From assembly GCF_041146795.1 (NCBI RefSeq), contig NC_135169.1, positions 11,927,585-11,991,584 of the forward strand: a stretch of 64,000 nt of DNA. Reading direction: 5' to 3'. This DNA is from Maylandia zebra (taxonomy: Eukaryota; Chordata; Actinopteri; Cichliformes; Cichlidae). Positions within the stretch are counted from its first letter, which is position 1, and every line of letters begins with the position of its first letter. The translations under genes were made by a program, and so were the position numbers. A model generated the notes under the pieces. The model saw only the letters and a program-made list of their open reading frames with translations, was not told the DNA's origin and searched no databases. Positions 1 to 64,000 of the stretch are shown here, in pieces.

Positions 1-970
1 TTGCTCCGTCTCCAGCCTTGGTGGTGCTGTTCTCTTATTGGTCCCTTGCCACTGAGAGTACACCTTTGCTGGTTCTGTGGAGAACAGCTGGTTTATTCTC
101 CTGCCTTCTATCTTTCTGGTGTACCTCCTCAAGCGGCTGGCCAAGGCTGTGAGTCTTTGCTTGGCAGTTTCTAAGGCCTCAGGTATGGATAGCTTGCTGT
201 ATTTCTTATGCACCTTCTTTGTCGCACCTTTCTGCAACTCCGTTAGTTGGCTAACCTCCCTCCGTGCTGCTTTGATCTTGCCCTCTAGCCTCCTTCTCCA
301 TGGAGGGTACTGCCCCTTGTGGCTGTTCAACTTGTAGCCAAGCATCTCACTGATGCCATATTGTAGATCAGCTTGTTAGTGTCGGTAATCCTGGTTGTAG
401 GTATTGTCCGTAGTGCTGCATTAACATCATCTAGCAGACCTTCTGAGGGTACTTCACGTAATCTTGGTAACCGGCTACGGGGGATCCAGGTTGGACATGA
501 TCCTTTTTTTCAGGTCAGTTCCTCTCGCACTCAACGATCCTTCTCCTATCGCACTTGGGGCTATGTACCCAATCTCGGGTGGGGGTGATGATATCTCCCC
601 CCTGACCTGGCGTCCTGACTCCTCCTTGCCGTAGCATTTGTGTTGTACCTCGTCAATCTCTAGCTGTGAGAGCAGTCCCTTCTTTCGAATGTTGGAACAC
701 TGAGCTACTAGTTGTTTCGCCGTATCGAAGAATCCATAGGTCCGTCATCCTATTCATGTAGCCCTTTCCGCCGGGGTTACTTGCGTAGTAGCATTCCAAC
801 AACGCCTTGTTTTCGTCTCTTGCCCACCGATGCCTTCTTGTTCCAGTAGCCCACTTTTCGTCAGGGTGCCTCAACACCTCAACACCTGACGCGGACCTTG
901 TTGATCCGGGCGACGTCCGAGCCGGCATGCCTTCTGTCTCGCTCATGTCTGCGGTAGGCTTACTTAGCAT
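1..970 (-). mobile_element. Non-LTR retrotransposon (R4/Dong-like), 5' half of ORF, broken, cut by window edge
   Basis: Read on the minus strand, this stretch encodes the N-terminal part of a fish non-LTR retrotransposon polyprotein. The ATG is at 970. Visible landmarks are RWARDENKALLECYY near residue 50, KQLVAQCSNIRKKGLLSQLE (about 720-655), RSRLPRLREVPSEGLLDDVN (about 480-420), and KGQYPPWRRRLEGKIKAARR (about 310-260) followed by a Lys/Arg-rich helix-like region. I recognise this arrangement from endonuclease-type (R4-clade) fish retroelements; the clade name is from memory. The frame shifts near 720, 480 and 360, so the copy is dead. The reverse transcriptase would lie left of base 1. No host function is implied. 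Confidence 0.75.
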
Positions 971-1011
971 AGGGGGTCTAGCCTTAGGACCCTTACTGGA
1001 TACAGACGCCC

Positions 1012-1080
1012 CAGGCAGGAATCGAACTTGCGATCCTCTGTTCCAAAGGAGTGTAGTCTAACCACTACGCTATCCAGCTG
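1012..1080 (-). repeat. tRNA-like sequence at the 5' side of the retrotransposon
   Basis: On the minus strand this has an A-box-like core (TAGCGTAGTGGTTAGA), an anticodon-arm-like segment and a B-box (GTTCGATTCC). It ends about 40 bases upstream of the retrotransposon ATG. The acceptor stem pairs poorly, so it is probably a tRNA-derived promoter or an insertion-site remnant rather than a working tRNA gene. Confidence 0.5.
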
Positions 1081-1084
1081 CTAT

Positions 1085-1220
1085 GTATAGCATACATATA
1101 TATGTATATATACATATATATATATACATATACATATATATATATATATGAGAAAAACATTTATTTTATTTAAATATCATAATAATTATTATTATTATTA
1201 TGATATTTAAATAAAATAAA
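1085..1220. repeat. (TA)n microsatellite and perfect AT-rich palindrome
   Basis: Bases 1085-1150 are an imperfect (TA)n/(CATA)n tract. Bases 1160-1186 are the exact inverse complement of 1194-1220, so a 27-bp stem with a 7-base loop of ATT repeats can form. Such a structure is prone to slippage and breakage. Confidence 0.85.
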
Positions 1221-2764
1221 TACAAAATAAATAAAATAAACAGAAGCTTAAAAACGCAAGCATAAAAACATTGCCTGGTCTGATGAGTCTCAGTTTCTGC
1301 TCAGAAATTGGCAAAACCAAATCAATCAAATCAAATTAATTTCAGTTTGATCTCCAAACAAAGTAAAGTGATTTCCATGTTTCCTTGTTTAGGCTGTGGG
1401 ACTGTAACCTTTAAGGTTTAAATGGATCCAGTTTAAAGGTTCAGAGCCTCAGAAATCAACAGCAGCACTGAGACTGGACTCAATGATAAAATAATTAACA
1501 GGAATAAAAATGTTTATTTTACTGCTCTGTGTGCTACATCATCAGATTAATGAGTTTCTACAGCATTCATATCTTGTCCTTTTTTACAGCAGTGTTACAT
1601 TTTAATGTTTTGAGTTTGATATTATTTATAGATCTTTAATCACTATTTAATAATATCTCTGCAGCAGGTGGCACTATGTGTCCCTCCAAACTATCAAAGC
1701 TCAGCTGATTCACAGAAGCAGGATTCAGCTTCGAGAGCAGAGTCCTGCAAATGTGTCGACTGTGTAGACTTTTCATTGGGACAGAGAGGGGGAGGGACTT
1801 TCACCCACCCAACACATGCTTTCGTGTATCCTCTAAGGTCCTGACTGCACGCTGTTTGAAGTTGATGATGTCAGCGTCTGCTGAATGTTCATTGGTTGGC
1901 AAGTGTAGCGAAATACAGCAGGAAAGGAAGAAGCACAAAAAACACTTCAAAGGTCAACAATGCACACATGCGAGAGCGTAAATCTGGCGTGCGATGGCTC
2001 CTTTATGCATCAAAATGTGCCTCAGGAAGCCAAGACAACACTATGGATATCAACATTGATGCAAAATAGTATCTTCATTCTGTTTTAGTATTGATTAACA
2101 ACACAGTGTAGATATCTACCCTACTCTAGACTCTAGTCTCTATGATAATAAAACTACTCTGATATTTTCTATCTCTGACATTACACTGCAGATGTTTGAA
2201 TTTCTAAAATCTGATTGTCTTTTGTTAACATTAAAAGGTAAAAATAGAAGTCTAATTATTTATTGAGCATCAAAAAGGAGAGAAAAATAACCATGTCTCA
2301 GCATCAGCATTAACGTAGAAGAGAGTAATGAAGTAAAGATAAAAAATCATTAGGATCAAACTGACAGAAAATCAAACAAAACAAACTAAATTAGGACATT
2401 AGTTTTAAGAGTTTAAGAGTATCTTTCTTTCTCTGTGCATAAAAAGTACATTTGACACATGAGAAAACATTTTTAAAACTATAGTTATAAAAAATGTTAT
2501 AAAAGTTTAATTTAAAATTTATTAATATATGACCTTAAAGACAATGACAATGAGTCAAGTGCAACAAGCAGCGATGTATCCAACACGATACTCCAGACTA
2601 AACTGAACCAAGGAACCAGCCAACATTTGTCTGTAACTTTCATAAACATCACAAACATGCTTTGTTCAAACTCTCACATAAACACTTCAAACCAGTGATA
2701 CACTCTAATTCTCACACATGAGAAACACTTTCATTAATCAGTGCCATTCAAACAATGTCACAAA
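1221..2764. other. No recognisable gene (intron or downstream DNA of receptor paralogue A)
   Basis: AT-rich sequence with stops in all frames. I looked for Ig-domain exons and for the 33-base second signal exon seen in the paralogue at 59.3 kb and found neither, so paralogue A either has a long first intron that leaves the window or is incomplete. Confidence 0.5.
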
Positions 2765-2773
2765 TGTACTTAC

Positions 2774-2810
2774 ACAATAACCCCGTCATGCAGAGCAAAG
2801 AGTGCCCCAT
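2774..2810 (-). CDS. Fc-receptor-like paralogue A, first signal-peptide exon (partial gene)
   Basis: The minus strand reads ATG then GHSLLCMTGLL, followed by a good donor (GTAAGT) in phase 1. Length (37 coding bases), phase and the first six residues (MGHSLL) match exon 1 of the complete receptor gene at 59661-59697. The upstream promoter block is also shared. The rest of the gene would lie to the left; no further exon is visible before the window edge, so it may be a gene running out of the window or a fragment. Confidence 0.6.
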
Positions 2811-2965
2811 CCTCACATCCAGCCCTGCTGCACTCTGATCCTCAGCTGATCTCAAACACTTTGACTTTACATCAATAATAAAAAGAGAAGCTGCATTTAA
2901 TACAGATAAGAGCAGAGTGTTTCTTCTGACTGTGGCCTCTCTGTGCTTCCTTTCCTTTTATACAA

Positions 2966-3039
2966 ACCTCAAACAGCTCCTGTAGCTTTGACCACAGCAG
3001 TTGTGTGACGTGTTCACATTTCCTGTCCACTGCAAACAT
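2966..3039 (-). promoter_or_regulatory. Conserved promoter block of paralogue A
   Basis: About 74 bases are identical, with one mismatch seen, to 59866-59939, at a similar distance upstream of the homologous start exon, while the flanks have diverged. On the minus strand it holds an ETS/PU.1-like core (CAGGAAAT), a CRE-like half site (ACGTCA), a Myb-like CAACTG and a RUNX-like TGTGG. These fit blood-cell expression; factor binding is inference. Confidence 0.55.
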
Positions 3040-3224
3040 GCAGGCTTGCTTCTTGTGTTTGCTTCTTACCTTCTGTTGTTTCAGGTCAGGTGACATATTT
3101 TACCAGCTCATAATTATGCTTTATTCTCAGAGACTTTTATGTGGTTTGTGCAGTGTCCTGTCATATGTACATGCAGTGAGGTGTTGGACCTCTACACTTC
3201 ATAAACACACTAAATAACACAGAA

Positions 3225-3730
3225 GATCTCTCTGTCCCTCGCTCTGCATCCTGTTATGTCATTTTTTCCAAACTCCCGTTTCTGCTTCCATGCCTGTTTC
3301 TTCCCTGGTCTGAGTCTCAGGTCTGTGTTTCTTAGTCTGCACGTTTCCTGTTTTATTTTGACAGTATCACGTTCTGTGTTTAGTTTTGCTTCCAGCTGTG
3401 TTTCCACTTCCCTCGTCACACTCGTGTGGTGTGAGTTTTCATTCGTTCATTGGCAGGTCATCTTTTCACCATGGGCCATGTTTCTGTTCATCATGAGTCA
3501 CGTCTCAGGTATTCATGTCATTCATGTTGGTGACGTTTAAGTTTCATGTTCACTGTGTCTAGTGTTACTTCTCTCCAGTTTAGGTTACTGTTAACATCGT
3601 CCTAGTTTCCTTGCATTCTTCATTTATATTGTTGGTCCAACCTAAAGTAAACGTCTCAGTTTTTGTTCATTCCTGTCTCGAACATCTGCTCTTACTCTTA
3701 CACCACGCACCAGCCACCCAGCCGTGACAA
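3225..3730 (+). repeat. Probable dispersed repeat, pyrimidine-rich
   Basis: T/C-rich sequence with CCTGTTTTATTTTGACAG-type phrases and a CACCCAGCCGTGACA end, which I have seen as a dispersed fish repeat tail. No coding capacity. Family assignment is not possible from sequence alone. Confidence 0.35.
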
Positions 3731-4039
3731 AAAACTTTACACTGTTGTGTATTTTAAACTCCTTGAATGAGCCATGATTATGTTTGAACACTGATTAGTC
3801 AAAACAACAAGCATCATACTGCACTACTATCATACCTGCATTGCTCTAACTTGCCAAGAACCAACACAAATCCTGTGTTTCCTGTCTTTTTCTGCAACTC
3901 AGGAGTGACGCCACGCCCGATTTCAAACTTCCAAGTTCGGAGGTATCTGGAATGCAGCACAATGACCCACTTTTCACACCTTGTCTCATGTCATGACACA
4001 CATAATTAATAGTGGATTCATGACCTTCTTAAGGGACAA

Positions 4040-4235
4040 CTCCAACTCTGGTTGTCTGTCTGGGTTCTCACCGGGTACTCTGGCTTCCTCCCACAGTCCA
4101 AAGTCAAGTTATGTTAACTGGTGATTCAGGTTGTTGCCTGAAGGTGTGAATGTGAACATGAATGGTTGTCTGTCTCTCTATAACCTGTCTAGGTTATCTT
4201 TCACACTATGACAGCTACTATAGGCTCCACCCACA
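4040..4235 (+). repeat. Dispersed fish repeat (TCTCACCGGGTACTCTGGCTTCC type)
   Basis: Contains the phrases CCGGGTACTCTGGCTTCC and GTGTGAATGTGAACATGAA, hallmarks of a very common fish interspersed repeat. A copy of the adjoining part of the same family lies in the opposite orientation at 30365-30490. Non-coding. Confidence 0.6.
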
Positions 4236-4839
4236 GTGAGTCCAAAAGGACAGAACAGTGAATACTTTAAAGTGCGGTTGCGTTGTGATTGGCTAGTCCC
4301 TCCACACGAGCATGTAGTGTGTCTCAGTTTGTCACTCAGGCTATTGTATTAATCATAGTAAAAGCATGAAAACTCAGCCACCATCCTTCATTCTTTCAAA
4401 CACTTTCTTACAAAGGTTATGATGAAGGTTTGTTGCAGTATCATCTACACACACTCACCAACATGTTCATATCCAAGTGTTTTAGATTGTTTAACAGCAG
4501 GTGTGTTTTTTTCATCCCACCACTTTTCTTTTAGAAAGATAAAATATATTAAGATGTAACTTCCTGTTTTTAGCTTATTTTCAGGTTATATGTAAAAGTA
4601 AGGTGCAGAAGTTTCATGTACTTATCAATATTTTAATATTGTAATGCTTCAAGATATGAAAACTAAAAATATCTAAAAACTTGGGGACTCTGTGATACTG
4701 CAGAGTCCAGCAGACAGTTTGGAGTCAAACACTGACGTCATCATCACAGGTGTAGGAACCATTTCTGTAACACCAGCCAAACAGACACATTAGTATCAGT
4801 AGGTTTAGATGATTTACTGGCTCCTCTGCTGGTTACAAA
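4236..4839. other. No gene seen; one full CRE palindrome
   Basis: AT-rich spacer. The only named motif is a perfect TGACGTCA palindrome near 4731-4738. No ORF or exon pattern is supported. Confidence 0.4.
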
Positions 4840-5360
4840 GCAGTGATTATACTTTGGAGTTTTGTGTTATACTGTGAGGAACTGGCCTGTTTGGAAGTTG
4901 CAGTAAGAAGAAAAACATGTCTGTATATGATGTTGTGGACAGAGAGAGTGATGGATGATTTTATTTATTTCAGAGATAAATGAACATTTACAGCACGTCC
5001 ATGCAGAGACTCTTAAAGACATGAGCGTGAGAAACAAGCTTTTCACCATTTCTCTTGATGCCCACATGCTTTATTTATTCTTTAGTCCAGCATGTGTCAT
5101 CACCACAATAAAGCTACTTTTAACCTGTTTTCACACATTGTCATACCTGCACATTTCCACTGTGCTGTGTTGACTTTAAAGAAGACAAACGTTAGACTTC
5201 AGGCTGAAACCACAGGCTGCATTTCCTCTTTTCTTGGAGGCCCAGACAGAAATTTTGTGGTCTCTGATTTTCAGCAGATAAAAATAAACCAACAACAGTC
5301 TTTTACACACATGCAGTCATCACAGTCTGCTCAGAGAAACAAAGAGAGAGAAAAAAAAGA
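4840..5360. repeat. Paralogous upstream segment (matches 62660-63310)
   Basis: Shares ordered stretches with 62660-63310 in the same orientation: CTGGCCTGTTTGGA, TTTCTCTTGATGC, CTGTTTTCACACA and ACCACAGGCTGCATTTCCTC. The spacing relative to the two receptor start exons is similar, so this belongs to the same ancient block duplication as the receptor genes. No coding frame is shared convincingly. Confidence 0.6.
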
Positions 5361-5389
5361 ATTAATAGGTGACCTGAACCACTAGACTC

Positions 5390-6058
5390 TAGTGATGTGC
5401 GATACCACTGACTTCCTTCCAAAGTAAAATTCAGGGCTGTATTGACGATACCGATCCAATACCCATACTTTGTACAAAAACTTGATGTTTTATTGTATTT
5501 CAAATTAAAGTTTCATAATGATTACAGGGCATCAGACTACTTGTTCTTATTGCTTAATAGTGCAGAATTATAAATAAAGAAACTGAAGAACCTGAAGTTG
5601 TGCACTATTTGAACACGTTGCCTGCCTGTAGCATTAAAGGACTCCGTGAGAGGCGTCTGTCTCCCCCTAGCAGCACCTGTCCCTGTCCTCTTCAGTTGGC
5701 CTCAACATAAGCTCGTCATATTCTGTGATATGATTACTCTGAGGTGTTTGACAAGGTTAGTGGTGTTGCCACAACACCTCACTGTCTTCCCACATGTATC
5801 GCAAACCGTGTCTTGGCTGCAACACATTTATACAGCCATATTTCGCATATAACTATGAAAGGTGGAAGAGGAAGTAGTTCCTTCCAAGTTAGACATCCGA
5901 ATGATTTAGTTTCTTTCCACTGTGTTCCTGTTAATGATAAACTACTAATTTACCCCAAATTACAAAAATATCGATATTTTAATATTAGAATCGATTCTAG
6001 AACATAAATAACTGGTATCGGAGGAATCGATATTTCAGTATCGATCAGCACACCACTA
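5390..6058 (-). mobile_element. hAT element relic with BED zinc-finger remnant
   Basis: It is flanked by a perfect 8-bp target duplication CTAGACTC (5382-5389 and 6059-6066). Ends are TAGTGATGTGCGATAC on the left and the complement of TAGTGGTGTGCTGATCGATAC on the right. On the minus strand, about 5830-5745 encodes CDTCGKTVRC then NTTNLVKHLR, the hallmark of a BED-type zinc finger found at the N terminus of hAT transposases. No catalytic domain remains. Confidence 0.85.
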
Positions 6059-6156
6059 CTAGACTCACATGTCATATGTACTATTGTCTGCAGGTTGAGC
6101 CATCTGTCAATTAATAATATTCTGAATCATCATCACACCCATTTTTGTTCTTTGTT

Positions 6157-6157
<1 letters not shown>

Positions 6158-6220
<63 letters not shown>
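6158..6220. repeat. (GT)n microsatellite
   Basis: About 31 uninterrupted GT units. Confidence 0.97.
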
Positions 6221-6223
<3 letters not shown>

Positions 6224-6589
6224 ATTTGTGAAATTGTCCCCTAATCTTCATAATATCAACACCCCTGAAACAGCAGCAAATTGCACCATGGTGAGACCCA
6301 GAATCAAAACATTCAAGCTGAATACACTAGTGTAGAAAACACCGGGCAACTGTACTTAGAGAGCATCTGCACCCCATAAGACCAAGAAGCTGAGAACACC
6401 AGCATGCTGTGTGAGAAACATGTATCTTGCCCACTGTCTTGTGGGTTCACGTGGCTAGTGGGTCCTCTCTGTGGCTGACTGGCAGTTAACCCAGTGAGTG
6501 ACAGTTTCTCCCGCTGCATTGGGCTGTAGCCTTCTGCTGTACTGAAGGACAGTGCTGCAGCCATGTAGCTCTGCTCATGTAACATGTGG

Positions 6590-7755
6590 CCTTCCCACAT
6601 CACATTTCTGGGCATGACCCTGGAGTCTATCAGAGCCTCCATGTCACTCACCCCCAAATGACAGCAGGCCTTTGGGGTGTGCCCAGACCCATTTGGGCTT
6701 CACTTGCGGGTCAGCTCCTGAGGCCGAGGGCTCTATGGTCAATAGCTCTTATATCAGTCATTGGGAGTCTCTAACATAACTATGATGGAGCTGCAAGCTG
6801 TCATCCTGGCACTCAAGCAGTTTCTATCAAGACTGTCAGGGTACCGTGTTATCATCAAGATAGCAAAAATGGTTGCAATAGTCTACATCTACAGGTAACG
6901 GGGGCTAGGGTCTCCCCTCCTCTGCACGATAGCTACCAGACTGTGGGAGTGGGGTCACCCCCTGTTCTACTCACTGAAAGCCGTTTTTGTGCCAGGACCA
7001 TTAAACGTGACAGGGATATTACAATATGTCGAGGGGGAGCCCAATCCAAGAGGAGTGAAGACTCTGGATGGAGTCTTCACCTCTGGATGGTGGACCATCC
7101 AGAGGTGGTCCACCAGATCTGGACCCCTGCACCCCTCGCCACAGGCTTTTCTCTGGGGCTTCCCTCCATACTCCCTCCTCCAGTTATTCCTTCACCGGGT
7201 CAAAACGGAGGAGTTTTTTTTTTTTTTGACCCTCCGTTGATCATGGTGTCCCCTCTTTGTCTCCAAATGCTAGTTTTCAGTTATCCTGCCAATCATGGCC
7301 AGGACACCCCAGGAGCTCCCTGTTCTGAGGGACCTCCTGTTCCAGGTGAGGGGGTCACTGTTCCACCTTTTCCCAGTAGGGGTCAGGGGGAGAGCCTGTA
7401 CCCTGAGAGGGAGAGGCTCCATGCCTTAGGGCTGCCTGATGTAAACGTGAGAATGCTGCAGGAGTTTTCCGAGTCGGTTGAGTTACTAATATCTCTCACT
7501 GTGGACATGGACAAAGAGGCAGCTTGGAGCCAGGTTGCTCTGTGCTATCCCCATGCTTTGGGACAGCATGTCTTGCTTACCCGGCCGTTCAGGAAGAAAG
7601 ACAGCCGTTTGTCAGCTTCCACTCTGGAATTCTGGGCAGACCCCTGTCTAAGTCCGGATTGTCCCACAGGGTTGTGGAGGCCATTCAACAGGCATATGAC
7701 TCTTTGGATGTTCCCCTCCCTTTCACCCACTGTGCCCACTATGTCACAACATTAA
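6590..7755 (+). mobile_element. DIRS-type tyrosine-recombinase retrotransposon, decayed
   Basis: Plus-strand pieces in the DIRS order are visible in shifting frames: a reverse transcriptase tail (TFLGMTLESIRASMSLTPK, about 6605-6660), RNase H (MELQAVILALKQFLSRLSG from 6784; then ATRLWEWG and SLKAVFVPGPLNVT about 6930-7012), the HPEVVHQIWT linker (about 7098), and a tyrosine-recombinase tail (GLSHRVVEAIQQAYDSLDVP about 7657-7716). Stops and frameshifts break every part. The 270-residue open frame at 6943-7755 crosses these boundaries and is not a gene. Confidence 0.75.
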
Positions 7756-7994
7756 ACATTTTAATCACTTTCAGCCAGTAATCCATAAGAAATGTTTCAT
7801 CCTTTCTAAGAAATAACTTTTATTTTATCTAAACTTGTTCTTTGGAAACAGTTACAGCTACATTTACAGCACACATGTTTGTTTGTTTTTTATTCTTCTG
7901 CAACATGCAGTGATGTAAATAATAGACTTTGAAGTCAAAGTCTTTATCATCACCCAATGTTTATATTTCACAGGTCTTTCTGTATTGGAAAGGT
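7756..7994. other. No feature recognised
   Basis: AT-rich spacer between the DIRS relic and the next element. Confidence 0.3.
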
Positions 7995-8905
7995 GCACAG
8001 CAAATCACTGGAGTTAAATATTCTGGAGTTAGGCATAAAAGTGCGCAAGAGTTACATTCCGGGAGTTTATTTTTCACCTTATACTACAGTCAGTGTTGGG
8101 GAGTACTCTAAAGCGGTGTAATATTTAGGTGTTCATTCACTGGGTGCTAAGGAGTCTAATTCAACACATTGCTGGTGTTGTTTGCCTGTCGACCGTTACA
8201 GCGCCTATCTGTGTTTCTTTCTTGGACTCCGACATGTAGGAGGTAAAAATACTTTATTTACTTTGGAATTTTCTGTGAGTGTAGTGATGTTATTTATATA
8301 TATATATTCAGTTACATGGATGCACAAGTAAAATATAAAGTTAACTAACTAGCACTACATGTGTTTTCTGTATGTTATGCTGATTTGGAGATAGCAGCTA
8401 GGCTAATGCTAGTCAAAAGTTAGCTAACTTACTTATCTTACTGTATTTTAAGATACACATTTCACGTTGTCAATGAAAACGTTTATTTCTATTTCTTAAT
8501 TTTAACACTAACGTTTAATTTAACGTTAGCTAACTACAGTAATATTCTGTTTAGACTCATGGTAATGGCCGTATTTAACCAAAGAGAGGTGCAGCCTGCA
8601 CTGATGAGATGTTGAGGTACCATTAACATCAGTTAGTTAGTCCTGCTGCACACTGAGACATACACACAACCCTGTCTCCAGAACTGTAAAGACAAGGACA
8701 CAGCAAACATGCAGTCACATTGTCTGCTAAACCAGCCTAGCTAAATAGATTTTAAGCAATATTTAGTGTGGACAGGCTAACTCAATGTAAGACAGTGTTC
8801 GTTGATTAAGTTATACACAGTTTACATAGAGTTACCATAAACAACCTCTTCTTCTTGTGTTGTGTTTCATAGTAGTAAAGGTATTTTTTTCCGTAGGTGG
8901 CCAAG

Positions 8906-9790
8906 ATGTTGATAAAAGTAAAACACAGAGAGACAAAGAAATATGCAAAATTGGAAGAAGTCAGCTTCACAGATTTTGTGAGAGCAGGTAAGTTATGGTT
9001 TGTACTAAGTCATTAAAGAAGAAATGATAATGTTGTTATTAACTAAGTGATGATTTTACTTCAGTGCAGCAGAAGTTTCTCATACCAGAAAATGCAGCAC
9101 TGAAAGTCACGGATGAGCAGGGTATAGAGGTGGATGAGCATATCTTTCCTGAACTTGCAGCAGTCAAAGAGGTGTGTTTTGTCATCTATACAGCTGAAGG
9201 TAAGTAAATATATGCTCTGATAGATTTTGAAGGATTTGATTTGTACAGTTACTCTTAAATAAACATTTTTAATTTGTCTAATATCCTGTGGTAACAATCA
9301 CAAAATGCTGTTTTCATGGCTCAACAGTAAGTTGGATTTATCACATGCATTTCAGACATCCTGGAAACACAATCATCCAAGAAGCTGCGTGACTGCTCAG
9401 ACCTAACACACTATGTGACACTCACACCTTGTGGTATGTAAATTGTATATTACCATAATAAAATACAAAATAACCATCTGTTCTCCTGGGAGAAAGTATA
9501 ATTTAATCAAACCGTGCAATTTACTGGCCCTGTGTGCATAAATGGTATCTTTGTTGTGTTGTGTTTTTGATTGTATATACCTTGTATTCTAATATTTTTA
9601 TTTGTCACCCTCCGATTTGACTGTCCTGAAGCAACATGTGGAAGAGCCCTCCTCTCCAAGTCTAACAGATACATTGTCTGTCTCAACCACCAGCAGTCAG
9701 AGCAGTGACACAAGTGATGCCGGACTTCAAATGGTTCAGCCTCTATTGGACAGCATACATGAAAGAAATGTAGATACAGTACTTAATTGA
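8906..9790 (+). CDS. Small four-exon protein carried by element B (possible ubiquitin-like fold)
   Basis: Coding exons 8906-8987, 9065-9199, 9356-9433 and probably 9645-9790 join in phase 1 throughout and give about 146 residues ending in TGA at 9788-9790. The N terminus (MLIKVKHRETKKYAKLEEVS) and the part around FLIPENAALKVTDEQG and FPELAAVKEVCFVIYT read like a compact beta-grasp domain of the CIDE-N/PB1 type; that is inference from pattern. The C-terminal 45 residues are Ser/Thr-rich (SLTDTLSVSTTSSQSSDTSD) and probably disordered. Donors are good (GTAAG, GTAAG, GTATG); the last acceptor is the weakest choice, picked because it keeps the long frame. It resembles uncharacterised fish proteins often named SAM-domain-containing 3-like (memory). 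Function unknown; it could be a DNA- or protein-binding accessory factor of the transposon. Confidence 0.6.
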
Positions 9791-10477
9791 CTTATACTTG
9801 ACTCTTTAGTTGCCATTACTTGAAAAAGCTTAAACACGAAGATAAAACAGATTAGAGAAAAATAATTTAATATAGTATTTCATGTAGTTTGCTCTGCAAC
9901 TGTAGTGTGTAATAAGACTTGCTCTCTCGCTCTCTCTCTGTTTTTGTTATGCATGTTAACCATGAAACGTGTTTCCATGATCAGTGTCCTGCTTTTCAGT
10001 TAAATGAAACCATTTTTAAGAAGATACTGGTCCTAGAAAGGGAGAAAGTAAGACATTTCAAATGTTTTGATGCCCAAATGTCATATGGGTGTGATTCACA
10101 ATTTTATGTTCTGTCAGAGAGTTGCATTACTTAATTTGTTGGCTTGATGGAGACTTTACAGAGTCTTCCTCACGTTAACACTGCATTACAAGAAGTGCTT
10201 ATTCTGTAGTCATTTTTTTCCTTTAATTCTGTTTTTTTTTTTCTTTTCGCCCAATGTTAGGCCTTTCTGACCTCAACTGTTTAGCTGCCAATAATGGTGG
10301 ATATTATGCTATTACAGTACTGTTACACAGAATGTATGTTAATCCATGCAGCATTCATATTTGAATATGTTATTTTTGATAAATAAAATCCATACATTCA
10401 TAATAATCACTATTGTGTTTTTGTAGTAATTTGCACCAAAAACCTAAAACTTTTTTCAATTGATGAGTAACACTACA

Positions 10478-10690
10478 AAAGAGTTAATATCAAACTTAAC
10501 TCTAGTTATGAGTTAAATTTTACTCTATATGGTAGTAGAAATTTCACTCCGTGAGAGTTTAGTTTTAACTCCTATAAAGAGTTGAAAAATCAACTCCCGG
10601 AAAAGAGTTACTCTAACTCTGCACTAGAGTTCATTCGATGGTCACGCATGTACACTCAAATGTAGTTAATCTGAACTCCCTGAGAGTTTA
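10478..10690. repeat. Subterminal GAGTT/AACTC repeat array of element B
   Basis: Twelve copies of GAGTT or its complement AACTC fall in about 210 bases, in both orientations, and four more GAGTT lie in the left end (8007-8070). In plant En/Spm, subterminal repeats bind the TnpA protein; the same role here is inference. Confidence 0.7.
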
Positions 10691-10713
10691 TTCCAAAGAC
10701 CAGAATTTGCTGT

Positions 10714-11840
10714 GTGGAGAATGACAATGATCTGACAATCTGAAGTTACACAAAGAAAAATATATTTATATGTGGTTTTGTGGGTACAGAGAGAGACAGA
10801 TTCTCTTTCACGCAGTGAAAACCTTGTGTGCTGTCCATGGTGCTGAAATAATAACAGTTTAATGAATTTAATACTTCACTGTTTGTTAGTCGTGTGCAAT
10901 ACTGTAAGATTTTGTATAGATCTGATACCAAGTAAATACAGGGCCTGTATCACTGATACTGATACCAGTACCAATACTTTTTAATAATTGCAGTACATCA
11001 TCACAGTTGTTAATTCTGAATGAATTTAAATCACCTTTAAGACAGCCAGGTTGCCTCTCTGATGAAACTGCAGCAGTGCGTACAGGAGAGAAACAGAAAG
11101 TAAAGTATCAAGTTCATTATACACGTAAGGAGAGAGAACGTGTTGGTTGACCAGGAGGACTGAGAGACCATGACAGATACAATAAATTATAAATGAATTA
11201 ATGTCTCCCTCTGTTGGCCAACAGCTGTAAACACACTCCAGTGATTGTACTTGGAAGCTGTGTTCAGAGTTTGACATGAGACATATGGGACGAGGAATAT
11301 CCAACTGACACGTACCCTTATTTACCATAGGTGATTCACACTACCGTAACTCTTCGATCAGTTGTCCTACAGAGATGGTTACTGAAAGATGAGAAGACGT
11401 GCTTTGCAAAACTTTACAGTGTATCATTAGAATGCTCATGCAACAATGGTCCAATCACAGGGAAGAATTGATGACACAAGGAGCAGAGAGGTGGGTGTGA
11501 AGAAGTGGCAACACCCCAACGTGTACCATTTACCATGTACTCACTAGAGGTAATGTGTAATCAGACAGCAGATATCATGTTTACAGGATCTGCATCAGTT
11601 TTTATTCTGAATTATATAGCAGGTATTTATAAATAGCAGTTAAAGAACATCACAGAGGTTTTTAAAACAAGAAACAGCTGGAAGAGGAAGTGGATAGTCA
11701 GTAATTTGCATCCTCTGTGGTGTGATGAAAACAAGCTAAACCAGAGATTTAAAAACTTTGTATCTATCTCTGCTATCAGCTGTCAGCATCATGTTCTCTG
11801 AAAGACTTCAAATCAGCTTAAATTGTTCTTCCTCATTTTA
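10714..11840. other. No gene recognised
   Basis: AT-rich. Around 10885-10985 there is a string of GATAC/GATACC words like those near hAT ends (compare 5390-5460), but no paired terminus or duplication was found. Open frames on the minus strand (11026-11328) show no domain. Confidence 0.35.
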
Positions 11841-11844
11841 GTTG

Positions 11845-12365
11845 TAGGCAAGAGAGAAAAAATACCACACCGTAGTTTATATAACACTTTAAAAACAACA
11901 CATAACCGACCAAAGTGCTGTACAGCAGAAATATAAGAGGTACAATAAGAATAACAAATATAATAAATAAATAACAATAAAATAACAGTGTCAGTTAACC
12001 ACTGAGTCAAAGGCCAGCAAATTTAAATCTGAATTTAAAAACCACTACTGATGTAGACGCTTAATGTGGAAAGGGAGATCATTTCAAAGCTTTGGGGCAA
12101 CAATAGAGAACGCTCGGCAAGTTTCAGCCGTGATTTAGGGACTGAGAGCAACAGCTGCTCAGCTGACTGGAGTGAACGAGGGGAGACGAAGGGCTTCAGC
12201 AGATCAGACAAATATACAGGTGCCAGACAATTTAAGGATTTAAAAACCAGTAAAGGGATTTTAAAATAGATTTTAAATTCAAATTGGAAGTCAGTATATG
12301 GAGACCAATTCTTTTACCAATTAAAATCATGCCACAGCATTTTGCACCAGTTGCAGGTGTTATGG
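11845..12365 (+). repeat. Dispersed fish repeat (TTTATATAACACTTT... CAAAGTGCTGTACA type)
   Basis: Begins with the TTTATATAACACTTTAAAA / CAAAGTGCTGTACA phrases and continues with CATTTCAAAGCTTTGGGGC and GCAACAGCTGC, the same order as at 60095-60410 (TTTATATAGCACCTTTCAAG, CAAAGTGCTGCACA, GGGGCCACAGTGGCAAAAGC). A dispersed repeat of this form is common in fish; the small frames in it are not genes. Confidence 0.55.
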
Positions 12366-12559
12366 AAGTTTTCATGCAGACAACAGAGAGCAGCTAACAT
12401 CCTTTAATTAAAAAAAAAAACGTGAGAGAGAGAGAGAGGGACCAGCAGAGTCTCTCTCCCGATCAGCCCTGGGTTTATAAGGAACTCAGGTGCCTGATGG
12501 AACTTTCCAGTCAAACCTCCAGATCCTGACAGAATCCTTCCACTGACATGACGGCTGCG

Positions 12560-12950
12560 ACACACCTGCACCAGGACAAACCTCCACCCGACCCACTCCT
12601 GTTAAACAGGTGAAAATAGATTTAAGAGCAACAGGACTTAGTGCTGCTGAGTCTTTGATTTTATTTATTTTCTATTGTGTTTTACTTGCATCTGTTTAAA
12701 AGAGTGAATGTAAACAAAAAAGACAATTTTATTTTATATGCTGGAATATGCAGCAAATAGGTTTACATGTTAAACAAATTTCTTCCAGTCAGAAAATGTT
12801 GCATATAATTTAATTTTTGCTTCCTGCAATGTGCATAAAGTTAAAAGATTAAAACTCATTAAACTAATTAAGTTTTAAAAAGAGACTTTTTTCATTTGAT
12901 TACATGTTATATGATCAATTATGCAGAAAAAACCAAAACATCAAATAGCC
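12560..12950 (+). repeat. hAT-element fragment (same family as 34380-35398)
   Basis: Nearly collinear with 34860-35200: CACCTGCACCAGG, GAGTCTTTGATTTTATTTA, TTTTACTTGCATCTGTTT, GAATGTAAACA and AGTTAAAAGATTAAAACT occur in the same order. Neither terminus is present. Confidence 0.65.
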
Positions 12951-14164
12951 TTAAAAACTTAAAATCATCCAGGTGATTGTCAGTTTTCCTTTTTTGCATT
13001 AAATTGCTAATTTATCTGTTTGGCTGGATGTTACAGAAATGGTTCCCACACCTGTCATTACAATGTTAAAGCTCGGCTCCAACCAGTCTGCTGCACTCTG
13101 CAGTATCACAGTAGTGATGCGCAAATCATGAACGAATCGTTCAATACTCGAGAATCACTTTACTGACTCATGAATCATGATTCACAAGCCCAACTGACTC
13201 ACTGACTCATCCCTGTTGCTGTTAGCAGCAATATATCTAGCTTATAATTCAAATTGTGGAGAAAAACATAACATCCACACTGCAAAAATGGCTAGTCTAT
13301 ATTTAGGAAAAAAATACTACATTTGATACAAAAAGCACTGAAAACAAGTGAAATTATCTGTCCATGCAGCAAGTTTATTTTACTTAATAAGAAATCTTGA
13401 AATAAGATTTTTTAATCCAGAAATAAAAGAACACATTTGAGAATTGAAGAGGGTTAAAATAAGCTTTAAAAAGCTCAATTTAAGATAAAATTACTTTATA
13501 TCAAGTCCCAAAAGTAAGTTAAATATGCTAAATTACAGTCTTTTTTTATGTTTTGAATTCTTACTTGCAGCAAATGAATGCACTGCAACGAGAAAAATAG
13601 TTCTAATACTATGAAAAACTACTCAATATTAGTGAAGTATGATTAATTTGTTTCTTGATTCAGGTTGGCTTATCTTAAAATAGAGCTGAATCAATATTAA
13701 ATCCAGGCAAAAAAACCTTAAAACAGACCTTTTTCCTAGAATACTCCTTGGCTTCTACTGAAATCACAACCAGGACAAGAGTGATATATGTCAACATTTA
13801 TTTCTCTCATGAGAACAAAATCCTTTTTTTAAACAATATAGGGCTGCTGCACAATCCCTAAAAGTCTAAATCAACCCTTTAAAAGGCCTAAACAGAGAAA
13901 AGAAATTACATTTTTGGCCTTAAACTTTTGTGACAGTCACATAGTCTCACAATGTTGTAAATAATGGCATTACTGACTTAAAACTTTACATGCCTCAGGT
14001 AAAGTGTCACTAAGAAAAAAAAACAACAACTTTCATTTGTAAAGCATTATAAGTACAGCCGTTTCTCAGGACATTGCTAGGCAAATTAGGAACAAAGTTG
14101 TACAAACGTACTACAAAACTAAACAAACTGCAAATGACCTGATAAAATCCTGCTTGGTATTCAC

Positions 14165-17100
14165 CTATTTTTCAAAGAACGACTTCCACTCAGCTATTGC
14201 TTTCTTATATGCACTAGTGGCATCTTGATCATGGATGGCATCAGTTATTACCTCAGTTTGTATGACAGAGAGGACCGTTGCAACACATTTTGGGTATGTT
14301 AAGTGCAAGGTGTAGTAATATGCCATCAACACCAACATTCCTTCCCAGAAATCCTCCAAGGAGAGAGTGGTCACTGGTATGTTTCCTACAGCAACAATGC
14401 TGGTTGTTCCATCAAAAAGCAGCACTGGGGAGGAGAGAGGCCGCTTCTCCAGGTATAGCATTGCATCTTCACCCGGCTAGAAAAGCACAAAAAAAGGACA
14501 AATTCTTCAAGATTTTCAATGAAAGGGTTGCTGTGCATCCAAACAGCTTAAGACACAAAAAGCAATATCAAGAGTTTAGAATGCTCCAACTGATTTACTG
14601 TTGGAATAGAAGAAATAAATGTAAAATATCTGACTTACATAAATATGAAACTTTGGAAATGTACACAGCAAAATCTCCAGTGTTAAATTAACACTGGAGA
14701 GTGTCTATATGGGTCCACTCCTCTGAGTGTTAAATACAACACTGTTGAGTGTTAAATTAACACTTTGACAGTGTTATATGTTTAAAAGTAACCTAGTCAG
14801 TTTTGAAGATTAACAAAGACTAACACTGAGCAGTGCTGATTTTCTAACACTGGAATATTTCTAACATTTTGATTTATTTTCCAGTGTTAGAAAATCAGCA
14901 CTGCTCAGTGTTAGTCTTTGTTAATCTTCAAAACTGACTAGGTTACTTTTAAACATATAACACTGTCAAAGTGTTAATTTAACACTCAACAGTGTTGTAT
15001 TTAACACTCAGAGGTGTGGACCCATATAGACACTCTCCAGTGTTAATTTAACACTGGAGATTTTGCTGTGTATTAATTCTGAGCATGAATTTTCTCTAGT
15101 TTGCAGCATTTTTATCATGTCTATTTGTGCTTTTTTTCTCATTTGTTTTTTAAAACTATTTCTTTTAACTTTGTTACATATTCTAGTTTTTGAAGGCCTT
15201 TTTAAATATATCATTTTACTGCTTCTACTTGTATCCTAACTGCAATGTGCTTTTGCTCTGTGCTGCCTCTCTGGAGTAGGTTTTGAATAACAATTAAGAA
15301 ATCCTGAATAAGGAGTAATTTAATCCCTGCTGAATTGAACTTCAACCCACTCTTATTAAGCAGGAAAAGCAAAATAATAATATTAATAATAACAATACAA
15401 GTAAATGGAGTACAAGTTACAGTGGCTGGTATTGCAGCTGTTCGCACCTTGAGGATATGAAGGAGAGCCTCACTGGCACTTCCCAGCCGCTTTGGTGGTG
15501 TAGTTTTTGAAGGAAAAAGAGATGGAAGTGCATTGAAGAGAGTGACAGTAAAATCCACTGTGAACGGAGAAAAGTATCTCAACAAAGCAATCCGAACATA
15601 TCTGATGTGTGGATTTAATGTATGAAAAGGCCACTTACCTCCACGTACATCCAAGGGGAGAGGAGGTTTCAGGACCTTCTTCCAAATGCCATAGAACTGC
15701 ACCTTCGAACAAAACTCTGCCCATCGACCCTTCATTTGATCTATGTATTTGCAGTTGGAGCCACCAATGATGCGACGCAGTTCATCCATCGCCTATGACA
15801 AAGTTGTGCTCAGTTAGTCAAGAACTAACTAAACCTATCCAGAGAAAGCAAGGAATTTAACTGAAGGTAGTTGAACTTACATTTCGTATGTCTTTGAAGC
15901 ACGGGTATGCTTCAAATATTTTTCTAGGCCTGTCTTCTTCCCTTGTAACATCTGCGTCAATAAAAGCTCGTCTGGCCTCAAACTCCAGGTCCAAAATTTG
16001 AGCGACGTCACTTTGGTTGGGTTTTGCATTGGGTTTCCTGTACATGTTGCTCAAGGTTTTGTAATGTCTTGCCTGCATCTTCAGGCTGTCATGGTCTGCT
16101 AGGGAAAGCAAAGAGCAATTGTAAGACATGGTGTAACTAGACTAAATTCAGATTTTTCTAATCAGTCATTTCTAGTAAGGTTGCATGGTTGTTTTTAAGT
16201 ATAATATTTATGAGAATTAATGTTTAGGTTAAATATGTTTGAGTAATGAACTGACCCTATATGTCCTAATCATTTCCCTTTGTGTCCTTTTCTTATAATG
16301 ATCATGGATTTATGTTAATTGTTAGTTTGAACAGAATCAAATATTAAAACGAAAGTTTAAGATGCCCGTGAATAAAACTGTGGTGAAAATAAGGTAAAGG
16401 TTGTTTACTGTGTATATCGTTCACATCAGTGTGAACAGTGATTATGAGCTGATGGATAAAAATCTTTTAGGTAATTTGATCTATGACAGAAACACTGTGA
16501 TAAGGCATGATAGATGTGACCAGCATGAGGATTTACATGTGTAAATAATCAGCACTGAGTAACACCCATTACAACACAAAGTGGTAAAATACTTACTATG
16601 GCTAACTGGCAAACTGGAATGAGGGATCTATCATATGTTGATTTTACACACCAACTCGAGTTAATGCCAAACCACTATGATTTTTGGAATAAACACTTAG
16701 AACGGGGTTCATTGCTGCAACCATATTTTGGAAAGAGCTGTAAGAGGAACCACAGTCAGACTGAGAGGTAGATAAGGGTGATGGTGGACTTACCAACAAC
16801 ATCATCTGGAGGTGCAGTTGAAGGACCTATATCAGACCTGGGTGCAGAGCATGAGGCTGACTTGGATAATAGTGGTAAAGCCAGCGTAGTATTGTTTGAC
16901 GCAGTTGGTACAGTGGAGGGTAGCGGCAATTGGGATTCTTTCTCTGAGGAAAAAACAGAAGATGAACAGAATGTAATAACAGGGAATAGCTAGAAAGTTA
17001 AGGAAAATACTCAACACTGTATAAATCTTGTGATGCACTCTGAACAGAAAACTGAGGGCAGGTGGTCTCTTTGAAGTTTTAGATGTCCAAAAGTCATTAG

Positions 17101-18465
17101 TACAGCAGACCAAAGTACACACCTGCATTTGAGTTATCCTCGCTGAGGTCATCATTGCTCTCAAGAAGTGTGGTATAGTCACTTGAACCACTTGCTTCAC
17201 CACTTAGGTCACCTTCAGTCCCATTGTCTGTGTCATCTGAGCTGAAAAGAGTCTTCCTGGGCCTGCCTCGTTGTGGCATGGAGCCCTGCCTCTTCCTTGG
17301 AGACTTCATATTTTGGAGTCGTTTGTACAGTTTGGTGTAGATGGTCAGCTGTGGTAAAATAATATATATTTGTACATCATTTTATTATCTCACTCAATTT
17401 TAGATATTGTAGTGGGTAAAGAATAACTTATGTATGGCATGTGTGTGTCAGCATCACGTAACATGGGGTAATAGTCAACAATCTTCTGTGACATTGCTCT
17501 CATTTCGAGTTTGGAGGGGTATGTTACTTCTTTCCCCATGGGACTAGCTCGGAGGATTGCAACCATGCTGGTGACTGTGTTCCTTACAAGTCTGCAACAG
17601 AGCTCCTTCGACATCCTGCAGTCCTTTTCCTTTCCACTGTGGAGCAATGCAAAGTACTGACTGCGCACCATGTCCAACTCTGAATCTGTATACACCACAT
17701 ACTCTGGTGGGTCTGGCATTTTCATTTTTTTGTCAGCAGTGTAGGAAATGGGAGTGGAAGTTTGAGGCTGACATTGTGACACATCAAAGCCGAAGGGGTT
17801 ACTCTCGCTTCGATGGAAAGTGTTGGCAACTTGGTCAGTACTCTTAAACTATAACAGTTGTGGGATATAAACAAAAATACACAATTAGGCAAATTAATGC
17901 TAGACAATATGGACAGTAATCATCTTCTTAGTGGTATAATGTGTATTTACCTTTTGGCTGATAAAATCCCAAATCTTCTTTCTACGGAAGAAATTTTCAT
18001 GGCCCGGAAAAAGATCCTTTAGGTCATCCCGGGTAAAGCTTCTCAAAGTTTCCTCATCAATATTCGCAGCTGTAAAAGAGAAAAACAACTTCAAAAGTGA
18101 TATTTATTTCTCTTTTCCTGGGCGTGGCTTATTACATGTCAAGGTCATTTTTTGTCAATAAATGTATTTTAGCAATAAGTAATATTAACAGGATAAAATG
18201 TCAAACTTAAAACAGTTTATCAAATATTTGGGAATGCAATAAAACTATTTTTGGGTGTCTTCAAGAATGATGTTCCAAGTCTATTTAGGCAAAGACAGCT
18301 CAAGGCTATAATGTGGATAAAGTTCAGAGTAGAGTGCAATCCTAGCTCCAAGTTTCAGAAATGATGCTAACAGATGCTAAGGCTGCTTAGCTAACGTACC
18401 AAAATAACTGAAAAATAAGACTTACCCTGCAACACAGACAGTATGGCATCGTCAAAGTTGTCCAT
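14165..18465 (-). CDS. SAM-domain accessory protein of EnSpm-like element A
   Basis: Coding exons on the minus strand: 18426-18465, 17951-18069, about 17434-17848, 17123-17348, 16794-16943, 15881-16098, 15639-15792, 15448-15557, 14165-14476 (TAG at 14165). Phases agree except at the end of exon 3, whose donor I could not place. About 575 residues. Exon 2 holds a SAM-like helix bundle (LRSFTRDDLKDLFPG, then RRKKIWDFI). Exon 3 reads DPPEYVVYTDSELDMVRSQY; exon 4 has the basic linker KRQGSMPQRGRPRK with an acidic Ser-rich tail; exon 6 carries KMQARHYKTLSNMYRKP; the last exons hold FTVTLFNALPSLFP, PPKRLGSASEALLHIL and PVLLFDGTTSIVAVGN, ending HDQDATSAYKKAIAEWKSFF. The C-terminal part matches uncharacterised fish proteins often called SAM-domain-containing 3-like (memory). 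SAM domains commonly polymerise, so a DNA-bridging helper of the transposase is plausible, by analogy with TnpA. The last intron carries a 407-bp foldback. Confidence 0.7.
14664..15070. mobile_element. Foldback MITE: 407-bp near-perfect palindrome
   Basis: Arms 14664-14855 and 14879-15070 (192 bases each) are almost exact inverse complements around a 23-base loop. Termini CACAGCAAAATCTCCAG resemble element B, and TA flanks both sides. Repeated GTGTTAA/TTAACAC words fill the arms. It sits in the last intron of the SAM-domain gene. Confidence 0.9.
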
Positions 18466-18946
18466 GCCGTGACAGCAGTTCTCTAGTTCGTTCCAAAGCC
18501 TCCACTCACAGTACCTGGAAATATCCTACAGCTTAAATAAGATCATTTAGCTAAAGTTAACACATTAGCTAGATTGCTAACTAGCAGCAGCCCTCACAAA
18601 ACACGACTTTATCTTAATAACACCGTTGTACCATAGTATTTTTCAAATCAACTTAATGTTACCAACCTTAAATTACTGTTCACTTTGTTTAGATAAATAA
18701 TTTTGATCTTCCTAACGGTCCTGATGGTTAACAAAGCAGGGGAAAAGAGTTTGTCCCGCGTGAAAGTAATGTCACGACAGGAACTGAGAATGCGCATGCA
18801 GAAAATTATTTATATTTCATTTTTTTTAAGTAAAAGAAAAGAAAAATATAAATTAAGTCTTAAACACTTATTGCCTAAAAATAAATATAACTGATGTAAT
18901 TTAAACCTGAAAAATTGGATAATTAAGGATACATATATTTTAAAAA
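18466..18946. promoter_or_regulatory. Shared upstream region of the divergent element-A genes
   Basis: About 0.5 kb between the minus-strand start codon at 18465 and the plus-strand transposase 5' end. It must hold both promoters. GCTAA/TTAGC words recur (for example 18547-18590), but no TATA box or named site stands out. Confidence 0.4.
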
Positions 18947-19042
18947 TTGCCTACCTTTCCCATGGTCCCACACTCTCATCTGTGGCCTTCAGTGGAGAGC
19001 GGTAAAGTATGCTGCATGGCTACAGCGCGAAAACAGTTCACC

Positions 19043-22000
19043 ATGGCGCTCTGGAGATGTATGATCTGTTTTATCTTTGTTTCTTTAACTCTGAAGGTGC
19101 TCCTTAGCCACATAAATGCAGCTCATGGTCGAAGGCAGGATTTTGGGGTTTACTGTGGAATAGATGGCTGTGAACAAGATTTCAGAGTTTTTAACTCATT
19201 CTTTCGCCACATTAAACGGACGCACCCTCTGTATTTGACGAATGGAAGCCCACCAAGAGGATGGAGGATCCCCCCAACATCCCACTCTTTAGGATCGGAA
19301 AATTTTGGTGTTTCAGTCTTTGCCAACTGTAGTACTGCAACAACAACCAGCACCGTGGAAATATCAACTGGTGGATCTTTGGCTGAAGTGCAGGAGCCTC
19401 AGGTTGTTGACAGCCCGATCACGGTAAGTGTTAAACTAAATAAAATGTAGTGTGGCTTCTGATGACAAATTTAGCTATGTCTAACTCCTCGTATTTGGTC
19501 CTATATTACTTTTAATTCTTTTCTCCATTTTTAGTCAAGAGAAATTTAACGAGATCTCGCGATATTATACCGCTAGATATTGTTCTTCAATCTGTTACAA
19601 GCGATTTCCACTATGGTTGGATTTTAAATCACAATTTCATCCTGCAGGATGAAATAAAAAATAAATAAACAGAATAGCAGTTCAGTGTAGATAGTACAGG
19701 CTATGTTGCAGCCGGAGAAGGCACACACTCTGCGGCTGGCATGTCTCCTGGTGAAGTTTGCATCAAAGACACTCTCAGCGCGCTTAAATCTTTCAATGTG
19801 GCAGCAATTTGGGTATCTCGTAGGAATTATAAGTGGTGAATACGGTTTCAGGTAAGACACAGAGTATTTGGAAGCACTGTAAAAAAATCTGTTGGCCAGA
19901 AATACTGCCAAAACATGGATAAGAATGATTTTCTTGAAAATTAAATAAATTAATAAATGCATACAATAAAATATATCCATATACTAATACTAACATAAAT
20001 TCTGAGTGCAAATCTAAATTACGTGATTTAAAAATACATAAATAATTTAATAAATACAACAAACATGTAAAGAAACTAATATCTAAGTGCAAACAAAAAT
20101 TCATTATTTAAAAAAATAAAATCTTATTCTCATGAATCCAATCCCTAGCCTCATCAAAAAAATGGACAACCCCTTTTTTATTGTTTCTTTGTCTTTGATT
20201 TCTTTTCCATTTCTTTTTTCTTTATTCCAAAGAATGAATATTATATTATCTTATATTATATTGAATATTCACAACTGTAACACTAGTCACTGTCATGCAC
20301 TTTGTTTTTTAATGGACCAATCATTAGGTGTAACTGATTATACCTGTTATGTAAGAATTTCTATAATTGGCCAGGAATTTGGAGTAACTTTGTTTTTCTG
20401 CTCTAAAGGAAGAAGCTGTTGCTACAACATCCTTTACCAGACATGATATTACCAGATCTGCTGCAGCTTTTGCTATCTGTGTTCAAGAACAGTGCCACTT
20501 ATCACAGGTATGTTATAGTCTTAATGGATCAATACATTACATAAGGCAATCAATGTCTTACTTGTTCATAATGGTATTCAGAATTATTATTATTTTATAT
20601 AAATGCAGAATAAGTTACTTTTATTTCAAATGTTTTCACAGAGAACGGTCAAACATATCATCTCAGGAGTGCAACAGTATCAGGCTGTTCTTTTGGATAC
20701 GCTCAAGGAAAGAATGAAGACAGTGTTTGAAGATAATGCCGAGGGAACCACTCAGCTTCAAGATGAGGCTTTGGCTACATTTGATAAATTCATGGATCCT
20801 TTCTCCACCATTGCATATGGACAGAGTAGAGCCATAGGGGAAATGTTCTGTCCAGTCAACGCAGAGGAAGTAGTAGTATCCCAGAAGATATGTTGGGTAA
20901 AGCAAGGTCTTTCAAGGGTCATGTCCATAAGGAACAAAAGTTTTTACTATGTACCATTAATTGAAAGTCTAAAGCAGTTAATGACTAATGAGAGAATCTT
21001 TACCATGTTGAACACTGCACCACAAAGAAGCAGAGAGGGATTCTTCTATGATTTTAGAGACGGGTCCCTCTTTACATCTCACCCCTTGTTTTCTCAGAGG
21101 CCAAATGCATTGCAATTAATACTGTACACAGATGAAATTGAAATATGTAACCCCTTAGGGTCCCATGCTTCTGCAAACAAATTGGTCATGTTTTATTATA
21201 CTTTAGGAAATATTGATCCAAAATTTAGGTCAAAGTTAGCTGCAATACGACTTCTTGCTATTGCTAAAGCAAATGACATTTCTCAGTGGGGTATTGATGT
21301 TGTACTGAAAAGAATACTTCAAGATCTATCACTGCTTTACAATGGTGTAAGGATTAAAATGTCAAATGGTGAAATTGAATTGTTTGGTGCTGTTATAGCC
21401 ATTTGCGGAGACACGCTAGCCCAGCATGAGATTGCTGGCTTTAAAGAAGGGATTGGTTTTGCTTATAGCAAATGTAGACACTGTGAATGCAACTTTGATG
21501 ATATGCAAAGTGTTTTTGAGGAGAAGAAGTTTGTTCACAGAACTCTGGAGAAACATATCAGGCAGTGTTTTGAAATAGATAAAGCAAGCACAGATTTATT
21601 GAAAGCGTCCCTCAAAACTACTTATGGAATCAATAGAAGAAGCAGACTAGTTGATGTTCCTGCATTTGACCTGATCAAACAAACTCCACAGGACATAATG
21701 CATGTTATTTTTGAAGGTGTTGCATCAATGGAAGTTAAATTTGTATTAAAACACCTAATTCTCTCAGGACAATTGGAATTAGACAAGTTTAATTCAGACA
21801 TTCAAAATTTTCCTTACTCACCTCTTGAAATACGGGATAAACCATGTCCTATTAGCTTTGGCACTTTAGCGGCTAACGACAACAAATTGAAACAGTCTTG
21901 TGGACAGATGCTAATTCTTTTAAAAATATTACTTTTTCTTTTGTATGGTGTGGAGAGTGAGTATGTTGTATTTATTAGAAAGTTAATTATGATAATTCAA

Positions 22001-22666
22001 ATAGTTCTTGCTCCCATTATTTCTTTACAAACTGTATTGCAACTGAGAAGTATGATTGAAGAACACCTGTATCAGTTCAAGCAACTTTTTCCCGAAGCCA
22101 ATATAATACCTAAGCAACATTATATGTTGCATCTTCCCAGTCAAATCTTATCGCTTGGACCTTTAATAAGGAGTATGTGCATGCGCTTTGAGGCAAAGCA
22201 CTCCTTTTTTAAACAGTGGGCTTCTAAGTTAAATTTTAAAAATATTTGTAAATCCCTTGCAAACCACAATCAATTTCTTGAGTGTTGTCAAAATGAAATA
22301 GGCACTGAACATCCTATTTTTGCGAAAGAAAAGGAATCCGGGCCAGTATCAGCTAAAAATAATGAATATGTTAGGAAAAAAATTAAAGAATTTTTTGGAA
22401 TAGATGTCATGCAGTCTGTTGTCTCAGTGAAATGGTATGTTCTAAATGGCAATAAATACATTGCTGGGAAGTCCATGATTATTGCAGACGTGGATGGCAC
22501 TTTCCCTGTGTTTGGACTGATAAAGGATATCTTTTTGATTGACTCATCTTTTATTGCTTTTGAGTATGAAACTTTGAATTTAAATGAAGACTTATTGGCA
22601 TATGAAGTAACTGCATGGACAAGTAACTGTGCCCATTGTTGCTCAAGCTACAGAATTAGCCCATGA
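19043..22666 (+). CDS. TNP2-like EnSpm/CACTA transposase with N-terminal C2H2 fingers
   Basis: Exons 19043-19423, 20409-20507 and 20642-22666, all joined in phase 0, give about 834 residues with no stop. I chose the ATG at 19043 because it sits in a near-ideal context (CACCATGG) just before the first finger; the frame is open back to 18947. Two C2H2-like fingers are visible: CMIC with HINAAH, and CGIDGC with HIKRTH. The large exon carries the TNP2-type landmarks in order: ILYTDEIEICNPLGSHASAN, LRILQ-like helix DVVLKRILQDLSLLYNGV, AVIAICGDTLAQHEIAGFK, CRHCEC, the PQDIMHVIFEGV motif that parallels IMHxEK of Transposase_21, and HYMLHLPSQ. YTD and CGD are candidate catalytic aspartates (inference). 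It cuts and moves the element in the nucleus. The C-terminal end (AHCCSSYRISP) looks short of a family tail and may reflect a small change. Confidence 0.75.
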
Positions 22667-23299
22667 GCTCATTGATTATACTTCATACTTTTCTATTAGT
22701 TTTAGGGACAGTGTGTTTGTGCCAATCAAATACAGTCTTTCTGATATTATTTCCCATAGAAATCACCCTTAAGATTAGGGTTGCACCAAGTATTGGCTTA
22801 GTGTAGTTTGTGATGATATCAGTTGACAGTCATTAAATGTTCCCTAAACCAATGTCAATGTTGTACCACATAATGCTGGCATGCTGTGACAAACAGCTGT
22901 CTTTGAAATGTGATTTGTATCATAAATTGTGGTTAATTTTTTTCCTTTATATGTACAACTTTGAAGTCAGACATGATTTTGAATAAATCATATTTTCCAC
23001 AGGTGCCTTGTGTGAATTTCCTAAATCAAGCAAATTGAGTTTGTCACTCTATCTTGAAACAAGTGATATTTTGAGAGACATCTGGTGAGAGACCTAATGT
23101 AGGCTATTTTAAGAGTTATTCTTCCCATTTCTGGATTTCTGTACTAATATAGACACAATTATATGGTTATTCTCAATTTAAGTTTATTATCTAAAATCCA
23201 GACTTAGAAACAAGTAAATCTTTTTTAAAACAAGGCAAATAATCTGGCCTGTCTAAAAATAGGATTTTAAATCATGGCAAGCACCAGATAATTTGCAGT
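22667..23299 (+). other. 3' untranslated and right terminal DNA of element A
   Basis: AT-rich. An AATAAA signal lies near 22983 (GAATAAATCATA). AAACAAGT recurs at about 23056 and 23209, like the left end (13341). No gene. Confidence 0.5.
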
Positions 23300-23752
23300 G
23301 CAGTATCTTAACAAAAAAATTTCTACTCTAAACTGGAAGAAAAAACCTTGAGTAGAAGCTCACATCACACACAGCTCAGTGGACATTTAGATGAGAAAAT
23401 ATATATTTACCATCACTATATCACAGTAAACTGCTCCATCCAGGATTATTAACTTTGGTCTGTTTGTGATGAAGACGCCTGCAGAACATCCCATAAATCA
23501 TTCAGTGAGGTCAACATCACCATCTTCACTGAGAACAGAGCTGTGGTCTGCAGAGGCAACAACCATGTTACCACAAATAAAGCTTCTAAAAACTTAACAC
23601 TGTGTAAGTATTGGAGCATGTTTTAAATTATTTTGTTGAGCAATTTGTTTGATAATTTACTTTAACATGATTCTAATAAGATTTCGCACGTCCTTCGTAT
23701 GTATGAAGAAAATGTTTTTACATGTACTTGCTTTTTGAAAATGTGTTTCCAG

Positions 23753-23895
23753 GCTTCATTAAATCTGATCCTGAGCATAAAGACTCATCACAACCACTCG
23801 CTGTGATAGTCAGTTACTGCAGTTTGTGTGTTTCTGTGTGGATGTTTGTTATTGTTCAAAGGACTGTTTCTGCATCTTCTTTGAGTCTCTTATGA
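23753..23895 (+). pseudogene. SLAM/CD48-like receptor, membrane-span exon
   Basis: After a TTTCCAG acceptor, in the phase left by the preceding Ig exon, the sequence reads SDPEHKDSSQPLAVIVSY then a hydrophobic stretch CSLCVSVWMFVIV followed by QRT, and stops with TGA at 23893. This is the expected stalk plus transmembrane segment. The span is short and the donor, if any, is unclear. It belongs with the broken Ig exon ending at 23603. Confidence 0.55.
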
Positions 23896-23934
23896 GAATG
23901 AGGATGTCATTCAGTCATATGAGGAGAATTAATT

Positions 23935-24173
23935 CAATTCAATTCAATTCAATTTTATTTATATAGCGCCAAATCACAACAAAAGTCGCCTCAAGGCGCT
24001 TCATAGATACAGAGAAAAACCCAACAATCATATGATCCCCTATGAGCAAGCACTTTGGCGACAGTGGGAAGGAAAAACTCCCTTTTAACAGGAAGAAACC
24101 TCCGGCAGAACCAGGCTCAGGGAGGGGCGGCCATCTGCTGCGACCGGTTGATTCACTGTTAGACGGTTTTGAC
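23935..24173 (+). repeat. Very common fish dispersed repeat (AATTCAATTTTATTTATATAGCGCC type)
   Basis: Starts with (AATTC)n, then TATTTATATAGCGCCAAATC, CTCAAGGCGCTTCATA, GACAGTGGGAAGGAAAAAC, and GAACCAGGCTCAGGGAGG, a repeat I recognise from many percomorph sequences. It is interrupted at 24173 by a hAT insertion. Confidence 0.8.
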
Positions 24174-26255
24174 CAGGCACGTGCAGAGGGGGGGCTAGAG
24201 GGGCTTGAGCACCCGCCCCTTTCCTGATGGGTGCCCAAGGTGTCCTTTTGTTGAGGCAACTTTTTAAAAAAAAATTATTATTATTATTTTTTTAATGTGT
24301 GTGTGCGTGCGGAGTCCTGTTTGTGCCCCTCAACAATAATATTTAACTATTAATCACAGTTTTGCTAAATACAAGGATCTGGCTTGCATCAGTCACATGA
24401 TCACTATTAACCAATGATCGCCCTTGACGGCAGAACGCGCTGGTTACGAGCCGGGAACGAGCTCACAAAGAGCACGCGCATTTGTTGCGGTCCGGAGCTG
24501 TAGGAGAAACACAAGTTAACTCAGAGATACAGACTGATGTGACAAAACCAGTAAGTAGGTGTACAGCGTACACTGTAGTGTATAGCACACAGGAGTATTA
24601 GCTTATTACGTACACGTTGGTAAGTTGTCTTGTTGCAACTGACGAACTGAAACAAATGAGCAACAGCGTGACAAACATTACCTGTCCTTTTATTAACTGC
24701 ACAAGTAGTGCTGGTCATAGCTGCTGGCTACCTGGCTGTCATGGGTCTGTAGCTCTGTCCACCGTTTTAGGGAACATGTTTAGTTTTAAAGTATTTAGAA
24801 ACATATTTAGTTTTAAAGTAAGTTACAGGGCTTTTCCTGCCTTTCTGGAGGGATTATATTTCACTAAAAAACGATCTAATATGCATGTCCACATAATTAT
24901 GCATTATTATAATATTTTAAAAAACACACGCTGTATTTTAAAAAACATACATTAAGAAGCAGATTATATTAGATTTATATTTTAAATAAGACAAAATTTG
25001 GATTTTACAACAGTAAAATTATTGTATCTCTACAGTTTAAAAATGTAATAAGCTTTGCCCCTGCACAGAGTGGATAGTGAAACAAATGGAATCATCATAA
25101 TGACATTATTTCATATTTATTACTTCCCCCTCCTCATTGCTTTATTATTGTAGCTCTAGTAATAAATAATAATGTAAGGATTCTGGATCAGCACCATGAT
25201 GCCCATAGTATATACAGTATTCTGAAGAAGGTCTAAAATGTCACTGTGTGTGCATGTGTGTGTTTTATTTAGATGGATTTTTAAAAAAAATATTACTCAT
25301 GATATAACATTGTCCAGACAAGCCTGGTAAGGACATGAGGAGGAAACAGTAGGAGCTGTGTGAGGCTACTAAAGGCAGTGCTATAACATTTTTCTGTCAT
25401 CATTTAGATTAAGTCCAAGAGTTGTTAGGTGTGGATAATTAAATTATAGTTCATTGCAATAGCAAGTTGTGCCTTGTTCTCAGATGGACAGCAAGTGGAG
25501 AGTGATATATGAAATGATGGGATGGAAGGAAGAAGAGAAGCAAAGAGTGATTCACAGGCAGAGCCTAAATTATTTCTCACAGTTTTTTGTGTCCTTATGG
25601 TTCCAAGCGCTGTCACCAATCTTTGCATTTTGTTATTATCTCATGACACTTGTTTAATCAGCTACCATCTCTCCTATGGACTTTTTAATGTCTACAGTCT
25701 CAGATCAACACAACCCTGCCCTCCAGCACTATCAGCAGCAGGAGCAGCAGAAACCCCTCAACAGCAACATTGTACTGTGGCTGTAGCTCAGGTGGCAGAG
25801 CAGGTCAGCCACTAATCAGAAGGTCGGTGGTTCGATCCCAGGCTGCCTCCTGGCTGCATGCCAAATATCCTTGGGCAAGATACTAACCCCATGTTTGCCT
25901 ACTGGTGGTGGTCAGAGGGCCCGGTGGCGCCAGTGTCCGGCAGCCTCGCCTCTGTCAGTGCGCCCCAGGGCAGCTGTGGCTACAATGTAGCTTGCTATCG
26001 CCTGTGTGTGAATGGGTGAATGACTGAATGTAGTGTAGTGTAAAGCGCTTAGGGGTCCTTAAGGACTAGAAAAGCGCTATACAAATGCAGGCCATTTACC
26101 ATGTACCCATCAGGTAAAACATCGGTGACGTTTGCTTTGCCTTGTTGCCCATATTAGATTCTTGATGAATGTGTGTTGTTGTTATTCAGCCTGGTTCAAT
26201 GTGCCCCTTTTTAACTTTGAGCACCCGCCCCTTTAAACCTCTCTGCACAGCCCTG
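24174..26255 (+). mobile_element. hAT element (non-autonomous) with nested SINE
   Basis: Perfect 8-bp duplication GTTTTGAC at 24166-24173 and 26256-26263. Termini CAGGCACGTGCAGAG and the complement CAGGGCTGTGCAGAG. The phrase GAGCACCCGCCCCTTT occurs near both ends. No transposase frame was found; a SINE is nested at 25783-26102. Confidence 0.85.
25783..26102 (+). repeat. tRNA-derived SINE
   Basis: tRNA-like head with A box (GTAGCTCAGGTGG) and B box (GGTTCGATCCC), body CTTGGGCAAGATACT, GGTGGTCAGAGGGCC and CTTAAGGACTAGAAAAGCGC, tail CTATACAAATGCAGGCCATTTACCAT. The same family occurs at 27411, 43652 and 47543. Confidence 0.85.
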
Positions 26256-26263
26256 GTTTTGAC

Positions 26264-27339
26264 TGTGGATCAGTGACTGCTTATTGCACCAGCATGCATC
26301 TGCTCTTATATAACTATCATTAGCTTACAGTTTTAAGTGTTTAAGGTATGTGCTAACTAAAAATAAAGACAATATGATAATTTATTAAATGTAAATGAAA
26401 TTTGCAGATTGTTTCGGTGACGTTTAATAAACTCAGCCGTCTGCTCCTTGCTATCTAAAATATAACAGGACACTGGAGTATCTCGAGCATCTCACACTTC
26501 TGATATTCAGTTGTCTGCTTAACGTTTATTCAGCTGTGTAAAAACTTTAATCTCAGCCAAACCAATTTACTGAGGACAAATAAAACACTGAAAAAAAATC
26601 AAACAATAACATTTTTAAGTTATCTAAGTCACTTATATATCATGTTTAACCTGAGTAGCCAAAGATGGCGGTGGGTTTGAAAACAATTTGCTGGGTGTCC
26701 AGTGTTCTCACCGGCTCCAGTGAGCCTTGAACCCCGGCTAGCTATCAAGCTGGTGGGTAACAGACATCTCCGAAAACGTCGGTAAGCTTTTGAAAATATG
26801 TGATGTTTGGAAAAAACAAGCAGATATTTGAAGTTTACACAGCTACATTCTCACCTGAAAATATGTTACACGTTTATTTTGTGACCCAGAAAGAATAATA
26901 AGAGTAATATTAAAACTAAGTAGCTGCCGCCATTGCTGGAAACTGAGCTGGGCTACGCTATGAATTCTGGGAAGGATACACCTGACCCATCCTTCAAATC
27001 TGGGGAAATGAAGGGCGCACTTGTCTGAGTCTTCTAATTTGGACAGTCTTTGTCGTGTTGCTCTAACATAATCGGCCTACTAATGCTGGCGCAGGAGGAT
27101 GCGGACACAGCTACGATACCGGACACTGCTTCTTCTTCTTCGGGGTTTAACAGCAGCTGGCATCCTTCTTCATGCAGTGCTGCCATCTTCTGTTTCAGTC
27201 CGTTATTACACTCTTAAATCCTACTACTTATTCCTGCGTCTTTTGGGATCTTATAAAACTTCAAATGACGCGTTGACTATTAAATTAGAGTTTAATAGTC
27301 TAAATAATCGTGAGTAATCGACTAATCGTGGCAGCCCTA
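26264..27339 (+). mobile_element. Truncated hAT MITE (family of 50327-51357)
   Basis: Right end CGACTAATCGTGGCAGCCCTA equals the inverted terminus of the complete copy at 50327. The interior is collinear in reverse (GATGGCGGTGGGTTTGAAAA, CATCCTTCTTCATGCAGTGC). The left terminus is missing. The 72-residue frame at 27099 is repeat-derived. Confidence 0.7.
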
Positions 27340-27410
27340 CTCTCAACACACAAAGTGATTTTTAACTGAATGTAACAAATGAAATTTTGTCATGAATCAT
27401 TATTTAAATG

Positions 27411-27693
27411 GGCAATCATGACTCAAGAGTTGGCAGTTCGTCTTGTAATCAGAAGGTTGCCGGTTCGAGCCCTGGCTCCGACAGTCTCGGTCGTTGTGTC
27501 CTTGGGCAAGACACTTAACCTACCGCCTACTGGTGATGGTCAGAGGGGCTGATGGCGCAATATGGCAGCCTCGCTTCTGTCAGTCTGCCCCAGGGCAGCT
27601 GTGGCTACAACTGTAGCTGCCTCCACCAATGTGTGAATGAATAGTGGAAGCGCTTTGAGGTTCCCAAATAGTGCTATATAAATGCAACCCATT
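27411..27693 (+). repeat. tRNA-derived SINE
   Basis: Head ATGACTCAAGAGTTGGCAGT and B box GGTTCGAGCCC, body CTTGGGCAAGACACTTAACC, tail GTGCTATATAAATGCAACCCA. Older or more diverged than the copy at 25783. Confidence 0.8.
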
Positions 27694-27699
27694 ATTTTT

Positions 27700-28660
27700 A
27701 AACCTTGTAGCTGCCAACACAAACATGAAGATTACTCTGCTGTCTGTTTACATCTGCACCTGTCCATCAATAAAAAATATTATTTTTCTTGTTATTGATT
27801 AAAATCATTTTGCTTTGCTTCAGTTCAAAGGTCCAGTCAATTATTTCCTGTTTAGTGTCACAACAAATCTTGAGAAACCTCCAACACAAAAGTGAGATGT
27901 GCATCATCCCGTGGCTTTATTTAGTCTTGCATGTTACTGAGACTGTGTAACCATTTATTTCAGTGCTCATTCTAACAGCTGGACACAGTTCAGCAAAGCA
28001 GAAACACACACACACAGTTAATATTCAGCCATTTATTTTTAGAATGATCTGAAAATCATTTAATTCTTTTACTATTCATCACTGAACTCATTTATAGAGT
28101 TTTATCATATATTTGTGTTCTTCAGTGTAGTACTGAGCTTACATTAGAGAAACACTGTGTCATGTTTTTACTGTATTTGACTTATTCCGTCTGGTTTTTT
28201 GTTTTCCTTCGTCTTCTTTGTTTAGATGTATTTCAAGTTTCTGATTGGCCAGCATGGCTTTGGGACCAGTGTTATACTGCCATGTTTGGGTTTGATGTGC
28301 TCTGACAGCACTTGAGTTGACTTTTGTAATTTCTATGTGTTTGCACTCTGCTCGTCAGCTTAAGCAGTACACACCATACAGACTTTGATAGATTGTCTTT
28401 TACCAGAAATTTTTAACATCACCTGATGAGTTAGTTTGATTGTTTGTTTGTTTGTTTTTTTGCCTCTTTTTAAACGCTACTTGCTGATGTCATGGTCCTG
28501 ACTCATTGACACAGTTTTAAACATTTAAACACTTTTAAATTATTGTTTATTATTAGTTATTACTTTCATTTTTGATTATTATTCAGTGCTCTGCTCTATG
28601 TTCCTGTAAACTTTTTTTTAATCAATCACAATTTGTTTCCTTTGAAACTGAGCTACACCT
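27700..28660. other. No gene recognised
   Basis: AT-rich DNA downstream of the SLAM-like fragment. No exon with matching phase was identified. Confidence 0.3.
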
Positions 28661-28669
28661 CATGGTCAT

Positions 28670-29040
28670 GTCGAACTACAGTGACTGAGACCACTGATGT
28701 GTCCACAGAGTTTTTTCTGCTGTGTTACATCAACTGAACATCAGGATTGTTTTTCATAGACTACAATACAATCACACTTCAACCAGAGGAGTCGCCACCT
28801 GCTGGCCATTACAGGTTTGAATAAAACCATCCTTATTAATCACTTTGAGCTGTAAGGTTTGTTAGCATAATATAAAACTGTTTTTTGGTTCTATTAGGTT
28901 TGTATTAAAGGAACTTTAGCTTTAGTTTCACTGACTGTGGATCACAGCAGGATGGTTCACTTCTTAATAAAGACACATGATTGGTGGAAAATACTGTCTG
29001 AATATTTCTGTGTGGTATAACTGTTGGTGACCACATAGTT
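28670..29040 (+). other. Segment homologous to 62230-61930 (minus): possible receptor 3' exon and UTR
   Basis: ACTACAGTGACTGAGACCAC... and CACAGAGTTTTTTCTGCTG... pair with the minus strand of 62160-62235, and GGTTCACTTCTTAATAAAG... with GATTGGTGGAAAA and CTGTGTGGTATAACTG pairs with the minus strand of 61930-62000. Both copies have a short frame ending at the same stop (LLCYIN* here, LLYYIS* there) and an AATAAA. This may be the end of a SLAM-like transcript; the protein is not recognised. Confidence 0.4.
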
Positions 29041-29044
29041 GTAG

Positions 29045-29500
29045 GCTCATCTGCACCATCTTTGTACTTATAAATAACATTGATCTCATTTTTTGCATCA
29101 CCCTGCAGAAATAAAATGAAGAAGAACAGTTGAAACTAAATCTGTGACGTCCTGCAGATGACATCATGTTTTAGACCTGATAAGTGACAGCAAAGAGGTA
29201 TTATAAGAAGACTATGAGACAAATAACAGACAGAATACAGAGCAACAATTTAGGATGTTTATTGTACTACTATCAGATATACAAGTGTTTACCAACCAGT
29301 CCTGATATCTGGATTCTGTTTTTGAGTTTCCACAACAACTTATTTGTTTTTTTTAATTTTTTTTTAAAAAGTACAAACTATAATAAAAACTTTAAACAAG
29401 GAGCATGTGCTGGTAATCTTTTAGAGTTAATTCAGTCATATTATAGGTAACACAGCACAGTATCTTCTTATGTATTTTTCTACACATAGTTAAATTTGTT
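29045..29500. other. No gene recognised
   Basis: AT-rich spacer with poly-T runs; nothing assignable. Confidence 0.3.
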
Positions 29501-29640
29501 TTAAATTTGGATAGAACAGTGGCAATATAATGTCCCCGTAAGTGGATATCAGGCCCTTGTAGAGCAAACTTTTGTATTTTGGTCTAGACAACCCAAAATG
29601 TGATGTCCACATATGTGGACGCCAGGTCCTAGGAGGTTAA
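29501..29640 (+). mobile_element. PiggyBac-like right end
   Basis: Terminates ...GTCCACATATGTGGACGCCAG, then GTCCTAGGAGG followed by TTAA (29637-29640), a PiggyBac-type end with its TTAA site. The left end was not found. Confidence 0.55.
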
Positions 29641-30364
29641 TGAGAGCAGGTACACGGATTCTGCACGAAGACATAAACACAAAGCACAGAACCGCGGACG
29701 CATCAGAATCAGCGAGATGTCGCCTTTCTCACCTGAAGGCACGGACACGGACGGTCTGGGCTGAAAGCCAACAGCTCTGATTTTGGTGCGTTGGCGGGCT
29801 CTGTGTTTACGTCCTTTTTGCGCTAGATTCTGAAGCTGCAGGTTTTTTTCTCTCTCCAAACAATATTGACTGAACCAGCAGCAAAAGAAGATCCAAACTA
29901 CACTTCACATAAACAGCGTTAACGCGTTATGAAATCCGTCTTACTTTTGCTGTTCATTTCTGCTGTTCAATACTGAACAACTTTTTAAAATTATGCAAAA
30001 TTGCAAAATGCTTTGTGTCTCTAATAAAACCTCTGTAACTCTGCTCTGCTTCACTTCAGCAGCATCAGGTAATGTCCATATGTTGATTAGTGGTTCTCTT
30101 TTGTTTTTGATCCACTGCAGAATATTTTTTAAGACCATCTGCGCAGAGGGGGGAAGGGGCTTGTTCTTGTTTTTTTTTATGAGATGTTTTGGTTTGTTAA
30201 GTTTGTTAAGCTGTTAAGACCGTAAAAACATGATTGTTGGGCTTCATTTCTGTACCCAACTGTAGCTTTAAGATGAGCAAGGAAATAACAATTAGCTAAT
30301 GTCACTCATGAGACTAGTGTCATTACACTTTGGTTATGTAAACATAATATGGCCAATATTATAT
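29641..30364. other. No gene recognised; GC-richer island 29640-29860
   Basis: The 29640-29860 part is richer in CpG than its surroundings and has an open minus frame (29629-29859), but no domain or splice partner is seen. Confidence 0.3.
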
Positions 30365-30490
30365 TTATCCATCCATCCATTTGCTTCCACTTATCCCTTT
30401 CAGGGTCGCAGGAGGTACTGGAGCCTATCCCAGCTGTCATAGAGTGAGATGCAGGGTACACCCTGGACAGGTCGTCAGTCTGTTGCAGAC
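30365..30490 (-). repeat. Dispersed fish repeat (CCATCCATCCATTTGCTTCC type)
   Basis: CCATCCATCCATTTGCTTCC, TTTCAGGGTCGCAGGAGG, GGAGCCTATCCCAGCTGTCA and GGTACACCCTGGACAGGTCG are hallmarks of a very common fish repeat, part of the same family as 4040-4235. Confidence 0.7.
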
Positions 30491-31190
30491 AGATTATAAT
30501 AATATAATTAATTATTATATTAATTATAATTTATTACAGCAAAGAGCCTGAACTGTGCCAAATACTGAGCTTCAGTAAAGATTCAACTTGCATTTATTTA
30601 TATTTCTCATCACTTTATATCTTCACTCAAAGACAAGTATCTTTTACACTGTATTATACGTAAGAGACAGATATTGTTCTTTTAATATGTTGGCATGACT
30701 AAATCTGTATGAATGCTTACAAATATGGGTAAAAAGAAAGTTTGCAGGCTGTGATAACTGTTTCTGATAAAATGAAGAGTAGACTGATATATGAAATATT
30801 CCTTTATTGGGTGAGAAAATCAGACCATGTCATAACTGCTTTAAGTCATACAGAATAGATATCAGAGCCTTAAACAGGCTGACTTCTGCTAAATGGGTCA
30901 AACTGGGCAGAAAGTAAACAAACACATAACATCCTTATAGAATATGATGTAACACTATAGATTAACTTACCTCAGAATATATAAAGCATATAAACAATTA
31001 CAGCGATATGATGCAACAAACACAGCAGTACTACTAATCCAAAATACTTAAAAAATATGGACATTATATTTAGGTCCATTCTGCTGCTGCACTGTCCACT
31101 TGTCTTCCACTATGGCATTCATTTCTTTGGTTCATTTTCACAGTTAACCAAACCAACAAAAAATGTGTCACCGTGATGATGATCAATGAT
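30491..31190. other. No gene recognised
   Basis: AT-rich spacer between the dispersed repeat and the gypsy relic. Confidence 0.3.
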
Positions 31191-31196
31191 CAATGA

Positions 31197-31905
31197 TCAT
31201 TTTTTCTTTTCCTCTTTACTTTTTGAGAAGCATTGCTTCTCAAAGTGGTTCTTCCCGTGGCATGCTGAGCATGTTCTACCATGGGCTGGACACTGTTTGG
31301 GCATGTGCTTCAGGCCACAGCACTTGCAATTCAACATCCTGCTGTCAGTTTGCAGCAGTGTGCGTTTCCGTCTTGGACTGGAAACAGCTCCCACAGTAGT
31401 GCTGTCATTGACGGCAGTGGCACCCATTTCACTGAAAGTCCAAACATGCTGTTGTGACAACTCGCATGCTTGACAAATCTGTATAGCTCCTTCTAGTAAA
31501 AGGTCTGTTTCTCTCAGTAGCCGTTCTCTTACTTTTCTGTCCACCATGCCAAAAGCAATTTGGTCACAGATCATTGAGTGACGCAGCATAGCAAAGCTTT
31601 ACGCTTCAGGTCAGTTAAAAAGCTGTCAAATGACTCGCGTAACTGCTGAATCCTCAAGCAAAAAATGTATCTGTCATATGTCTCATTCTTCTTAGGAGAG
31701 CAAAGCCATGAAACATTTCCATGACAACATCAAACTTTATCACCTGGCACATCGTATACATCGCTTACCAAATGCATTGTACACTTGCACAGCTTGGGGC
31801 CCTGCTACTGTAAGCAGTAACGCCACATTTCTTGCAGAAAGATGGCGACGTTTCCCGTCAGCTTCAAACTCTCTGGTAGTTTGATCCATTATTGTCGTCC
31901 ACGAT
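31197..31905 (-). pseudogene. Ty3/gypsy LTR-retrotransposon gag, decayed
   Basis: Minus strand. Near 31890 a start reads MDQTTREFEADGKRRH then ARNVALLLTVAGPQAVQVYN. After frame breaks between about 31770 and 31590 it resumes as CDQIAFGMVDRKVRERLLRE, EGAIQICQACE, and ends in a double zinc knuckle (CKCCGLKHMPKQC and CSACHGKNHFEKQC, about 31325-31215). This is the typical gag of a fish gypsy element. Protease and polymerase are absent, and no LTR was found nearby. Confidence 0.8.
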
Positions 31906-32149
31906 GCACCTCAGCTTAGATTTACTCCTAGTACCATGTTTTGTTTGTCTCCTTATTTATGAAGAATGAGTCTTGTTATGATGCTTTTATTAGTCACACT
32001 TAGCTAGCTGGAAGCTAACAGCTTCTGATCATCACATGTTGTAAGTTGTTTTAAATGACAATGAGTGTCTTTAAATGAAAGCTCTCTTTCAGTGGATTCA
32101 TGCACAACACTGAACAGCTGTAACATGTACTCTCAGTCTGACACACAAC
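31906..32149. other. Spacer beyond the 3' end of the Fc-receptor-like gene
   Basis: No feature recognised. Confidence 0.3.
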
Positions 32150-32469
32150 AACAACACACTTTATTTACATCACACTTTTATTAGCAAAGTTACAAAGTGC
32201 TTCCCAGAAAGAAAATTGTAATATATAAAAAAAATTGAAGAAATAGTTAAAAACAAAAATAAACAGATCTACAGCACATTAAAGTTCATCAAAATTATTA
32301 TCTAATGGGAGAGAAACAAGTGAAACACACGATTTTTCTAAAGGAAATATAAACTCAAGCTGTCAGGATCATTGCTTTGAATTCAAAATCTTCACCTTCT
32401 CATTCAAAGTCACTTCAAGTTCAAAGAGACTTTACAAGGAAAAAGAGAAAAACAGCTAAAGAGCTGCTG
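32150..32469 (-). other. Fc-receptor-like gene 3' UTR
   Basis: Two AATAAA signals on the minus strand (about 32176-32182 and 32158-32164) follow the stop codon by 290-310 bases. Confidence 0.55.
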
Positions 32470-32546
32470 TTAAGAGTTTAGAGCTGTGGCTGAATTTGGA
32501 TTGACATTATTGTAGTCAGAGCTCTCCTCTGGGTCACCACGTTGCC
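32470..32546 (-). CDS. Fc-receptor-like gene, exon 10 (tail end and stop)
   Basis: RQRGDPEESSDYNNVNPN then SATALNS and TAA at 32470-32472. SDYNNV fits the ITIM consensus. Confidence 0.8.
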
Positions 32547-35500
32547 CTGTTGAGGTGATCAAATGAAAGCATTTCAAAACAAACACTCTCTGTTTTGTCC
32601 ACAAATGCATTTATTATCAGAGAGAATAATTACCAATGTATATTTTGCATTTCAAATCTCACATTTTGTGCACTCACTTGTCTTGTTAATGACTTCGAGC
32701 TGAATCACAGATGTGACATTGGTGTAATCACCTTCTGCTGGACCTGAAATAATAATCTGATTGACTTTCATGTTAACCCTTTAAGACCTACCATAGAACT
32801 AAGTCCGCCAGAGCTTATATTATATTTTTACATGCTGTAGTGCCATTTTTGGGAGCATTTCAAGTTGCTATACATCAATACAACCATTATAGCCCAGATT
32901 TTAATAATATGTATTCATTAAGTGCATAGTAATTACACAAATTGCAAAAAAGTGCAATAAACTACAAAAAATTTGAAAATCGTTTTTGCTTTTTTAACAT
33001 ATATTTCTAGTTAGAGAAATTTAAGAGGCTTATCCCTCAAAACTGTAAATACAAAAAAGTTGCACAAAATAGTTTCCTACCACAGGAAATTATTTTTATA
33101 TACTGCAGGAAAAACAAAAATAAATATTATACTGCAAATTTGCAAAAAAGCAGCATATGCATCAAAATAAACTATTTCCAGCAGTGCAATATGAGTCCTA
33201 AGCATCCCAGAAACGACACAGAAAGTCATAAAGTCAAACATAACTTTTAAAAACACCAGTATAGGCCCTGAGGCCCTGATGGTAAAAAAAAAAGACTACA
33301 TTTCCGCGAAAATGACGTCACTTCCGGTTTCGGGCAGGTAATGGCGGACATGCAAAAGTTCGCGCTGACACCTATTCCAACGTAGGAAGTGTTATGAACA
33401 GCTGATCGGATCGGCAAAGCGTGTTTCTGGAATATTATGATTTTGTTGCTGCAAGTGCTTTTTATGCAGTTTTTGCAAAGCTATATGTGGAAGGAAACTG
33501 TGACCTAGGACAAGCTGATGGCATAAGATGTAAGTACAACTCCTCCGGTTTCATATGCAAAAAAAATTATTGCGCTAGCTCACGTGGTTGCAGCGCTACC
33601 GGGATTTAAAAATAGTTACGCAAAACAGAGCGTGCTCGCTCCGACCGGCTCTAAAGGGTTAAACACAGTTATTGTGTAATCATCCAGCTTCCACAAGCTT
33701 TATATTAATGAAAGTGTAAACTTTACCATTTTCAGTGTTTTCACATCTTCTGACTGTCTCATAGACACAACGATCACCTGCAGGTCAGAGAAAACCAGTC
33801 ACCTCATGTCTGTGATACTAATTTAAACACAAATATTCTTGCAGATAACATTTATATTAAAAGCTGCAGCAGATGTAATAAGTACAGTCTTGTTGCAAAT
33901 AGCATCAGAATATTTGAAACTACATGACAAACTACCACGAAGAAGAGAGGAGTACACGTGCTGCTGATCTTCATCCTGATTGAGCGTCTGCTCATTAGCA
34001 GCACCTTTATTAAAAATGTAAAATAAGACTTTTGCTTTTACATGAAGCTCATGATGCATTTGTGTCTTTGAATGATAAAGAGTTTGTAGTAAGTAAAGGA
34101 AAAGGTCTCACTGTTGGTCGTTTTGCAGCGATACAACAAGAGCATGAGAATAATAATGAGAGAGACTCCACAAACCAGTCGAACAGTCAACCACACAGGA
34201 GATGAAGAGCTGTCAGCTCCTGACTCAGTTACTGTAACAATAAACAATAATTATCAATAAACTTGAATTATATTTGATATTTGATAACACAGTTTTAATG
34301 TAAAAGATCCAGTTCAACTATTTTCTTCGATTAGACAACACTTTGAGTCAACTCCTGCTGTGTTTGAATGACTCCCCACCAGAGATGGGCAGTAACGCGT
34401 TACTTGTAACGTGTTACTGTAATCTGATTACTTTTTTCAAGTAACGAGTAAAGTAAGGGATTACTATTGCAAAAACGGTAATTAGATTACCGTTACTTTC
34501 CCGTAGGAACGCTGCGTTACTGCATTAATAAAACCGTGATTTTTTTTGCGAGAATGTCTCATGACAGTGACGTAAGCGAGTGCGCCGTTAGTGACAACAG
34601 CTGTGTGCAGATCAACAATGGATCACATATCGATTGTGGGAGAGAGTATGAGCATGCAGCGTTTAAAGCGTGGAAGTACTGACCTTACTTTGAGTTTGAT
34701 TCCATAAAAAGTGACAAAAACATTAGTGTCCATCGTGCGTGGGAAGAAAACTTCTTTTTACAGCGAAAAAAACCCTAAACTTCCGAGCAAGCTTCGAGTG
34801 TGCTACGACGTAATGGGAAATTCACAGAGAAACTCGTGGATTCTTCAACTGACCGCAGCACACCTGCACCAGGGTAAACCTCCGCCTACCCCAGTTCTGC
34901 TTTACAGGTGAAAATAGAGCAACAGGACCGCTGAGTCTTTGACTTTATTTATTTTCTGCTGTGTTTTACTTGCATCTATTTGAAAGAGTGAGTGTAAACA
35001 CAAAAAATATTTTATTTTATGTGCTGGAATGTGCAGAAAATAGGTTTAAATGTTAAACTAATTTATTCAAGTCAGAGAATGTTGCATATAATTAAATTTT
35101 TGCCTGATGCATAAAGTTAAAAGATTAAAACTGATAAAACAAGTTTTAAAAAGGGACTTTTCCATTTGATTACATTTTGTATGATGGATTATGTAGAAAA
35201 AGTAGAATTGGGCTGAAAGATCTATCGCTTTATCACCTCTTCAGGTTGTAAATCGTGTTTTTAAAAAGTAACTAAGTAACTAAGTAATTAATTACTTTTG
35301 AAAATAAGTAATCAGTAAAGTAACGGGATTACTTTTTTGGGGAAGTAATCAGTAATTAGTTACTGATTAATTTTTGTCAAGTAACTTGACCAACACTGCT
35401 CCCCACAATGAAGACATCGACAGTCTCTTAAAATTTCCTCTTAAAATGTTGACTTCAGTAAATCCGCTTTACAAACTTTTACTATATAAACGTGTCAAAC

Positions 35501-38500
35501 AGTCAAATCTTAATATAAAGAAACAAAAACTGATGTTTACATTGAAATTTTCTGTTTCCTGTCAGAAACTGTCAGCATGACTCTGCTCTGTGGTTTGATG
35601 TTGTGACTCCTGTTCTACACTACTTGCAGTGTTACTTGTAGAATTGCTGCAGAACTAATTGTGAATTTATGTTGATGTGGAGATTTGCTGAAAGTGGTTG
35701 TTTCACATTCATAATCCCACCTAGTCTCCCCTCCTTGGATCACATTCCTGACACTGATTCTCTAGACTCCACATTTTACATGACTATTCATGTTCAACCA
35801 TTTCCAATAAGAACATTATTACAATGCCAAAGAGGTTACCATGAGATATAATGCTGTTTGGCCTTCATAGTAATCCTAAATCATCAATCTATTCAACATT
35901 GTTCCTGAATCCAAACTCACCAGTTGTGTTAATCTGAACTTCTTGGCTGTCCTCTGTGTAGTAAACTGGGTTTCCTCTTCCTCCTCTGCACCTGTAGAGT
36001 CCTTCCTGTGAGACACTCATTTGTCCATTTGATGGGGAGACAACATCCACTGTGGTATCATCTCTGTACCAGTAGTATTTCCATCCAGATGATGATGATG
36101 GGTTCACAGAGCAGGTCAGGATCACACTGCCCCCTACTGGAACAGCTGTGTTATCAGCTCTCAGTTTGGCCTTTGGTTTATCTGCAGTTCAGTTTAGAAA
36201 AAGAACAAACAAATAAATGACTGAATCTAAATAATTTAAAAAACTAGATGTAAAATGTGAACATGACCAAATCTTGGTGACAAGATAAAATAAACTATAA
36301 ACTCATTTTTATCAACACTGTGAAACTTTTCTTTTTTTCTTTGCTGTATTTAAAAAGTAATTTTGTCATGGTCTGGTGACTCTGTGTTTATGAATGAATG
36401 AAGCCAAAATTTGTCACTTGCAGTTGCCTGCAGTGAGAATGGACCTCTTCCGACCATACATATATTACACAAACATCCCATTACAGGTCAGAATAGGTAG
36501 CATTTAAGAAAAACAATGAAAATACACAACATCGGGGACAGAAGGAGAAAAAAAGGACTCTACTCAGACTGGGCTCCACTAGGAGAGCAGTTTGTGTGTG
36601 TCTATGTCAGTTACGCGTGTGTGTGTATGTGTGTGTGTGTGTGTATGCCATGTTCAGCTGAGAGAAAGTGTCACCACGCCCGGTTAAGCAAAGGTCAACA
36701 GTCTCCAGTGGATCCAGGTGACCTTGAAGGATGGACAAAGAGTTCCAACAACAGTATTGTTATCAGGTAAGAATTTTTGTTGATCCAGTCAGCTGATGAC
36801 ATGGGGACGGCAACATGAGTGAAGATGGTCAAGATCTTGCCCATATTGGGTTCAATAATCACAGTCTGAGTACTCACAGCCTGCCCATTGTCTATCATCT
36901 CAACGAGCCTTGTGGGGTTCTGAACAGCTGTAGCCGTTTCTTGTTCTTTGATAAGCCAGGTCCAAGCCAGCTCCAATCAGCCAAAACTCTGTTACTGTGG
37001 TTCCGAATTGGTAGATGTCGTTCAATGTGCTCCATCAAGAGTGTCACCAGACATACAACATAACCAACCATCAAGCATCTCGCAGCAAAGGTCTCTGCAG
37101 GATGGCTCTCCCGAGCTCAGGCTTCTCATAGAGAAGAGAGTGTGTGTTTCGTCACGAACAGGTTGGTCAAATGTCAAAGGAGCTTGCAAAAAAAAGCGAC
37201 CATTTGACCTTAGAACTGAAGAAGCTTCTCGGATGAGAGGTGAAACGTCTTCAAGTAACTTAAAGAAGTCCAGACGCTTTTCTTTGCAAGCTCCTTTGAC
37301 TACGATGACCTGGATGACTGAGAACCTTCACAGACAGGTTGGTCAAATCCATAATTCTTTAGGTTTTAGTGAACAAGACTTAGAGACTCTCTGAGGGTGA
37401 GAGTTAGACGAGACTCGATAAAAGATATGAGAAGCTAAGCAGGAAAGATAAGGGAGGGAGAAAAATGTGACCGCCTCCGTCAGAGCCAAACGAGAAATGT
37501 TTTTGATTCTTTAAGGTTCTGTTATTTATTGTTTTTTCATGGTTTCACCTTTTGTATTTCTAGTTCCCTTTGTTATTCTTTAGGACTTTTTGTATTAAAT
37601 CCAGTCATGTTTGTGTATTTTATTTTAACAAATGGCAGTGTTTTAACAGATGACAGCCAGGATGACTTTTTCTTACTTATAAAATTGTAGATTTGCTGCA
37701 ATTTGTTGAAAATTATTATTATTATTATTATTATTATTATGATTAATATTATTATCTCTGTTTATTTCTGTCATTATTGTCCTCAGGTGATGGAGCAGCA
37801 GGTCAGCATTGGCGTCTGTATACCAGCTGAAAGTTCGTGACACAAAGTGGTGACAAACTGTCTACAATGAGGCTACTATCAGCTGCAGCTCTTTGTCTGA
37901 CTAACAATGTAACATGCTTTGTAGACCATTGAATTCATCCTGTGCTGACCATTATGACATTTGTCAAATGGAGAATGAGGGTGCACAGTATTCTGCGGGA
38001 CCAACATCACCCTGCGCGCCACCTTTTCCACCTGCTGCCCTCGGGGAGAAGGTACAGGTCTATACAGGCCAGAACATCCAGACTGGCCAACAGCCTGTAT
38101 CCACAGGCTGTGAGGCTCCTGAACTCTCTACCCCCCTCTCACGGACGATAACCATATCCAACTTCTTAATAGCACTGAACTGGTCTGCATTGGTGCATCA
38201 TATCATCATATTTTCATATCATATCATATTTTTAGTTAGTGAGTAGTTAGTAGATAGTCATCTCTCTCTTAAATAGATAACTATCATATCTGACATCATA
38301 TCTTACAGTACAATAATATTGAATGGGTTGCATTGTTGTACTTTGTCATGTTTCTCAGGTCTTTGTCTGAATTTTTTATGAACATCACTTGTCATGTTCT
38401 TATGTTGTTGCTAAGGATTGTCTTATTGCACTGGAGTCACACTGGGTTAAATACTTACACTTGGGCTTTAAGGGGTATTTATTATTTTCTTCATTATTTT

Positions 38501-41500
38501 ATTTACGGGTTGTACGGAAGCCCCAAACGCAATTTCATTGTTCTCTGACAATGACAATAAATACTTAACTCTAACCTGACCTATGTATGAAATTGATCTG
38601 ACGTATGATGGGGCGTCATTAATCAAACCCTGATGGTATAAATATCTGCTTATGCTTTGATTAAGTTGAAGATCAGCCCTGTCTGCGAACGGAACTGGTC
38701 TTCCCATGCGTGTATTCATTAAAATCAATTGTCTGACCAAGCTCCTCTGGACCTGGTTGTTTGTACTCTCCTCCTCAATATTTGAACCTTAACATTTGGG
38801 GACTGGGTGACGCCTCGTCTGGGGATCCTCAGCCCTTCCCATGAGGGTGGCACGGATGCCCCTCCGGTGGTCCTCCTTGGGCTCTCGCACTCTGAGGCCT
38901 CTGGATGTCTGGGGCCTGGATCTCTTCCATGCATGCTTCATGCCCTGGGGGACGGGGCTATGGCTCGCTACATCCTCTTGCAGACCATTACATGTGGAAA
39001 CCATTTGAATACAAGCGCGCTGATCCACACAGGTGTGCACACGGGTGTTCACTGCTCGTAGACTTAAATTACACCTTTCTTGGCTGCTACTTCAAAGCAC
39101 ATTGTGCGCTGTCTGTCCTGCGTGCTGCACAACAACATTGAATATTTAGTATTTACTGCTGTTTACACTTAGCTAGATTAATGCGATGGTGTTGTGTTTA
39201 GTATGTTGCTTTGGTTGTTTTTTTTTTTTTTGCTTGTTTTCTATTCTTCTTCTCTCAACAGGTGATCCAGGAGATTTTTTTTTCCTCCCCCCCTTTCTCA
39301 CTGTCTCTCTCCCCTTCTGTTTTTCTTTTCCTTCCTCTTTCTTTCTCCCTTTCCTATCCCTCACTCATGTCTGTCCCGTCTGTAACATCTGAAAATAAAA
39401 TATAATAAATAATCAAAACAAAGGTCGATCAAATGGACCAATACGGCAATGCCACGATGATCCATTTGGCAAAGTAAATCCATTGGGTATCCTTGTTGGT
39501 CTTCAGACAACAATTCTGACGGCTAAAGAACCAAATGGGACAGGCAAAAAGAAGAAGAAAAAAAAACTAAAATAACATTTGGGGGCTTCGTCCGGTGGTT
39601 GAGGAGGGAGAGAGTTGGAGGTGTAGACGGAGAAATCTGGGGTCCAAGGTGGTCGGACGGGCAAACACGAGTGCCAGTGGTCGAAGTGAGTGGGCATAAG
39701 CCGGCTTATCCAAAGGTAAGGCACTACCTGTTGAATTATTTCCAAAGTGTGCCAAATTGGACATTACAAATTAAAGTCTACTCACTGAAATTACTGGTGA
39801 ATGTCTGCTTTGATTTTGATGAGAATCTCATAACAGTACTGAGGATTTAAAGCAGTTGGACTGCTAAAAATGATTGAATGTGGTTGGACCGCTAAAGGAT
39901 TTAATACGGTTGGACCGTGGAAAGCAGTTGGACTGCTCAATGATTTTAGTATGTTAGGGAATTTGGTTATTGTTTGGGGTGGAGCCCCTAATTGGTTAGA
40001 AGGTTGGACCTGCTTCAGTCTTACACTTTTTTGGGTGTTTTACTGTTGTTCCAAAGTATTATAAATTATCGAAGAACTGGTAGGAAGCGCATAGCCCGGA
40101 GTTTACGCTCCCTCCTTGTCGTGGACACGCGACATTGACCTCTCGGCGAAGAGGGTTAGTTCAGTGTGGCTTAACTGTGGGGTACAGGGCATTCTGGAAT
40201 AAGCTAGTGGTTGGACCACTTTACCGTTTGGAACGGTAATCTGCGCTTTTTTGGGCAGCAAAGGTTGGACCTTGGGTGTTGGACACTCTTAAATTGAGTT
40301 AGAGATTTTAGAGATGAGGCCAGAAACTGTTTTTAAACCTATTTTGCACAGAGGCATTTTTTGAAAAATGTATTGATAGCAATGTTGAATATTATTACAC
40401 GGAAGGGAAAAAAAAAAAAAACAACTACACGTAAAATAATCACACGGCGACGCCTCTGCCTTTGTAAATGGAGGGACAGTAACTGCGTGTAAAACCTGAA
40501 GACAGTCAGATTAACAGTAACAGTATTTCGTCTCGGTCTGCCATTCTGCAATTCATCTCATGTAAACAATAACGTGGCGCAAAGCCTGACGTGAAAAGAG
40601 GCACATACCTTTGACGTTGCCAGACGAACTCTGTATTCCTCGTCCGTAATAAAAGAGTTTTAAAAAATATCCGTTTTCGGTGATTCGAAACGCCGTTTAC
40701 GTGTGGATGAAACAGCTGCGTTTTCAAAAATACCCGTGTAGGTGCGGACGTAGCGTAAAAGAGTTAGTAGTTTATTTTATTACTACCTGTCATTTATTGC
40801 AGGTTACTTGTATTTGCTTAATTGTTAACTAAATGTTTGAGGTGTGAAATAAACCGCAATGGAGCAAAATATGAGTGTGTGTGGTTGGAGGATGTGTTAG
40901 TACGCGTGTGTTTACACGTTTTTCGTGTAAAACAAAGGGGGGCCCAGCAAAAAAAGTTTGGGAACCACTGGATTACAGCATCTGTGAGCAAAATAACAGG
41001 TAAAATACAGCAGTCCTGGTTAAAGTTTCAAGTTTCACAGCATGAAAAAAGTTTCCATAACAACATTAATTAAAGATACTCCGTGTTTTATAGAAAGTCT
41101 GAATGTTTGAACACACAAATTATGAATAAGTGCTACTAGATACACTGAAAAAGCAGGGAGGTCTTCCCTGACACAGCCGAAGACAGTAACTAACATCAAA
41201 ATCTCACAAATCACACCGTAAATCAAACTCATCCATCACTTTTGCGATTCTACATTCTCTCTCTCTCGCTCTTGCTCTCTCTCACACACACACACACACA
41301 CACTAAACTGGACCATCTCAAGGTTCTGTGAGTGAGTTTAAATGGATCAGTCTCAATATGCTCCCCTCCTGCTGGAGGTGACTGGTGGTGGTGATGATGG
41401 TAGTCATAGCAACAGTAACAATATTTTGTTATGTTATATTTTTAACTTCCTCCCTCGATTCTCCTCCATCTGCTGCTTTGCCCTGATGTCATTATTGGTG

Positions 41501-42206
41501 TGAAGCTGGTGTGGCTCCAACACCGAATATTTTCACTAAATTTTCAAATCTGATTGCTCATCATTTCTTTTTACATTATATTTTATATTTGTTGAGAGAT
41601 TTTGAGTTTTGTGTTATGTTTATTTGTAGCTTCATTTAAAGGAAGAAGAGCTTGTGAATTGAACAATTGCAGGAAAAGGGAGTGAGACATTGTGTGCAGA
41701 AAAAATGTGCTGTGACAGCCAAAAAGCTACCTCCTGTTTCAACAGATAAGCTAACGGTCTCTCCTTTTAAGGAGATGTTATTTGAGTTCTGTACATGCCA
41801 CACCTATTACTGTGAAAGCTTGTTTGAGTATAAATAAGGAACGTACTGGCGATTCCTCTGTGACACACACACAGTGCACACGTTGGTGCAGTGTCGGGGC
41901 ATCGCCCATGTACATGTAAAATCTTTGAGTCTGTGTTTCTTTGCCTCCTAATAGTTTTCTCCTCACAATATTATATTTTATATATAATGTTTTTGATTCT
42001 TTAAGGTTCTGTTATTTATTGTTTTTTAATGGTTTTGCCTTTCGTATTTGCAGTTCCCTTTGTTATTCTTTAGGACTTTTTGTATTAAACCCCACCATAT
42101 GTATGTGTTTTATTTTAACAAATGGCAGTGTTTGATTAAATGATGACAGGCCAGAATGACTTATTCTGTCTTCTAAAAATTGTAGATTTACCACTATTTG
42201 TTGGAA

Positions 42207-42249
<43 letters not shown>

Positions 42250-45200
42250 CTATTTATTTCTGTCATTACTGTCCTCAGGTGATGGAGCAGCAGGTCAGCA
42301 TTGGCGTCTCTATACCAGCTGACAGTTCATGACACAAAGTGGTGACAAACTGTCTACAATGAGGCTACTATCAGCTGCAGCTCTTTGTCTGACTAACAAT
42401 GTAACATGCTTTGTAGACCATTGAATCCATCCTGTGCTGACCATTATGACATTTGTCAAATGGAGATCACACAACAAACATGACTTACTTGATGCTGACA
42501 ATGTGAAGGCTTCACTCCACTCTGTTGAAGAATATGAGTCATCTCTGCGTCGACTCTTACACATGTAGTCTCCACTGCTGGACTCAGAAACTCTGAATGT
42601 CACATCATTATTGTGTGTCCACTGTGTGGGTGTCCTGGGTCCTCTCCATTCATACTCCCACTCGGTGGTTTCACCTCCTTCCTGCACCTCACATGTCAGA
42701 GTGATCGTCTCACCTCTGAATATCTGAGGCCAGTTGGGTTGTTGTTTTAAAACAACTTTATTGGAAACTGTTTACACATATTAACAGTTGAGATACAAAC
42801 AGAAACATGAAATCAACACAGAAAACTTAACATTGTATGTTTGATAATCATGAGTGAATGTATATTTCAAACTAAATTACTGAACTCACAGGTTATCTCA
42901 ATGGTGACTTCATCACTTTGATCAGTGTAGTAAACTGGGTTTCCTCTTGTTCCTCTGCAGCTGTAGATTCCTCCTTGAGATACTCTGATATCTCTGTTTT
43001 GTTGACCTCTGATTTGAACTTCATAGGTTGTTTGGGTTCGTCTGAACCACTCATATTTCCATCCATCAGAGCTCTGCACAGAGCAGGTCAGTGTCACACT
43101 GCCCCCTACTGGTATGATTGTTGTTCCTGCTGTCAGTGTGGCCCTGGGTTTATCTGCAGATATGAAATAAGAAAATTATATAAACATGCACATTATTCCT
43201 TAAAATTGCATAAAACAAACAATCATACCTAATCTAATGCTAATGATCTTAACAGATCAGAAGCTTTTCAGTCAGTGACTCTGGGTAAATGGATACGCTC
43301 TAATGATATTATTGGATTTAGTCACATAGAGCCTGTTTGTCTGAGGTATCAAACTGTGACATCGTTTAGACACAACAGTGGAGGGTGAACCAAACACTGA
43401 AGACTGGAGAACCCCCAGAGTACTGTGAAGGACAGAAAAAATGTATTGCCCAACTTATACAAACTTCCTGGTGCTTTTCTCACGTCCCCATTTCCACCTG
43501 TGCCCTGTGAAAGGGTATTTTCTAAAGCAGGTAAAATCATCTAAAAAATAAAGCTTAAATCCAGCACAGAGGAAAAGTTCTTTTTAAATAAAAATGGCTG
43601 AAATGTTGTCACCATGACGTGTTATGGTGACAACACTTAAGCCCATTCATTGTGGGGCGATCGTGGCTCAAGATTTGGGCGTTCGCCTTGTAATCGGAAA
43701 GTTGCCGTTTCGAGCCCTGGCTTGGATAGTCTCGTCCTTGGGCAAGACTCTTCACCCGTTGCCTACTGGTGGTGGTCAGAGGGCCATCACCAATGGGTGG
43801 ATGACTGGTTGTGTAAAGCACTTTGGGGTCCTTAGGGACTAGTAAAGCGCTATACAAATACAGGCCATTTACCATTGTATAACCAGTATGAAACGTTAAG
43901 AATGTAACTACTGGCATCACAAACATCATTCATTAATTTATTCATTTCAAAGCATCACACATCATGTTGTCATTATGATCACACTGCCTGTGTTACATTT
44001 ACTTGATGGTGCAGGAGAGCAATGATTCATTCAAAGTCCAGACCTCAGACAGACTGAAATGCATGAGGCCAAACATCTTTCCTGAAAATCTGCACCAAAG
44101 AACTGTTACATGATCTGCAGCAGACTGGTGAAACCACCCGTTGTGTAGCCCCTGATAATTGCAGTGTTTCATTTTGAAGCTTCAAATTATACCCTATTTC
44201 CCAGAATGCAACACTGCTCTATTTTTAAAAAGAGATGTTCACTTCCAGTGGAAACACAAATCCTTTAGAGATAAAGGAAAATCTAAACAGCTTCCTAAGA
44301 AAGTCAAAACTGGACGGACAAAAGTTTTTCTATAGTAAAGAAACTTTTTTGTACAATTTATAAACAGTAATCTGCATCCACATGTAAGACATGCATTGAA
44401 AAACATTTATTTATATTTCACAGAGAATCCATCCTCTGTTATTTGGTTTTTCATTATTTTTTTATACCCAAGTCATACATATGTATCTAGTTATTTTGTG
44501 TATTTATTTATTTAGTATTTGAAAGCTTTCATTTTCTTTGTAATCTTTGACTTCCCACACGTGTCACTTCCTGTAGTTTTGAAGGAGGCCCTGCTTGGGA
44601 GAGATGAGATTATGCTAATGATCCTGTTACAGAGAGGTAAAAGTGCTAAAATGGTTCAAATCTTGGTTGATGTATTCAAAGACACTGCTTCTTTTAAAGC
44701 TGTGCATGTAGAAGCCCAATCACATGAAGTTGCTGAACTGAATTTATTTTTATTTAACCCTTTAAAGCCGGTCAGAGCAGGCACGCTCCGTTTTGCTAAC
44801 TATTTTTAAATCCCGTAGAACCGGAACCACATAAGCTAGCGCAATAATTTTTTTTGCATATGAAACTGGAGGAGTTGTACTTACATCTTACCCTAGATGA
44901 AATAGCAAATGAACATTTAAATATAAGAGAGTGATTAAAAAATGCAAATAAAATAAATTAAAAAGTAAAAATTTAAATAAATACAATACAATTTAACAAG
45001 AAAGCTATGCAATATACAATATACAATATTCAGGTAAGGGTGAATGATGTGATTAGGTAGAGGATCATCAGGGGTCCTTTGTCCCTCTGTGGGGGGAAAC
45101 TCCCACGGGGCTTAACCCTTTAGAGCCGATCGGAGCGGGAACGCTCTGTTATGCGTAACTATTTTTAAATCCCAGTAGCACTGCAACCACGTAAGCTAGC

Positions 45201-48200
45201 GCAAAAATTTTTTTTGCATATGAAACCGGAGGAGTTGTACTTACATCTGATGCCATCAGCTTGTCCTAGGTCACGGTTTCCTTCCACATAAAGCTTTGCA
45301 AAAATTGCATAAAAAGCACTTGCAGGAACAAAAACATAATATTCCAGAAACGGGCTTTGCCGATCCGATCAGCTGTTCGGAACACTTCCTACATTGAAAT
45401 AGATGTCAGTGCGATCTCATGTCCGCCATTACCTCCCTGAAACCGGAAGTGATGTCATTTTCGCGGAAAATGTAGTTTTTTACTTGTAGACCTTAAAAGC
45501 CTTTACTGGTGTTTTTAAAAATCATGTTTGACTTTATGCCTTTCTGAATAGTTTCTGGGATTCTTAGAACTCAAATTGCACTGCTTTAAATAATTTATTT
45601 TTATGCACATGCTGTTTTCGCTGCAAATTTGCATCATAGGATTGTTTTTCGTTTTTTCTGTGTTGCAGCTTTAAGGCAGGGATGACTTGAGAGTTGCTTT
45701 CTCACTGCATATGCTTTATTTCACAATCAGATCGATAACAAAAACATACAGCAGCTCCTCTCCAACTCCTAGCCCTTGGCTGCAGTGGAAAAAGAACAAC
45801 TCCAATCCCCTTCAAGGAACATACGTACAAAAGAGTTTTCCTGACACACCAATGAGGCGTTCAATGCCATCTTGTAAATATGAGTACTCTGGCAGAATAA
45901 CAGTTCAAATGAAAAATACACCAGAACAAACAAGCAAACAAAAAAAGAAGTGTGGGGTACCTTTGAACCAATGAACAAAGTATAACAATTTATACTTTTT
46001 AACATAACCCGGCCCCGTCAATATGTGTATCTCTCACATCTGCAGTATATAAAAATTGGTGTATCTCAAAAATAAAACTATGAAGACACTCAAAATAAAT
46101 TTCCTGTTGTTGTAAACTGTTTTTGCAACTTTTTTGTATTTACAGTTTTGGGGGATAAACCTCTTAAATTTCTCTAAGTAGAAATATATGTAAGAAAAAC
46201 AAAAACGATTTTCAATTTTTTTGTAGTTTGTTGCACTTTTTTTGCAATTTATGTAGTTACTATGGTCTTAATGCATACATATTATTAAAATTTGGGCTAT
46301 AGTGGTTGTATTGATGTATAGCAACTTGAAGTGCTCCCAAAAATGGCTCCACAGCATGTAAAAATATAAAGTGAGCTCTGGCGGACTTGGTCCTATGGTA
46401 GGTCTTAAAGGGTTAAACAGTGTTGGAGACAAACAAATAAACACAAATATGAGACCAGCTGGGATGCGGCATCACTCTGATCCTGTTGGAAACTTTCCAC
46501 AGCAAAATTCCTCAGTTAGGACACAAAAGGAATGAATAAACATTTTTATCATCCCTGTGGCTGAAACTCCTCCTGCTGGCTGATTTAAGATGAAAACAAA
46601 AAAATATATATATATTTTCTAAGAAAAGGTTGATTAACAAGAGTGAGAAGTTTGCAGTTTGAAATCCTAACAGAATAAAAACAGATGCAGAAATCTGGAA
46701 TGAATGTTTTATGTTCACCTTCCTGTTCAGATCAATAATTTTAAAACAGATGAAGTCATTTCAAACATTTATCCACTGATTCAAATATATAAAATATATA
46801 AAAAAGGATAGAGTATGGAAGACCACAAGAGCCACGCACATCGAAATAAAGAATTCTGTGCTTAAATAATGAATTGTAGAATAAATTCTCCATTTGTAAA
46901 TTCATTTTTGAATTCCAATTTAAACTGATTTTTAAAATGCTTTTTAAAATCTTTATTTCAAAAAACATTTTTGAATTCCAACTTAATAAATTTCATTTCA
47001 AAATCCTTTTTCCAATTTCATTTTAATAAACTGCATTTCAAAATCCATTTCCCTTTCCTGTTCACTCAGGGATTCAACTCTGGATTAGCTGCTGGATTAG
47101 CTGTTGGATTAACAACTTCATTTTAAAAATCCTGTGGCTATTCAAATTAGCCACACCGTGGCATGTAAGGAGCTCTCTGATTGGTTGGACAGCCACAGGC
47201 TGTCTGCCTGAATTTTTCTAGTTCATAGCTTCGCCCTGCTACGAAGCGTGTGTGCTTGTACAAAGGCCGTTCAGCCTCGGGATTTACACTCGGCTCGACA
47301 CGGATATGTGAAGAATGAAGGGACCTTGCAGCGAAACGGAGAGCCCAACCTCTGACTGAATGCCCGTTTACTCAGTCTGACCACTTGTTGAAGGTAACGT
47401 GCTGACGTGGCTAACGCTACCATCACTGCACGTAGCCCCGTTATTTTAAGGTCATCTTAGCTTATGAAAGTTTTACGTCACAGCTGTACGAGCTCGCTAC
47501 GTGTTTTATAAGCTTTATTTCACAAATAAAGCTGGAAGTAGAATGGTAAATGGCCAGTATTTGTATAGCGCTTTACTTAGTCCCTAAGGACCCCAAAGCG
47601 CTTTACATATCCAGTCATCCACCCATTCACACACACACTGGTGATGGCAAGCTACATTGTAGCCACAGCCACCCTGGGGCGCACTGACAGAGGCGAGGCT
47701 GCCGGACACTGGCACCACTGGGCCCTCTGACCACCACCAGTAGGCAGTGGGTTAAATGTCTTGCCCAAGGACACAACGACCGAGACTGTCGGAGCCAGGG
47801 CTCGAACCGGCAACCTTCCGATTACAAGACGAACTGCCAACTCTTGAGCCACGATCGCCCCTAAGAACCAGCACTGAGCCCTGTCACATTTACAGTGGAA
47901 CCCCGACTTACAAATACCCCGTTTCACGAAAAATTCAAGTTACGAAGGCACTGAACGGCAATATTTCTGCCCTTGTTACGGCAAAATGCCCGAGTAACGA
48001 AATCCGCTGGCTCTGATTGGCTGAGCCTACAATGCCCACAATGCCTTCCGAATAATGTGACAACCCCTGGCTTCCATACTTGCGATTCACTGTTCCACTT
48101 GAACAACGTATTGTTGTTCTAGTTATCAATTAGCCTATAGCCCATCGTTCAGTATCGCCTCACTCAAAACGCGCAATGGGTGCTTCGACTTACGAAAATT

Positions 48201-51200
48201 TTCGACTTACGAAAGACCCTCGGGAACGTATTAATTTCGTAAGTCAGGGTTCCATTGTATATAGTGTTAGAGCAATGGCTGCAACTATGGCGTTATTTTT
48301 GTGCCACTATTCTGAGCGCACGTAAAAAAATTTGAAAGTGCAAGTGTTGCATTTTGAGGAGAAATTTATTTTGAGCGAAGAAAAGCTAAATTTGAGTGAA
48401 CAAAATTCATTGCTGTGTGCAAAAAATGTATTTCAGTGTTTGCTATTATCCGCACACACACACACAATAGCAGCCCCTCTCGCTCAGTTTTTGCATTTGC
48501 GCTTGCTCGCAATGTGTTGCTTGCGCTCTCGACATTTCTGCCCGTGCGCGTTCAACTCTTTCTGTACACGGTTATATTTGTGCCACAAAACCAGCCAATC
48601 ACAGACTTGGATGCAAAAAAATCTGATTGGCTGTTTTGGTCTCCAATCAGCTCGAAATGACGAAATGCAATATCCCAGAATCCATTTCGTCCAAAACTCA
48701 AACGAGGCAATGGCGGAGGAACACAGAGTGGCGGAGTTTGAAATATTACTCTTTCTGGGTCACAAAATAAACTTTTAAGATATTTTCATGCGAGAATGGT
48801 GCTGTGTAAACATCAAATATCTGCATGATTTATCAAGACATCACATATTTGAATAAGTGCTCTAATGTTTTCGGAGATGGCTCTTTCGGCTCCGAACCGG
48901 CTCTTTAGGTTGTTTTGTTGATTTAATTAATTTATTATTAACAATATAAAATTATGCACAAAAGGAATTACTAATGTAAACAAAAAGTGGTTTTATTTAT
49001 ATATGTTTATATATGAATATATGCAGTGGCCCCTAGAGACAAAGCACTACAAACTCCAAAACACATTTCTGAACTGAACTGAACTTCCAATGGAGAAGCG
49101 TGATGACGCGCGATTGCGGGTCCCGCGAAAATTCAGAAGCAGATTTGCATCGCGAAAACGCGTCAAAAAAAATAGGCGCCTACTGCTCGAGTTGGAAAAA
49201 TCTGAACTCCAGCATCAATTTGCGCCGCGACAACCAATCAGAAGCCTGGTGACGTGGCTCTGACCTAGGTCAAAGGGGCAGGTCCAGCCAAAGCCCTTCA
49301 TACTTCATTCAATATGGAGGAAAGGCTAATCAACGCCGTAGCAAACCACCCGGAGCTGTACGACACCAGCTGCTTTCTGTACCGAGACAGGAATAAAAAG
49401 GACCGAGCTTGGATGAAGATATGTGAAGAGATCCGGCAACCTGGTAAGTTCATTCATTTCTCTTTTTAAATTTTTGACTGACCTGGGGAAGCTGCACAAA
49501 AGCTAGCAAGCCCGCCTACTGTCCCGCTATGTTCCCACTGATGTACAAATACCTTTCTGCTCTTATGCATGTTGTCATATAGGTCAACGGAGCTTGCAAA
49601 GAAAAGCGTCTGGACTTCTTTAAGTTGCTTGAAGTCGTTTCACCTCTCATCCGAGAAGCTTCTTCAGTTCTAAGGTCAAATGGTGGGGAGTCCCAGATAT
49701 AAACCTAGTGGGAGTATCCCCCCACAGAGGGACAAAAGGACCCCCTGATGATCCTCTAATCGCCTGAGCCAAGGTGTGAAACTGGGTGTGGGTTCCAATC
49801 AGCCAGGGTTTCGGGTGAGCTCATTGTGAAACCTGGCCCCACCTTATCATGCGAATTCCTGAGGTCAGATGCCCCAGGATGTGAGTGGGCGTTAAGGCGT
49901 CTGGGGAGGGAACTCAGAACTGGATTATAGATGGCAGAGAGTTGGTGTCGTAAACCACCGCCTCTGTTCAAAGATGGTCACTCACAGTGGACATAGATGG
50001 CTTCTTTCACTTTGTGAAAGAAGAAGCAGAGTCGTGTCTCCTGCCCTTGCCAAATTTATCATGTTTGGTTTTGATAATCATCACGTCCAATTGAAAAAAC
50101 AGCACAAAAACACCCATAACTATGACCTCATTTGGAAATAGACACCTGCACCGGGAGGGAAAAAGGCGCACAAAAGTGGCAGGCAGATGAAGAAAGAAAC
50201 GCGGCATAATAATACTTTTACGTTTTAAAATCTACAAAGGTTTGCACTTTGAGAACCCCTGTTGCAATAAATGAGAGACCACTGTATATACTTTCTCTAT
50301 GACTATTGTTTTCAACCTGTTATCATTAGGGCTGCCACAATTAGTCGACTAGTCACGATTACGTCGACTATCAAAATCGTCGACGACAAATTTAATAGTC
50401 GACGCGTCGTTTGAAGCTTTGTAAGATCCCAAAAGACGCAGGAATAAGTAGTAGGATTTAAGAGTGTAATAACGGACTGAAACAGAAGATGGCAGCACTG
50501 CATGTACAAGGATGCCAGCTGCCGTTAAACCCAGAGGAAGAAGAAACTGTGTCCCAGAATTCATAGCGCGGACCTGCTCAGTTTCCAGCAATGGCGGCAG
50601 CTAGTTAGTTTTAAAATTACTCTTATTATTCTTTCTGGGTCACAAAATAAATGTTTAACATATTTTCAGGTGAGAATGTAGCTGTGTAAACCTCAAATAT
50701 CTGCTCAGTTTATCAAGACATCACATATTTTCAAAAGCGCTCCGACGTTTTCGGAGACGTCTGTTACCCACCAGCTCGATAGTTAGCCAGGGTTCAAGGC
50801 TCACTAGAGCCGGTGAGAACACCGGACTCCCAGCAAATCGTTTTCAAACCCACCGCCATCTTTCACTACTCAGGTTAAACATGATATATAAATCACTCAG
50901 ATAACTTAAAAATGTTATTGTTTGGCTTTTTTCAGTATTTTATTTGTTCCTGAGTAAATCGGTTTGGCTGATATTAAAGTTATAGTTTTTACACAGCTGA
51001 ATAAACGTCAAGCAGACAGCTGATTATCAGAAGTGTGAGATGCTCCAGAATATACTCCGGTGTCCTGTTATATTTTAGATAGCAAGGAGCAGACGGCTGA
51101 GTTTATTAAACTTCACCGAAACAATCTGGAAATGTCATTAAAATTTAATAAACTATCATATTGTCTTTATGTTTAGTTAGCACATACCTTAAACACTTAA

Positions 51201-54200
51201 AACTGTAAGCTAATGATAGTTATATAAGAGCAGATGCATGCTGGTGCAATAAGCTGTACGTTTTACGTCCGATGGATGCATGATCTGATTAGTCAACTAA
51301 TCGCAAAAATAATTGGTGACTAGTTGACTATCAAAATAATCGTTAGTGGCAGCCCTAGTTATCATTTAATATTGTCTTGACAGTCAACTGATTCTGCAGC
51401 AGAGCCATCCCCTGTTGCTTCTCCTGCTGCTGCACCCACAGGTATGTACAGCAAGCCCTGATAGCTTTTTACTCGCTTGAATTTCCTTGTGATCACCTTT
51501 ACTAAATATCTACAACCAATCTGTTTATATCCTGGTTTTTTTTTCAATGTTGAAAATGAAAATCTAGTAGCAGCCTTCTCATTTCTTTGTGTTGTTTTGT
51601 GCTGTGTTTTACAGGCCCACAGAGGAGGACAGCTCTGAGGCGGATGAGGGACGGGTCCCAGGACGGTCCATCGGTGGTGGAGCTGGCCATCTTGGAGTCC
51701 CTGAAGAGGCCCCACCAGTCTCCAATGGAGCATTTCCTCCTCAGCCTTGTTCCTGCTCTGGAGAGCATGCCGCCTCACACGAGAGTATTAGTGAAATTTC
51801 AAATTTATAAATTCGTTTTTGAAAACAGCACTGCTGTGTTAAATTTGGAAACATTGGACCCTAGCAACCAGTAGTTTTCTGATGAGGCAGCAGGCTCTCC
51901 AGGGCAGAAACAGTGTTCTTATTTTTCTCCTCCTTCTCCCTGAGGCTCTTCCACTTTAAGCTGGGTCCTTTTTATTCCTGTCTCTCTGTAAATACTTATA
52001 TTTTATATATTTATGTTTAATGTTTTTTTGATTGAGAATTTTAATATTATTTAAAATAAAAAATTTTAATGACTATGTCTCAGTTCTACTACACAGCAAA
52101 TATTGGCACACAACTTGACATATGTAGAATTTATTTCATATTATACTAATGAAAAAATATACTACTATATAGGAACATAGTGAAGACCAATTATTTAAGA
52201 GAATAAAGACAGGTTAGTTTATTTTGGAGGCAAGCTCCATTTATTGAGAAAATTTTAAAAAGGCAGGAACGCTCTTTAGAGGTTTGTGGGTGGCTCAGAG
52301 CTGTTGTGGGGAAGTCACTGGGACTTCAAATGGGCTTTTCTTTTGGCTGCCAAGACACTGCTCCCTCCTCCGAGAAGTGTGGCCTGAACTTCTCCCTCAC
52401 CAGGACAGCCTCTCTGGAGGACTTGTTGGCTGCTACATGACCCAGGCCTGTTTTGAAAAATTAACCTGTGATAAGACAGCATATCAAGATAGAATTGTTA
52501 TTATCATATAACTAAAGATGAACCAAACTGTTCACAATTTTATCTAGCGGTCAGTTTTAAAAAAGGCTGGTGACCCCTGTTACAGAGTCTGACAGCTGTG
52601 GGGATTATATACAAATATTCAACTGGTTCTATACCAAAATTAAACCAGGTCTAAAAAATTTTTTTAAAAAAGGACTTTGTAAGATAGACCTTCTGAGTAT
52701 CACTACAAAGATTACCAACAGAGGTCCTCATACCACAGTTTGATATCAGCAAACATCGAGAGCATACATTGATAGACACCACAGCCATTGCAAACACTGA
52801 TAACAGCATAAATTGAATTAAATCGTGACTTGATGAGACCTTTTGAGTATCACTAGAAATATTAGAAACAGTCGTCTCCATACCACAGTTTGCTATCAGT
52901 AAACACCGACGGCATTCACTGATAGCATACCACATTCATGCTATCAGTGTATAAACGGATAGTTTAGCATATATTAGCACAGGTATCAGGACTACCGTAT
53001 TAAACACTTTTACTAACCGCAGCCAGATGGACAGGCGCTCTGCAGGTGGGATTGCGCGCCTGTAGTACCGCTGAAAGCACCCGTCATCCAGGCGCAGCTC
53101 TTTGAGCAAATGGTGAAACTCACCAAACTGCTCATGCTTCTGGAGGACCTGATGGACCCAGGTACGGCGAGGACGTCCTTTACACCGCTGCTCTGCTCTC
53201 CACAGTAAATAGACAAGGGAGACTCTCTCTTCAAACGCTAGATCGACAGCTGCCATCTTGTAAACATACCGTCTGGCAAAACTTCCTCCATTTTCGGTTC
53301 ACACAAATAATTCGCGTTGGACCCGGGTCGAAGTGCGAATTTGCACGCGTCAAGTTAGGGGCGTCTGGCGCGTTTTGGTCGCGTCTATCGCGTTCGGTGT
53401 GAACACATCATAAGAACTAAAACCATAACAGCCATAACCGAGCCTGGGGTAATAATAATAATAACTACAATAATCAAAACAGCAAAGGACTCCGAACATG
53501 AACCATATTATAAAATACCAAAACACAGGAGACTCAAAATGCTCAACCGTGACAACTGGAGCATCAGGGGCCAAATCACAAAACACGTTTATGAATGACT
53601 GAGCCACACATTTAATTTCTGACTGATTAACATTTATCATTAAAAAATAAAAACAGTATTATCAAATATTTTAACCCCATTATTGTTTATTATAACTTTG
53701 TAACAGTTTATATTATCATAAATAACTTGGCAGGTTGGGGCTGTAAATCACTTTGTGACATATGTTTTCGTCATAATATTATCCCCCTCTGATCTCCAGA
53801 CTTCGGAGAATCCATGTTGTTTTATTTCTTATGACATTTCTAAACTCACCCGTTTCCTCAATGATGACTTGATCACTTTCTACTGTGACTGAATTTGTTC
53901 CTTTTACACGTCCTCTGCAGGTGTAGGTGCCGGCGTCAGAGGTCACAAGTACTTTCTTTGATTCACCAGCTACTGCGAACTTCAGCTTTGAGTACAAAGG
54001 GGGTTCTCTGAACCACTCATATTCAAAGTCAGCAGAGTACTTCACATCACAGGTCAGTGTCACACTGCCCCCTGCTGGTATGGTTAATCTGTCTGCTGTC
54101 AGAGTGGCCTTCACTCCAAGGTCTGTAATTTAGAAAAAGATCAAAAGAATAAAATTGTTGTTCTGAATGTTTGAAGCAAACTTATATAATCTGAATCATC

Positions 54201-57200
54201 TGTTGGAGTTTTTGCAGCCAAACAATTCAACATACTGAAAATCTACAGAGACTTTAGAGTGACGTGTTAGACAGCTTCTAATCAAAACAGCAACTGAGGG
54301 ATGAAGGTAACAAACTCTATGCTGAGCTCAGAGCAGCATTTGGTTACCATGTTTCATGTTGGTTTTTCCTTTAATTTGTCATCTGAGTGAAGCTTTTGAT
54401 AATTAGCATATTTACAACTCCAAGAGGTAATCCAAAAACAAAAAAATCCTATTATAGAGATTGACAGACCACGTGACTTTCGCGCATTGCATTGTGGGTA
54501 CGAGTGGCAACAAAATCAAAACACTGCATTAAGCGCTAGCATTTCCAGCACCGGTAATCATTAATTCTGCGGTTTTAATCCCTAGTTGCATTTTGTTATG
54601 TACAAAACGACGGAGAACACGGCAGGTCCATACGAAGACAGACTTGTTGAAAAGGCAAAAAAGCATGAGGAAAAAAATCAAAGGAGTGAAAGGGTCAGAC
54701 CCATACGAGCATACAGAGTGGAGTAAGGACGTTAGCGTGCTGCCCAACTTTCATCACGCACATATTTATTATTATATGGTCCTAAGTGTGAGTGCATACA
54801 CTCACAAAATGTTTAGTAACTTCAGATCCCTGCAACAAGCCCAGATCCATTTTACTTTGTGATTTGGACTATTCCATTTCATTTGTTATTTTTTTTCCTT
54901 TATCTCCTGTACAGGCCAACACAATCTATTTGTCGTTTCAGGTTGTAGTATTACACAACATTTTCAGATCTAATGGAAAAAAAATGAGTGTTTTGTAATT
55001 CCTTCAATTTATTGTCTTTATTTATAACTGGCATTATTGTTTCATTCTATTCTAGAATTTTACAGGAAAGAGGCAAAATTGTAAAAATCCATTATGCTTT
55101 ATTAGCTGCTTCGGTGAAAAATAAATCAACAATGCAACAAAAACATATCAAAACAACATACTGGAAAACAGTTATTCATCACTTGAGTGCTTCAATACAA
55201 CACTCGGGCACATATATGCGGGACTTTTCGTGGCTGTTTTGATGTCGCTCTCTCTCTTAACTGATCAAATCTCGCTGTGGTAGCAGCTTTAAACTCGGTA
55301 TGACCCAGGTTGATAGAGGGTGCCCAGTCTGGATCGCATTCCTGCATTTTGTAAGCTGGTTTTCCTACACAACACAACAAATATAAGCCCGCAAAGCCAC
55401 AGTGAACAAAGCAGCATAGCACAACGAATTAAATTCAAATAAATATAAGACTTATTTGTAACCTACATCAACAATTATGTTATGATAAATTACGTAATTA
55501 CAACTACAACAGAAGACTTACCTTTGTGGAAATGCTCGGAGCAGACTAACATGTGAGCTGGAGTGTTCTGGAACGTTATATTTGGCCTTCGAATGGCTGC
55601 AATCCAGACCATCCGTCGGCTCTTTGTTACCTCGGAAACATGACTTAAACAATTTCTCTTCCACGACGTAATCCGATAAAAACCGATCTCTTTATCCGTC
55701 GGCTTCCCGTGGCTGTCATGCGACCGGCTATTGCAGTTAATAATACAACAGCTTCTTGCCATTCTTTGTGTTTCTTTTCATCGCTTTTTATCGCTGTGGA
55801 ACTATTTTCATGTGAAAGCCTGCATGCGCTAGTACCGCTTGCCACTCGTTCCCACAATCCTTTGAGGTTTTACCCCTGAATGACGTCACATTTTCAATCT
55901 CTATGGTCGTGTCCAAATTCATGGGCTGCATCCTCCTGAGGTCGCATTTGTAGACCGATTACGTCACAGCGACGCGCCAAAGGCTGTCCAAATTCATAGA
56001 CTATGGCTGTATCCCAATTCAGGGTCTGCAGCCTTAAAGTACGCAGCCTCAACGATCCTCAAGGGCCGCGTACTTAAAGACCACTAAGGCCGGAAGTGCG
56101 AGGCTTGTGAAATGGGACGGTCTAGCCTCCGTTGTGCTGCCCAGGTTGCCTAGCAACCATGATACTAACAGCTGGAAACGTTTCATACAGCTTTGTTTGA
56201 CAGAAATGAAGGAGAAAATCTTTTGTTCATTTGTTTGTTTGTTTCTACATGAGCTTTGATCATTCTCTGTAAGATTAAGCTCAGCTATTGAACGGCGTAT
56301 ATTTTAAAGTAAAGGCTTTAAAACCAAGTTAGTACAAACGTCACTAATGTCACATAACTTTGCCGACATGTGGCCAACAGTAATGTTTTAATGTTCTTCG
56401 TTATTAAACATTTGTACATAAACAAGTGACATGATATTCAGTACATACTTAAAGTTTACTCTTCGGGCGCCCCTAATCTGCCGTTTTTTTTCGGCAAAAT
56501 TATCCACACCCACCGCCGCGCTATGCATTCTGGGATACATTGGGCCATGAAGTCTACACAGCCACATCGTTAAAATTCAGGGAAATGAAGGACGCATTTG
56601 AGGGCCGCATTTCGAGCAGCCTTCGAATTCGGACAGCCTTTGTCGCGTCGGTGCGACGTAATCGGCCTTAAAATGCGGCCTTTAAGGCTGCAGACCCTGA
56701 ATTGGGATACAGCCCTCAGCTGTTACCAAAATAAACTTTTAACATATTTTCAGGCGAGAAAGTAGCTGTGTAAATTACAAATATCTGCTCGGTTTATCAA
56801 GACATCGTATATTTGCAAAAGTGTGCCGACGTTTTCAGAGACATCTGTTACCCACCCACTCGATAGCAAGCCGGGGGGTTCAATGGTCACTCCAGCCGGC
56901 GTGAGCAGTGGACTCCCGGCTTCATCGTTTTCAGAACCCCACTTTTTCGCTACTCAGGTTAAACATGATATATAAGTCACTCGGATAACATAAAAATGTA
57001 ATTGTTTGCCTTTTTTCGGTGTTTTATTTGTTCCGGAGTAAATCGGTTTGGCTGAGATCAAAGTTATTAGATTATTAGATTAAATAAAACTTTATTAATC
57101 CATCGGGTGGGTTCCTCCGGGATTTTCACACAGCTGAATAAACGTTAAACAGAAAACTGATTAAACAGAAGTGTGAGACGGTCGAGAATTTACGCCCGTG

Positions 57201-59697
57201 TCCTGTTATATTTTAGATGGCCGAGTTTAAACTCCACCAAGACAGCGGTGACACATTAGTGTCCCATTTCACAACCTCGCACTTCCGGCCTTCTCGGTCT
57301 TCGAAGGACCCGGCCCACGTAGACCGCGAAGGCCGGGTCCTCCGAAGGATGCAGCCGACATTTTGGGCTTCTGTCGCTACCCGATCCGTACCGGAAACCC
57401 GATCGGTACCCCGCATGCGCAAATCTTAAGTCACTTCCTCTCTTTGCCAACATTGTGACATTCAATATATTTGAATGATACAGTTAGCGCCCAGTTAGCT
57501 CCTAGCATTTCTCAACAGCTCTGCCTCCTTTTTGACTACTGGGACATTTAAACATACCTCCCTTTACAAACAAATTCATGCTTTTCTCCTCAACAGAGAG
57601 TATTCCCCGATTGAACAACAGCGCTGTAAAATAAGAAGAATGGCGCCTATTTACAGAGTTAATAATACAGACATTGTAATATGTCACGTGAAGATTCATC
57701 AGCCAGATGATTTGTTTACTGACAATTGACAGTGATAGCGGACATCATCATCACTATTCCAATCAATCCTCTCCACACAGACAAGCATAAACACACTCAA
57801 CTATCACTAAATCAAATTTAACACACGTTTGTAATGACACTAATTCAGTTTACAATAGGGTTCATTCGCTTGGTCAGCAGGTGGCGGTATCCTCGTACAC
57901 TGGGGAGTAAAATGCCATTAAATGAACAGAAGAAGAAGAAAACATCTGCACATGAGTGGTACGGATCGGGTAGACCCGATTTGTACGGTCCGATCTTGTG
58001 GAGTCCTGATCCTTTTTTTCCCCATTTTTGTCTACATTATATTGAAATGTTTCATTACTGCAAACATTTTAAGAGGTACTTATTATTGTTAACATCTTAA
58101 CAGATACTCTGACCTATAACTATCGTAAAATGCCTGAAGTAGTGGCCTTTCGCACATGCGTGGTACCAATCGGGTTTCCGGTACGGATCGGGTAGTGACA
58201 GACTTCTCCGAATGCAGCCGACAAATGCATCCTCCTTTTCCCCAAATTTGAAGGATGGGTCGGGTGTGTCCTTCGTGGCCCACCATATCCCAGAATTCCT
58301 AGCGCGGCCCAGCCAAACTCCAGCTTCCGGCAATGGTGGCCGCTACTAACTTTTAAAATTACTGTTATTAATTTTTCTGGGTCACAAAATAAACTTTTAA
58401 CATATGAGAATGTGGGTGTTTAAACTTCAAATATCTGCTCGGTTTATCAAGATATCGCATATTTGCAAAAGTGCGTCGACGTTTTCGGAGACATCTGTTA
58501 TCCACTGAAGCCGCCGAGAACGGCACAACTCCTGGCACATCATTTTCAGATCACCGCGGATTTTCGCTACTCAGGTTAAATGTAATATATAAGTCACTTA
58601 GATAACCTAAAAATGTTATTGTTTGGCTTTTTTCAGTGTTTTATTTGTTCCTGAGTAAATCAGTTTGGCTGAGATTAAAGTTATTAGATTAGATTAGATA
58701 AAATGAGGGTGGGTTCCTCCTTGGTTTTCCCACAGCTAAATAAGCGTCAAACAGAAAACTGATTAAACAGAAGTGTGAGATGGTTGAGAATTTACGCCAG
58801 TGTCCTGTTATATTTTAGATAGCAAGGAGCAGACGGCTGAGTTTATTAAACTCCACCAAGACAGCAGTGATGCTAATCAGAAGGCTAGACTGTCCAGTTT
58901 CACAGCCGGTTACTTCCGGCCTACCCGACCTTCTGAGGACCTGGCCCACGTAGACCGCAGGAGGATGCAGCCCATGAATTTGGACACACTTTATATAATC
59001 CAGCAAACAATTCAACAGCATACTTCAGTGAGATAATCTGCACTACACACACTGTTGATATTTTCAGATCAGATAAACATGAAAAGAAAATCCACATGTA
59101 TGAAGCCACAGCTCTTCAGTAAATATACAGTTTGTATCGTGGGTGTGTGCTTGAGTGCTCACACACTTAACATGGTTATATTAACATTTTAACCAATAAT
59201 CTCAATGAAATGTTTGGTTTATGATATAAAAATATAACACAGAGGACGTCATTTAGAGCAACACAGGAGAAGCTAAATACTAGTTAAGATCAACACACAT
59301 GATAAATGGAAGAAAAAACAATTTCTCACCTTCAGTGTTTCCATGTCTGACTGTACTGAGCACTAAAATAATGAATGAAACATCATCAGACATTATACAA
59401 CTGACAAAATCACAATAAATATATAAACTGAGGTTTTTTAAAGGTAAATCTTCAGATGGCACAGTTATTGCTCATTATCAAATTTATGTGTTTCTATTAG
59501 CTGTCAAACAGGCTGGAAACATGAAAAAAAACATCTTGTCTGCTGTGTTGAAGCTGTCAGGTAAACAGGTTAAAGCAGAGATACACTGTAATTGTCACCA
59601 GTGAGAAACATTTTCCTTCATCGCTGCCATTCAAACAGTAAAGGTGTGTATTGTACTCACAGATTGACCCCAGCAAACAGAGCAAAGAGTGCCCCAT
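32470..59697 (-). CDS. Fc-receptor-like / leukocyte immune-type receptor with inhibitory-type tail (complete gene)
   Basis: Ten coding exons, all with GT-AG borders and phase 1: 59661-59697, 59330-59362, 53850-54122, 42890-43153, 42489-42767, 35921-36181, 34112-34231, 33727-33777, 32678-32743, 32470-32546. Total 1461 bases, 486 residues, no stop. Order: split signal peptide (MGHSLLCLLGSILL), four Ig domains each with a Cys pair, one membrane span, and a 70-residue tail with tyrosine motifs CVYETV, GDYTNV and SDYNNV. The last fits the ITIM consensus S-x-Y-x-x-V; the latter two also carry YxN Grb2-type sites. A type I surface receptor of myeloid or lymphoid cells that would recruit SH2 phosphatases is the expected role (family knowledge); ligand unknown. 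The 27-kb span reflects transposon-filled introns. AATAAA signals near 32180 and 32160 (minus) set the 3' end. It could alternatively be two genes' exons, but shared phases and one start and one tail favour one. Confidence 0.8.
32678..32743 (-). CDS. Fc-receptor-like gene, exon 9 (tail)
   Basis: 22 codons, PAEGDYTNVTSVIQLEV, with YTNV, a YxN Grb2-type site. Confidence 0.75.
32777..33658 (+). mobile_element. PiggyBac-like MITE, copy 1
   Basis: Flanked by TTAA (32773-32776 and 33659-33662); ends CCCTTTAAGACC and GGCTCTAAAGGG. It sits in an intron between tail exons of the receptor gene. Copies 2 and 3 lie at 45116 and 44758. Confidence 0.8.
33727..33777 (-). CDS. Fc-receptor-like gene, exon 8 (tail)
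   Basis: 17 codons, DRCVYETVRRCENTEN, with an ITIM-like tyrosine (CVYETV; Cys at the minus-2 position is not canonical). Confidence 0.75.
34112..34231 (-). CDS. Fc-receptor-like gene, exon 7 (transmembrane)
   Basis: Stalk TESGADSSSS then span VWLTVRLVCGVSLIIILMLL and a basic stop-transfer YRCK. It has one Arg near the outer third of the span (TVRLV); a charged residue there could contact an adaptor, but that is speculative. Confidence 0.85.
34380..35398 (+). mobile_element. hAT MITE in receptor intron
   Basis: Perfect 8-bp duplication CTCCCCAC (34372-34379 and 35399-35406). Termini CAGAGATGGGCAGTAACG and the complement of CAGTGTTGGTCAAGTTAC. Subterminal TTACT/AGTAA repeats abound. Fragments of the family occur at 12560 and at the right window edge. 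Confidence 0.9.
35407..35914. other. Receptor intron, no feature
   Basis: Single-copy-looking AT-rich intron DNA between the hAT MITE and exon 6. Confidence 0.4.
35921..36181 (-). CDS. Fc-receptor-like gene, exon 6 (Ig domain 4)
   Basis: Reads AVPVGGSVILTCSVNPSSSS, GWKYYWYRDD, EGLYRCRGGRGNPVYYTED; 87 codons. Paralogue of exon 4. Confidence 0.85.
36595..36650. repeat. Imperfect (GT)n microsatellite
   Basis: GT repeats interrupted by CTATGTCAGTTAC and TAT. Confidence 0.8.
36651..37180. other. Unassigned segment, possible old repeat with open minus frame
   Basis: Minus strand 36976-36695 is open (VQNPTRLVEMIDNGQAVSTQ...); no family recognised. It may be a fragment of a repeat or retroelement protein. 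Confidence 0.3.
37181..37320 (+). mobile_element. Penelope-like element terminal fragment
   Basis: GAAGAAGCTTCTCGGATGAG, GGTGAAACGTCTTCAAG and AAGAAGTCCAGACGCTTTTC are the inverse complement of 49590-49680, next to a Penelope C-terminus there. The GGATGAG...GAAAC...GTC spacing recalls a hammerhead ribozyme core. Confidence 0.55.
37496..37977 (+). repeat. Intron segment duplicated at 41986-42468
   Basis: About 480 bases collinear with 41986-42468, including an (ATT)n tract, AGGTGATGGAGCAGCAGG and TTGTCTGACTAACAATGTAA. In the other copy the segment abuts Ig exon 5; here that neighbour is replaced by a LINE end. Confidence 0.85.
37979..38575 (+). mobile_element. LINE 3' end, 5'-truncated
   Basis: Encodes HPARHLFHLLPSGRRYRSIQ then ARTSRLANSLYPQAVRLLNS, the C-terminus of a common fish LINE polyprotein, then a 3' tail ending GACAATGACAATAAATAC. 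The 5' junction is abrupt at 37979. Confidence 0.8.
38584..38795 (+). repeat. LTR-like 3' portion (possible)
   Basis: A TATAAATA box (about 38635), an ATTAAA signal (about 38718) and an end TTAACATTTGGGG imitate the promoter-to-end layout of an LTR and match the end at 39571-39585. Ownership is uncertain. Confidence 0.3.
38796..39577 (+). mobile_element. Retrovirus-like LTR, 3' part (start uncertain)
   Basis: Contains a poly-A signal region (GAAAATAAAATATAATAAAT, 39389-39408) and ends in CA at 39576-39577, directly followed by TT and a primer-binding site, the arrangement of a 5' LTR. The left limit is unknown and T/C-rich and poly-T tracts lie inside. Old copy, annotated as a relic only. 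Confidence 0.5.
39580..39595 (+). promoter_or_regulatory. Primer-binding site, proline-tRNA type
   Basis: TGGGGGCTTCGTCCGG matches the primer site known for tRNA-Pro-primed retroviruses except for one inserted T. Preceded by CATT, as in gammaretroviral leaders. Confidence 0.65.
39696..39709 (+). promoter_or_regulatory. Leader palindrome (dimerisation-type)
   Basis: ATAAGCCGGCTTAT is a perfect 14-bp palindrome about 100 bases after the primer site, where retroviral genomic RNAs often carry a dimer initiation palindrome. Confidence 0.5.
39711..39720 (+). promoter_or_regulatory. Leader splice donor
   Basis: CAAAG|GTAAG, a near-consensus donor just after the palindrome; position fits a retroviral major donor. 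Confidence 0.4.
39851..40288 (+). repeat. Array of nine TTGGA-loop mini-hairpins in the retroviral-type leader
   Basis: Hairpins at 39851-39865, 39880-39892, 39906-39918, 39923-39937, 40001-40011, 40206-40220, 40221-40239, 40261-40273 and 40274-40288. All have loop TTGGA; stems differ but pair (AGCAG/CTGCT, ACGG/CCGT, AGTGG/CCACT, TTACCGT/ACGGTAA, AAGG/CCTT, GGGTG/CACTC). A tenth, GGGG-TGGAG-CCCC, is at 39976-39988. See findings. Confidence 0.85.
40289..41260. repeat. Repeat-derived DNA, no gene
   Basis: After the hairpins the retroelement is lost: a short frame starting ATGAGGCCAGAAACTG (about 40314) closes at once. 40600-40760 contains CGTTTTCGGTGATTCGAAAC and GTGTGGATGAAACAGC, and 40920-40975 GTTTGGGAACCACTGG, phrases from dispersed fish repeats. 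No intact element is delimited. Confidence 0.4.
41266..41304. repeat. (CT)n/(CA)n microsatellite
   Basis: CTCTCTCTCTCGCTCTTGC then CTCTCTCTCACACACACACAC. Confidence 0.9.
41712..41968 (+). repeat. Possible solo LTR or promoter fragment
   Basis: TGTGACAGCC start, GAGTATAAATAAGG TATA box at about 41828, and a CTCCTCACA end. No convincing flanking duplication, so low confidence. Confidence 0.25.
41986..42468 (+). repeat. Intron segment duplicated at 37496-37977
   Basis: See the partner copy; includes an (ATT)n tract at 42207-42247. Lies immediately left of Ig exon 5. Confidence 0.85.
42489..42767 (-). CDS. Fc-receptor-like gene, exon 5 (Ig domain 3)
   Basis: Reads QQPNWPQIFRGETITLTCEV, WEYEWRGPR and SGDYMCKSRRR; 93 codons. 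A PNWPQIFRGETITLTC start is typical of the second domain type in these receptors. Only 122 bases separate it from exon 4. Confidence 0.85.
42890..43153 (-). CDS. Fc-receptor-like gene, exon 4 (Ig domain 2)
   Basis: Reads IPVGGSVTLTCSVQSSDGWK, YEWFRRTQ, QGGIYSCRGTRGNPVYYT; 88 codons. Very similar to exon 6, so the two arose by exon duplication. Confidence 0.85.
43370..43610 (+). pseudogene. hAT transposase C-terminal fragment
   Basis: Reads LPGAFLTSPFPPVPCERVFS then KAGKII and, after a shift, KLKSSTEEKFFLNKNG. PCERVFSKAG is the dimerisation-domain signature of hAT transposases. Isolated remnant in a receptor intron. Confidence 0.8.
43652..43876 (+). repeat. tRNA-derived SINE
   Basis: GGGGCGATCGTGGCTCAAG head, CGTTTCGAGCCC B box, CTTAGGGACTAGTAAAGCGC and ATACAGGCCATTTACCATT tail. 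Contains an internal deletion relative to the copy at 47543. Confidence 0.85.
43880..44750. other. Receptor intron, no feature
   Basis: AT-rich; the frame at 44519-44809 shows no recognised domain and runs into a PiggyBac end. Confidence 0.35.
44758..44894 (+). mobile_element. PiggyBac-like MITE, copy 3 (one end only)
   Basis: TTAA at 44754-44757 then CCCTTTAAAGCC, collinear with the start of copy 2 (45116) up to GAGTTGTACTTACATCT, then lost. Confidence 0.75.
45052..45108 (-). mobile_element. Penelope-like fragment
   Basis: GAGGATCATCAGGGGTCC and CCCTCTGTGGGGGGAAACTCC mirror 49700-49760 in the opposite orientation. Confidence 0.5.
45116..46412 (-). mobile_element. PiggyBac-like MITE, copy 2 (with internal extra DNA)
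   Basis: TTAA at 45112-45115 and 46413-46416; ends CCCTTTAGAGCC and GGTCTTAAAGGG. Inverted relative to copy 1 and about 415 bases longer, mainly from about 45660-46030. Confidence 0.8.
46850..47110. repeat. Degenerate AT-rich tandem motif
   Basis: ATTTCAAAATCC / TTTTGAATTCCAA-like phrases recur five or so times with variable spacing, followed by two GCTG(C/T)TGGATTA units. No gene. Confidence 0.4.
47543..47864 (-). repeat. tRNA-derived SINE
   Basis: Full-length minus-strand copy: tail AATGGTAAATGGCCAGTATT on the left, B box complement GGGCTCGAACCGG and head GAGCCACGATCGCCCC on the right. Confidence 0.85.
47893..48257 (+). mobile_element. Tc1/mariner-superfamily (pogo/Tigger-like) MITE
   Basis: TA duplications at 47891-47892 and 48258-48259. 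Ends CAGTGGAACCCCGACTTAC and the complement of CAATGGAACCCTGACTTACG. 365 bases, non-coding. Confidence 0.85.
48258..49080. repeat. hAT-family-related repeat DNA
   Basis: 48735-48880 contains CTTTCTGGGTCACAAAATAA, ATATCTGCATGATTTATCAA and GTTTTCGGAGATGGCTCTTT, shared with 50630-50760, 56730-56860 and 58370-58500. No complete ends. Confidence 0.5.
49585..49990 (-). mobile_element. Penelope-like retroelement 3' end
   Basis: Minus strand reads VKEAIYVHCE, a stop, then PSLNRGGGLRHQLSAIYNPV and LSSLPRRLN, the tail after the GIY-YIG endonuclease of Penelope elements, followed by an untranslated tail down to 49585. The in-frame stop marks a dead copy. Confidence 0.7.
50327..51357 (+). mobile_element. 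hAT MITE, complete
   Basis: Perfect 8-bp duplication GTTATCAT (50319-50326 and 51358-51365). Ends TAGGGCTGCCACAATTAGTC and the complement of TAGGGCTGCCACTAACGATT. Inserted in the broken MADF gene. Confidence 0.92.
51880..52650. other. 3' DNA of the MADF gene, no further gene
   Basis: AATAAA near 52057. AT-rich; the plus frame at 52284-52511 shows no domain. Confidence 0.35.
52690..52975 (-). repeat. Two imperfect ~147-bp tandem units
   Basis: CATACCACAGTTTGATATCA / CATACCACAGTTTGCTATCA, with GAG(T)ATCACTA and AACA(T/C)CGA(G/C) in the same order. Also visible as a repeated CLLI(A/S)NCGM phrase in the minus frame. Confidence 0.65.
53018..53256 (-). pseudogene. PIF/Harbinger transposase, first exon with internal deletion
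   Basis: ATG at 53256: MAAVDLAFEERVSLVYLLWR, then RPRRTWVH, EFHHLLKELRLDDGCFQRYY and RRAIPPAERLSIWLR before a GTTAGT donor. The join QRYYRRAIPPAERL lacks the segment that normally separates these motifs, so part of the N-terminal domain is deleted. The catalytic exons are absent. Confidence 0.75.
53406..53845. other. Receptor intron 3, no feature
   Basis: Includes a short (TAA)n at about 53452. No gene. Confidence 0.35.
53850..54122 (-). CDS. Fc-receptor-like gene, exon 3 (Ig domain 1)
   Basis: Reads LTIPAGGSVTLTCDV, EYEWFRE, and SDAGTYTCRG; 91 codons. Acceptor TTACAG, donor GTGAGT. The first C is in the B strand and the second in the Y-x-C F strand of a C2-type domain. Confidence 0.85.
54454..55904 (-). 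mobile_element. THAP-gene-bearing inverted-repeat element (P-like)
   Basis: Ends ATAGAGATTGACAG on the left and the complement of ATAGAGATTGAAAA on the right, both followed inward by ATTGTGGG(T/A)ACGAGTGGCAA. It carries a small THAP gene; no transposase catalytic domain is seen. Target duplication not found, as another repeat abuts on the right. Confidence 0.65.
55192..55762 (-). CDS. Small THAP-domain protein
   Basis: Exons 55522-55762 and 55192-55364 join in phase 1 to give about 137 residues ending in TGA. The N terminus is a full THAP (C2CH zinc) DNA-binding domain: CCIINC near residue 5, the conserved W in MVWIAAIRRPNI, TPAHMLVCSEHF for the last Cys and His. The second exon reads GKPAYKMQECDPDWAPSINL. 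DPDWAPSLNLGH-type phrases follow THAP domains in fish P-element-like genes (memory). It has DNA-binding but no nuclease part; it could act as a repressor of a related transposon or be a simple relic. Frame is intact. The DNA-binding loop AVPxxxF motif is not seen in canonical form. Confidence 0.65.
55905..56004. repeat. Fragment of a GGCTGCATCC-type repeat end
   Basis: GTGTCCAAATTCATGGGCTG, CATTTGTAGACCGATTACGT; related phrases occur inverted at 27010-27075 and 56590-56665. Confidence 0.45.
56005..56713. mobile_element. Inverted-repeat DNA element (GGCTGTATCCCAATTCAGGG ends)
   Basis: Left GGCTGTATCCCAATTCAGGG + TCTGCAGCCTTAAAG, right exact inverse complement, about 35 paired bases. Interior non-coding. 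Target duplication unclear. Confidence 0.75.
56714..57371. repeat. hAT-family-related repeat DNA
   Basis: Same interior phrases as 48735-48880 and 50630-50900 (GGTTAAACATGATATATAAG, GTGTCCTGTTATATTTTAGA). Confidence 0.5.
57372..58200. mobile_element. Inverted-repeat DNA element (TGTCGCTACCCGATCCGTAC ends)
   Basis: Left TGTCGCTACCCGATCCGTAC + CGGAAACCCGATCGGTACC, right TGTCACTACCCGATCCGTAC in inverse complement; about 50 bases pair with few mismatches. CTTC lies on both sides. Non-coding. Confidence 0.75.
58201..59320. repeat. hAT-family-related repeat DNA and receptor intron 2
   Basis: 58240-58900 repeats the phrases of 26440-26990 and 50620-51110 (GGTCACAAAATAAACTTTTA, GTTATTGTTTGGCTTTTTTC, GATAGCAAGGAGCAGACGGC). 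No gene. Confidence 0.5.
59330..59362 (-). CDS. Fc-receptor-like gene, exon 2 (signal peptide part 2)
   Basis: A 33-base mini-exon, TTTTAG acceptor and GTGAG donor, reading LLSTVRHGNTE in frame. A tiny second signal exon is a hallmark of Fc-receptor-family genes. Confidence 0.7.
59661..59697 (-). CDS. Fc-receptor-like gene, exon 1 (signal peptide part 1)
   Basis: ATG at 59697, MGHSLLCLLGSI, donor GTGAGT. Same length and phase as the paralogue exon at 2774-2810. Confidence 0.8.
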
Positions 59698-59810
59698 CCT
59701 CACGTCCAGCCCTGCACGCTGATCTGCATCTAATCTCAAAGTGTTCGACTTTGCATTGATAATAAATGCAGAACAAAGAGAAGCTGCACTTAATGTACAT
59801 AAGACCAGAG

Positions 59811-59816
59811 TTTATA
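59811..59816 (-). promoter_or_regulatory. TATA-like box of the Fc-receptor-like gene
   Basis: TATAAA on the minus strand about 115 bases upstream of the start codon; not conserved in paralogue A. Confidence 0.35.
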
Positions 59817-59865
59817 TTCAGCTCCTCCTTCTGTCACCTCTCTGTGCTTCCTTCCTTTAACACCA

Positions 59866-59939
59866 ACCTCAAACAGCTCCTGTAGCTTTGGCCACAGCAG
59901 TTGTGTGACGTGTTCACATTTCCTGTCCACTGCAAACAT
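59866..59939 (-). promoter_or_regulatory. Conserved promoter block of the Fc-receptor-like gene
   Basis: Nearly identical to 2966-3039, 170-240 bases upstream of the start codon. ETS-like CAGGAAAT, CRE-like ACGTCA, Myb-like CAACTG and RUNX-like TGTGG on the minus strand. Confidence 0.6.
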
Positions 59940-60094
59940 TTAAGCTTCTTTCCTGTTTTGTGTTCCTACCTTTCTCTGTGATATACAAAGGTGCTCTGCT
60001 GCTTAGTTAGTGACACACTTTGCAGGTCATAATTTTGTCTTTGTTGTCGTGTCCTGTGGATCCTGCTGGAGTTTTCTTCTTCTAAATAAATAAT

Positions 60095-60410
60095 AAATAA
60101 ATACATTTTTATTTATATAGCACCTTTCAAGACATAGTCACAAAGTGCTGCACATAAGATTACAAGTCATAAAAAGATTTAAAAAGAGAAAATAAAACAG
60201 GCAAAAAATTAACCAAAAGCAGTTTTAAAAAGGTGAGTTTTGAGTTGTTTTTTAAAAACAGCTACTGAGTCCACAGTTCTTAATGCTTGGGGGAGAGAGT
60301 TCCACAGTCTAGGGGCCACAGTGGCAAAAGCTCTATCCCCCTTAGTCCTCCTCTTAGTATTTTTTATAGCAAGTAAGCCCTGATCAGATGACTGGGAGTC
60401 ATCGTTTCAG
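60095..60410 (+). repeat. Dispersed fish repeat (TTTATATAGCACCTTTCAAG type)
   Basis: Same family as 11845-12365; TTTATATAGCACCTTTCAAG, CAAAGTGCTGCACATAAGA, AGAGAGTTCCACAGTC. Confidence 0.65.
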
Positions 60411-60419
60411 CAAGTGTTT

Positions 60420-60975
60420 TGGTGTATTCATTATTATTCATGGTGTCATAGATTGACCAGATTGGAGCTTCTGACTTGTGGTTGAAAAAGTTGTTCTGTA
60501 CCTCCAGACCTCCTTTTTTATTTTCATTTGACCACAGATCTTCTCCATCGTTATGAATCTGTTGTAATCCTTGTATTGTTTATTGGAGGAACATTGTTGA
60601 AGTTCATGCTCCACACTTTTAGCTCAAATATCATCAAGCAGTATTACAGTCACAGTGTTTCTTTAAGCTCAGCACAGATCTGTGAATGTTCTCACGATGT
60701 GCTGAAATTCTACTTTTAAGCTTTGTTGTGACCCCAAACACAGGAAGTGACTCACCGTGTAGTTCTTCTAAAGACGTGTGTGAAGTAAAATGAGAACATT
60801 TGAATTCATAGTAAAGTTTATGATTTGATCAAAGAAAAACACTAACACTCATCTGAAGACAGCTTGATAATCTCACTCAATATTTAACAACAATACAGAA
60901 AACAAACAGATTGCAAATAAAGATGAAACACTGTAATAACAACAGGTGTCCAGAAAACTCAATGCAACGTAGTGC
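60420..60975. other. No gene recognised
   Basis: AT-rich; a 63-residue frame at 60528 has no domain. Confidence 0.3.
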
Positions 60976-60977
60976 AT

Positions 60978-61004
60978 ATGTGTGTGTGTGCATGTGTGTG
61001 TGCG

Positions 61005-61036
<32 letters not shown>
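60978..61036. repeat. Imperfect (GT)n microsatellite
   Basis: GT repeats interrupted by GCA, GCG and TTT. Confidence 0.9.
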
Positions 61037-61039
61037 GTT

Positions 61040-61929
61040 TCCATTTACAAAGTTTTGGACCTATGAAGCATGAGGCTACTTAAAGGTCTGTCAGCAGATC
61101 TGATCCTGAAAGAATAATGAGATGGATGACAGGTAGTGTGATTTCCTCTGTTAATAACGATCTGGTTATGCCAGATCTTTATTTATTCACATTCATTTGT
61201 TCTAAACACACCATAAATACATCACAGTCTGAGAGTCTCACATTTCACATTCCAATCAGAATCATACGGAATATTAAAAAAATCCATACAGCCATATCTA
61301 ATGTTATTTGTGCACGAATTAATTAAATGTAACGCTGTCACCAAGCATATTATGTTACTCAGAAATAATAATTACACTCTTGTTTTCCACATAGTTCAAC
61401 AGAACAAACATTCCTGACAAACTAAGGCCGTATGTAGTGGAAAACTTCACACAAACAAAGCAGAGCTAACAGGATTAATACGACAATCACTTCAGAGGCA
61501 CTCAAAATAGTCTCTTTAAACTCAAATGTTAAGGCAGTGTTGTATAATTGTTACAAAAAGGAGCTTTAAGCTTGGAAAACACACACACAGCTGCTGCAGG
61601 CAGGGCAGGTTCGTGTGGTGAGCTAAGTTAAATCCTACTGTCTCAGCAGCACCATGTTACATTTCGAAGTGCAAAATAAACAAACAAACCAACAAATACA
61701 AATCCCAACAAAAAGTTCTGGTCAGGTTTTAGCTTCACTTGGCATGTCACTCATATGGACCATATATGTGATTTTTTATAACTTCCTAAAATAAAAAAAG
61801 ACCCAAAAATCCAGTAAATAATGAGATAAAGACAGGTAGTGAGTTTTACTCTTTGGCTTCTTCTATGAACTCATTGTTATTTTTATGATTCAGATGAGCT
61901 TGCAGCTATGTCATCATTTCAGTTATACC
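61040..61929. other. No gene recognised
   Basis: AT-rich, apparently single-copy; nothing assignable. Confidence 0.3.
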
Positions 61930-62400
61930 ACAGAGAATTTTTCACACAAGGTTTTCCACCAATTATTTGTCTTTATTGTGAAGTGAACCGTAATGTGAAA
62001 ATAAAGCCAAGGTTCTCATTAAACACACTTAATATGAACTTTATTCAACTTCATACCAAACAATAATACAAACTCAATACAACCAAACAATGGCTGGTGG
62101 TGGTGAAGCCTCTCGTTGAAGTCTGATTGTATTGAAGCTATGAGAAAACAACCCTGATGTTCAGCTGATGTAATACAGCAGTAAACACTCTGTGGACACA
62201 TTAATGGTGTCAGTCACTGTGGTTTCAGGTCTTACTGAATGCAGCATCATGTTTAATGACAAGGATGTTCTGTATGTTTCAGGGTGGGGACAGCTGCTGA
62301 CTAACAAGTCTCTTCCACATGAGCACACGGTGTGGGTCAGTTTCTCATTCAGATCCAAAACTTCATCAGCTACAAAAAGTAAGATGGCGATAACCAGTTT
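61930..62400 (-). other. Segment homologous to 28670-29040: possible receptor 3' exon and UTR
   Basis: Minus frame 62358-62161 ends TVTDTINVSTECLLLYYIS and a stop; the plus-strand copy at 28.7 kb ends TVTETTDVSTEFFLLCYIN at the same point. AATAAAG then ATTGGTGGAAAA follows in both. An upstream coding partner would lie right of 62.4 kb. Confidence 0.4.
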
Positions 62401-62659
62401 GTTCTCAGTTTGGTGCTTTTTCCTTAAACTTCAGTTGTGCAAACACAGCCTTCCTGCTTCATTCTGTCAAACATTTTCTGGAAACATCAAAACCAAAATT
62501 TGCTGTAATATTATGAATACAAACCCAATTTCTTATATTTTTTTAACTTTGTAATACATTTGATTATTTACTTTAGTTTAGTGAGTTACTGTTCGTACTG
62601 TCATGAAACATCTGTAACCACATAATTTCCGCAAGGCGTTCTGATTCTGATTTTCCCTC

Positions 62660-63310
62660 ATTTACAAACCACTGATTATACTTTAGAGTTACCTCTTATA
62701 AGTTATTAATATGGGAAGAGAAACTGGCCTGTTTGGAGTTTCAATAACAAGAAAATCACATCAGCAAGATAGAAATATGGCTAATTTTATTTCATTCACA
62801 CATCTACAGAGAAAGAACCCACACAGCTCTGACACAGATAATTCTAAGAGAATGGATGGGTGGGTGAACAGCTACAACATGTACATACAGAGACTCATAA
62901 AGGCAGCTGCTTTTCAGCATGAGAAACCACCTTTCACAGTTTCTCTTGATGCACACAAACATTGTTTCTCTTTAGTATGTGATCACCACCATGGCTCCAC
63001 TTTTACCTGTTTTCACACAGCGGCATGTATATTTAGATACTACAGTGGGAACTACAGTTTGACTTTTGTGTGCAAGGCACATTTTTATATGTCTGTACTA
63101 TAAAAACAGTAATAATTATCACTGCTACATGTATCTTAGTTCTTTGTTAACTATCTGCTGTGAGCTGATAACATAAAACAAGACATCTGCTAAACAGAAG
63201 ACCTCAGACTGAAACCACAGGCTGCATTTCCTCTTTTCTCTGTGACCTGAACTATCAGCAGACAAAAATAAGCCTGTGGCAGAGCAGACAGTAACCACCA
63301 ACAGTCCTCT
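62660..63310. repeat. Paralogous upstream segment (matches 4840-5360)
   Basis: See 4840-5360. Marks the outer part of the block duplication that made the two receptor genes. Confidence 0.6.
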
Positions 63311-63357
63311 ACACACGTAGATATTACAGCCTGCTCAGAAGAGCAGGATCTATTAAA

Positions 63358-63382
63358 AAGTTTGTTTGTTTGTTTGTTTGTT
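63358..63382. repeat. (GTTT)n microsatellite
   Basis: Six GTTT units. Confidence 0.9.
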
Positions 63383-63384
63383 TC

Positions 63385-63903
63385 CTTTGAGAGTGGGTGC
63401 TGGGTGGATCTCGTTAACAGCCAACAAGGCATCATCTCCACAGTCAGCCTGGCGTCTTACGGACCGACCAAAGCAGTTGGTCCCTGCATCTAGCAGGAAT
63501 CTGGTGCCAGTCTTGTATCTTGCAGACAGATAGCCCCTCTGCTCTCAGGGGTTGGCCTTTGCATCTGGCAGGGCCCTGATCTGGTGTGCATGTAATGTCC
63601 TCAATGTATTGGACTGCACCATCTGTTCACGGGGAGAGACTCTGTGCACATGGAACATATAACATGGTGGAGAGATCTCCATCTCTTAATTGGAGAACGG
63701 GTGAAGAGAAAGAGGGTGAAATTGCAGGCCATCTTTGTTAAGACTGTTCAGCATTTGGCTGAACTCACAGAGAGTCTTAACAAGAAATGTAGTTATTTTA
63801 AAAAGAAAATGTGATTTTGTAATTTTGTTGTAAAAGCCCTGAAACAGACGCCAGGTACTGTAACTTATTAGTATATAATTGAAAATCTAATGGTGTTATA
63901 ACC
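63385..63903. other. Unassigned, possibly repeat-derived
   Basis: Moderately GC-rich with GGTCCCTGCATCTAGCAGG and a related GCATCTGGCAGGG downstream; no frame or end recognised. Confidence 0.25.
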
Positions 63904-64000
63904 AGTGTTGGTCAAATCAGTAACTAATTACTGATTACTTCCCCAAAAAAGTAATCCCATTATGTTACTGATTACTTTATTTAAAGTAATTAGTTTCTTA
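63904..64000 (-). mobile_element. hAT MITE end (family of 34380-35398), cut by window edge
   Basis: CAGTGTTGGTCAA then GTAACTAATTACTGATTAC and CTTCCCCAAAAAAGTAATCC equal the inverse complement of the right end at 35398. Preceding 8 bases GTTATAAC should recur at the far end. Confidence 0.8.

What the first reader, a model, noticed from the sequence alone, without database searches (positions are those of the whole stretch)
39851..40288. Array of TTGGA-loop hairpins with compensating stems in a retroviral-type leader
Nine 11-19 base hairpins within 440 bases share one five-base loop, TTGGA, while the stems change and still pair: AGCAG/CTGCT (twice), GTGG/CCGC, ACGG/CCGT, AGG/CCT, AGTGG/CCACT, TTACCGT/ACGGTAA, AAGG/CCTT, GGGTG/CACTC. 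A tenth (GGGG-TGGAG-CCCC) is close. Different stems with a fixed loop is the signature of selection on RNA structure. The array lies 3' of an LTR end, a proline-tRNA primer site, a palindrome and a splice donor, where retroviral RNAs hold their packaging signal. Repeated exposed GGA loops could be multivalent nucleocapsid or host-protein binding sites, much as bacterial CsrA/Rsm RNAs titrate protein with GGA loops. The role is inference; the hairpins are directly visible.
Basis: partly seen in the sequence, partly recalled or inferred. Interest (0 to 1): 0.87.

Follow-up and report, generated by a model that had tools for sequence, protein, structure and literature searches.

The report
Hairpin array in a retrovirus-like leader
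The start of a family of retrovirus-like elements in a fish-like genome carries a row of small RNA hairpins whose stems change in matched pairs while their tips stay nearly fixed, which points to a repeated landing site for an RNA-binding protein, possibly for packing the element's own RNA.

Summary
The window's own genome holds many relatives. In 38 representative leaders 275 of 352 sense TTGGA sit in hairpins, and 0 of 79 antisense. In 36 aligned leaders 1163 of 1173 stem cells pair and 10 of 38 pairs show two-sided changes (one of the ten is a misread loop), against 1-3 in slid controls. Loop columns change least of the array's parts. This is selection on RNA structure.

Two corrections. 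The LTR ends at 38794: a 771-bp retroposon-like block with a 12-bp target duplication split it from the primer site. And GGA is not what is kept: relatives carry the 7-nt loop TTAGAGT at the same sites, and a sister subfamily builds its array from it. Both loops fit UUNRA(NN), the tRNA T-loop pattern (recalled).

Most likely function: multivalent Gag recognition (packaging) of unspliced RNA. That is inferred; gag and pol were not identified.

The parts
38576..38794 (+). 5' LTR (start approximate), with TATAAATA at 38637 and ATTAAA at 38718
   Evidence: matches LTRs of seven relatives; motif places; in relatives the 234-bp LTR ends directly before TTTGGGGGCT
38790..38801 (+). first copy of the 12-bp target-site duplication TAACATTTGGGG
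   Evidence: the motif occurs twice on + and not on - in the window
38802..39572 (+). inserted retroposon-like block with A-rich 3' tail, absent from the LTR/primer-site border of seven of seven relatives
39580..39595 (+). primer binding site TGGGGGCTTCGTCCGG, tRNA-Pro type (tRNA match recalled)
   Evidence: 26 of 33 relatives with upstream sequence, the window included, have the same first 17 letters
39696..39709 (+). 14-bp palindrome ATAAGCCGGCTTAT, candidate dimer initiation site
   Evidence: perfect in 18 of 36 leaders, replaced by GGCGCC-core palindromes in 11 and by a GCCGGC core in 5; 18 other 14-bp palindromes exist in the window
39712..39721 (+). candidate splice donor AAAG|GTAAGG (intron from 39716)
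   Evidence: AGGTAAG in 24 and AGGTAG in 11 of 36 leaders
39851..39865 (+). hairpin 1 AGCAG[TTGGA]CTGCT
39880..39892 (+). hairpin 2 GTGG[TTGGA]CCGC (one G-U)
39906..39918 (+). hairpin 3 ACGG[TTGGA]CCGT
39923..39937 (+). hairpin 4 AGCAG[TTGGA]CTGCT
40001..40011 (+). hairpin 5 AGG[TTGGA]CCT
40206..40220 (+). hairpin 6 AGTGG[TTGGA]CCACT; AGGAG[7-nt loop]CTCCT in 26 of 35 usable leaders
40221..40239 (+). hairpin 7 TTACCGT[TTGGA]ACGGTAA
40261..40273 (+). hairpin 8 AAGG[TTGGA]CCTT
40274..40288 (+). hairpin 9 GGGTG[TTGGA]CACTC (one G-U)
40289..40331 (+). end of the retroelement fragment; similarity to relatives stops here

Best explanation
The array is a selected RNA element in the 5' leader of a multicopy retrovirus-like LTR element. 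It lies 3' of the splice donor, so only unspliced (genomic) RNA carries it. It offers many nearly identical hairpin tips that most likely bind the element's own Gag (nucleocapsid part) in a multivalent way, next to a palindromic dimer site, so that dimeric genomic RNA is chosen for packaging. SHOWN: the hairpins, their covariation, loop conservation, sense-strand restriction, leader position and loop switching. INFERRED: use of the donor, binding by Gag, and packaging.
For: Chance excluded; covariation among the nine hairpins of the window and across copies; 275 of 352 sense TTGGA in hairpins, 0 of 79 antisense; lowest change rate in loop columns among loop, stem and linker; leader setting with LTR, TATA and poly(A) signals in 28 of 28 leaders with 300 nt upstream, primer site, palindrome and donor; paired LTRs; a sister subfamily with an array of the same design and another tip. 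Retroviral packaging signals lie in this part of the leader and use stem-loops bound by Gag (review passages).
Against: No gag or pol frame was identified in the window copy or in the pieces scanned, so no binding partner is in hand. Folded whole, the window's leader prefers pairing between hairpins for h1-h5. Loop conservation alone does not name the ligand, and the stretch between donor and array changes as slowly as the loops (0.74 against 0.60 changes per column).
Confidence: 0.5

Rival explanations
1. The tips bind a host RNA-binding protein that serves export, stability, tailing or translation of the unspliced RNA, in the way CNGGN pentaloops recruit SAM-domain proteins (Smaug, ZCCHC14) to other RNAs.
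For: UUGGA resembles CNGGN except at the first base; ZCCHC14 binds a CNGGN pentaloop in HBV and HCMV RNA (passages). Many equal sites suit a host ligand as well as Gag.
Against: The first loop base is U, not the invariant C of the Smaug consensus (passages), and the alternative loop TTAGAGT does not fit CNGG at all.
Confidence: 0.2
2. The hairpins are dimer-linkage elements: each is nearly self-complementary, so that equal hairpins of two RNAs, or of one RNA, open into extended duplexes.
For: Predicted duplexes of a hairpin with its own copy reach -15.6 to -26.2 kcal/mol against -2.3 to -7.6 for one hairpin, and whole-leader folding pairs h1 with h4 and h2 with h3.
Against: TTGGA is a poor kissing loop (it is not self-complementary), and its G would face G in every duplex; the loop kept in relatives would not be the one chosen for dimer contact. 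A better dimer site, the GC-core palindrome, lies upstream.
Confidence: 0.15
3. No selection on RNA: tandem duplication multiplied one quasi-palindrome, and template switching during copying keeps stems perfect, which imitates covariation.
For: The first four hairpins lie in a degenerate 27-bp tandem repeat, copies gain and lose whole hairpins, and h6 changed stem and loop together.
Against: h7-h9 have unrelated flanks and still covary (5 of 13 pairs with double change against 1 when slid); loops change less than linkers (3 of 20000 permutations); no antisense or other-loop array of this size appears.
Confidence: 0.06
4. The array serves translation of the unspliced RNA (internal entry or shunting) and not packaging.
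For: The leader after the primer site is over 700 nt, and a conserved short open frame follows it by about 0.8 kb.
Against: Hairpin number and spacing vary between copies, unlike the fixed architecture of known entry sites (recalled).
Confidence: 0.07

Closest known systems
GACG-hairpin pair of gammaretroviral packaging signals (SL-C/SL-D of Moloney MLV; spleen necrosis virus)
   Same: Repeated leader hairpins with one shared loop, 3' of LTR and primer site, part of a packaging signal (title and review passages seen; loop detail partly recalled)
   Different: Two hairpins with GACG tetraloops there; 9 to 14 with TTGGA, or arrays with TTAGAGT, here
HIV-1 Psi hairpin GGAG loop and other nucleocapsid sites
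   Same: Leader hairpins offering unpaired G to nucleocapsid (passages)
   Different: The HIV-1 leader has mixed sites rather than an array of one motif, and its GGAG loop can be replaced with little effect (passage)
Coronavirus SL5 repeated UUYCGU loops
   Same: Same loop on several stems in a 5' leader, proposed as packaging signal (passage)
   Different: Two or three hairpins on one multibranch helix; unrelated virus and loop
Dispersed packaging signals of parechovirus (GxU loops)
   Same: Many stem-loops sharing a short loop motif and bound by the coat protein (passages)
   Different: Spread over the whole genome with degenerate stems; here clustered in the leader with near-fixed loops
CNGGN pentaloops bound by SAM-domain proteins (Smaug elements, HBV PRE with ZCCHC14)
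   Same: Pentaloop with GG at positions 3-4
   Different: First base U instead of C; the alternative 7-nt loop does not fit
tRNA T-loop motif UUNRA(NN) (recalled)
   Same: TTGGA, TTAGAGT, TTAGAAT, TTGAAGT, TTCGAGT and TTGGAGT fit the pattern; pentaloops are closed by G-C in 238 of 270 and pattern heptaloops in 31 of 35
   Different: Sequence pattern only, fold untested; the 5-nt form lacks the last two bases; ATAGAGT (3 leaders) and CTAGAGT (1) break it

Membership tests
LTR retroelement | two flanking LTRs | tested here: met
   not in the window copy, a fragment; in relatives five same-strand pairs of the 234-bp LTR, starts 6.3-8.9 kb apart
LTR retroelement | tRNA primer site directly after the LTR | tested here: met
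   TTTGGGGGCTTCGTCCG in 26 of 33, close variants in the other seven; tRNA-Pro assignment recalled
Retrovirus proper | gag, pol and env genes | tested here: inconclusive
   no such frame in the window or in 14 translated pieces near leaders, apart from a weak RVT_1 match below cut-off in one piece; 78 scored TLV_coat places of 383 candidates and 150 scored RVT_1 places of 24802, none that I could place beside a leader or between paired LTRs
Retroviral packaging signal | lies in the leader of unspliced RNA, near dimer site and donor | tested here: met
   order and conservation; use of the donor itself not tested
Retroviral packaging signal | conserved RNA secondary structure | tested here: met
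Retroviral packaging signal | binds Gag/nucleocapsid and directs packaging | not testable with these tools
   needs experiment
GACG-hairpin pair | GACG tetraloops on two adjacent hairpins | tested here: not met
   array loops are TTGGA and TTAGAGT-type
Smaug/ZCCHC14 element | loop CNGGN | tested here: not met
   first loop base U in TTGGA and in the TTAGAGT class
T-loop motif | UUNRA(NN) sequence with G-C closing pair | tested here: met
   pattern heptaloops 35 against a shuffle mean of 1.66, largest 7 of 200; closing pairs; four of the 35 are TTAAATT closed by C-G
T-loop motif | T-loop three-dimensional fold | not testable with these tools
   needs structure determination
Any Rfam family | match above gathering score | tested here: not met
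   0 matches in 37000-50000

The most novel reading that the evidence does not exclude
The leader carries an array of T-loop-like (tRNA T-arm-like) tips: two interchangeable loop forms, UUGGA and UUAGAGU, share UUNRA(NN) closed by G-C, and arrays have switched from one form to the other between subfamilies in step with a co-evolving ligand, a repeat-based recognition code by which a retroelement tells its genome from other RNA.
Probability: 0.3. Interest if true: 0.86.

Novelty: new variant of a known kind. Interest (0 to 1): 0.72.

Why it matters
Retroviral packaging signals are hard to define because they are long and structurally mixed. A family with about ten near-identical, strongly covarying hairpins, and a sister subfamily that uses another loop in the same design, makes the question 'what does Gag read?' testable by comparing loops with cognate nucleocapsids, and gives a natural experiment on multivalent RNA recognition.

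Tried and rejected
At most four TTGGA hairpins (WC stem >=4) lie within 450 bases there, and where two or more do they repeat one stem or a shorter form of it, apart from one locus with two different stems; I take them as chance or coding repeats. One scan of bacterial and archaeal contigs with the primer-site pattern gave 2 matches, both in bacterial records, taken as chance. Rfam: nothing in 37000-50000. CsrA/GGA reading rejected because GGA is replaced at the same sites.

Weak points of my own counts. Alignment of the tandem hairpins h2/h3 may mix paralogues, so h5-h9 and h7-h9 were also counted alone. Two leaders with a 7-nt loop at h3 (L328, L302) were read there with a 5-nt loop; this makes one false 'double change' pair (h3 position 3) and 4 of the 10 unpaired cells, so 9 pairs and 10 double types are sure. 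Their one double and two breaking events are in the tree counts too. The 42 double-compensating tree events are probably inflated by recombination and by a tree with 11 of 33 well-supported inner branches. Left out before counting because the site was gapped or no loop was recognised: h1 2, h2 4, h3 16, h4 13, h5 0, h6 1, h7 1, h8 1, h9 9 of 36; two short leaders of 38 were left out of the alignment. At h1 and h6 the script chose a 7- or 8-nt loop by its letters before pairing was counted. The shuffle step failed on a print error and was redone.

Papers: ten answered searches listed no report of this array; only listings were seen, plus passages of six papers, and the library lacks most subscription journals.

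Full report
WHAT THE WINDOW HOLDS. Dinucleotide shuffles, fixed-loop shuffles and an all-pentamer scan exclude chance. Aligned with each other, the nine hairpins already covary: 42 of 45 cells pair (93.3%), all five stem positions show two-sided changes, and the covariation score is 0.961 against 0.255 (sd 0.092) in shuffles, 0 of 500 reaching it.

CORRECTED ANATOMY. The 12-base string TAACATTTGGGG occurs at 38790-38801 and 39573-39584 and flanks a 771-base block with an A-rich 3' tail. In seven of seven relatives with flanks, sequence matching the window's 38.58-38.80 kb runs straight into the primer site that the window has at 39.58 kb. In relatives, LTR-like matches in same-strand pairs define a 234-bp LTR ending directly before TTTGGGGGCT; five pairs start 6.3-8.9 kb apart, and in one the two LTRs are identical over 234 bp, so the family was active recently (pairing by orientation and spacing is my inference). 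The window copy is a fragment: similarity to relatives stops at 40331, and no gag or pol frame is visible.

RELATIVES. Four DNA searches of the genome each scored 40 of 303-307 candidates, so the family is larger than what I read. The 97 loci in hand (some places fetched twice; the loci could not be cut) collapse to 38 representatives under 97% identity. In them 275 of 352 sense TTGGA are in hairpins with at least 3 Watson-Crick pairs, on 19 distinct stem forms, against 0 of 79 antisense TTGGA. Hairpin number varies from 2 (in a 323-base piece) to 12 within the matched leader, and reaches 14 in one locus when its downstream part is read.

COVARIATION AND RATES. On 36 aligned leaders 1163 of 1173 cells pair (99.1%); sliding the 3' arm by 1, 2, 3 gives 48.9, 35.2 and 52.3%. 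Ten of 38 pairs show double changes against 1, 3 and 3; one of the ten (h3 position 3) comes from two leaders whose 7-nt loop was read as 5-nt, so nine are sure. Dealing the 3' letters anew gives 95.0% paired on average, at most 95.8%; that control is high because many pairs never vary. Restricted to h7-h9, which have unrelated flanks, 425 of 431 cells pair and 5 of 13 pairs show double changes, against 1 when slid. One copy, L326, has compensated changes in three hairpins: CACCGT/ACGGTG, CAGG/CCTG, GCC/GGC. On a tree from 554 columns with hairpins masked, parsimony gives 42 double-compensating, 9 single pair-keeping and 8 breaking changes; slid controls give 1 double each and 28-38 breaking. 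Loop columns change least within the array (0.60 per column over 40 columns), stems 1.44 (66), linkers 1.94 (290); the linker-loop difference was reached in 3 of 20000 permutations, the stem-loop difference in 452 of 20000. The stretch between donor and array is also slow (0.74 over 120 columns), so slowness is not special to loops.

LOOP SWITCHING. At h6, 26 of 35 usable leaders carry a 7-base loop (TTAGAGT in 16, TTAGAAT in 5, ATAGAGT in 3, TTGGAGT and CTAGAGT in one each) on AGGAG/CTCCT, where the window has TTGGA on AGTGG/CCACT. Two leaders have TTAGAGTT at h1, and TTAGAGT, TTCGAGT and TTGAAGT appear at other array sites. A genome-wide pattern for two GTTAGAGTC in a row gives 43+43 matches against 2+2 for the reversed control; the triple GTTGGAC pattern gives 43+145 against 6+10. 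Three TTAGAGT places were read: L331 has AGCAG[TTAGAGT]CTGCT three times, TTGGG/CCCAA, TTGG/CCAA and GAG/CTC; L332 has TGGG/CCCA three times and TTGAG/CTCAA; L333 has six on five stems. So a sister subfamily has an array of the same design with another tip. TTGGA and most of the 7-base tips share UUNRA(NN), and mostly a G-C closing pair, the sequence pattern of the tRNA T-loop (recalled); the fold is untested.

HOW IT LIKELY WORKS. Only unspliced RNA would keep sequence 3' of the donor, which reads AGGTAAG in 24 and AGGTAG in 11 of 36 leaders; palindromes lie upstream of it. Many equal tips in that place are best read as a multivalent platform for Gag, in the manner of retroviral packaging signals (review passages). 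That step is inference. Host-protein binding, dimer linkage and a translation role remain open. A caution: folded whole (39600-40330), hairpins 1-5 form with probability at most 0.15, because hairpins pair with each other, and hairpins 6-9 with 0.68-1.0; in shorter stretches hairpin 8 falls to 0-0.09. With pairing span limited to 40 bases h1, h4, h6 and h7 form fully, h8 and h5 at 0.76 and 0.59, h9 at 0.35, h2 and h3 at 0.02. The leader as a whole folds only moderately better than shuffles (z -2.85 with 20 shuffles, -2.45 with 100).

VERDICT. A real, strongly selected RNA structure array, larger and more regular than the hairpin pairs I know from retroviral leaders, with an unexpected loop switch. 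Function not shown. None of my ten answered paper searches listed a description of it; the library is incomplete.

Noticed in passing
L301:353-658 (-) and L289:3387-3710 (+), not in the window: A conserved short open frame (about 100 codons) follows the leader: 85 matches in the genome, starting about 0.8 kb after the matched leader in the seven leader/frame pairs I compared by eye. No Pfam or NCBIfam family; three relatives at 70-84% identity in the protein database, none with a Pfam domain.
   Followed up: partly
38802-39572: A 771-bp retroposon-like insertion with A-rich tail and 12-bp target duplication sits exactly at the LTR/primer-site border of this copy.
   Followed up: partly
37496-37974 and 41986-42466: Direct repeats (89% and 97% identical pieces, 4.49 kb apart) flank the retroelement fragment, in a region with immunoglobulin-domain fragments; a local duplication.
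   Followed up: no
own genome, contig C3, about 54-60 Mb: 26 of the 97 loci read, all of contig C3 in this stretch, form one group of leaders at 97% identity or more, which suggests amplification of a larger block carrying the retroelement.
   Followed up: no
39696-39709 and relatives: The palindrome upstream of the donor changes its core between GCCGGC and GGCGCC while staying palindromic, as expected of a dimer initiation site.
   Followed up: partly
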